From Candidatus Poribacteria bacterium (GTDB lineage: Bacteria > Poribacteria > WGA-4E > B28-G17), in NCBI GenBank assembly GCA_021162805.1, contig JAGGXZ010000088.1, positions 1-38,520 of the forward strand: a stretch of DNA of 38,520 nt. Reading direction: 5' to 3'. A program made the position numbers and the translations under genes. Below are positions 1 through 38,520 of the stretch, in pieces; the stretch's first letter is position 1; every line of letters begins with the position of its first letter. Under the pieces are notes generated by a model. It saw only the letters and a program-made list of their open reading frames with translations. It was not told the origin of the DNA and did no database searches.

Positions 1-927
1 AATCTAGGCAGCATAAGGGTTTTTGAGCAAATTCGCGATAGATTAGAGCGCGAATTTCCTTTGAATCACTTACACCATCTAAGCCTTTCCCCATCTGCAT
101 TCTTCAAAAGTTTTTGCGAAGTCCTGATTTCAATGGGCGGAGCGGTTTTACGAATGCTTCTTGAATTTCCCCTCCACGCTCTGCTAAAATATTCATCGAA
201 TCGAAGGGCAATCCAACTGCTGAAAAGGGGAGCAGAAATTGGTACATCTGCCGCTATCGGCGTAGCCTTGATCGCTATTCTGAACGAGATGTACGACTTG
301 AGGCTGATGAGAAGGGAGATAGCCGAGCTGGAACACCGAGTTGAGGTGGAGGAATTGGGGATAACAGGTGGCAAGCAAGATCAATATGCCGCCGTATTAG
401 GGGGGTTCAATTTCCTGGAGTTCGAGGGAAGCCATGTCGAGGCACATCCTCTTGATTTAAAAGGAGAGGTGATATGGCAGCTTGAGAAGAACCTCGTCCT
501 CTGCTATACCGGACAGTCAAGGCTTTCAGGCGATACCAATAGGAAAATGATAGAAGGATACAAAAAAGGGATACCTGAGGTTGTAAACTCGCTGAGGAGG
601 ATAAAGGAGATAACGATAGAGATTCGGGACAAACTTCTAAAGGGGGATTTGAGCGGATTCGGTGAGCTTCTGATGGAGGAGTATCGCAATAGGCGTAATC
701 TCGCTCCGGAGGTAGTCACGCCGAAGATAGAGGAGTTGTTCGAGGTGGCCCTTAAAAACGGGGCAACGGGCGGCAAGATTTGCGGTGCCGGAGGGGGAGG
801 GTGCGTGATCTTTTACTGCGAGAACGATCTGGAAGGGAAGGTTAAGAAGAAAATCGAGGAGGCCGGCGGAAGAGTGGTGGAGTTCAATTTCTGCCCATCG
901 GGAGTAAAGGTCTGGCGGAGAAGATAA
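1..927 (+). CDS. GHMP-family sugar kinase, 5' end cut by the window
   Basis: The reading frame is open from base 1, so the real start lies outside the window; a TTG at 61 is the first in-window start candidate. It resembles the D-glycero-D-manno-heptose-7-phosphate kinase and fucokinase-like branch of GHMP kinases, which phosphorylate sugars with ATP. Counting from the TTG, the phosphate-binding segment IGTSAAIG is at about 60-67, the catalytic-Asp segment GGKQDQYAAVLGG at 103-115, and the C-terminal glycine motif GGKICGAGGGG at 237-247. The part before residue 55 does not look like a normal GHMP N-terminus. The usual stretch between a GGAVL-type strand and the phosphate loop is about 35 residues too short, and the loop reads RGAEIG rather than PxGSGLG. 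The gene may be damaged or chimeric at its start. It is followed 20 bases later by the outer-membrane protein gene. The family is secure; the substrate is not known. Confidence 0.75.
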   Translation, partial: NLGSIRVFEQIRDRLEREFPLNHLHHLSLSPSAFFKSFCEVLISMGGAVLRMLLEFPLHALLKYSSNRRAIQLLKRGAEIGTSAAIGVALIAILNEMYDLRLMRREIAELEHRVEVEELGITGGKQDQYAAVLGGFNFLEFEGSHVEAHPLDLKGEVIWQLEKNLVLCYTGQSRLSGDTNRKMIEGYKKGIPEVVNSLRRIKEITIEIRDKLLKGDLSGFGELLMEEYRNRRNLAPEVVTPKIEELFEVALKNGATGGKICGAGGGGCVIFYCENDLEGKVKKKIEEAGGRVVEFNFCPSGVKVWRRR

Positions 928-947
928 AACCATCGGGGGTGATCCAT

Positions 948-3900
948 TTGAAATCCGCCCTTTCAATTCTTATTCTCCTGTTTATCTCTCTCTCCGCTTG
1001 GGGACGTGAGATCGAGCTCAGGGGGGCTTTTACCCTATCGATCGAGCTCAGAAAAGCCGATGTGAAGGCCGAGGTGTGGGATCAGGACAAACTGGATGTT
1101 GAGGGGAAAGGGCTGAAGTACCGGATCTTAAGGGAGAATGGAAGGATTGTAGTCCGATCTCCGAACGGGAAAATCGAGGGTTATCCCGAACTCAGGGTGA
1201 GAATGCCTCATGGGATGGGATTGGAACTGAGCCTCGATAACGGCAGAGCGATCGTGAGCGGAGTTGAAGGTGAGATCAGAATCGCCGTGGGGGAAGGCGA
1301 TATACTGCTCGACGGCACATCGGGAAGTTACGACGTCGCCGTGAGCTTAGGGAACATAGCCGCCAAACTCTTTCTCGACGGTGAAGCCAGGTTCAAATCG
1401 GTCGATGGGAATATATATATCTCGGTCCTCAGCGATGATCCCATGCCTATGGAGGTCGAATCGGGCAGAGGCGACATCCTGATCGAGCTGCCCCAAGGAT
1501 ATCATGCCGCTCTGGAGATGTTCTCGGGCAACGGAAAGGCGAAATGCGATTTCAACTTGATCGACCGTTCAACACAGGATGGGCGGATTGATGGTAGGAT
1601 AGGAGAAGGTGGCCCATACCTTAAAGCCAGCGCATATAAAGGAAGCGTATGGATCAAAAAGGTCATTCTCCCGCACCCCGGCGGCAAAGCATATACCAAC
1701 AGATACGTCTGCTTCTTGACGAAAACCCCACCTCAGATAGATGGATATCCGAATGACAGAACATGGTGGGACGGAGATCCCATCGAGCTCGATAAGGTTC
1801 ACGCCCTTTTTAAGCATGATGGTGAGAAGCTGTACGGATTGATCGTGATCAGATGTGATCCGGATCAGCTTAAGGCGAAAACGGTGGACAGAAATGAGAA
1901 GTTCAAAGGCGATAGCTATGTTAAATTGATCTTCATCGAAAACCGCCGACGGTATACATTGATGGTCAATCCGATCGAGACGATCTACTGTGAAAACTGG
2001 AACCCCATTCTGGAGGTCGCCTCAGGGATAGGCGCTGATTTCTGGCTGATCGAGCTGGCGATACCGTTGAGGTCCATAAGCCAAACGCCCCTGGAAAAAC
2101 TGGGGTTCAACCTGGAGGTGAAGGCTGGTGATGTGAAAGCGAAATGGGCTGAGAATGGAAACGGCGAGATGATCCTCTCACAAGATCTACCTCGAACATG
2201 GATGACCAAGATCGAGAGAATCACCGTGGAGGATTCCGAGCCGATCGGGAAATCCGGTCTCCTTAAGCTGATCAACATGAATGAGGGAGATCAGATACCT
2301 CTTGACGATCTGGAGATCATCAGGGTTAACCTGTTGTTAACCGGTATCTTCCAGGATATCTCCTTCGTGGTGGAGAAAAGCGATAGTGGTGTAAATCTAA
2401 CCGTTAAACCTCTTTTGAGCGAGCTATATCTCGTGAGGAAGATCGAAATATCGGGGATGGAGCTCCTCGATGGCATTAGAATGGCGAGGATCTTCAGGAC
2501 GATAGACGAGGCGATACCCGAGGAAAGGGCAAAGCTGTGGGCTAAAATGATCGAGAGGGTTTACGTGGGAAAAGGATACGATTTTGCCAAGGTCGGTATC
2601 GATGTGGAGAACGATAGGATGATAGTTGAAGTTAACGAAGGAATCATAAAAGATGTGAGGGTATTAGGAAATAAAAGGGTCAGATACGATGAGGTGAAGA
2701 GGGCCTTCGGGAAATTGCCCTTTCTCGTGAAAAACAGAACAGAGCTGGAGAGGATGATACGGGATCTGGGGAAGAGGTTAAGAGAGGAAAACAGCTCGTT
2801 TAGCTCTATTAAGAATTGGCGGCTTGAGGAGATAAAAGGCGGTTATCTCCTAAGGCTGCAGATCGCCGAAAGGAAACCTTTTTCCTCCCATCTCTCACCT
2901 CTCTTCGACTTCAACAGGGTACACGGCGTGGTGTTGGGCGGGAAATACCAAATAAGCTCTAGGCTTTGCGGAGGGGAGCGGTTATATGCCGAGGTCGAAA
3001 GGGGGTTCTCAAGCGGCATCTGGGACTACAACCTCGGAGCTGAAAAAGGAATTATGCCTCGGGGCGAGGTAACCCTTGGAGGACATATGTATAGAATGAC
3101 TGAGACCAACGATCTCTGGAGGATATCCCGCCTTGAAAACCTGCTCGCCGAGCTTATATTCGGCAGGGCATACATGGATTTCCTCCACAGGGAGGGATGG
3201 GAGGTCTACTCCTCCGCCGAGCTCTCCGACCGATTTAGATTCAGGATCGGATACAGCGATGATAGATATGAGAGCCTGACTAAAACGACGGATTGGTATC
3301 TGTTTTCCAAAGGGGAGGGGGGTGAACCGAGGCGTAGGATCTATAACATGCGGGAGGGATGGAGACTGCCTGATGAGCGGAAGCGGGAGAACCTTGCTAT
3401 AGACGAAGGTGAGATGAGAAGTCTATGGGCGAGGTTTTATGTCGATCTGAGAGATGAGCGGAGGTGGGAGGAATATCACCTGCTCGAATACCCCTCCCCA
3501 GCATGGAAGACGCGTAACGGATGGCTGGCATATCTCGGTGTCGAGCTGGCCGGAGGATGGTTGGGAGGCGATTTCGATTTCTCCCTCGTGAGGTTCATGA
3601 TAGCTAGGTATAACAGGTTAGGCAGACATAGAATCGATATAAGACTTATGGGATCATATACGCCCGATGAGGGGGAACTGCCCCTTCAGAGGAAAACATA
3701 TCTGGGCGGAATGGGATCGCTGAGGGGATACCACTTCAAGGAGTTCGAGGACGATTCTCTTCTGCTTTTAAACCTGGACTACGGCTTGAAGCTAATGAAA
3801 GGGCTATGGCTTGATATGTTTCTCGATGCTGGATACCTCTGGTATAGGAAGGAGACGAAGATGTCGAGCGGATTCGGCTTTAACCTCGGACCGATCAGAA

Positions 3901-3974
3901 TCGATTTCGCCCAAGCGCTTGGCGATCCCGACAGGGAGATGATAACGAGCCTGAGGATAAGAAGGGTTTTCTGA
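948..3974 (+). CDS. Omp85/BamA-superfamily outer-membrane protein with DUF4097-like and CBM9-like N-terminal domains
   Basis: This is a 1008-residue secreted outer-membrane protein. TTG at 948 is preferred over GTG at 939. A near-perfect ribosome site, GGGGGTGATC, ends a few bases before the TTG, and the protein then begins with a clean signal peptide (MKSALSILILLFISLSAWG). Domains in order: about 22-215, short repeated beta strands of the DUF4097 adhesin-like type; about 245-440, a CBM9/DOMON-like sandwich beginning at PPQIDGYPNDRTWW; about 440-655, POTRA-like repeats (for example GIIKDVRVLGNKRVRYDEV); and about 660 to the end, a beta barrel. The barrel has the Omp85 signature GGMGSLRGYHF near residue 925 and ends in RVF, a terminal Phe typical of outer-membrane insertion. 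BamA and TamA proteins fold or translocate other proteins; here the extra sugar-binding-like domain suggests a specialised role. It sits between a sugar kinase and comM, probably co-transcribed. The barrel and POTRA calls are firm; the two N-terminal domains are good but not certain. Confidence 0.82.
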   Translation: MKSALSILILLFISLSAWGREIELRGAFTLSIELRKADVKAEVWDQDKLDVEGKGLKYRILRENGRIVVRSPNGKIEGYPELRVRMPHGMGLELSLDNGRAIVSGVEGEIRIAVGEGDILLDGTSGSYDVAVSLGNIAAKLFLDGEARFKSVDGNIYISVLSDDPMPMEVESGRGDILIELPQGYHAALEMFSGNGKAKCDFNLIDRSTQDGRIDGRIGEGGPYLKASAYKGSVWIKKVILPHPGGKAYTNRYVCFLTKTPPQIDGYPNDRTWWDGDPIELDKVHALFKHDGEKLYGLIVIRCDPDQLKAKTVDRNEKFKGDSYVKLIFIENRRRYTLMVNPIETIYCENWNPILEVASGIGADFWLIELAIPLRSISQTPLEKLGFNLEVKAGDVKAKWAENGNGEMILSQDLPRTWMTKIERITVEDSEPIGKSGLLKLINMNEGDQIPLDDLEIIRVNLLLTGIFQDISFVVEKSDSGVNLTVKPLLSELYLVRKIEISGMELLDGIRMARIFRTIDEAIPEERAKLWAKMIERVYVGKGYDFAKVGIDVENDRMIVEVNEGIIKDVRVLGNKRVRYDEVKRAFGKLPFLVKNRTELERMIRDLGKRLREENSSFSSIKNWRLEEIKGGYLLRLQIAERKPFSSHLSPLFDFNRVHGVVLGGKYQISSRLCGGERLYAEVERGFSSGIWDYNLGAEKGIMPRGEVTLGGHMYRMTETNDLWRISRLENLLAELIFGRAYMDFLHREGWEVYSSAELSDRFRFRIGYSDDRYESLTKTTDWYLFSKGEGGEPRRRIYNMREGWRLPDERKRENLAIDEGEMRSLWARFYVDLRDERRWEEYHLLEYPSPAWKTRNGWLAYLGVELAGGWLGGDFDFSLVRFMIARYNRLGRHRIDIRLMGSYTPDEGELPLQRKTYLGGMGSLRGYHFKEFEDDSLLLLNLDYGLKLMKGLWLDMFLDAGYLWYRKETKMSSGFGFNLGPIRIDFAQALGDPDREMITSLRIRRVF

Positions 3975-3989
3975 ATAGCGAGGTGAGTC

Positions 3990-5519
3990 ATGCTCTCTGT
4001 CACTTTAAGTGGGGCTTTATTCGGCCTCGACGCTTATATTGTTAAGGTCGAAGTGGATGTCTCCGACGGACTTCCCTCCTTTAACATCGTAGGTCTTCCC
4101 GATACGGCGGTCAGGGAGTCCAAGGAGAGAGTGACAGCGGCGATCAGGAACTCCGGGTTCAAGTTTCCCGCCAAACGGATAACGGTTAACCTTGCTCCCG
4201 CCGACATCCGTAAGGAGGGATCGGCATTTGACCTCCCGATAGCCATCGCTCTCCTGGCAGCGGCCGGGCACATCTCACTGCAGCGTGAGCGATTGCTCCT
4301 GCTGGGCGAGCTTTCGTTGGATGGGACGGTTAGGCCTGTGAAAGGAGCCTTGCCGATAACACTGGGCGCCAGGAAGGCAGGACTGGATGGGGTGATAGTG
4401 CCACCCGAAAACGGACTCGAGGCAGCGGTCGTTGAAGGAATGAACGTATATCAGGTCAAAACGCTCTCAGAAGCCGCCGCTTTCCTGTCAGGGGAAGTTG
4501 AAATATCGACCGTTCAGTATGATGTGAGGGAGGCGTTCCGAAAGGGAGCAGCCTACAACGTTGATTTTTCCGACGTGAAAGGGCAAGAGCATGTCAAGCG
4601 GGCTTTGGAGGTGGCGGCTGCCGGCGGACATAATGTCGTTATGATAGGCCCACCCGGCTCCGGAAAGACGATGCTCGCCAGAAGACTGCCCACGATCCTC
4701 CCCGATATGACGCTGGAAGAGGCCCTTGAGACAACCAAGATTCACAGCATCGCCGGCCTCCTTTCACCCGATACACCCATCATATCCACCAGACCCTTCC
4801 GTTCGCCGCATCATACCGTATCGAACGCCGGGCTGATCGGAGGGGGAACCTATCCAAGGCCGGGCGAGGTATCGCTGGCTCATAACGGTGTGCTATTTCT
4901 GGACGAGCTTCCGGAGTTTAGGAGGGATGTGCTCGAGGTTTTACGTCAGCCGCTCGAGGAGGGAACGGTCACCATATCCCGAGCGGCCGCCACGGTCAGC
5001 TATCCGGCTAACTTCATGTTGATATGCGCTATGAACCCCTGCCCATGCGGATACTTCGGAGATCCTAATCACAGATGCAGATGTACTCCTACCCAGATAC
5101 AGCATTATATATCGAGAATCTCCGGCCCCCTCCTCGATAGGATAGACATACACGTCGAAGTGCCCGCCGTCAGATACAGGGAGCTGGCCAGTGAGAGAAA
5201 GGGAGAAAGTTCCCAGGCTATAAAGGAGAGGGTTCAAACTGCCCGTCAGATCCAGAGGGAAAGATTTAAAGGAACGAGGATCAGATGTAATGCCGATATG
5301 TCATCGAGAGATATAAGGAGATACTGCGCCGTGGATGAAAGGTCACAGGAGCTTCTGAGGATAGCCATAACCCAGCTGGGTTTAAGCGCGAGGGCGTACG
5401 ATAGGGTCTTGAAAGTCTCCAGAACGATAGCCGATCTTGAAGGCAGTGAGCGAATCAAACCTGAACATGTCTCAGAAGCCATACAGTATAGAGGATTGGA
5501 TAGACAGTATTGGGCGTGA
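3990..5519 (+). CDS. comM: YifB/ComM family Mg-chelatase-like AAA+ ATPase
   Basis: 509 residues, full length for the family. The N-terminal Lon-protease-like (ChlI) domain occupies about 1-170 ([22 protein letters not shown]). The AAA+ domain carries Walker A GPPGSGKT at 220-227, Walker B VLFLDE at 301-306, the cysteine cluster [15 protein letters not shown] at 351-365 and the sensor segment [15 protein letters not shown] near 378-392. ComM is a hexameric helicase that promotes branch migration during integration of transformed DNA in Haemophilus and Vibrio; that role is inferred here from the family. ATG at 3990 follows a GAGGTGAGTC ribosome site, 15 bases after the outer-membrane protein gene, so it is likely the last gene of that operon. 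A strong hairpin terminator begins at the stop codon. Identification is secure. Confidence 0.96.
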
Positions 5520-5558
5520 AAAATCCCACATCTTTTGGCCTCAAGATGTGGGATTTTT
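5519..5558. terminator. Bidirectional Rho-independent terminator
   Basis: A perfect 16-bp inverted repeat (arms 5519-5534 and 5543-5558) with an 8-base loop. The arms end in five A on the left and five T on the right, so a U-tract is present whichever strand is transcribed. It lies between the converging comM and pilin genes and can end both transcripts. Confidence 0.93.
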
Positions 5559-5570
5559 CGCTGGGCGAGA

Positions 5571-5861
5571 TCAATAGCCGTTGTAAAAGTTATTTCCGGT
5601 CTCGTCCCGGTAACCATCCTCTTCGCTGTTACTATCACAACCGTCAGGATTAGAGACTGGGAAGATAAGGTCAGAATCGGAAACACCATCATCGATCGTA
5701 TCCAAATCCTGGGTCAGGTCGTTCCAGATGTCCATGATCTGATCGGCGACGTTGGCGATGGCCACGACCATAGCCAGCCCGATTAATCCGGTTAGAATGG
5801 TATATTCAATTAATGCCTGACCCTTCTGATCTTTAAGGTGGTGTGTTATGGCTTTCATCAT
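5571..5861 (-). CDS. Flp/Fap-type (type IVb) pilin-like protein
   Basis: 96 residues. The short basic leader ends at Gly14. It is followed by Q-A-L-I-E-Y, so that Glu and Tyr fall at mature positions 5 and 6, the GxxxxEY cleavage and assembly signature of Flp prepilins processed by a TadV-type peptidase. Residues 15-45 form the hydrophobic N-terminal helix. The tail (46-96) is very acidic and Asn/Gly rich and longer than in most Flp pilins (about 50-70 aa), so it may be a surface-exposed or minor variant. The start may be the first or second of two adjacent ATG codons. No other tad/flp assembly genes are in the window. A sigma-54-like promoter sits 50-65 bases upstream, suggesting control by an enhancer-binding activator. 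Pilin type is a confident call from the signature; function in adhesion or piliation is inferred. Confidence 0.83.
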   Translation of the reverse strand: MMKAITHHLKDQKGQALIEYTILTGLIGLAMVVAIANVADQIMDIWNDLTQDLDTIDDGVSDSDLIFPVSNPDGCDSNSEEDGYRDETGNNFYNGY

Positions 5862-5907
5862 CTCTTAACCCCCAGTTCAGGCGTCGATGATTTTTCATCC
5901 CTACCTT

Positions 5908-5926
5908 TGGCAAGAGATGTGCCAGG
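5908..5926 (-). promoter_or_regulatory. Sigma-54 (-24/-12) promoter for the pilin gene
   Basis: Read on the minus strand the site is CTGGCAC, four bases TCTC after an A, then TTGCC. The -24 TGGCAC element (5919-5924) and the -12 TTGC element (5909-5913) have exactly the 5-base separation of the TGGCAC-N5-TTGC consensus; only the final base (C instead of A/T) departs from it. Transcription would start near 5898, giving a leader of about 37-40 bases before the pilin ATG. It lies in an otherwise gene-free 170-base gap. Confidence 0.75.
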
Positions 5927-5929
5927 ATG

Positions 5930-5955
5930 AAAAACCTCCGATCCACGGGGTTTTT
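5930..5955 (-). terminator. Probable terminator of the trmJ operon
   Basis: On the minus strand, AAAAACCCC (5955-5947), an 8-base loop and GAGGTTTTT (5938-5930) form a 9-bp stem with one G-U pair ending in five T. It lies 77 bases beyond the trmJ stop and just upstream of the sigma-54 promoter, separating the trmJ operon from the pilin. Its T-run is also one arm of a second inverted repeat (5891-5900 with 5925-5934) that brackets the promoter. Confidence 0.6.
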
Positions 5956-6031
5956 AAACACATCGGGGGAGTTAGATAGGCAGGCTCTTTCTCAAATTAG
6001 GAAAAATCAAAGTGAGATAATGAGAAGAGTT

Positions 6032-6811
6032 TCACATCCCCCGGGAGATGAAGCTCTCCAGGTGGGCGAAGATGAGGTGAAGAGTGGCAATATCACGCCT
6101 TTCAAGCTGAGCCCTCGTTAAGACCCGCCTGATGGAATAGAGGAGGGTATCCCAATTCCCATTAGCCGGTTTGAAATCCGTCCTTTTCAATAGTCTGGTT
6201 ATCCTCTCGGTTAAAGCCTCAAGATCGTTAGCCGGCGGAAGATCCGGGTTTGGTGATGGAATATCTTCGATCGAGGCCATTAATATCTCATAAGCTATTA
6301 TAGCAACGGCATGTGAGAGGTTGAGCGATGGGTTTCTAACGGCCATGGGAACAGATAGGCAAAGATGGCACCGGCTTATATCATCTGTGGATAAACCGAA
6401 ATCCTCCCTTCCGAACATAACCCCCACCACATGATCGCGGGATATGGCGGCTATTCTTTTCGCCCCCTGGCGAGCGGGGATGATCTCCGGCAGCCTGGGA
6501 TCACGCCTGCGATTGGTCGTTCCGACCAAGAGATGTATCTCGCTTAAAATCTCATCAAGCGATTCAACTTCGAGGGCGTTATGGAGTACATCATGTGACC
6601 AGCAGGCGAAAGTCCAGGGTTGATCCGATTCTCTCCATCCCGGGACGGGATTAACTAGGATAAGCCGCGTTAATCCCATCCCCTTCATCGCCCGAGCGGT
6701 TGATCCTATATTCCCAGGGATCTGAGGTTCTTTGAGGATAACCCATATGTTTTTGAGGTTATCCGGAGGTGTTATCCGAATAGCCCTCATATCTACGCTC
6801 TGTTTTTTCAT
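6032..6811 (-). CDS. trmJ: tRNA (cytidine/uridine-2'-O-)-methyltransferase TrmJ
   Basis: 259 residues, SPOUT superfamily. TrmJ methylates the 2'-O of nucleotide 32 in the tRNA anticodon loop using S-adenosylmethionine. Motif 1 is IPGNIGSTARAMKGMGL (31-47) with the catalytic Arg40. Motif 2 is GVMFGREDFGLS (130-141), here with Asp where most homologues have a different residue. Motif 3 is PSLNLSHAVAIIAYEI (161-176), which forms the SAM-binding knot. The C-terminal helical extension (195-259) is as in TrmJ rather than in the shorter TrmL. The start overlaps the stop of the upstream PDZ-HEAT lipoprotein gene as ATGA, indicating translational coupling. Confident at the family level; the exact tRNA set modified is inferred. 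Confidence 0.93.
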   Translation of the reverse strand: MKKQSVDMRAIRITPPDNLKNIWVILKEPQIPGNIGSTARAMKGMGLTRLILVNPVPGWRESDQPWTFACWSHDVLHNALEVESLDEILSEIHLLVGTTNRRRDPRLPEIIPARQGAKRIAAISRDHVVGVMFGREDFGLSTDDISRCHLCLSVPMAVRNPSLNLSHAVAIIAYEILMASIEDIPSPNPDLPPANDLEALTERITRLLKRTDFKPANGNWDTLLYSIRRVLTRAQLERRDIATLHLIFAHLESFISRGM

Positions 6812-7998
6812 TTAGCCTTAGCTATAAGGGTATCCAGATAAACCTTAACCTGAGGGTCGGTTTCCGTAGCTGACACCCCTCTCAGGAAGCTCATCGCCTT
6901 TTCGTCCCCGATCTCGGCAAGGGAATTCAGGATCGAGAGGCGAACGGAGGAGGATTTGATCCAGGAGTAAGCCGATATCAGAGCATCTCGCGCTTTTCCG
7001 GTACCTATCTCGCCCAGGGTCGAGGCGATTATATCCTGGACGTTGGGGTCCTGTGTTTTCCTCAGCTCCTCGATCAGCGGCTCAAGCGCCGGCGTTCCGA
7101 TGGAAGCGAGTGCCACGCCGGCTTTAAACCTGATATTGGCCACGGGATCGTAAAGCGTCTTTATCAGCGTCGGGATGGCTTCGACCGGCTTAAGCTTGGC
7201 CAGCGCCAGAGCACAGCTTGCCCGTATCTCCGGATTGGGCTCATACTTTATCTGAAGGTGTTTTATCATCTTGGAGATCAACTCAGGGCTTGAGAACCTA
7301 TCGCTTAACCTTTCAAGGGCTTTGGCAGCCGGTTCCCTGAATAACTCCTCTTCGCTTTCCAAGATCTGCAGGAGCACCTTTACCGCTTCAGATCCTCCTA
7401 TCTCGCCGAGGGCTCTGACGGCGGCGAGCTTAACTCCGCTTAGCTCGTTAGTGGTGAATGTTAGCTCATGGGAGCTCTTAACTATTTTGCCGACTATCTT
7501 TTTGTAGTCATCAAGATTTCTAATCGTGCGTGTGATTATCACCGCCTTGACCTGATCTCCGGGTTTGAGCCCTGATAGCGAGGATGGGGAACCTTCGTCG
7601 ATGGATTTCACCCTAGTTCCGTCGAAGATAATCCCAGTGTTATCCCTGACGCTTCTGACCGCCAGGAGAATTTTCCTACCGTCAGTCAGCTCAAGCGTAA
7701 CCATCTTCTCATGTTTGATGCCCTCGGAGATATTCTTCATCAGATCCCGCTTACCCCTCACCGGCCTTCGAACGCTGACCTTGTAGATCATCTCGCCTTC
7801 TTCAAGTCCTGCCCTCTGAGCTGGTGTATTGGGAAAGACCTTAGTTATCACCACGCCTTCAACGCCCCATCTGCCGCGCAGATCCGGGTCCAGAGATTGC
7901 ACCTCGATCCCTATCCTTTTATCCTGGTATCTATGTTGGCCGCACCCCATCAGGGCCACCAGAAAAACCAAGATGGAGATCGTCATAATTCGTCTCAT
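6808..7998 (-). CDS. Lipoprotein with PDZ-like domains and HEAT repeats
   Basis: 396 residues from ATG at 7998. This start is chosen because GGGAGGT precedes it by about 7 bases and because it gives a compact lipoprotein signal ending LMGC with Cys19; an upstream ATG at 8016 overlaps the previous stop as ATGA. After the lipid anchor there are two PDZ-like segments. One lies at about 40-100 (VVITKVFPNTPAQRAGLEEGE) and the second at about 110-165 (SIDEGSPSSLSGLKPGDQV). From about 180 to the end there is a run of HEAT-type helical pairs (LAAVRALGEIGGSEAV and similar). Such proteins are usually envelope scaffolds. No catalytic residues are apparent. It follows a related HEAT lipoprotein and precedes trmJ. 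Domains are confident; function is unknown. Confidence 0.82.
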   Translation of the reverse strand: MRRIMTISILVFLVALMGCGQHRYQDKRIGIEVQSLDPDLRGRWGVEGVVITKVFPNTPAQRAGLEEGEMIYKVSVRRPVRGKRDLMKNISEGIKHEKMVTLELTDGRKILLAVRSVRDNTGIIFDGTRVKSIDEGSPSSLSGLKPGDQVKAVIITRTIRNLDDYKKIVGKIVKSSHELTFTTNELSGVKLAAVRALGEIGGSEAVKVLLQILESEEELFREPAAKALERLSDRFSSPELISKMIKHLQIKYEPNPEIRASCALALAKLKPVEAIPTLIKTLYDPVANIRFKAGVALASIGTPALEPLIEELRKTQDPNVQDIIASTLGEIGTGKARDALISAYSWIKSSSVRLSILNSLAEIGDEKAMSFLRGVSATETDPQVKVYLDTLIAKAK

Positions 7999-8012
7999 TA
8001 TGCGTACCTCCC

Positions 8013-8894
8013 TCATAATTTCACCTTAACCTCTCTAGCTCCTTTCTCTCCCAATATGTGAGTCAATATGGGCACCACATCCTGCCCGGCGATTTTGGCG
8101 AGGATCTCTATGGCATCGACCCTGAGCGAGGAACCCTTATCCTGAATGATCTCCACAAGTTTATCCATTGCGGATTTCGTTCCTATCTTTCCGAGCGCTT
8201 CCACGGCCAGTCTTCTCACCTCCGGGTTCTCCTTGTTTTTCTCATCCGTTATCAGGATGATCTTCTGGTAGATCGGGTTCACGGCTCTCTCATCTCCTAT
8301 TTCTCCTAGAGCGAGCACGGCGTTCAGCCTTGTGCCCATTCTCTTATGATCGAGAAGCTTTATGAGCTCCGGCACCACCCTGTCGGGGTCTCCATCCTTC
8401 TTATCTCCGATATATGCTAGAGCTAGCCCCGCGTCATATCTATCCCTGGAGTCCTTTGATTTTATCCCCTCAAGCAGCTTTTTGAGCACTTCCTTCTGTC
8501 CTCCGGTCTTATACGCCTTTCTCAGGGCGTAAAGGGTTGCCTGTATGAGGTTCTGGTCGTTCACACGGAGCGTCTCATATATCAGCACGTCCAGATATTT
8601 CCGTTTATCGTTTTTGTATGCCAGATAGAGATGTTCTCCTCTCTCCTGAACGGTGGCGTTTTCATCGTAATATCCTATGAGGTAATGGGCTTCAGCGTTA
8701 TCAGGTTCCTCCTTAACGGCCAGTTTGAACTCGGCCACGGCTCTCTCTTCCTTACGGCGCTTGTTCGATTTAAGAAGCTCCTTCCCCTTGGCGAGGTGCT
8801 CGTTCTGAGCGCCACATCCCAGAATGGCGAGCGTGGCCGTGAGAAAGATAAAACAAAGCAAAATCGCTGTAATCTCCCTGATTTTTCCCTTCAT
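8013..8894 (-). CDS. Lipoprotein with TPR-like and HEAT repeats
   Basis: 293 residues from ATG at 8894, chosen for the ribosome site CGGAGTG 7 bases upstream and for the lipoprotein signal with ILGC at Cys27; a longer frame to 8969 would bury that signal. Residues 30-100 contain a TPR-like pair (HLAKGKELLKSN, AVAEFKLAVKEEPDNAEAHYLIGYY). Residues 120-293 contain HEAT repeats with the consensus pattern RLNAVLALGEIGDERAV. This is a non-enzymatic helical scaffold anchored in the envelope. It shares repeat style with the next gene downstream, so the two may act as a pair or derive from a duplication followed by domain change. Function is unknown. Confidence 0.82.
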   Translation of the reverse strand: MKGKIREITAILLCFIFLTATLAILGCGAQNEHLAKGKELLKSNKRRKEERAVAEFKLAVKEEPDNAEAHYLIGYYDENATVQERGEHLYLAYKNDKRKYLDVLIYETLRVNDQNLIQATLYALRKAYKTGGQKEVLKKLLEGIKSKDSRDRYDAGLALAYIGDKKDGDPDRVVPELIKLLDHKRMGTRLNAVLALGEIGDERAVNPIYQKIILITDEKNKENPEVRRLAVEALGKIGTKSAMDKLVEIIQDKGSSLRVDAIEILAKIAGQDVVPILTHILGEKGAREVKVKL

Positions 8895-8917
8895 CTCCAC
8901 ACTCCGTAAAATGAGTT

Positions 8918-9367
8918 CTAATCCAGATGTTTTTCCAGCGTGATGATCTCCCTTTCGGAGAATCCCCATTTCTTGAAGGCCTCGATGACTCTGGTTTCGC
9001 TTCTGTGGACCTGAACCTCAAGGGTTTTAACCCCTTTAGATTTTGCCACATCTGATAACACCTGCATGAGCTTATCAGCGACGTTTATCCCCTTGAAAGG
9101 TCCGGCCACAACGACGTCCGAAACCCTGCCCACGGAAGGGTTTTCCTCGTCAAGCGTGAGTTTGATGTTGCCTATAGCATATCCTCCGGCGTCGGCGACA
9201 AGCCTTATCACCTTGCCACCTTCCATATCCTCGAGATCTGACCTCAACTTCTCCTCCACATCTTTAGCCTTAAGGGATGGGAAACAGTAGGTATGCAGCG
9301 CCGGAGCGTCCTCCATGGTTGGCCTTCTTATCCTCAGAATCGCCTTTATTTCAAACTCCTGTTCCAA
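8918..9367 (-). CDS. GNAT-family N-acetyltransferase
   Basis: 149 residues from TTG at 9367, favoured because AGGAGGTGA lies 8 bases upstream; GTG at 9376 has no room for a ribosome site. The fold is recognised by the N-terminal RRPTMEDAPALH helix, the central strand VGRVSDVVVAGPFKG, the acetyl-CoA pyrophosphate loop PFKGINVADKLM, and the terminal ETRVIEAFKKWGFSEREI segment, typical of GNAT motif B. The substrate cannot be told from sequence. It is the first gene after a good sigma-70 promoter and leads the lipoprotein-trmJ operon. Confidence 0.82.
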   Translation of the reverse strand: MEQEFEIKAILRIRRPTMEDAPALHTYCFPSLKAKDVEEKLRSDLEDMEGGKVIRLVADAGGYAIGNIKLTLDEENPSVGRVSDVVVAGPFKGINVADKLMQVLSDVAKSKGVKTLEVQVHRSETRVIEAFKKWGFSEREIITLEKHLD

Positions 9368-9395
9368 CTTCCTCACCTCCTGTTCGGTCTCGGTT

Positions 9396-9425
9396 ATTAT
9401 AGCCGATCGAGGGGCTTTATATCAA
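9396..9425 (-). promoter_or_regulatory. Sigma-70-type promoter for the GNAT-lipoprotein-trmJ operon
   Basis: On the minus strand TTGATA (9425-9420) and TATAAT (9401-9396) are separated by 18 bases. The -35 box overlaps the last codons of the SDR gene and the SDR stop lies in the spacer. The start of transcription would be near 9389, giving a very short leader before the TTG start. Confidence 0.65.
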
Positions 9426-10190
9426 GGTGTACCCGCCATCTACGATCAGATTGTGGCCTGTGACATAGGAGGAGGCGTCCGATACCAGGAACAACAGCGC
9501 CCCTCTCAGTTCCTCCGGCTCACCCAATCTTCTCATAGGCACCATTGGCTCCCACAGCGGGAACATGTGGGAGACCTTCTTCGTCATCTCCGTCAACATA
9601 TATCCGGGGCTGATGGCGTTGACTCTGATTCCGTATTGTGCCCATTCGACGGCCAGCGACTTTGTCAACATCACCACTCCGGCTTTGGAGGCGTTGTATG
9701 AGACCTGGTTTTGAGGTCTGTTGACGATCGAGGCGGACATCGATGCGACGTTGACGATCTTCCCTCCGCCCTGTTTTATCATCACCTTTCCGACGGCCCT
9801 GCAACAATAGAAGACCCCCTTAAGGTTGACATCCATCACAGCATCCCATTGTTCATCGGTCATATCCTCAGCGTTTTCGTGAATACAGATGCCGGCGTTG
9901 TTGACCAGGATGTCGATCCTGCCGAAGCGATCCAAGCTCACCTGGACAACTCTATCCACCTCATCCGATTTGGTGACATCCGCCTTGATGGCAAGGGCAG
10001 TCCTGCCCATCTCCTCGATCTCCCCGGCCGTCTGAGAGGCGGTATCGGGGTCGATATCAACGACGATCACGTCAGCGCCGGCCTCAGCTAGGGTCTTACA
10101 GAAAACCTTACCTATGCCTCTACCCCCTCCTGTGACGAAGGCGATCTGTCCCTCGATTGAAAAGAGATCCTTCAAGCCCGGATGCTTCAT
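9417..10190 (-). CDS. Short-chain dehydrogenase/reductase (SDR)
   Basis: 257 residues, standard for a classical SDR. The start at 10190 is fixed by an ATGA overlap with the stop of the upstream glycosidase gene and by GGAGGTGTCAG before it. The cofactor-binding motif TGGGRGIG is at 20-27. Asp45 at the end of the second strand favours NAD(H) over NADP(H). The NNAG motif is at 97-100. The catalytic set is Ser152, Tyr165 and Lys169 (YNASK), and the tail ends in VTGHNLIVDGGYT. The neighbours (glycosidase, sugar isomerase) suggest oxidation of a sugar, sugar acid or polyol such as gluconate, but the substrate is inferred only from context. Confidence 0.93.
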   Translation of the reverse strand: MKHPGLKDLFSIEGQIAFVTGGGRGIGKVFCKTLAEAGADVIVVDIDPDTASQTAGEIEEMGRTALAIKADVTKSDEVDRVVQVSLDRFGRIDILVNNAGICIHENAEDMTDEQWDAVMDVNLKGVFYCCRAVGKVMIKQGGGKIVNVASMSASIVNRPQNQVSYNASKAGVVMLTKSLAVEWAQYGIRVNAISPGYMLTEMTKKVSHMFPLWEPMVPMRRLGEPEELRGALLFLVSDASSYVTGHNLIVDGGYTLI

Positions 10191-11419
10191 CTGACACCTC
10201 CATCCTCCGATTTCAGGAGCAGATATCTCGGACCTTGGGATATCGTCGTCCTCAATCCCTTTCCGTTCCATGACAGGGCTGAGCCTCCTCCCAGCATGTT
10301 GAAAAGCACCCCCTTACCCGCACCTATCGGCAAAGTCACCTCATGATCCTCGCCGATCGTCCAGAAGGCCACGGCGACATGATTATCCCGTTTTAGCCTG
10401 AGAGCGAAGTCATCCTCGCTATCGAGATCGATCCTCCCCTCCACCCTATACCCTTGGAGCGTCTGAAGGAGGGTCTTTGCGGCGGTATAAGCGGCTTTCG
10501 TCTTAAGGTCATGCGTCATCGTTCCGAAGTGATGTTCGCGCTCGTTCGGATCGGTGCCGTCATCTCTCCAGTCATACCATATGCTCACCGGCACGCCCTC
10601 CATCAGGTTCACGAGGAACATTCTCACCAGATATCGGGCTTGCTCTTCCTGGGAGAGCCTCGATCTATCCCAGTTTATGAGCGAATATCCCCACTCACCC
10701 GATATGATCGGTATCTCCTTGCCCTCAGGGGCGTATCGTTTGATCAATTCCCTTAGGGCGGCATAATCCTCGATAACCGTTTCGGGCGGTTGAGCTCGGT
10801 ATGGATGGACGCTCAGCCCGTCTATCCACCTGAGCAACCCTCTCCTGAAGCACTCTTCAAGCCAGTCGAGCGGTATGCCTGATGTGGCAGGGGCCAGTAT
10901 CAGGCCCGATGGATCGGCCTCTCTGATCCGCGGGGCGGTTTCCTCGACGAGCTTGACGTAATCATCGATACCGGGCTGGGGGTTCCAAAATTGCGAGAGA
11001 TTCGGTTCATTCCATATCTCCCAAAGTATCTCCCTTCCGACATACCTTCTGGCGGCGGCTTCGGCAAAGGAGGCGAATCCCTTCCGCCCCTCCTCGCTTC
11101 GCACGGATCTATCAGGCTCGTACAATCTGTTGCTGTAGTCGAGGATGTAGAGCGGCCTTATACCTCGCCTCAGACATCCTTCGGTTAAGGCGTCATATCC
11201 CGATCCTTCGAAATCATAAACCCCTTTCCTCCTCTCAACGGCCGACCAAGTCAGATCCATCCTGATCAGTTTGAAACCCGCTTCAGCTATCAGATCCAGA
11301 TCCCCTGGCTCGCCGGTGAAGTGTATGTTCACGCCGAAGGAATCCGGTATAGCTGGTTCGGGAAAGGTGATTCGGACGAACATCGACGTCGCTATGAGGG
11401 CATAACCGGTCAAGCACAT
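10187..11419 (-). CDS. Clan GH-A glycoside hydrolase (GH5/GH39-like)
   Basis: 410 residues with a short hydrophobic N-terminus (1-20) that could be a signal or anchor. The TIM-barrel fold is indicated by the acid/base segment WEIWNEPN with Glu138 at the end of strand 4, the SVHPY segment at 203-207, and the presumed nucleophile Glu242 in IISGEWGY at the end of strand 7. This spacing is that of retaining clan GH-A enzymes. A C-terminal beta domain (about 330-410) resembles the sandwich seen in GH39-type enzymes. The ribosome site AGGAGGT lies about 10 bases before ATG. Substrate specificity cannot be read from the sequence. Confidence 0.85.
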   Translation of the reverse strand: MCLTGYALIATSMFVRITFPEPAIPDSFGVNIHFTGEPGDLDLIAEAGFKLIRMDLTWSAVERRKGVYDFEGSGYDALTEGCLRRGIRPLYILDYSNRLYEPDRSVRSEEGRKGFASFAEAAARRYVGREILWEIWNEPNLSQFWNPQPGIDDYVKLVEETAPRIREADPSGLILAPATSGIPLDWLEECFRRGLLRWIDGLSVHPYRAQPPETVIEDYAALRELIKRYAPEGKEIPIISGEWGYSLINWDRSRLSQEEQARYLVRMFLVNLMEGVPVSIWYDWRDDGTDPNEREHHFGTMTHDLKTKAAYTAAKTLLQTLQGYRVEGRIDLDSEDDFALRLKRDNHVAVAFWTIGEDHEVTLPIGAGKGVLFNMLGGGSALSWNGKGLRTTISQGPRYLLLKSEDGGVR

Positions 11420-11425
11420 GGCTTT

Positions 11426-11992
11426 CTATACCTCCTTGGATCTTTCGATTATTTCATCAAGCAAATCCTGAACCTCAAGATACCCCGCCCATTTCCTGAT
11501 GTATTCCATGTCTAACCTTTCCGCCTGAATGAGGTAAACTCCAAGGGCATCATGAAGTTGTCTTTCGCTGCCGCCGCTTATTCTGTACCAGAGCAATTTG
11601 GACAGTATAACATCCTCAGGCGCGAGAAGATAGGGCTCGACCTCATCTATCTTCTGCTTTACCCGTCTCTGAAAGCTGACCTGATAGTAAAGGTCATCCT
11701 TAAGTATCCAAAAATCCACTTTGAAGCCGGTCTTTTGATCTATCAGGTTGAAAACCCCTTGATGCGCTATGGCCTCTCGGATCGCCTCTTCATCCACATA
11801 GAAGCGATTTGGATCAAAGCTACGGGCGAGCTTCTCGACATCGGATAGGCGTAGAACAACTATTACGTCGATATCATGGGTTGATCTCGGCTCGCCGTAG
11901 AAGCTTGATGCGATCGATCCGGTCAGTGCGTAGGGTATACCGAGGGAATCCAGGACTTCGACGGTCGTTTTAACGAGTTCAATTTGTGCCAA
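11426..11992 (-). CDS. Nucleotidyltransferase-fold protein, possible toxin-like partner
   Basis: 188 residues starting at TTG 11992, with AGGAGG 8 bases upstream inside the preceding gene. The nucleotidyltransferase (pol-beta) core is visible as ALTGSIASSFYGEPRSTHDIDVIV, with the Gly-Ser pair at 25-26 and metal ligands Asp40 and Asp42. The rest is helical. Many such minimal proteins occur in two-gene cassettes, some of them toxin-antitoxin systems, and this gene overlaps its small upstream partner by 70 bases. It could instead be an aminoglycoside-type or housekeeping nucleotidyltransferase. It sits inside an operon of sugar genes with which it has no obvious functional link, consistent with insertion. 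Confidence 0.75.
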   Translation of the reverse strand: MAQIELVKTTVEVLDSLGIPYALTGSIASSFYGEPRSTHDIDVIVVLRLSDVEKLARSFDPNRFYVDEEAIREAIAHQGVFNLIDQKTGFKVDFWILKDDLYYQVSFQRRVKQKIDEVEPYLLAPEDVILSKLLWYRISGGSERQLHDALGVYLIQAERLDMEYIRKWAGYLEVQDLLDEIIERSKEV

Positions 11993-12183
11993 AGCATCAT
12001 CCTCCTGAACGCCTCATGTTCGACCTCTTCAGGAGTCATATCGGGATTTTGTGCCTTGATCCCAGCTATCATGATCTGCCGTGTCATCTCGGAGAGCTCA
12101 AAGGCGATCTTCACCCTCTCCTCGCCCGTCATACGGCGGAGTATCTCGTAATATTCCTTGGGCTTCGGCTCTTCAATCATCAT
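11923..12183 (-). CDS. Small helical protein paired with the nucleotidyltransferase
   Basis: 86 residues, unrecognised by name. The core reads MTGEERVKIAFELSEM followed by a helix and MTPEEVEHEAFRRMM. It resembles small proteins commonly encoded just upstream of nucleotidyltransferase-fold genes, in which a conserved helical hairpin precedes an (S/T)PEEV helix. The last 23 codons overlap the nucleotidyltransferase gene in another frame. The ribosome site is weak. It might be an antitoxin or regulatory partner; this is inference from arrangement only. Confidence 0.6.
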   Translation of the reverse strand: MMIEEPKPKEYYEILRRMTGEERVKIAFELSEMTRQIMIAGIKAQNPDMTPEEVEHEAFRRMMLWHKLNSLKRPSKSWIPSVYPTH

Positions 12184-12197
12184 AGCGTCCCGTGTGG

Positions 12198-12231
12198 GGG
12201 TGAGGCATTCAGTCGGATGGATGCCTCACCC
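12198..12231. repeat. Perfect 11-bp inverted repeat in the operon gap
   Basis: GGGTGAGGCAT (12198-12208), a 12-base loop and ATGCCTCACCC (12221-12231). It fills the 64-base gap between the flavoenzyme gene and the small-protein gene. No T-run follows on the minus strand, so it is not a standard terminator. An RNA-processing hairpin, a protein-binding site or a scar of cassette insertion are possible. Confidence 0.8.
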
Positions 12232-12247
12232 TCACGATTGAGTTTTT

Positions 12248-13585
12248 CTATCTCATCTGGGCCAGGGCTATCTCGGCGGCGTTGGCGATCTGATATGCGA
12301 TCGGCGAGGCGGTGAGCGCCGGATGTGTTCCCATCTGGAACATAGCGATCTGATCGGCGTGCATCTGTCCCTGTATCATCGCCGATATCAGGTTTATTAT
12401 CTCCCCGGCGCTATCGCCGCCATGGACACACCCGCCGATGAGAACGCCCGAATACCTTCGGAAAACCAGTTTCACCTTCGTCAGTTTAGCGCCGGGCATC
12501 CCGCCGGGGTGTCTGTTGACGGATTCCGAGACGCCCACAACGAAATCTATCTTCGCATCGCGGGCCCGCTTCTCATCGATCCCCGCGAGTCCCATGGCCA
12601 CGTCCCCGATCTTCGTCGAGAAGACACCTATCGTCCCTTTATTCTCACGGCGCAGTTCGAACAGATTAGCTCCTGCTATACGGGCCTCGGATGTGGCGAT
12701 CGATGCGAGTCTAAGGGGAGAGGGTTTGCCTGTGAAGAAACTGAACTTCTCCGCACAATCGCCTACGGCGAAGATATCCGGATCGCTCGTCACCATATGT
12801 CTATCCACGGCGATCGCCTTAAAGGGACCGATCTGCAGGCCTGCTTTCTGAGCCAGCTCCACGTTCGGTCGCACGCCGATCCCCAGTATCACGACGTCCG
12901 CCTTTATCCTTTCACCGCTTTCAAGTTCCACGTATTCAACCTTTCCATCTCCGACGATGGCCTTGGCCCTCTCGCTGGTTCGAAGCTGCGCGCCTCGTTT
13001 TGAGAGCTCCTCCTCAGCCATCACGCATACTTCCTCCTCGAACACCAGCGATAGGCAATGGGGGAGCATCTCGACCACGGTCACGTTCAGGTTCCCGCGC
13101 TTACAACATTCATCGGCGATCTCCATGCCGATGAACCCCCCGCCGATAACCACCACGTCCTCGGCCTCATCCAGAGCATGTAAGATTTCAGCCAGATACT
13201 CCACATCTTTCTTGATCGAGAAGACGTTTTTCATATCCACGCCCGGTATCGGGGGAACGAGAGGCACGGAGCCTGTTGCCAGGATGAGTTTCTCATAACC
13301 GATCTCCTTCCCATCGGCCGTCGCGACGGTTTTGGCCTCTCTGTTGATCGAGACCACCTCGTCTATGATCAGCTCGATCTCATTCTTGAGAAGGGGATCG
13401 TCCGACGAGAGATTCTTCTCCGGCGACCCGAGGGTGCCGAAGATGTAGGGTATCCCGCACGGAATGGGAACCCTCTTCTCCTTTCGGATGAGGGTTACCT
13501 TGGAGTCGGGGTACTGCCTTCTGGCGGTGAGAGCAGCTGTAAGCCCTGCTGCACTGCCCCCGATGATCAAAACATCGCTCTTCAT
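12248..13585 (-). CDS. CoA-disulfide reductase/NADH oxidase family flavoprotein
   Basis: 445 residues. The FAD-binding motif GGSAAG is at 9-14, and the single redox cysteine Cys43 in IPCGIPY is the hallmark of the CoADR/Nox/Npx subfamily, which reduces CoA disulfide, persulfide, peroxide or oxygen with NAD(P)H. The NAD(P)H site is VVIGGGFIGMEIA near 144-156. The FAD-binding AVGDCAE segment is near 273-279. A C-terminal dimerisation domain follows (about 320-445). AGGAGGTAAAG precedes the ATG. Which of the subfamily activities applies cannot be decided. It lies between a glycosyltransferase and the nucleotidyltransferase cassette, 15 bases after the former. Confidence 0.92.
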   Translation of the reverse strand: MKSDVLIIGGSAAGLTAALTARRQYPDSKVTLIRKEKRVPIPCGIPYIFGTLGSPEKNLSSDDPLLKNEIELIIDEVVSINREAKTVATADGKEIGYEKLILATGSVPLVPPIPGVDMKNVFSIKKDVEYLAEILHALDEAEDVVVIGGGFIGMEIADECCKRGNLNVTVVEMLPHCLSLVFEEEVCVMAEEELSKRGAQLRTSERAKAIVGDGKVEYVELESGERIKADVVILGIGVRPNVELAQKAGLQIGPFKAIAVDRHMVTSDPDIFAVGDCAEKFSFFTGKPSPLRLASIATSEARIAGANLFELRRENKGTIGVFSTKIGDVAMGLAGIDEKRARDAKIDFVVGVSESVNRHPGGMPGAKLTKVKLVFRRYSGVLIGGCVHGGDSAGEIINLISAMIQGQMHADQIAMFQMGTHPALTASPIAYQIANAAEIALAQMR

Positions 13586-13600
13586 CTTTACCTCCTTTAG

Positions 13601-14311
13601 TTAGTCTCTTAGTTTAAATTTGACAATGTAATATATCGCAGCAATCCCGTCCTTCCACTTTATCTTCTTGCCCTCCGAGACATCCCTACCGCTATATGAG
13701 ATCGGAACCTCGTATATCCTGCACCCGATCCGGGCGAGCTTCGCCGTTATCTCAGGCTCGATCTCAAACCTGTTCCCCCTCAAGTTAAGCCTTTTAAGCA
13801 CATCCGTCCTTATCACCTTATAACAGGTCTCCATATCTGTCAGGTTGAGGTTCATCAACATATTTGAGAGGAAAGTCAAGAACTTATTGGCCATGTAATG
13901 CCAGAAGGATGTGACCCGACGGGTGGTTCCGCCGAGGAAGCGTGAGCCGTAGACGACATCCGCCCTGCCGTCGAGGATCGGCTCAAGGAGCCTGGGATAT
14001 TCGCTTGGGTTGTATTCCAGATCGGCGTCCTGGATGATGACGATCTGGCCGGTCACATGCTGAAATCCCGTCCTGAGAGCAGCTCCCTTACCCATATTCC
14101 TCTCATGGAGGATGATCCTCAAAGAGGGATCCGCCTTTTGGATCTCGCTGAGCTTCTCACGTGTCCCATCCGTCGATCCGTCATCGACTATGATTATCTC
14201 CTTCTCAAGCGGTATACGGACAGCTTTAACCTTTTCAAGGACCTCCTCGATGGTGTTCACCTCGTTGTAGACGGGGATCACCACGGAGAGTTTCCGGAAC
14301 ATCTCGATCAT
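13601..14311 (-). CDS. GT2 family glycosyltransferase (polyprenyl-phosphate type)
   Basis: 236 residues, GT-A fold. SVVIPVYNE is at 9-17, the nucleotide-sugar segment [10 protein letters not shown] at 41-50, and the metal-binding QDADLEY at 94-100. The protein resembles dolichyl- or undecaprenyl-phosphate sugar synthases such as DPM1, without the C-terminal membrane segments some of them have. It would transfer a sugar from a nucleotide donor to a lipid carrier at the cytoplasmic face of the membrane. The start overlaps the stop of the isomerase gene as ATGA. Confidence 0.9.
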
Positions 14312-15114
14312 CCTTTCATCCCGTCGATCGCCTCTCTGAGCTGGCGGATGCCTTTCAGCATAAGCTCAGGACTGCCCCAGTGTTCTATACTCGCTGCGCC
14401 TTCAAATCCATCCTCGATCGCGATCTTGAAAAGCTCCTGATATGTCAGATCCGTCTCACCTATCGGGTTGAGCTCCTTCCGCCTGTTCGGCTTGACGTGA
14501 AAGTGTGAGATCAACCCCTTGATCTGCGAATATCCGTCGGGGTAAGGCACTTCGCCGCAGCGGTAGCTGTTCATCACATCCCAGCAGACCGTCGCGGCTT
14601 TGCTTCCAAGGGCATCTGTCATCATGCGTGCCTCCCTGCATGTGCCGATCATGGTTGAACCTTCGGTTTCAAATGAGAGGAGCAATCCCTCCGCCTCAGC
14701 CGTCCTGACGATGGGGGTAAGGAGTCTGACGAAGGTGTCGAGGTACTTCTCCAGATTCGGCCTTTCCCCCTTACCCCGTTTTACATTCCAGAAGGAGAAA
14801 ACTCTAATCACCTTAGTATCGAAGGCATGGGCCAGCTCGACCATTCTGCCGAAATATCTGAGATGTGTCTCGTATTCCTCTTTCCTATCGTAGTGGCATT
14901 TACCCACCGGCGATCCTATACATGCGATCTGAGCGTTATATCTGCTCAGCACATCCTGCATCCTTTTAACGTCATCGTCATCTATAGTGGTGACGCTCTT
15001 TCCCCAGAGCCCACCCCTTATCTCCACGGCTTCGGCACCGGCTTCGACTCCGAGCCTAACCGCCTCGTCGAAATCCTTTGAGACCTCATCGGCGAAGAAA
15101 CAGACCTTGATCAT
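14308..15114 (-). CDS. TIM-barrel sugar phosphate isomerase/epimerase
   Basis: 268 residues of the xylose-isomerase-like AP_endonuc_2 fold. Likely divalent-metal ligands are Glu149 (SFETEG), Asp179 (VCWDVMN), one of His204 or His206 (HFHVKP) and the Glu of SIEHWG near 243. Members interconvert keto sugars or act on inositol derivatives. GGAGGTTGAG precedes the ATG. This is the first gene of a long minus-strand operon and has its own promoter. Substrate is unknown. Confidence 0.88.
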
Positions 15115-15161
15115 CTCAACCTCCGGCGGCCATATCCTAAGATAATATCCAACCGGAAGCT

Positions 15162-15190
15162 ATTATATCACAACTTGATCCTTATCTCAA
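15162..15190 (-). promoter_or_regulatory. Sigma-70-type promoter for the sugar-enzyme operon
   Basis: On the minus strand TTGAGA (15190-15185) and a perfect TATAAT (15167-15162) are separated by 17 bases. Transcription would start near 15155, about 40 bases before the isomerase ATG. The 143-base gap downstream of livF holds this promoter and a weak hairpin and nothing else recognisable. Confidence 0.8.
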
Positions 15191-15234
15191 CGATCATATT
15201 CATCGCGTGCGCTTATCCTCCTCGCCTCCAGGGA

Positions 15235-15253
15235 AATCGAGGCGGTCTCGATT
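15235..15253 (-). terminator. Weak hairpin after livF
   Basis: A 7-bp stem (AATCGAG, 5-base loop, CTCGATT) just after the livF stop, with only a short T stretch. It could slow or end the liv transcript, but read-through into the sugar operon is possible. Confidence 0.4.
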
Positions 15254-15257
15254 ATGT

Positions 15258-16013
15258 CTATTGACCGATGATCCGATCAGGGGAGTATATCCTCCTGTAA
15301 CCTCTTCCAAGGTAGGCTCTCATGATATCCCTGTTCGACTCGAGTTCATGTGGCGTTCCCTCAAGCACGATCCTCCCCGTCTCCATTACGTATCCCCTAT
15401 CGGCTATTCTCAAGGCGGCCCAGGCGTTCTGTTCCACGAGCAGGATCGTCACCCCTTTCTCCTTAAGGGCGGAGATCACCTTGAATATCTCAGCGGCCAC
15501 CTTCGGTGCGAGCCCCATCGAGGGTTCATCAAGAATCAGGAGCTTAGGATCCGACATCAGAGCTCTGCTTATCGCCAGCATCTGTTGTTCACCTCCGCTT
15601 AAGGTTCCCGCGATCTGATCACGCCTCTCGCTCAGGATCGGAAACAACCCGAAGATCTCCTCCATTCTCGATAGTATCTCATCGCGGGTCCTCCTGGAGT
15701 ATCTGGGATATGCTCCCAGGAGGAGGTTGTCCATAACGGAAAGGGGGGCGAAGATACGTCTTCCCTCAGGAACCATCGATATACCGAGCTTGACGATCCG
15801 TTCCGGAAGCTGACCGGTTATCTCCCTACCGTCGAAGAGTATCCTGCCGGATTTCGGGGTTATAAGTCCGGTTATGGATTTAAGCAGAGATGTCTTTCCC
15901 GCACCGTTAGGGCCTATGAGCGCCACGACCTCGCCCGGTCGGACATGTATTGAGACGCCCCTGATAACCGTTATCTTGCCGTAGCCCGCCGTTAAACTCT
16001 GAACCCTAAGCAT
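15258..16013 (-). CDS. livF: ABC transporter ATP-binding protein LivF
   Basis: 251 residues from ATG at 16013, with GGGAAG upstream; a GTG at 16019 is the alternative. Walker A (GPNGAGKT), the signature LSGGEQQM, Walker B (LLILDEPSMGLAPK) and the switch His replaced by the usual LVEQN of LivF are all present. It is one of two ATPases of a branched-chain amino-acid (HAAT) importer. The start overlaps the end of livG by 8 bases. Ligands of this class include leucine, isoleucine and valine, but also urea, amides and aromatic acids. Confidence 0.95.
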   Translation of the reverse strand: MLRVQSLTAGYGKITVIRGVSIHVRPGEVVALIGPNGAGKTSLLKSITGLITPKSGRILFDGREITGQLPERIVKLGISMVPEGRRIFAPLSVMDNLLLGAYPRYSRRTRDEILSRMEEIFGLFPILSERRDQIAGTLSGGEQQMLAISRALMSDPKLLILDEPSMGLAPKVAAEIFKVISALKEKGVTILLVEQNAWAALRIADRGYVMETGRIVLEGTPHELESNRDIMRAYLGRGYRRIYSPDRIIGQ

Positions 16014-16776
16014 TTTCACTTCCCAGGTAAGCTTCTATAACAAGTGGATTGTTCTGAACCTCCTTTGGGGCTCCCTCCGCTATCTTCTTGCCGTTGTTCA
16101 GCGCGACGACCTCGTCCGATATATCCATCACGAGCGACATGTCATGCTCGACCAAAAGCACGGTGATTCCGTTTTGACGGATCTTCAATATCAGCTCACC
16201 CAGCTCCTCCGTTTCAGCTATATTCAGCCCGGCGGCCGGTTCGTCCAACATCAGGAGGATCGGTTGGGAGGTCAGAGCTCTCGCGAGTTCGACCATACGT
16301 TGTTTCCCCAAAGGGAGTTCCCCGGCCAGCCTGTTTGAAAGGGGCTCCAGCCCCATGAAACTGAGCGTCTCCTTCGCCCTTTCGGCCATCATCCTCTCCT
16401 CCCTTCTCGTCCAGGGCGGTTTGAAGATGGAAGAGAGGAGGCCCGATCGGCCGATCCTATGGAGGCCCACCATCACGTTTTCCATCACGGTCATCTCGGG
16501 GAAAAGCCTGACGTTCTGAAAGGTTCGGATGATGCCTAGGGAGGCTATATGATGTGGGGACCGTCCGCTTATCCTCTCTCCGTTGAAGAGGATCTCTCCT
16601 GAGCTGAGCGGATAGAAACCGCTTATCAGATTAAAGAGCGTGGTCTTGCCAGCGCCGTTAGGACCTATGATGGCCTTTATCCTGCCGCTCATGACCGAGA
16701 AGGTCACCCCGTCCACCGCTTTGATTCCGCCGAAGTTCTTGGAAACATCCTTTACCTCAAGCAACGGTTTCTCCAT
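16006..16776 (-). CDS. livG: ABC transporter ATP-binding protein LivG
   Basis: 256 residues. Walker A is GPNGAGKTTLFN, the Q-loop segment is RTFQNVRLFPEMTV, the signature region LPLGKQRMVELARAL is a LivG-type degenerate LSGGQ, and Walker B is LLMLDEPAAGL followed by LLVEHDM. It pairs with LivF under the LivHM permease. The start overlaps livM by 20 bases, with GGAGG just upstream. Confidence 0.95.
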   Translation of the reverse strand: MEKPLLEVKDVSKNFGGIKAVDGVTFSVMSGRIKAIIGPNGAGKTTLFNLISGFYPLSSGEILFNGERISGRSPHHIASLGIIRTFQNVRLFPEMTVMENVMVGLHRIGRSGLLSSIFKPPWTRREERMMAERAKETLSFMGLEPLSNRLAGELPLGKQRMVELARALTSQPILLMLDEPAAGLNIAETEELGELILKIRQNGITVLLVEHDMSLVMDISDEVVALNNGKKIAEGAPKEVQNNPLVIEAYLGSENA

Positions 16777-17713
16777 CCCTCTTCCTCCTCAGGATAAGGC
16801 CAATCAGCCCCCTGGGGGCGAAAAGCATGACGAGTATCATTATAGCGCCATAGACAACCATCTCGTAATCTTTGAAGGCCGTCAGGAACTGAGGCAATGC
16901 GGTCAGGATCGCCGTTCCCAGAAGCGCTCCCCAGATATTGGTCATCCCGCCAATCACAACCATCGTGACCAGTTTTATGGAGAGCATCAGGTTGAAGGTG
17001 GTATATCCTATAAAGCCCTCAAAGTGAGCGTAGAGCGACCCGGCTAGAGCGGCATAGGCGGCGCTGAGGACAAAAGCTTGGATTTTAAGCTTCGAGACGT
17101 TGACCCCTAACGCCTCGGCTGCCAGCTCATCCCCGTGAATCGCCCTCAGAGCTCTCCCCACGCGCGAGTTTATAAGGCTGACGGATAGAAGCAGAACAAG
17201 GCTGAAAAAGGCCCATGTCATATAATACTGAGATTCGGAGGATATAAGGCTTAATCCGCCGAGGGAAAAGGGAGGTATGCCGATCAATCCCGCCGGATCA
17301 CCGGTTAGCCAGTTAAGTTCTTTGAGGAAGACGTAGACGATCTCGCCGAACCCCAGGGTAGCCATCGCAAGGTAGTGTCCTTTAAGCTTTAAGACGGGTA
17401 TAGCGACTGCGTAGGAGACCAAGGCTGTGCCCGCTACGGCTGCCGGCAGGGCCAGCCAGGGTGATATCGGGAGTTTGACAGCCAGAAGCCCCGAACAGTA
17501 GGCTCCCAGTCCGAAAAAGGCGGCATGACCGAGGGATATCTGACCGGCATATCCCATAAGCAGCGATAATCCCGTCGTGATGATCGAGTAGAGCAGGATG
17601 ACGGTCAGCACTCTGATGTAAAAACCACCCGCTTCCAACGGCATGAGAGGCAGCGGTATCAGGCCCGTTCCAAGTAGAATGAGGATGAAGATCAGGTAAT
17701 CTCTGTTCCTCAT
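16757..17713 (-). CDS. livM: Branched-chain amino-acid type ABC permease LivM
   Basis: 318 residues with about eight hydrophobic segments. Family landmarks are GYAGQISLGHAAFFGLGAY near 54-72 and LKGHYLAMATLGFGEIVYVF near 110-130, and IGGMTNIWGALLG near the end, which contacts the ATPases. It is an inner-membrane subunit that forms the translocation pore with LivH. Its start overlaps the livH stop as ATGA. Confidence 0.95.
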   Translation of the reverse strand: MRNRDYLIFILILLGTGLIPLPLMPLEAGGFYIRVLTVILLYSIITTGLSLLMGYAGQISLGHAAFFGLGAYCSGLLAVKLPISPWLALPAAVAGTALVSYAVAIPVLKLKGHYLAMATLGFGEIVYVFLKELNWLTGDPAGLIGIPPFSLGGLSLISSESQYYMTWAFFSLVLLLSVSLINSRVGRALRAIHGDELAAEALGVNVSKLKIQAFVLSAAYAALAGSLYAHFEGFIGYTTFNLMLSIKLVTMVVIGGMTNIWGALLGTAILTALPQFLTAFKDYEMVVYGAIMILVMLFAPRGLIGLILRRKRDGETVA

Positions 17714-18600
17714 GCCTTTTCCACTTCTCCTCTGCCCAGAATTCCGGATGGCCGTAGGAAAAGGATCAGGAGCATAACGATGAAAGCTATAGCGTTTTCA
17801 TATCCCGCGTATCCTATCGGAGCGAATCCGACGGCGAGTTTCTCCAGCACGCCGAGCAGGAATCCACCGACCACTGCTCCCAGGAAGCTGCCTAATCCCC
17901 CCAGGATGGCGGCACAGAACCCCTTTAACCCCAGCATGACGCCTACGTTATAGTGGGTGAAGACGATCGGGGTTATGATTATCCCCGCCACCGCGCCTAT
18001 AGCGGCGCTTATGGCGAACGACCAGAGCGTCATCTTCCTGGGGCTTATCCCAACCAGGGTCGCGGCCTCGCTGTCAGCGGCTGAAGCACGCATCGCCTTG
18101 CCGAAGAGGGTATATCTCTGGAAGAGGTGTAACGCACCCATCAGGATCGCACCCACGCCTATCACCCAGAAGCTTTGGGGCAGGATCGAGGCCCCTAGGA
18201 TCCTAATCGGTTTATCGCCCGTTATGCCCGGCAACCTATAGGCATCTTCACCCCAGATGAGGATCGCAGCGCCTCGTATCAGGATCGAGGCTCCAATCGT
18301 GATGATTATGAGCGTGATCGGGGGAGCCCCCTTGAGGGGATAGATCGCCCCCCTTTCAAGCAGAGCCCCCACGGCTGTCACCGACAGAACCGATATGATA
18401 AAGGAGATCCACATCGGCAGTTTCAGGGCACCGGTCAAAAAGACCATCGTCATCCCACCCAGCATTACGAACTCGCCCTGAGCGAAGTTTATGATGCCGG
18501 TGGCGTTGTAGATCATGTTGAACCCCAGGGCCACAAGCGCATATACGCTGCCGACGGTTATCCCCGATGCGAGATACTGAAGGAAATAGCTCAGCTTCAT
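17710..18600 (-). CDS. livH: Branched-chain amino-acid type ABC permease LivH
   Basis: 296 residues, strongly hydrophobic. The N-terminus MKLSYFLQYLASGITVGSVY and the signature NMIYNATGIINFAQGEFVML are typical of LivH, as is the C-terminal ATPase-contact segment AAILGGLGSFLGAVVGG. Overlap with the binding-protein gene is 4 bases. Confident. Confidence 0.95.
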   Translation of the reverse strand: MKLSYFLQYLASGITVGSVYALVALGFNMIYNATGIINFAQGEFVMLGGMTMVFLTGALKLPMWISFIISVLSVTAVGALLERGAIYPLKGAPPITLIIITIGASILIRGAAILIWGEDAYRLPGITGDKPIRILGASILPQSFWVIGVGAILMGALHLFQRYTLFGKAMRASAADSEAATLVGISPRKMTLWSFAISAAIGAVAGIIITPIVFTHYNVGVMLGLKGFCAAILGGLGSFLGAVVGGFLLGVLEKLAVGFAPIGYAGYENAIAFIVMLLILFLRPSGILGRGEVEKA

Positions 18601-19733
18601 TCAAGCAACGTCCACTTGCCGTTTACGATCTTTATCAGCACAAAGGCCTCTTTGGTAAGACCGTTATGCTCCTCGGGGGAGAAGTTGAACACACCGCCGG
18701 TGCCGATGAAGTTCTTCGTCCTTTCGATGGCGTCTCGGATCTTAGCCCTGTCCGGGCCGGCCTCTTTAAGCGCCTTGATCACCAAATGCAGGGCATCCCA
18801 GGCATGGCCGCCGAAGGTATCGGCGTCCTTGCCGTATCTCTCCTTATATGCCTTGGCATAGCTCGCTAGGACGGATTTCTGAGGATCGGTATCCGGTAGC
18901 TTATCGTAAACCAGAAGCTTGCCGGCGGGGAAGATCACCCCCTCGGCCGCATCACCCGCCAGCTCTATGTATCTTCGGCTGGCGATCCCATGGCTCATGA
19001 AAATCGGCACGTCAAACCCGATACGCCTGGCATCTCTGGTGACTATCGCCGCGCCGCGGCTGGTATCCCAGCAGATCAGTGCGTCCGGCTCCTTCGCCTT
19101 GAGTTTGGTCAGCTGGGATGTCACATCCGTCGCCTCGGCATAGCTCTCATCGGCTATTACCGATATCCCGTATTTCGGCCCTAACTTCTTCATCTGTTCG
19201 AGCCCGCTCTTGCCATAGTCGTTTGCGTGATAGATGGCGGCTATCTTCTTGATGCCGTGTCGCTGCATGTAATCGTAGATCCTTTCAACGGCCAGCGTAT
19301 CGGTCTGTGGAGTCTTAAAGACCCATTTCTTAACCGGCTTGACTATCTTGACGCTGGCGGCACACGAGACAAGTGGCACCTTATATCTCTCGGCCAAGGG
19401 TACCACCTTAAGCGAAGTGCCGCTAAGGGAGGGTCCAATTATGGCCAGAACTTTATCCTTCTCTATCAGCCTCTGCACCAATGTCCTGCACTCCGTCTCG
19501 TTCCCCTTCGTGTCGTAGATGATCACCTTCAAGGGATGTCCGTTTATCCCGCCCTTTGAGTTTATATCCTCCACGATCATCTCCACGGTGTTTCTTTCGG
19601 GAACGCCCAGGGAGGAAAATTCACCTGTGATCGAAAAGACAGCCCCAACCTTGTACTCCTTAGCGGCGAAACATAAGACGGAGACGAAAGCCAAAACGCC
19701 GACCATAATTAAGGCCGTTAGACCTCTCTTCAT
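18597..19733 (-). CDS. livK: Periplasmic binding protein of the Liv-type importer
   Basis: 378 residues. ATG at 19733 is chosen since GGGGG lies 7 bases before it and the protein then opens with a normal signal peptide (MKRGLTALIMVGVLAFVSVLCFA); upstream in-frame codons lie inside the promoter. It is a type I periplasmic-binding fold (Peripla_BP_6) with KVGAVFSITGEFSSLG at the mature N-terminus and the linker segment GPSLSGTSLKVVPLAE in the first lobe. It delivers ligand to LivHMGF. The ligand may be an amino acid or another small carboxylate; the sequence does not decide. Confidence 0.94.
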   Translation of the reverse strand: MKRGLTALIMVGVLAFVSVLCFAAKEYKVGAVFSITGEFSSLGVPERNTVEMIVEDINSKGGINGHPLKVIIYDTKGNETECRTLVQRLIEKDKVLAIIGPSLSGTSLKVVPLAERYKVPLVSCAASVKIVKPVKKWVFKTPQTDTLAVERIYDYMQRHGIKKIAAIYHANDYGKSGLEQMKKLGPKYGISVIADESYAEATDVTSQLTKLKAKEPDALICWDTSRGAAIVTRDARRIGFDVPIFMSHGIASRRYIELAGDAAEGVIFPAGKLLVYDKLPDTDPQKSVLASYAKAYKERYGKDADTFGGHAWDALHLVIKALKEAGPDRAKIRDAIERTKNFIGTGGVFNFSPEEHNGLTKEAFVLIKIVNGKWTLLE

Positions 19734-19767
19734 AGTTAAACCCCCTTGAAGTAAGTTGTTGCCGATA

Positions 19768-19796
19768 AATATACTATCCTGAGCTATCGCTGTCAA
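19768..19796 (-). promoter_or_regulatory. Near-consensus sigma-70 promoter for livKHMGF
   Basis: On the minus strand a perfect TTGACA (19796-19791) and TATATT (19773-19768) are separated by 17 bases. Transcription would start near 19761, about 28 bases before the livK ATG. No clear operator or leader structure is visible. Confidence 0.85.
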
Positions 19797-19908
19797 GCCC
19801 TTCGCATTTTGAATCTTCTAAACTCCCAATAAACGTCTACCTTGATAGCATATAAATTGCGCTCTCAAGAGCCTCTCATTTTCTCACGCATCCCTCGTCT
19901 AATGACGG

Positions 19909-19937
19909 TTGCGAATTCCCCGTCGCTGATGTATACT
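19909..19937 (+). promoter_or_regulatory. Candidate promoter for the first sulfatase gene
   Basis: TTGCGA (19909-19914) and TATACT (19932-19937) with a 17-base spacer, ending 27 bases before the ATG at 19965. The match is moderate. It would fire divergently from the liv promoter. Confidence 0.5.
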
Positions 19938-19964
19938 TCTCGCTGGGATAAAAGGAGGGATGTG

Positions 19965-21434
19965 ATGGTGACAAGACGAGATTTCCTGAGGTTTTGTGGC
20001 GTTGGAGTTCTCTCCGGAGCTCTGTACGGGGTTCACTCCAGCGCGCCCGCTAAGGAGAGACCCAACATATTATGGATCGACACAGAGGATCTCTCGCCGG
20101 ATCTCGGATGTTATGGGGAAAAGCTAGTTGACACGCCAAATATAGACAGGCTGGCAAGCGAGGGGGTGATCTTCACCAACGCCTTCGTGACCGGTCCCGT
20201 CTGTTCATCGAGCCGTTCGGCCGTCGCCACGGGGATGTATCAGACAAGCATAGGCGCACATAACCACCGCAGTAACCGAGACAAACCGCTCCCCGAAGGG
20301 ATAAAGCATTTCTCCCACTACCTGCGCGAGGCCGGATATTTCGTATGCAACGGTCAGGCGCTCAGCGGAGGGGGACGGGGCAAGCTCGATTACAACTTCA
20401 AGTTCTCCTTCGAGGAAGCATTCGACGGGACGGACTGGAGCCAGCGCAGACCCGGGCGACCCTTCTTCGCCGAGGTGCACTTCTCCGAGGCCCATCGAAC
20501 CTTCCATCACGACCCCAATAACCCCATCGATCCCGACAAGGTGGAGATCCCCCCCTACTACCCCGACCATCCTCTCACGCGTAAGGATTGGGCGCTTTAT
20601 CTGGAGACGATCCAGATATTGGACAGAAAGGTAGGGGAAATCCTGAAACGGCTTGAGGATGAAGGGTTGGCCGAAAACACCGTCGTCTTCCTCTGGGGAG
20701 ATCACGGAAGGGCTATGGTCAGGGGAAAGCAGTTTCTGTATGAGGGCGGCATAAGAATACCGCTGATCGTGAGATGGCCGGGAAGGATCCCGCCTGGAAC
20801 CGTAAGGGATGACCTCGTCAGCACCATAGATCTCACGGCCACATGGCTGCGGATCGCCGGGGTGGATGTGCCGGATCACATGCAAGGCATGGACCTGTTT
20901 TCGGACGAGACGGCCGAGCGTGAATGCATCTTCGCCGCCCGAGATCGGTGCGATGAGACCGTGGACAGGATCAGATGTGTCAGAACAAAAAGGTACAAAT
21001 ACATCCGTAACTTCCTCCCCGATAGACCCTACACACAGTTCAACGCCTATAAGAAGCTTCAGTATCCCGTCCTGACCCTGATGGAGGTCCTGCACAAACA
21101 GGGTAAGCTGACCCCGGAGCAAGAGAGGTTCATGGCCCCCACCCGCCCTGAAGAGGAGCTTTATGACCTTGAAAACGATCCTTATGAGCTGAACAACCTC
21201 GCCGACGATCCGAGATATCAGGATGTTTTAAGGGAGCTGAGAGGTAAGCTTGAGAAATGGATCGAGGAGACGGGAGATCAGGGCGAGATCCCCGAGGAGC
21301 CTGAGGTGCTGGAGTATTGGAGGAGGGAGGCCGTTGAACGTTTCGCCAAACGGATGAAGGAGAGGGGGCTGAGCCCCGATATCGGTCCGGAGGAATACCT
21401 CAGGTGGTGGGAGGAGAATCTGCTGGGCAGTTGA
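19965..21434 (+). CDS. Sulfatase (S1 family), Tat-exported, with formylglycine-type cysteine
   Basis: 489 residues from ATG at 19965, chosen for the AGGAGGG site 5 bases upstream and because the protein then starts with a Tat signal (TRRDFLRFCGVGVLSGAL). Metal ligands are in ILWIDTEDLSPD near 36-47 and in WGDHGR near 246-251. The modifiable Cys80 lies in GPVCSSSRSAVATG. The C-x-P/A-x-R signature here reads C-S-S-S-R, keeping Cys and Arg but with Ser in the third place; such variants may still be converted to formylglycine. The gene would remove sulfate from sugars or glycoconjugates in the periplasm. It diverges from livK. Its C-terminus carries the ELYDLENDPYELNNLADDP segment common to S1 sulfatases. 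Substrate is unknown. Confidence 0.9.
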   Translation: MVTRRDFLRFCGVGVLSGALYGVHSSAPAKERPNILWIDTEDLSPDLGCYGEKLVDTPNIDRLASEGVIFTNAFVTGPVCSSSRSAVATGMYQTSIGAHNHRSNRDKPLPEGIKHFSHYLREAGYFVCNGQALSGGGRGKLDYNFKFSFEEAFDGTDWSQRRPGRPFFAEVHFSEAHRTFHHDPNNPIDPDKVEIPPYYPDHPLTRKDWALYLETIQILDRKVGEILKRLEDEGLAENTVVFLWGDHGRAMVRGKQFLYEGGIRIPLIVRWPGRIPPGTVRDDLVSTIDLTATWLRIAGVDVPDHMQGMDLFSDETAERECIFAARDRCDETVDRIRCVRTKRYKYIRNFLPDRPYTQFNAYKKLQYPVLTLMEVLHKQGKLTPEQERFMAPTRPEEELYDLENDPYELNNLADDPRYQDVLRELRGKLEKWIEETGDQGEIPEEPEVLEYWRREAVERFAKRMKERGLSPDIGPEEYLRWWEENLLGS

Positions 21435-21456
21435 CAGAATAGATCCAGATACTCTC

Positions 21457-21527
21457 GCGTAAGGCGTATCGCGTAGAGCGTGATATCGCGTACGGAGTTA
21501 TCTCGCTCCGCTCCTTACGCCTTACGC
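21457..21527. repeat. GCGTA-rich intergenic inverted repeat
   Basis: GCGTAAGGCGTA (21457-21468) and its exact complement TACGCCTTACGC (21516-21527) enclose 47 bases with further GCGTA units and an inner CGGAG/CTCCG stem. The 117-base gap between two converging sulfatase genes is otherwise empty. It may act as a terminator-like structure or be a dispersed intergenic (REP-like) element. Confidence 0.8.
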
Positions 21528-21551
21528 TTTCGGCGATTTAGCGAGCAGATA

Positions 21552-22982
21552 TCATGAGGGCAAGGATATCCCCAACCTCTTTTCGAGATGTGCTCGCATC
21601 TCCCTGACGACGTCGGGATGTTTATCCACGACGTTCACTTTTTCGCTGGGGTCCTCCCTCAGATCGTACAGGCACGGGCCCTTGCCCCTGTTTTCACCCT
21701 TTGTGTGCTGGAAGTAGTGCCATCTCAGATCCCGAACAGCGGCGAAATTGCCGAACTGGATGAAAACTCTATCGTGGATGGACTGAGCCTCACCCGTGGC
21801 GAGTTTCCAGAAGCTATCGCCGTCCATCTCATATCCTTCCTCGATCCCAAGCATGTCGAGGAAGGTGGGGGCGTAATCGACGGCGCTGACAAGGGCGTTC
21901 ACCGTTTTCCCCCTGAAGGATCTATCCGGATGGCGGATTATGAGGGGCAATTGGGCGACGCAGGAGTTTAAAAGCCCCGGCGTCTTCTGAACGCATCCCT
22001 CCTCCCCCAGATGTGTGCCGTGATCCGTGCTGAAGACGATGATGGTATCATCCATTAACCCCAGTTCATCCACCCTTTCGAGAAAGCGTCCTATCCACAT
22101 GTCCACGAACGAGACCTCAGCGGCATAAAGCGCTCTGATCGCCGGCAGATCCTCCTGCCGGATGTCCTTCAACCTCACACCATATCCGAAGAGGAACCGT
22201 TCACATGGATATTTGTCGTAGTACATTCTCCGGAATCTCTCGGGAGCGTCCCAAGGCTCGTGCGGATCGAAGGTATCGACCCACAGCATGAAGGGTTTGT
22301 TGTTCAGGTTCCTCTCCAGCCACACCATCGCCGATCTGAAGGATTGGGCGCAGAAGTAATCCTCCTCGCTCCGGATGTCCTGCGTGTTCATCATGTACTG
22401 CCGCATCTGTCGATCGTAGTTCTCATTCCACAGATGTGCGGGCATATGTTTTTTGGGATCGAACCTCTCCTTCGGTCCGGACTGCCAGGCGTCGAATTCC
22501 TGTCCGCGGATCCACTGCCATGAGTCGAATCCCTTATGGAAGTTCATGTTGGGCTTGAAGTAATGATACGTGTCGGTGATGAAGGCGGTCGTGTAGCCGT
22601 GTTTTTTGAGTATCTGTGGGAACGTGATGTCATTGTTCCTCAGCGGTATCCATCCGCCATGCACCTCCATGGGGATTATGCTTTTCCCCGTAAAATAAAC
22701 CCTCCTTGCGGGTATGGTGGGCAATCCGTCGGCGTAACAGTTTTTAAAGGTCACGCCCTCCGAGGCGAGCTGATCGAGGTTCGGCGTTTTGATCCAATCG
22801 TTGCCGTAACACCCCAGATGGTCCGCCCTGAAGGTATCGGCGATGATGACGATCAGGTTCAATTTCATACCTCTCCTCCTTTTGATCTTCGATAAGGGCG
22901 CGCCGTCCGAGCCTATCGGCATCATAGCTCCCAGCACGCCCATCGAAGAGGTGATTATGAACTTCCTCCGGCTCATCCTCAT
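21552..22982 (-). CDS. Sulfatase-fold hydrolase with threonine in place of the catalytic cysteine
   Basis: 476 residues. The first residues carry a Tat motif (SRRKFIITSSMGVLGAMM). The alkaline-phosphatase-superfamily core is clear: LIVIIADTFRADHLGCYG at about 43-60 with metal-binding Asp, FVDMWIGRFLERVDE, VFSTDHGTHLGEEG, and the C-terminal LYDLREDPSEKVNVVDKHP. The catalytic position reads LPTIPARR, with Thr89 where formylglycine-dependent enzymes have Cys or Ser; the Pro and Arg of CxPxR are kept. A Thr nucleophile is used by phosphatases and phosphotransferases of this superfamily, so the enzyme may be a phosphodiesterase or phosphatase rather than a sulfatase. Automated naming would call it sulfatase. 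The ATG at 22982 follows GGGGTGG. Confidence 0.85.
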   Translation of the reverse strand: MRMSRRKFIITSSMGVLGAMMPIGSDGAPLSKIKRRRGMKLNLIVIIADTFRADHLGCYGNDWIKTPNLDQLASEGVTFKNCYADGLPTIPARRVYFTGKSIIPMEVHGGWIPLRNNDITFPQILKKHGYTTAFITDTYHYFKPNMNFHKGFDSWQWIRGQEFDAWQSGPKERFDPKKHMPAHLWNENYDRQMRQYMMNTQDIRSEEDYFCAQSFRSAMVWLERNLNNKPFMLWVDTFDPHEPWDAPERFRRMYYDKYPCERFLFGYGVRLKDIRQEDLPAIRALYAAEVSFVDMWIGRFLERVDELGLMDDTIIVFSTDHGTHLGEEGCVQKTPGLLNSCVAQLPLIIRHPDRSFRGKTVNALVSAVDYAPTFLDMLGIEEGYEMDGDSFWKLATGEAQSIHDRVFIQFGNFAAVRDLRWHYFQHTKGENRGKGPCLYDLREDPSEKVNVVDKHPDVVREMRAHLEKRLGISLPS

Positions 22983-23013
22983 CTCAAACCACCCCGTACA
23001 TTAAGGAAGAGCT

Positions 23014-23050
23014 AGGAACGAGGATTTTTATCGCCCGGTTCCTCGCTCCT
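23014..23050. repeat. Imperfect inverted repeat upstream of the threonine-type sulfatase-fold gene
   Basis: AGGAACGAGG (23014-23023) can pair with CCTCGCTCCT (23041-23050), 9 of 10 bases, around a 17-base loop. It lies in the leader of the gene starting at 22982. Function is unknown. Confidence 0.5.
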
Positions 23051-23068
23051 TTCTCCTCGCCCCTGATG

Positions 23069-23368
23069 TTATTCATAGCGATATTTAACCGTCCACGGAT
23101 CCTTCGTCTCCTCCTGCCAGGCACGGAGCTTACTCTGAAGCTCAGCGAGCAGATCTTCGTATTGAGGATCGTCGGACACCCGGATACTCCCTCTCGTTCG
23201 CAAAGCCATTTCCGGCGCGATGCGGGTCGCTCGTGCAGAAGTATAGAAAGAATGGGCGCGGGTCATCCTGCTGGATGAACTCTTTAGCCTTTTCGGCCAT
23301 CGCGACGGGGTTACGGCTGCCGCCAGGAATGCATGGAAGTTATGATAGGCGTGCTGATGGCCGTTTCC
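23069..23368 (-). pseudogene. Remnant of a fourth sulfatase gene
   Basis: Three separate pieces of one S1 sulfatase (heparan-N-sulfatase-like group) lie in order on the minus strand but in different frames, with the parts between them deleted. The first, at 23368 downwards, reads [14 protein letters not shown], matching the NGxYGHQHxxHNF region just after the catalytic motif. The second reads [16 protein letters not shown] and [18 protein letters not shown], the central metal-site region, ending at EREYPGV. The third reads [18 protein letters not shown] and ends at KYRYE with a stop at 23069, the C-terminal helix. More than 300 codons of a normal gene are missing, including the catalytic cysteine. 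It cannot encode an active enzyme. Confidence 0.85.
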
Positions 23369-23395
23369 TCAGGCTCAATATCCCACCTCCCGTTC

Positions 23396-24703
23396 TCATC
23401 TCCCTGATCTTGATCGGACTTTAGCCACCTGCTCCCACATGGGATCAGGCCGGCCTTTTAGGTTTTCCTTAACCCATCCGTCAAGCTTCGACCTCATCTC
23501 CTTCAGCCTTCCCCCTTCCCTCTCCGTCAGGTTGATCACCTCCATCGGATCGGATTTCACCTCATATAGCTCCTCCTTGCCGCTGAAGTAATTGCGCATG
23601 TATTTCCAACTCCCCCGCATGTAAGCCCGATACTCCTGATCCTCGACGAAGATCTCCTCTCTCGTCCCTTTTCCTCCCTCTATCACCGGTATCAGGCTTG
23701 AGCCGTCCATCTCCGGCATCTTCTCCTCATCGAGCCCCATAAGCTCCAGGATGGTGGGAGCTATATCGGCCTGTTGGACGTATCCCTCGATGATCTTCCC
23801 CTCGGGAAGGAGATTTGGGCATCGGATTATGAGGGGTATGTAGATCACCGCCTCATGCAACATCCCATGCCCGTACATGCCGTGCTGACCGAGCTGTTCG
23901 CCGTGGTCCGATGTGACGATCAGGGCGGTTCTATCGGCTATGTTGAGCCTCTCGAGCGCCTCCATCACCTCGCCCACGAGGGCGTCCACATATCGGATCT
24001 CGCCGTCGTAGAGGTCTATGGTGACCTTGGACTGAGCCGGATCGGGGTCCCAGATCTCCCCAACTTTACCCCATCCGGGCACATATTCATAGCCCGCCAA
24101 TGCGGTTTTGACGACCAGGTCGTCCAGATTTCCGGGCTTATGTGAGAAGACCTTTCGGTACTCCTCAGGCTGGTTGTATGGCGTATGAGGGTCCCAGTAG
24201 TGGACGAAGAGGAAGAAGCGTTCGTTGCTGTGTGACTCGAGCCAGGGGATAAGCCGTTTGTTTATCTCCCCTCCCACCACATGGTGGTGTATCGGTTTGG
24301 AGGTTCGGGTGAGGTTAACGTAATACTCGAATCCCCTGACGAACTGATCCATATGTGAGGCGAAGTTGATGAGGTTATCGAAGGCAGCCGTGGTGCAACT
24401 CTGAATCCCATCCTGAATTATCTCAGGGAGCGTCGGGATGGAGTCGTCGAAATCTATCAGATTCGGCAGGTTCCATGGCGTTAGATAAAACCGGTGATGG
24501 ATCGGTGAAAGTCCGGTGATGATGGAGGTAAATCCCGGACCTGTAGCTATGGCGGTGGCGTGGGCGTCTTTGAAGAGCACCCCTTCCTCAGCTATCTTAT
24601 CGATGTTAGGGCTTGTGTTGCGGAAATACCCGTAACAGCTCAGATGATCCGCCCTGAGCGTGTCTATCACGAACAGGATGCAATTCAGATCTGAGCTTGA
24701 CAT
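23396..24703 (-). CDS. Cytosolic sulfatase-fold hydrolase with TxPxF catalytic motif
   Basis: 435 residues with no signal peptide, unlike the two neighbours. The alkaline-phosphatase core begins LFVIDTLRADHLSCYGY (10-26), continues with FLFVHYWDPHTPY, and has the metal segment VTSDHGEQLGQHGMYGHG near 268-285. Where CxPxR is expected the sequence reads ATGPGFTSIITG. This gives Thr54 as the possible nucleophile, Pro56 kept, and Phe58 in place of Arg. Family alignment places it near the TxPSH type of sulfatase-like proteins, which lack formylglycine. It is more probably a phosphodiesterase or phosphatase, perhaps on a lipid- or sugar-linked phosphate. GGGGGTAAG precedes the ATG and a promoter lies 35-63 bases upstream. 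Confidence 0.85.
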   Translation of the reverse strand: MSSSDLNCILFVIDTLRADHLSCYGYFRNTSPNIDKIAEEGVLFKDAHATAIATGPGFTSIITGLSPIHHRFYLTPWNLPNLIDFDDSIPTLPEIIQDGIQSCTTAAFDNLINFASHMDQFVRGFEYYVNLTRTSKPIHHHVVGGEINKRLIPWLESHSNERFFLFVHYWDPHTPYNQPEEYRKVFSHKPGNLDDLVVKTALAGYEYVPGWGKVGEIWDPDPAQSKVTIDLYDGEIRYVDALVGEVMEALERLNIADRTALIVTSDHGEQLGQHGMYGHGMLHEAVIYIPLIIRCPNLLPEGKIIEGYVQQADIAPTILELMGLDEEKMPEMDGSSLIPVIEGGKGTREEIFVEDQEYRAYMRGSWKYMRNYFSGKEELYEVKSDPMEVINLTEREGGRLKEMRSKLDGWVKENLKGRPDPMWEQVAKVRSRSGR

Positions 24704-24737
24704 AATCTTACCCCCGGGCTATGTGGACTCGTCCTCC

Positions 24738-24766
24738 ATTTTATCACCATCCAAGGTCAAAATCAA
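24738..24766 (-). promoter_or_regulatory. Candidate sigma-70-type promoter for the TxPxF hydrolase
   Basis: On the minus strand TTGATT (24766-24761) and TAAAAT (24743-24738) are separated by 17 bases. The transcript would start near 24731, 28 bases before the ATG. Confidence 0.6.
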
Positions 24767-24840
24767 CCGCCGATTATCTGAGAGGCAACGCCAACCGTTA
24801 CCGTAAAATTGATCGATAGGGACCAGGCATGCAAAGAAGA

Positions 24841-25070
24841 ATGCCTAATCCCTACAAATTTATCTCTATGATCAAGCTCGGTAAAGTATACGACAACTTG
24901 ATGGTGGGTGTTCAGGCGTGGATTATGAAACCGCCGGACGGTTTCTCTCCATGGCAGGCGGCAGCGCTAAGACGGCGATCGTCATGATCAAAAGAAAGGT
25001 CGATAGGGAAACGGCGGAGAGGCTGCTCGAAAAGGCGGAGGGGAATCTGAGGAAGGTCATCGATTATTAG
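24841..25070 (+). pseudogene. murQ: Remnant of N-acetylmuramic acid 6-phosphate etherase (murQ)
   Basis: Two pieces of MurQ are joined by a deletion and frameshift. The first, 24853-24925, reads ISMIKLGKVYDNLMVGVQA and matches the TAAMVRLGKVYGNLMVDVQ segment of MurQ. The second, about 24917-25070, reads ETAGRFLSMAGGSAKTAIVM and KRKVDRETAERLLEKAEGNL to a TAG at 25068, matching the C-terminal helices. The N-terminal SIS sugar-binding domain is absent. Intact MurQ cleaves the lactyl ether of MurNAc-6-phosphate in peptidoglycan recycling. The rest of the 24704-25121 gap holds only the promoter of the neighbouring gene. Confidence 0.85.
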
Positions 25071-25121
25071 AAGACCCTTTCCCTTTTTCCTTAGCCTTTA
25101 CTTTTTCAAGCGATATGAGCT

Positions 25122-27728
25122 TCAGTCTTGAGCTAAAGTTCCCCCTTCAACAGGGAATTTCTCGATTTTACCGACCACCTTCTTCAAAATAAGGGTCGCA
25201 TCGAAGGGATCAAGCACGCCGTTTCCGCTCACATCTCCGATCCGAATCTGTTCCTCTGAAAGCTGAATTTTTCCGACCAAATACAACAGGATAAGAGATG
25301 CATCGTATGCGGAGAGAAAACCGTTCCCGCTCACATCACCATAAGGAGGTTCCACGATGATCTTGCCGTTTTTCGGATCGACCCTAAGTCTATTGCTATC
25401 CTCATCTGTAGCGGTTTCAATTGTGAGAGTCAAAGGAATCTCATGAGGTTTGGTTCCCTTCTCTATATGAAATGGAATTGAGAAAAGCAAATCCTCACCC
25501 TCAAGGAAGAAACCGTTTCGAGCTACGGTGAAGACGGCGAATGTTAAATTTCCTGAATTACTAGGAAATCCCTCAGGATTGGTAACAACTCTAGCTTTCT
25601 CCGTGAGAAGAGGCCCTTTCTCCGGAGCTTCAGGAATGCTTAAGTATTCTCCATCGTAACTTAAGACAAATTGAATAGATGCTATCGGCCGGTTTGGATC
25701 TTGACCCGATAATCTGATTTTGACATGGACAATCTCATTCGGCCTTCCTATGATGCTTTCAACGACAAGCTTGGGAGGTTTTGAAGCAGGATTTAAAGCC
25801 GGAGCCGGGATGGCACCCTGAGATTCCCTCTTAGCCGGGAAATCCTCCTGAGGGATAAGCCCCACGCCAAAGCGGGCGATCCGTAAAGCGTCATCTATAT
25901 CCAATTTCCTATCCCCAAATTTGCCGTTGTTCGGACCGCCGGGAAGGCCTGGAGAGGGAGCCACATCTCCCAGGGCCATATCCACCTCTGTGGGCGTGAT
26001 CAGCCTTGCGCTGATCCGGGCCACCCTTAAGGCGTCGCCTACATCCGTTTTACCGTTACCCTGAGGATGCCCTCCTGTGCCGGGCACAGGCGCGATATCC
26101 CCCCAGAGTCCCAGCGTTTTAAACTCCCATTTATCAGCTAATCCTATAAAAAGTGGTGCTATGGGATTTCCCGCCCTATCCTCCGCGGAATCACTTATCG
26201 TTACGAGATAAGTGGTGCAATAAGCCAGATCCTTCGCAGGCTCGAAGATAAGGATGTTCCCCTCCCACTTTCTGCTTCCCTCAACAGGCGGAGCCCAAGG
26301 ATCAAGAGGTTGAATCGAAAAAGCGTTTTCAGTAACGTTCTTGATCATCTCTTCAGAAAACTCTACTCGTATGGCGCTTTTAACGGATATATCGTCCCCC
26401 ATCGGGCTTTTGCTCAGTACAGCGGGCGGTGTCATATCGAGGACGATATTATCACTGTAAACTTCGCTCTCATTACCCGCCGCATCTTTATATTGCACAT
26501 ATACCGTCTTTATGCCGTCGCCCGAGGTAAGCGACCAGGATTGAAATGTGGCGTTAAAACGCATCCAATCCGTCCAATCGCCACTTTCATTTTTCAGCCG
26601 CATTCTATCGACACCGCTGACCCCATCATCGGCGGATAGGTTTAGGGTTACCTCGGTTGTATTTGTGAACTCCGCATCGTTATTGACCGATATCTCTCCC
26701 GTTGGCGCAGTTTTATCGATCCGCAGGGATATTGACCTCTCCGATTCTCGGTTACCGGCATTATCGAGAGAGCGATAGTGGATGGATGTTACCCCTTCGT
26801 TGGAAACGGTAAAGGGACCGGTGTAATTCTGCCAGGAGCCCGAACCCAGTCTGTATTCTCCCCTTTGCACCCCCGAAGCATTATCGCTCGCTGATAGAGT
26901 TATCTCTACGTTAGAGATATACCAGTCGTTATCTCCTTGTGTACCGGCAAGAGTAAGTATGGTTGTTGGCGGCGTCTTATCTATCTTTATTTCCGTAGAT
27001 CTCTGAGGTTCAACATTACCGACGTTATCCACGGAGTAATAATATACTGTTGTGATCCCTTCCACGCTGAGGGAAAATTGGGAGGAATACGTCTTCCACT
27101 CTCCGGAACCGATCTTGTACCTTATCTCTCTGATGCCTGATATATCCGTGGCGGATAGACTGAGGGTGACATCCGACCGATACCATCCGTTATCCCCCTG
27201 AGAACCGATGATGGAAAGCTGGGTGGTCGGCGGCGTCGAGTCAACGATGATCGCACCCGTAACCGATTCCACAGGAATCTCGAAGCTGTCTTTATCGGTG
27301 GCCACATCAACTTGAACGGCTATGGGGATTCTCTGATCGGCAAGATTTGCCTTAACCTGGAAAGGTATCGAGACGAGCAGATTTTCCCCACTTTTATAAA
27401 ATCCATCCTCAGCGATGGTGAAGGCGCTGAATACCAGACTCCCTGAGTTGCTCGGAAAGCCCTGGGGATTTGTAAGGACGGTAGCACCTTCAAGAAGAGG
27501 ACCGCTTATCGGTTCCGAGGCTATACTTAACAACCCTCCATCATAAGTGAGCGTGAACTGGATAGCCGCCACAGGGCGATCGGGATCTTGACCCAATAGC
27601 CGTATGGGAAGTTCGACCGATCCCCCCTGTGCGGCGGAGATTTCATCAACCTTAAGCTCCACGGCGTAAGCGGATAGCCCGCCTGTCAAAACCATCAGAA
27701 ATGATAATATGACCGCTTTGTAATTCAT
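25122..27728 (-). CDS. Secreted cohesin- and dockerin-bearing multidomain protein
   Basis: 868 residues with a signal peptide (1-22). Domains in order: cohesin-like sandwich (about 23-163, VELKVDEISAAQGGSVELPI to GAIIVD); three OmpL47/bacterial Ig-like modules (165-435) with the recurring GDNxWY and YKIGSGxW patterns; a Big_5/SbsA-like Ig module (435-535); a doublet of dockerin-like helices with an enlarged loop (540-635, GDIAPVPG, then GKTDVGDALRVARI); a second cohesin (655-795); and a canonical type I dockerin doublet (795-855) with two GDVSGNGxL calcium loops. Cohesins bind dockerins in cellulosomes and related assemblies, so this chain could self-assemble or bridge its neighbours. AGGAGGGGG precedes the ATG, 14 bases after the 2216-residue gene. 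It lacks the NYPNPFN tail seen in both neighbours. Ligands are unknown. Confidence 0.88.
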   Translation of the reverse strand: MNYKAVILSFLMVLTGGLSAYAVELKVDEISAAQGGSVELPIRLLGQDPDRPVAAIQFTLTYDGGLLSIASEPISGPLLEGATVLTNPQGFPSNSGSLVFSAFTIAEDGFYKSGENLLVSIPFQVKANLADQRIPIAVQVDVATDKDSFEIPVESVTGAIIVDSTPPTTQLSIIGSQGDNGWYRSDVTLSLSATDISGIREIRYKIGSGEWKTYSSQFSLSVEGITTVYYYSVDNVGNVEPQRSTEIKIDKTPPTTILTLAGTQGDNDWYISNVEITLSASDNASGVQRGEYRLGSGSWQNYTGPFTVSNEGVTSIHYRSLDNAGNRESERSISLRIDKTAPTGEISVNNDAEFTNTTEVTLNLSADDGVSGVDRMRLKNESGDWTDWMRFNATFQSWSLTSGDGIKTVYVQYKDAAGNESEVYSDNIVLDMTPPAVLSKSPMGDDISVKSAIRVEFSEEMIKNVTENAFSIQPLDPWAPPVEGSRKWEGNILIFEPAKDLAYCTTYLVTISDSAEDRAGNPIAPLFIGLADKWEFKTLGLWGDIAPVPGTGGHPQGNGKTDVGDALRVARISARLITPTEVDMALGDVAPSPGLPGGPNNGKFGDRKLDIDDALRIARFGVGLIPQEDFPAKRESQGAIPAPALNPASKPPKLVVESIIGRPNEIVHVKIRLSGQDPNRPIASIQFVLSYDGEYLSIPEAPEKGPLLTEKARVVTNPEGFPSNSGNLTFAVFTVARNGFFLEGEDLLFSIPFHIEKGTKPHEIPLTLTIETATDEDSNRLRVDPKNGKIIVEPPYGDVSGNGFLSAYDASLILLYLVGKIQLSEEQIRIGDVSGNGVLDPFDATLILKKVVGKIEKFPVEGGTLAQD
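25835..26112 (-). repeat. Variant dockerin-like doublet with enlarged calcium loop, copy 1
   Basis: Two repeats, each beginning GD(I/V)AP and ending in GDALR(V/I)AR(I/F)-x-x-x-L. A normal dockerin goes from GDV straight to xGDGxV. Here a Pro/Gly/Asn-rich insertion of about 11-15 residues separates them. The same doublet occurs in the next gene at 28522-28808. Confidence 0.7.
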
Positions 27729-27742
27729 CCCTCTTCCCCCTC

Positions 27743-30700
27743 CTACTTTTCTATCGTCATCCTCCTTATAGCCTTATAATTTCCAGCTTGAATCTCACAG
27801 AAATATACTCCGCTCGCCACCCGTTCTCCGTTCCGGTTAAGTCCTCGCCAATACGCCGCTCGATCCTTGGTGAGATAGAAACCAGGAGGTTTTCGCCCTA
27901 AATTGAGCGTTCGTATCAGCCTGCCTTCGATATCGTAGATCCGAATTACCACATCCGATTCCTCGGCAAGCTGAAACGGTATCCACGTCTCCAGGTTAAA
28001 GGGATTGGGATAGTTCTGGAGCAGAGCTGTATCGGCGGGTAGATCTTTATTAAGGATGAGGATCCTTCCGCCTTCGGCCCTTATCGGGATGCTACCGCCG
28101 TTTATATCCGTGGCCACCTCGATTTCAAGTTTCACGTCCATCTCCCCCGGCGGATTATCGGTTAAAGCTTGAAAGGGGATCGTAACCAGGAGGTCGTCGT
28201 TTTCTTGATATAGACCGTTTTGGGCGAGCGTGAAGAGGCTTATAATTAGATCTCCCGAATCGCTTGGGAAGCTCCGAGGATTGGTGATCAAAACAGCTCC
28301 TTTCAAAAGCTCTCCCTTAATTGGATTCCCCGCGATGCTCCAGAACAGAGGATCATAGCCCAAGGTAAATTGGATAGCTCCGACCGAACTAATGGGTGAT
28401 TGATCTACCAATCTGATATTCACGTTGGCAATTCCATCTTGAAGCGCAGCAGTTTTTTCAACAACAATCCTGAGTTGCTTCAGATCAGCATAGGCTGGCC
28501 TTGGAGGAGTAGGTGGAGAGGCTTTCCTCGCGGGAAAGTCCTCCTTATCGATCAGCCCGACGGCGTAACGTGCAATTCGCAGGGCATCCCCAACGTTCAG
28601 TTTCCCGTCCCCAAATTTGCCGTTGTTCGGGCCATTGCTAGGGCCGGGGGAAGGAGCGACATCGCCGAAGATGAGATCCAGCGGCGTGGGGGAAACCAGT
28701 CGGGCGCCGATACGGGCAACTCTCAGGGCATCTCCTATGTTAACTTTGCCATCGCCCTGTTCCCGACCATCCTTTCCCGGCAGCGGAGCCACATCGCCGA
28801 AAAGCCCCGTTGTAAACGACCAGCTTGTCGAGACGGGATTGCCGGCCCTGTCTTTGATACCGGTGATCTTGACGGTGTATTCAGTGTTCTGTTCAAGCTC
28901 TGCTCTCGGATTGAAGATGAGTGTGTTACCTTTCCATGTGATCTCACCCTCGAGCTGCGGGGTAATTGTAAAGGCTTTCCCAGCGCTGTTTTGATCCATT
29001 TCCTCCGAAAACGCCACCTTGATCTCAGATGTCGGGAGCACATTACCGCCTTCAGGCTCTTTGCTTAAGATAGATGGTGGAGTAGTGTCCAAGAGGATGG
29101 TATCGCTGAAGGCATCACTCCAGTTTCCCGCCACGTCTTTATACTTAACGTAAACCGTTTTAGTTCCATCCCCTGAGCTAAGAGTCCACTGTTTGGTTGT
29201 TGAGAAAGGTTCAGGCGTTGACCATGTATCTCCGTCATTGCTGAACCTCATCTGAGCGCCTTCACCCATACCGCTAATCGCATCGGAGGCCGATAAGGTC
29301 AGGGTGACAGGGGCGGAGTTGGCAGTCTCCGCTCCGTTGTTGATGGAGATACTGCCGGTTGGTTTCGTCTTATCTATTTTAATCTCCCTTGAGCGTTCAT
29401 CTTCTTGGTTATCGGCATTGTCCACCGAGTAGTAATATATCGTCGTTATGCCTTCGGTTGATATGGTGGATGGGGAGGAGTAATCCTGCCATGACCCAGA
29501 ACCGATTTTATATTTGGTTTCTTTAACGCCTGACCCTGTATCAGTGGCGAATAGGGTGAGGGTGACATCGGAGATGTACCAGTTATTATCCCCCGCTGTC
29601 CCTGAGATAGAAATAGTAGTTTCCGGAGGGAGGCTATCGACAGTAGTAGTGAAGCTCCAGGTATTGCTGCTGACCTCGGGATTTATCCCATCGGAAACCT
29701 TAACATACCAGCTATATTCGGTCCCATAATCAAGTCCGGCCCAGGTAACTGAAGGCCTGGTGCCGCTGGCAACCTCGCTCACGCTTCCGATAACGCTATC
29801 GTCTGAAGCATCATAAAAGGTGACCGTCATCGGATCTCCATCAGGGTCGGTGACCAGGACGCTCAGCTCAGGTGAGGTGGAAATATCCGCAGCACCATCT
29901 GCAGGCGAAGGATTGCTCAGCCGACTTGGAGGTTGATTGAGAAATTCAATAACACCGTCCTTCCAGGGCCCCACTAGCGGATAGCTATCCTTATCTCCAT
30001 CTATGCTGTAAGGAGTATCGCCAATTCCATCCCCATCGGCATCGCTTCCCTTATAATTGCTCCAGTAGTTGCCGAGGTAGTTTGTGTATATTTTGCCATT
30101 GTAGGTGTAGGTTATCTTTTCTTGGGAATTCCAGATGTTAGTTGAATCAGAATGTGCGTCGGTTAGGCTGTTCAAGTATATGCTGTTATTGCTTGAAGAA
30201 AGGATAAAAATACCGAAGCCTCCATTTGGGGTGCAACTATTATTTAAAAGAGTATTGGTGTCCGAATACCTCAAAACAATGCCACCACCACCGTTGAGTG
30301 TACATGTGTTTTTTGAAAGTATATTGTTCGAAGAATTTTCCAGCCAGATGCCGGTGTTGTTCTGGTTACATGTGTTGTTTGAAAGGGTATTGCCATTAGA
30401 ACTAAATAAGAAAATGGCTCTATTCGAGTTCGAGCTACATATGTTGCTTAAAAGGGTGTTGTTATTAGAGGAAGATAAGTAGATACCTTCATTCCTGCTC
30501 GAATTACATAAGTTGCTTGAAACTGTGTTGTTGTTAGAGCAGCTTAGCCAGATGGCGAACATCTTTGATCTGCTACATGTATTGTTTGAAATAGTATTAT
30601 TGTCAGAAGAATATAAGACGATGCCCTCCTCGTAACTCGAGTCGCATATGTTATTTGAAAGAATACTGTTTGAAACGTTATCCAGCCAGATGCCTCGGTT

Positions 30701-33700
30701 GTTCTTGCCTGCGTCCCAACCGCAGCGATTGTTCTCAATAGAGCAATACTCGACACCACTAAGATATATCCCAGCACATCCTAGTTTTGCCCCACAGATA
30801 CTTAGCCCTCTTATAGTTACATAATCGGCGGTCACCTCAAATACATGGTTATCTTCATTTGCTGCCCGAACAATTGTTGTTTCAGCCTTTTTCTCTGATC
30901 TTATCGTTAAGTGATCTTTGTTCACCTTCACATTTTCAGTATAAGTACCAGGGTAAACAATAATAGTATCTCCAGGACTGGCAGCGTTCACCGCATCCTG
31001 AATTTTAGTGAAATCGGCACGGGGATAATCCCGGAAGTCGTCGTCAACGTGCCAAGTTCGAGGCTCTTGAGCCAATGTCTTCCCCTGAGCAATATTAGAT
31101 AAGGTTGACCAGTTCGGAACTTCATCCGCTGCCTTCAACGCGAAGTAATATGTGGTATCCGGCGACAATCCGATGATCGTAAAACTTTCCCTGGAACCAG
31201 CAGGTTGGGGTTCAAGTTCCTCCTCATACCGGATCGCGGCATCCCAATTGAATGGAGAGCTCGTCGAATACCTTATCTCATACTGAGATGCTTTTCCTAC
31301 TGCTCCATCATCTCCCGGGGCGGTCCAGGTAAGAGTGATAGAATCAGAAGTTGAGCTTGAGACGGTGAGATCCACAACCGCTGAGGGAGGAATAGTATCT
31401 GGGGGTGGAGTGCTGCCTTCAATAATAACCTCTTCTCTATCAATCTTTCCCTCATAGCTTGCCTCAATTATAACTTTCTTGTTCTCATATGTATTATTGA
31501 TTCCCCGAAGCCCTAATCCTTCTATCTTTCCATATTCAGAACCACTGATCACCCTGTAGGAAGCCTCTGAGGTCACATCCTCCTGGCTTCCATCCGAATA
31601 GAAGGCTATAACCTTAAAGCTGGTGTATCCATCACAAGTTATGCTCTCAAAGTCAGAGGTAAGCTCAATGGAAGTAAGCTCGCGAATTGTTACAATCTTA
31701 CCATCTGACCAATCTGAAATAATACTGGTATCAACAGCACATCTGGCCCGAACTCTGATCGTATATGTTCCCGCACCTGACCATGAATGGGATTGAGTGG
31801 ATGGACCCCAGGAGGAATAATTCTCATCTCCCCAATCAAATTGGTATTGAACTTGATGATCCCAACTACAGCTTGAACCACCTGCGCTAAAGCTAAGAGT
31901 TTGATTTACATCCCCACTTGATGGTCCGCTAGGAGCATAAGGCTTAGATACAGTATGAACATGCTTTGTAGTGAAGCTCCATATCTCTGACCAATCGCTT
32001 GTCCCTGCAGAGTTAGATGCGCTTACCCGCCAGTAGTAAGTAGTAGAGTATGATAAACCCGAGATAGATTTGGAGGTAGTTGTCAAATTGGATTGATCAA
32101 AGATAGGGCTAGAGAAATCTGGGTTGTCATCTACAACCAACCGATAAGATGTTGCTCCACTGGAAGGATTCCAGCTAAGGGTCAGTGAGATTGGGCGACC
32201 TGTTAAACCATTTGAGGGAGATACCAGGGTTGGTGGCGAAGGTATTGGCATGCTTCCAAAAGCATATAAGTGGAAATCCTGATCAGCTATATAGACCTTT
32301 CCATTAGCTATCGCTGGCACTGAGAAGAAAGAACGATTTCCGTAATCTATACTCCATAGAAGTGAGCCGGTTGAGGCATCCAAAGCAAGTAAATCAGCGT
32401 CTTTATCGCCCCCTATTCCGATATATAAAACATTATTAGCAATAACAGGTGAAGACGCTATTTCCGTGTTGGTATTATACGACCAAATTATACCTCCACT
32501 ATTGGCATCAAGAGCATAGATGGTCCCTTGATAATCGGCAATATAGACTTTACCGTACGCGACAGCCACAGAACTCTGTCCTCCATCAGTCCTTCTTTTC
32601 CAAATAACAGAGCCATTGACTGCATCTAAGCAATAAGTATATTTATTGCCTGATCTAAAATAAACTTTGCCACCACTAACCGCCGGAGCATTTTGAATAC
32701 TTCCATTATAACCCTCGTTATCCGTATTGTAAGACCATATTAAGCGACCCGTATCCGCATCGAGCGCATAAAGTCTATGATCATCCGAGCCTATATAAAC
32801 AATACCGTTTGAAACCGCCGGTGAAGAACGCACATAACTACCCGTAGTAAAAGTCCATATTTCAGATCCAGTATTTGCATCCAAGCAGTAAACTTTCTTA
32901 TCATCTGCCCCGAAATAAACTTTCCCGTTTACCACAGTAGGCGACGATTTAAAAATATGGGCACCTATTGTGTAGCTCCATTTTAAACTTCCAGTAACAG
33001 CGTCAAAAGCATATACAGTTCCATTAGAGTTTGAATTGCTCGCGCCAGTGATATATACAATTCCACTTACGACTGCGGGAGCAGTCGCGTCTACATAGGC
33101 ATTCCCTCCAAAATTATAACTCCAAATCAATGAACCATCTTCTCCGTCTACTGCGATGACATCATCACCAGACATATTGTGAGTTCCCAGATAAACTATT
33201 CCATTTGCTATTGATGGAGAGTATCCTCCTCTACAATAGTAACTCCATATCTTTTCTACTTGAGAAGGAATTTTTATATCTGGAGAGTATCCTGTATGCT
33301 GGGGATCGTGATGGAACATCACCCAATCGCTCTCTGATGGAACGATCACTCGAACAGTAAGCCTTCTAACTGTTGTATTATGGTTGACGCTGTTATCATA
33401 AGCAATTACAGTGACAATATTAGAGCCTTCCCTCAAAGTAATATTAGCGCTCCAATTTTCCGTGCCTGAAGCTGGTTTTCCATTAACAGTGATCTTCCAA
33501 ATTCCGCTTTTATCGGAAGCCGTCCCTCTAACAGTAAGAGAAAAAGTATCGGTTGTATAATTGTCGGGTGGGAAAAGAACCGTAAGCTCAGGGGGATCTG
33601 CATCCACAGTGGTTTCCACGCTACCTTCAATATCTCCCTGAGCCCCATGGCAAGTGTAGCTCCCTATACCTTTCCGCGTTCCATCTATTTCAAACCCATC

Positions 33701-34393
33701 AATACTTCCAGAGACCAAAGGGATATCTTCTGCGCAAAAGATCACCTCCTTATCCGTCTGGCGGACTACTGTCCAACCGGCGGGAGCTCGGGCTCCGGTG
33801 ATACCGGAGCCTATATATCTCCAATTTGTCACTTTACCTTTCGTCCATGTGAGCTTATAACGCCATGTTGGGGGACCCGATTGAACTACTGAAACAAACC
33901 CAGCGCTACTTGCACTTTCTAACACTAACTCGTGTTTGCCATGGGACAAAGTAAGGGATTTTTTACATCGAAGGTCTACAATACCATCTTCCATCCGTAT
34001 AAATATAGACTTATCCCCCGGTACCTGCGACACATCCCATTGGAGTATCATCCCCGCATCAGAATTTACTTTTAACTCCCACTGATGCTCCTCACCTGCT
34101 CGCTTAATGTCCTTCTTGAGCTTGGGGAAAAGAGGATCTTTGATCCAAAAACCTGCACTTAGGGTAGGTTGACCGGGAAGAGAAGGAAAATCAATGGGTG
34201 GTAAAACCACATCCATAGAATCCTGATTATCTGAGGCTTCCGAATTTTCACCAAAGATCAATTGAATCGGGCTTACTCCCCCTCCATCACGGTTTGCTGT
34301 GATGGAAGCTTCCCATCCTGCTGCTTTGAGAGAGGAAGGGAATATCAGAAAAGCTATGAGAAAAACCAAAGCAACCAATCGTCGGGATAACAT
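27743..34393 (-). CDS. 2216-residue secreted protein: PQQ-like propeller, NosD beta-helix, cohesin and YPNPFN tail
   Basis: Signal peptide at 1-24. Domains by approximate residue: 25-255, unassigned beta-rich region; 258-350, Ig-like; 355-714, PQQ/BamB-like propeller with blades such as VYIGSDDHRLYALDADTG; 715-805, fibronectin III; 815-900, PKD-like; 904-990, Big-type domain shared at DNA level with the next upstream gene; 1000-1105, fibronectin III; 1112-1478, NosD-type right-handed beta-helix ending GNYWSNYKGSDADGDGIGDT; 1485-1580, fibronectin-like; 1584-1860, OmpL47-like and Big_5 modules; 1864-1954, variant dockerin doublet; 1968-2110, cohesin; 2118-2216, FlgD-like C-terminal domain beginning LLQNYPNPFN. 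Tails of this type act as secretion and surface sorting domains in type IX systems and are widespread in these phyla; that role is inferred. The base composition is richer in A+T over 30,100-33,500. It probably forms part of a surface or matrix scaffold. The ribosome site is GGGGTGTGG. Confidence 0.88.
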   Translation of the reverse strand: MLSRRLVALVFLIAFLIFPSSLKAAGWEASITANRDGGGVSPIQLIFGENSEASDNQDSMDVVLPPIDFPSLPGQPTLSAGFWIKDPLFPKLKKDIKRAGEEHQWELKVNSDAGMILQWDVSQVPGDKSIFIRMEDGIVDLRCKKSLTLSHGKHELVLESASSAGFVSVVQSGPPTWRYKLTWTKGKVTNWRYIGSGITGARAPAGWTVVRQTDKEVIFCAEDIPLVSGSIDGFEIDGTRKGIGSYTCHGAQGDIEGSVETTVDADPPELTVLFPPDNYTTDTFSLTVRGTASDKSGIWKITVNGKPASGTENWSANITLREGSNIVTVIAYDNSVNHNTTVRRLTVRVIVPSESDWVMFHHDPQHTGYSPDIKIPSQVEKIWSYYCRGGYSPSIANGIVYLGTHNMSGDDVIAVDGEDGSLIWSYNFGGNAYVDATAPAVVSGIVYITGASNSNSNGTVYAFDAVTGSLKWSYTIGAHIFKSSPTVVNGKVYFGADDKKVYCLDANTGSEIWTFTTGSYVRSSPAVSNGIVYIGSDDHRLYALDADTGRLIWSYNTDNEGYNGSIQNAPAVSGGKVYFRSGNKYTYCLDAVNGSVIWKRRTDGGQSSVAVAYGKVYIADYQGTIYALDANSGGIIWSYNTNTEIASSPVIANNVLYIGIGGDKDADLLALDASTGSLLWSIDYGNRSFFSVPAIANGKVYIADQDFHLYAFGSMPIPSPPTLVSPSNGLTGRPISLTLSWNPSSGATSYRLVVDDNPDFSSPIFDQSNLTTTSKSISGLSYSTTYYWRVSASNSAGTSDWSEIWSFTTKHVHTVSKPYAPSGPSSGDVNQTLSFSAGGSSCSWDHQVQYQFDWGDENYSSWGPSTQSHSWSGAGTYTIRVRARCAVDTSIISDWSDGKIVTIRELTSIELTSDFESITCDGYTSFKVIAFYSDGSQEDVTSEASYRVISGSEYGKIEGLGLRGINNTYENKKVIIEASYEGKIDREEVIIEGSTPPPDTIPPSAVVDLTVSSSTSDSITLTWTAPGDDGAVGKASQYEIRYSTSSPFNWDAAIRYEEELEPQPAGSRESFTIIGLSPDTTYYFALKAADEVPNWSTLSNIAQGKTLAQEPRTWHVDDDFRDYPRADFTKIQDAVNAASPGDTIIVYPGTYTENVKVNKDHLTIRSEKKAETTIVRAANEDNHVFEVTADYVTIRGLSICGAKLGCAGIYLSGVEYCSIENNRCGWDAGKNNRGIWLDNVSNSILSNNICDSSYEEGIVLYSSDNNTISNNTCSRSKMFAIWLSCSNNNTVSSNLCNSSRNEGIYLSSSNNNTLLSNICSSNSNRAIFLFSSNGNTLSNNTCNQNNTGIWLENSSNNILSKNTCTLNGGGGIVLRYSDTNTLLNNSCTPNGGFGIFILSSSNNSIYLNSLTDAHSDSTNIWNSQEKITYTYNGKIYTNYLGNYWSNYKGSDADGDGIGDTPYSIDGDKDSYPLVGPWKDGVIEFLNQPPSRLSNPSPADGAADISTSPELSVLVTDPDGDPMTVTFYDASDDSVIGSVSEVASGTRPSVTWAGLDYGTEYSWYVKVSDGINPEVSSNTWSFTTTVDSLPPETTISISGTAGDNNWYISDVTLTLFATDTGSGVKETKYKIGSGSWQDYSSPSTISTEGITTIYYYSVDNADNQEDERSREIKIDKTKPTGSISINNGAETANSAPVTLTLSASDAISGMGEGAQMRFSNDGDTWSTPEPFSTTKQWTLSSGDGTKTVYVKYKDVAGNWSDAFSDTILLDTTPPSILSKEPEGGNVLPTSEIKVAFSEEMDQNSAGKAFTITPQLEGEITWKGNTLIFNPRAELEQNTEYTVKITGIKDRAGNPVSTSWSFTTGLFGDVAPLPGKDGREQGDGKVNIGDALRVARIGARLVSPTPLDLIFGDVAPSPGPSNGPNNGKFGDGKLNVGDALRIARYAVGLIDKEDFPARKASPPTPPRPAYADLKQLRIVVEKTAALQDGIANVNIRLVDQSPISSVGAIQFTLGYDPLFWSIAGNPIKGELLKGAVLITNPRSFPSDSGDLIISLFTLAQNGLYQENDDLLVTIPFQALTDNPPGEMDVKLEIEVATDINGGSIPIRAEGGRILILNKDLPADTALLQNYPNPFNLETWIPFQLAEESDVVIRIYDIEGRLIRTLNLGRKPPGFYLTKDRAAYWRGLNRNGERVASGVYFCEIQAGNYKAIRRMTIEK
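28522..28808 (-). repeat. Variant dockerin-like doublet with enlarged calcium loop, copy 2
   Basis: Same structure as copy 1: GDVAPLPG then GDGKVNIGDALRVARI, and GDVAPSPG then GDGKLNVGDALRIARY. The second repeat of each copy carries a similar GPNNGKFGD stretch. Confidence 0.7.
30187..30678 (-). repeat. Seven 69-bp tandem repeats encoding 23-residue beta-helix coils
   Basis: The protein repeat has the form N-x-x-(I/L)-x-x-N-x-C, then a variable 3-6 residues, G-I-x-L-x-x-S-x. Cys is the ninth residue in seven successive coils (NNIC, NNTC, SNLC, SNIC, NNTC, KNTC, NNSC). One coil is 22 residues long. It is coding, not a CRISPR array. Confidence 0.8.
31423..31670 (-). repeat. Big-domain module, copy 1 of a DNA-level duplication
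   Basis: This stretch of the 2216-residue gene is nearly the same as 37073-37315 in the peptidoglycan hydrolase gene. The first 120 bases of each differ at only about one position in ten or fewer by eye, and similarity falls off after that. Confidence 0.8.
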
Positions 34394-34420
34394 TTAACCA
34401 CACCCCTTTATAGAGGAAAA

Positions 34421-37400
34421 TCAACGAGTAATTGTTAGCTTTCGTGTTTGAGTAAAATAGGGTGTCTTTAAAGTATAGAAGTAGATCCCACTGCTTACAC
34501 TCTCCCCTTGTTGATTCCTTCCATCCCAGTAAATTGCTCTCCCCTTTCGGATGTATTCCCCCGCCAGTTGATTATGAAGCTTGAAGCGCTTCACTTCTCG
34601 TCCCATCATATCGTAGATGATCAGAGTTACACTGCTATCCTCCGCCAGCCGATAAGGTATCCATGTCTCAGCATTGAAGGGATTGGGATAATTAGGCAAG
34701 AGCTCCGTATGTTTAGGCAATGAACATCTAGCATCTAGAACTATCGTAAGATGATGTTCTCCTGATGGCAAGGTTAATCTTCCAAGCTCATCCATCTTAA
34801 TAATCTTGTCTTTATACAAAATGACACTCCGGTATTTCGGCGGTAGATGATACCATCGAATCTCACCACTTTCCGGTATCTCTATAAATAGCTCCCAAAC
34901 AATATGAGAACCTACCTTCTGGATTGATCTGTCGAGCAAGGGGAAATGTCTATCCTTTATTATCCAGTAAGCCATAATGAGGTTTTCCCCACTCCCTGGC
35001 GGCTTCGGAGGAATAGGACAGTCATACAGAACATCAAAACCAGGGGACGCAAGCGGATGCATGCCAAAAATCAATTCTTTATGCTGTCCAGACATGCAAA
35101 TATTGATTTTGCCTTGCCAAGAAGCCTCCGTGGAAAGCTGAGAAGGTAAGGCCTGAGATGGAGCAGGAGGTATTCCTGAAGCGTTAGCGTTAATGCACAA
35201 GGTTGCATCCTGAAGGATCGCTATGAAATACGCTTTCCCAGGATCCAAGGTGTCTACAATTTCGAAACCTTTCACTGGATCCCAGTAGAAAACGCAGGGA
35301 TATAAAGCATCAGGAGGATCCGTTCGAAGAGCGCTTACAGGTAAAGAGGTAGCCACACTCCCTATCATATGCCAACCGGCTTTTACATGACGAGTTAGAC
35401 TGTCTCGGGGTTGATATTGAATTGGAACCTCTATTGGCTTATCGCCTATAACACCGATAATATATCCCACACCAAACTTCAAAGTGTCAGCAAGAACGAA
35501 ACCTAGCGGATCCTGCCTTAAAGTAAACACAAACGGGCCTTCTTGGCCCTCCCAGCTTATTACGGGTATTGACTCCCGCCCTCCAAATAAATCGGCCACA
35601 TTGGGGTTAACAGGATCACCGGGAATGGAAACAAAGTTCAGACCCGGATGGAGAGTAAGAGAGATGATATGAGAAGCAAAAGAAGCACCGGTGTTATCAT
35701 AGCTCCATCCACTTTCTAAGTCGCTTTCATCCAAAGCGAAAACACCAAAGTTAATGGCATTACTCGCTTGTGGCCAGTTTCCATTAAGCTTGAACTTCCA
35801 TGTTAATCGGTACCCGTTAGTTATAGGAACGCTAACAACATCGATTAAATCAAGGTAGTTAACCCCTTCCTCTCCCATCCAAGGTGAGTACCAATCACCG
35901 GGCTCATGCCACATCATGGTAAGAGGTTTCGTAGGGTGAGAGAGCCGCAAATAACAAAATTTAAGGTTGTCTTTCCCATCAGGATCAAGGTATTTGGCGG
36001 TCACCGAATAAACAGTATTAGGACTCATTTGCTTAGGCTGACCAGTTATATCGGCGACAACTGGTGGATGATTACTAGTCAATGTTCTAAAGGTCTTATC
36101 TAATCCGTAGGAAATTCCTTTACTATTCGACGCACATGCTCTGAAGTGATAAGTAGTATTCTCCTTCAAATCGGGTAAATCCTGTTTGAAAGAACCAACT
36201 GCTGACATAAGAACTTTATTCGTAGAAAACTCATAATTTGTCGATGTTCCATATTCAAACCATACTTGGCATGTCTCTCCCCCTGCATCAGCAAGATAAC
36301 CGTTTAGCGTAGATGATGAAACATCTATATCTGATGCCTCAATGGAAAATACAGACGGAGCATACGTTATCGGTCTATTTCCTATTCCAGATATTTCAAA
36401 CTCGCAGATAGGCGGATTACCGCCCAATCGTGTTTGGATCATGTACGTTATCTTTGTCCCTAAAGATTTTATTTGCTCGAAGATACTCTTAGCTATACCC
36501 AGGATCTTGTCCAGAGCCATATCGATGCCTTCTTCCCTGGCAACCTTGATAACAAAACAGCAGAAGTTCCAAAGCGCTTTTAGATATTCCTGCTCGTTGA
36601 TATGGTCTAAAGTTTTCCTGAGCGATTCATCATCCCCATATTTCTGAACGTAACCAATTAATTTTGAAATATCTCCAACAATATCTCCCGTAATTCCAGG
36701 GAGAATCGGGGACAAGCGATTAATAACATCTATTGCAAAGCTTAACTTTCCAAATGATGCAAAGACTTGAAATTTATCTCCATCACCGCAGAATTTAACC
36801 CTATACGTAATCTCCTTTCCAGGAGGAACAAGCCTCACGCCATCACCGAAGGTCTGTTGCTGCACCCCTTCTCCTATGCAATCTATCTCTAGGATTCTAT
36901 TAGCGGGAACAGGTATAAATTCAAGCCAAAGTCCGGATTCATTTTTTACTGTTAGCTCGGCAACCCAGTAATCATTGACCTTAGAGGGGGAAGGTGGTGT
37001 ACTGAAGGTTATCAAACCAGTTCCGTTAGGCTCAGAGGGAATTATAACTGCCTGAGAAACTTTCCCTCGGACAATAACCTCTTCCCTATCAATCTTTCCC
37101 TTATAGCTCGCCTCAATTATAACTTTCTTATCCTTATATGTATTATTGGTTCCCCGAAGCCCTAATCCTTCTATCTTTCCATATTCAGAGCCATCGTTAA
37201 TTACCTTGTAAGAAGCTTTTGAACTCACATCTTTCTGAGTGCCGTCGGAATAGGAAGCTATAACCTTGAAACTGGAATATCCATTGTGAGCTATGGTTCC
37301 GAAGTTAACTGTAAGATCGATGGAGATCAAAAATGATAAATCACTAGAGTCGCCTCCGAGCCCCTCAGGCTCGCTCTCAGTCAAGATTCGTCCCACGTTT

Positions 37401-38520
37401 TTGATCCAATTCGCAGTACCTTCAGGGCACCATTTTGGGCCAATTTTTTCTACGGTATCTAGCCCTTTATTAAGATATTCTTCCCTCAAAGTTCGAGTTA
37501 CCCAAAATATACCATCTTCATAACCTGTTTCCATGTAAATGCCCTTACCGGGGATAAAACCGGGAGCATCACTGTAAGTATTTCGATTAGTATCAGGATC
37601 CCATCCAGGTTCGAAACCCGACCAACAGCTCCCTTCCGGCTTCCACCCCCATGCGTTATATTGATTACCACATGGATTCTTCCCAAAGCTGCTTTCTGCC
37701 CCTGCTATGGCCACGATGAAGCGCGGATCCACATTGAAATACTTTCCCCATTTGACAAAATGCTCGCCTTCCTCTCTCATCGGGCTGTTTTTCTCTTTAA
37801 GATACTCATTTATTAGATTGGCAAGAGCTTTATCGTTAAGGTCAAGCCAGCTTGAAGAAGACATGGAAGAAAGATAAGGTATGGGATTAACCCAGCCAAC
37901 ATCTCTCGGATCAACATCAACAGGGGTTCTCCCCCAACCAGTAGAGGGCAGCTCAGACCCAATGTTGATGCCGAAGTGCAGGTGCGAAGGAGATCCTGCT
38001 TTTCGAATTCCACCTATGGGCTGGCCTGGTTCGACTGTGATTCCTTCCCTGACAGAGTCATAGGCTAAGACATGACCGTATACCGCAAGGAAGCAATATT
38101 TCTCTCCATCTTTCCAACATTCATGGCGAATGATTATCACTAATTGCATGGGATCAGAAGAACGTTCCACCTTCACAACTTTACCTGTAGCGATAGAATA
38201 TACAGAGTGTCCTTCGTCTGCGTGGATATCCACCCCTGCGTGCCGTTTCCCCCAATTCTTCTTGTAAACTTCCGAGTCAAAATCATAGTTTGGGTGTGTA
38301 ACTAACATAGTTCCTTCTCCAAGTGGGTTTCTCCATCCCTTTGCCGCAGCACCCGACCAATCTATGGTGTATGTAGATACTTGTGGGTTGTAAGTTACTG
38401 TGAATTGTCTTGATGCCGTAGCACCTGTATTATCCTTCAACGTCACCGTCCAGGTCCATGTTTTAGGCTGAGTTCCACTCTCATTGTATAGCACCTTAGG
38501 TCTTAGAGTCATGGAAGTAT
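34421..38520 (-). CDS. Secreted peptidoglycan hydrolase with M23 peptidase and lysozyme-like domains, 5' end cut by the window
   Basis: The frame is open to the window end, so the signal peptide is not seen. Residues are counted from ATG at 38512. The truncated start (1-50) is a PKD/Ig-like module. 60-210 is an M23 (LytM) endopeptidase with zinc ligands His91 and Asp95 in HAGVDIHA, His147 in YGH and His179 in HLHFGI. 250-385 is a lysozyme-like or GH73-like domain with AIAGAESSFGKNP, where Glu273 is the likely catalytic acid. 395-485 is the Big-type domain shared with the 2216-residue protein. 500-700 is a beta and then helical region of unknown type. 735-810 is fibronectin-like, 950-1115 a GLNFVSIPGD beta region, and 1264-1363 an NYPNPFN FlgD-like tail. 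It would cut both peptide and glycan parts of cell wall, outside the cell, perhaps on other bacteria or in remodelling for the surface scaffold. Stop at 34421 is 27 bases before the next gene. Confidence 0.86.
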   Translation of the reverse strand, partial: TSMTLRPKVLYNESGTQPKTWTWTVTLKDNTGATASRQFTVTYNPQVSTYTIDWSGAAAKGWRNPLGEGTMLVTHPNYDFDSEVYKKNWGKRHAGVDIHADEGHSVYSIATGKVVKVERSSDPMQLVIIIRHECWKDGEKYCFLAVYGHVLAYDSVREGITVEPGQPIGGIRKAGSPSHLHFGINIGSELPSTGWGRTPVDVDPRDVGWVNPIPYLSSMSSSSWLDLNDKALANLINEYLKEKNSPMREEGEHFVKWGKYFNVDPRFIVAIAGAESSFGKNPCGNQYNAWGWKPEGSCWSGFEPGWDPDTNRNTYSDAPGFIPGKGIYMETGYEDGIFWVTRTLREEYLNKGLDTVEKIGPKWCPEGTANWIKNVGRILTESEPEGLGGDSSDLSFLISIDLTVNFGTIAHNGYSSFKVIASYSDGTQKDVSSKASYKVINDGSEYGKIEGLGLRGTNNTYKDKKVIIEASYKGKIDREEVIVRGKVSQAVIIPSEPNGTGLITFSTPPSPSKVNDYWVAELTVKNESGLWLEFIPVPANRILEIDCIGEGVQQQTFGDGVRLVPPGKEITYRVKFCGDGDKFQVFASFGKLSFAIDVINRLSPILPGITGDIVGDISKLIGYVQKYGDDESLRKTLDHINEQEYLKALWNFCCFVIKVAREEGIDMALDKILGIAKSIFEQIKSLGTKITYMIQTRLGGNPPICEFEISGIGNRPITYAPSVFSIEASDIDVSSSTLNGYLADAGGETCQVWFEYGTSTNYEFSTNKVLMSAVGSFKQDLPDLKENTTYHFRACASNSKGISYGLDKTFRTLTSNHPPVVADITGQPKQMSPNTVYSVTAKYLDPDGKDNLKFCYLRLSHPTKPLTMMWHEPGDWYSPWMGEEGVNYLDLIDVVSVPITNGYRLTWKFKLNGNWPQASNAINFGVFALDESDLESGWSYDNTGASFASHIISLTLHPGLNFVSIPGDPVNPNVADLFGGRESIPVISWEGQEGPFVFTLRQDPLGFVLADTLKFGVGYIIGVIGDKPIEVPIQYQPRDSLTRHVKAGWHMIGSVATSLPVSALRTDPPDALYPCVFYWDPVKGFEIVDTLDPGKAYFIAILQDATLCINANASGIPPAPSQALPSQLSTEASWQGKINICMSGQHKELIFGMHPLASPGFDVLYDCPIPPKPPGSGENLIMAYWIIKDRHFPLLDRSIQKVGSHIVWELFIEIPESGEIRWYHLPPKYRSVILYKDKIIKMDELGRLTLPSGEHHLTIVLDARCSLPKHTELLPNYPNPFNAETWIPYRLAEDSSVTLIIYDMMGREVKRFKLHNQLAGEYIRKGRAIYWDGRNQQGESVSSGIYFYTLKTPYFTQTRKLTITR
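37073..37315 (-). repeat. Big-domain module, copy 2 of a DNA-level duplication
   Basis: Partner of 31423-31670. It encodes FKVIASYSDGTQKDVSSKAS and EYGKIEGLGLRG, differing from copy 1 at a few residues only. Confidence 0.8.

Follow-up and report, generated by a model that had tools for sequence, protein, structure and literature searches.

Sigma-54 control of the type IVa pilin gene pilA is well known in bacteria. In Pseudomonas aeruginosa and Geobacter sulfurreducens, pilA is under the control of sigma-54 and PilR, and an RpoN element lies before the gene (PMC2725144). For Flp/Tad pilins the reported regulators include FliA, two-component systems and others. In Bdellovibrio bacteriovorus the flp1 and flp2 genes are controlled by the flagellar sigma factor FliA, with flp4 under a different, unidentified regulator (PMC5430801), and in Pectobacterium the sigma-54 activator VasH had no effect on the flp/tad genes (PMC3767616). 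We found no described case of sigma-54 control of Flp/Tad pilins in the open-access papers searched.

Here we analysed a 38,520-nt stretch of a Candidatus Poribacteria genome (denoted the window), in which a -24/-12 element within an inverted repeat precedes a Flp-like pilin gene. We consider it very probable, from the comparison of sequences within and between genomes, that the element at 5910-5924 is a genuine RpoN promoter of this lone pilin, which would belong to a scattered and mostly sigma-54-dependent pilin set, and that the repeat is incidental. Of the preliminary description, the sigma-54 promoter is supported and the reading of the repeat as an operator is not. Taken singly the element is an ordinary sigma-54 promoter; its interest lies in the scattered family of Flp-like pilins that appears to be mostly under sigma-54.

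A -24/-12 element before a lone pilin gene

The window pilin carries the processing motif KG/QALIEYTILTGLIGLAMVVAIA, of the G/XXXXEY type, followed by a hydrophobic helix and an acidic tail (Table 1). It matches the Pfam family Flp_Fap (PF04964) with 18.2 bits, below the gathering cut-off of 32.2, and in a profile comparison its best PDB relatives, with E values of 0.08 or worse, are PilA and pilins of the Flp/geopilin type. Because the assignment draws on the motif, this weak profile match and the genome context only, we call the protein Flp-like rather than a curated PF04964 member. A compact Tad cluster encoding RcpC/CpaB, a secretin, a TadZ-like protein, TadA, TadB and TadC is located on another contig (C145), and neither a pilin nor a strong forward sigma-54 element was found in it. 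Since the cluster is separate and pilin-less, the gene was rightly described as a lone pilin.

Table 1. Features of the pilin locus, in positions of the window
Feature	Position	Strand	Basis and remarks
-24/-12 element TGGCAC-ATCTC-TTGC	5910..5924	-	GG 5923-5922, GC 5911-5910; consensus identity and analogues at other pilins
Predicted transcription start, A	5898..5898	-	12 nt downstream of -12 C5910; inferred from spacing
Predicted 37-nt 5' leader	5862..5898	-	Sequence; possible Shine-Dalgarno GGGGG 5873-5869
Inverted paralogue Shine-Dalgarno and start codon, AGGTGGTGTGTTATGGCT	5836..5853	+	Within pilin N-terminal coding sequence; candidate micro-inversion
Inverted repeat TTTTTCATCC-N24-GGATGAAAAA	5891..5934	.	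Exact 10-bp arms 5891-5900/5925-5934 around promoter; no such arms at other sigma-54-like sites
Flp-like (type IVb/IVc) pilin, 96 aa, motif G/QALIEY, acidic C-terminal tail	5571..5861	-	Six genome homologues, weak Pfam match
Perfect 17-bp inverted repeat, 8-nt loop	5518..5559	.	Between convergent 3' ends of yifB/comM and pilin; -25 kcal/mol, z -6.2

The TGGCAC-N5-TTGC sequence reported on the minus strand upstream of the pilin is indeed present as an exact consensus match (5924-5910), with GG at -24 and GC at -12 in the correct spacing, and its first T lies 63 bp from the pilin ATG at 5861. The spacing from the -12 C also predicts a start that agrees with the one near 5898 proposed earlier. 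No sigma-70 promoter was found before the window pilin on the minus strand. A search of the 4.35-Mb genome for the exact pattern gives 16 occurrences, and 9 for a reversed control, so that a given same-strand upstream region of 300 bp would contain it by chance with a probability of about 5e-4. With a less strict weight matrix, whose weights are our approximation of the published consensus rather than a trained matrix, the score of the window site is equalled in 1.4% of random 300-bp stretches; this null was drawn from selected loci and is conservative, because the pilin loci are themselves among them. The case for the window element as a promoter is moderate when it is considered alone, and becomes compelling once the paralogues described below are added.

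The preliminary description had called for rpoN and its activators to be sought in the genome, and both were found. There is one RpoN open reading frame, with a Q-rich N-terminal region and the RpoN box ARRTVNKYR, which differs from ARRTVAKYR by one residue, and more than 20 sigma-54 activators (bacterial enhancer-binding proteins, bEBPs; PF00158 proteins) are encoded, most of them with GAFTGA. RpoN-RNA polymerase would wait on the element as a closed complex, and an AAA+ activator would be needed to open it and start a transcript at approximately 5898. At the other end of the gene, the 17-bp inverted repeat between the convergent genes is likely to be a bidirectional terminator.

Several further perfect TGGCAC-N5-TTGC sites in the genome are also located shortly upstream of genes. 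Perfect elements lie close before genes resembling those for a small heat-shock protein, a thioredoxin, a Clp ATPase and a secreted protein (L016, L019, L020 and L024; names given by eye), and a stress-related sigma-54 regulon is possible.

Pilin paralogues and a candidate activator

Six Flp-like pilins, including the window copy, are found on six contigs of the genome; a weaker pilin profile match (E 3.6e-6, minus strand) lies beside the copy on contig C40. A strong -24/-12 element lies before five of the six: the window copy, C168 (TGGCACCCTCCTTGC, 59 bp upstream), and C40, C59 and C69 (TGGTATGCNNNTTGC, 84-154 bp upstream). The TGGTATGCNNNTTGC pattern occurs five times in the genome, three of them before these pilins, and its reversed control does not occur. 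The remaining pilin, on C45, has no -24/-12 element and is preceded instead by a sigma-70-like TTGACT-N17-TATAAT (L065); the pilins may therefore be expressed under different conditions.

A second Ca. Poribacteria genome, from another family (G004, JAJRTO01), carries such elements before six pilins (C383, C267a, C95, C337, C358 and C236), which answers the earlier proposal to look for the element before the pilin genes of relatives. Five of its seven scored pilins have the element; C236, whose gene is incomplete and lies at the end of a contig, was excluded from scoring. The two exceptions are g4C17, which has a sigma-70-like promoter, and g4C267b, which lies in tandem. Over the 13 scored pilins with upstream DNA in the two genomes, 10 (five from each) have a score that no more than 3.1% of random stretches of 300 bp attain, the individual values being 1-3%. 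The promoters of C40, C59 and C69 are those of recent paralogues and are not independent, and even when they are counted as recent copies, elements at 10 of 13 pilins are far outside chance. Together with RpoN and the more than 20 bEBPs, their presence at most paralogous pilins in two families supports the sigma-54 promoter proposed for the window pilin, and sigma-54 is probably the switch for most pilus subunits of this little-studied bacterium. This pilin family is present in 2 of 85 genomes of the phylum, the two discussed here; none was detectable in the sole same-family genome examined, which is 76% complete.

The C40, C59 and C69 pilins share a further upstream signal, the dyad TGCAA-N4-TTGCA, which occurs only seven times in the 4.35 Mb. 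Four of these occurrences precede the three pilins; related dyads occur upstream of several G004 pilins. A gene for a PspF-like bEBP of 356 residues ends approximately 340 bp before the C40 pilin (L063:6783-8494, G000 C40). Its product contains a sigma-54 AAA+ domain with GAFTGA and a Fis-type helix-turn-helix (HTH_8), and the receiver domain is absent. Judging from its position, the dyad is likely an enhancer bound by this protein, which would then probably activate the C40, C59 and C69 pilins from upstream. The bEBP gene is preceded by its own -24/-12 element, TGGCATATCTATTGC, and its orthologue in genome G001, 76% identical, has CGGCACACCGTTTGC at a similar distance upstream. The activator gene may thus itself be sigma-54-driven, in a two-tier cascade.

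Before the window pilin, the best match to the dyad has 9 of 14 positions, which is background level; sites of other bEBPs would not be recognisable in this way. With the dyad absent, the window promoter would need another route: it may respond to a different one of the 20-plus bEBPs, have a site that has diverged, or be activated with no specific enhancer. We tentatively propose, as a model that we hold somewhat less probable than its negation, that a receiver-less, RpoN-dependent PspF-like activator drives unlinked pilins through TGCAA-N4-TTGCA, that the other sigma-54 pilins, including that of the window, answer to other activators, and that whichever activator is active would set the composition of the pilus.

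The inverted repeat and the pilin leader

The element is bracketed, as had been reported, by two exactly complementary repeat arms, TTTTTCATCC (5891-5900) and GGATGAAAAA (5925-5934), which are separated by 24 bp; read on the minus strand from 5934 to 5891, the order is TTTTTCATCC-TGGCACATCTCTTGC-CAAAGGTAG-GGATGAAAAA. The preliminary description suggested that these arms could form an operator that blocks or positions the holoenzyme; in such a model a dimeric regulator would bind at -36..-27 and -2..+8. In its favour, the arms are centred within approximately 5 bp of the element, and only about 0.5% of random points in sampled DNA are flanked by exact arms of 10 bp or longer. A half-site, GGATGAA, is also found in the dyad AGGATGAA-N6-TTCATCCT upstream of the promoter of the C40 bEBP gene. 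This dyad was rejected as a regulator site common to the window and the C40 activator: it has one exact and two weak copies in the genome, and the half-site orientation is opposite. No second copy of the repeat was found in the genome, and it was rejected as a genome-wide operator or a mobile repeat. None of 28 other sigma-54-like sites, in this genome and a relative, has arms longer than 7 bp, so that the repeat was also rejected as a common feature of such sites, and it is absent from all the pilin paralogues. One armed case is unsurprising, because 29 sites were examined at a background of about 0.5%, and three other such repeats occur elsewhere in the 38.5-kb window. We therefore regard the operator as quite unlikely, and the flanking repeat as most likely incidental to the promoter.

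The leader of the window pilin differs from those of its paralogues. The paralogues' leaders share a common end, AGGTGGTGTGTTATG, made of the Shine-Dalgarno sequence and the start codon (with one difference in C69). In the window the corresponding sequence, AGGTGGTGTGTTATGGCT, lies inverted inside the gene, where it matches the C40 pilin leader exactly over 18 bp, that of C59 over 15 bp and that of C69 over 12 bp. Aligning the window leader to those of the paralogues with gaps gave at most a marginal signal, in which only C40, on the same strand, and C69, inverted, scored slightly higher than shuffled sequences; it was the ungapped comparison that established the 18-bp inverted match. These matches indicate that a micro-inversion gave the window pilin a new start codon and leader peptide (MMKAITHHLKDQ, versus MxKALERLRxx in the paralogues). 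With the original start inverted, the window pilin would begin at the new ATG, with GGGGG as its ribosome site.

The leaders of C40, C59 and C69 contain a hairpin just before the ribosome site, with a stem of the GAUGAACCGA...UCGGUUCAUC type (AUGRACYGA...UCGGUYCAU; L062:7190-7330, L063:8125-8195, L064:4580-4712), a possible mRNA-stability or translation element. The window leader lacks it and folds weakly (z about -1 to -2), in a structure that extends to the start codon. The missing hairpin, the missing enhancer dyad and the inversion of the original ribosome site and ATG could mean that this pilin copy is losing its function after the micro-inversion, and that the element is a decaying promoter. 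Such decay seems unlikely to us: the open reading frame is intact, the processing motif is kept, identity to the C59 pilin is 77%, the GGGGG is usable as a Shine-Dalgarno sequence and the match to the -24/-12 consensus is perfect.

The pilin had also been thought to be switched separately from the trmJ operon. This is a reasonable inference, but no terminator was detected on the minus strand between the pilin and trmJ, its same-strand neighbour 170 bp upstream, so that read-through from trmJ is possible. Were it the source of pilin expression, the repeat would be a hairpin in the read-through RNA and the -24/-12 match an accident. As minus-strand RNA the repeat does fold well (-23 kcal/mol, z -4.9), in parallel with the hairpins that stand right before the start of the C40, C59 and C69 pilins; the predicted transcript from 5898 would hold just one of its arms. 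Such an account has to attribute to chance a perfect element at promoter distance, and it does not fit the recurrence of the element at unlinked pilins whose upstream genes differ. We consider it very unlikely, and favour transcription of the pilin from its own RpoN promoter.

Comparison with described systems

One detected Tad cluster and six scattered pilins, mostly with sigma-54 elements, suggest that in this uncultured phylum it is the choice of subunit, and not the assembly of the machine, that may be regulated. The enhancers of NtrC-type activators have the form TGCACC-N(4-5)-GGTGCA. Like them, TGCAA-N4-TTGCA is a short dyad with TGCA ends, located upstream of -24/-12 promoters; it differs from them in sequence, and is found at three paralogues and absent before the window gene.

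A close parallel is pilA, likewise a single pilin gene with a -24/-12 promoter to itself, served by RpoN and by an activator of the NtrC family (PMC2725144). In contrast to pilA, the Poribacteria pilin is Flp-like (Tad type), its genes are six and dispersed, and the linked activator has no receiver domain. In Pectobacterium, too, the Flp pilus genes have a dedicated regulator, which there is an adjacent two-component system (PMC3767616). Bdellovibrio bacteriovorus resembles the Poribacteria case in having several Flp pilins, some of them off the tad operon and under separate control (PMC5430801); whereas FliA serves flp1 and flp2 there, the signal common to the Poribacteria pilins is that of sigma-54.
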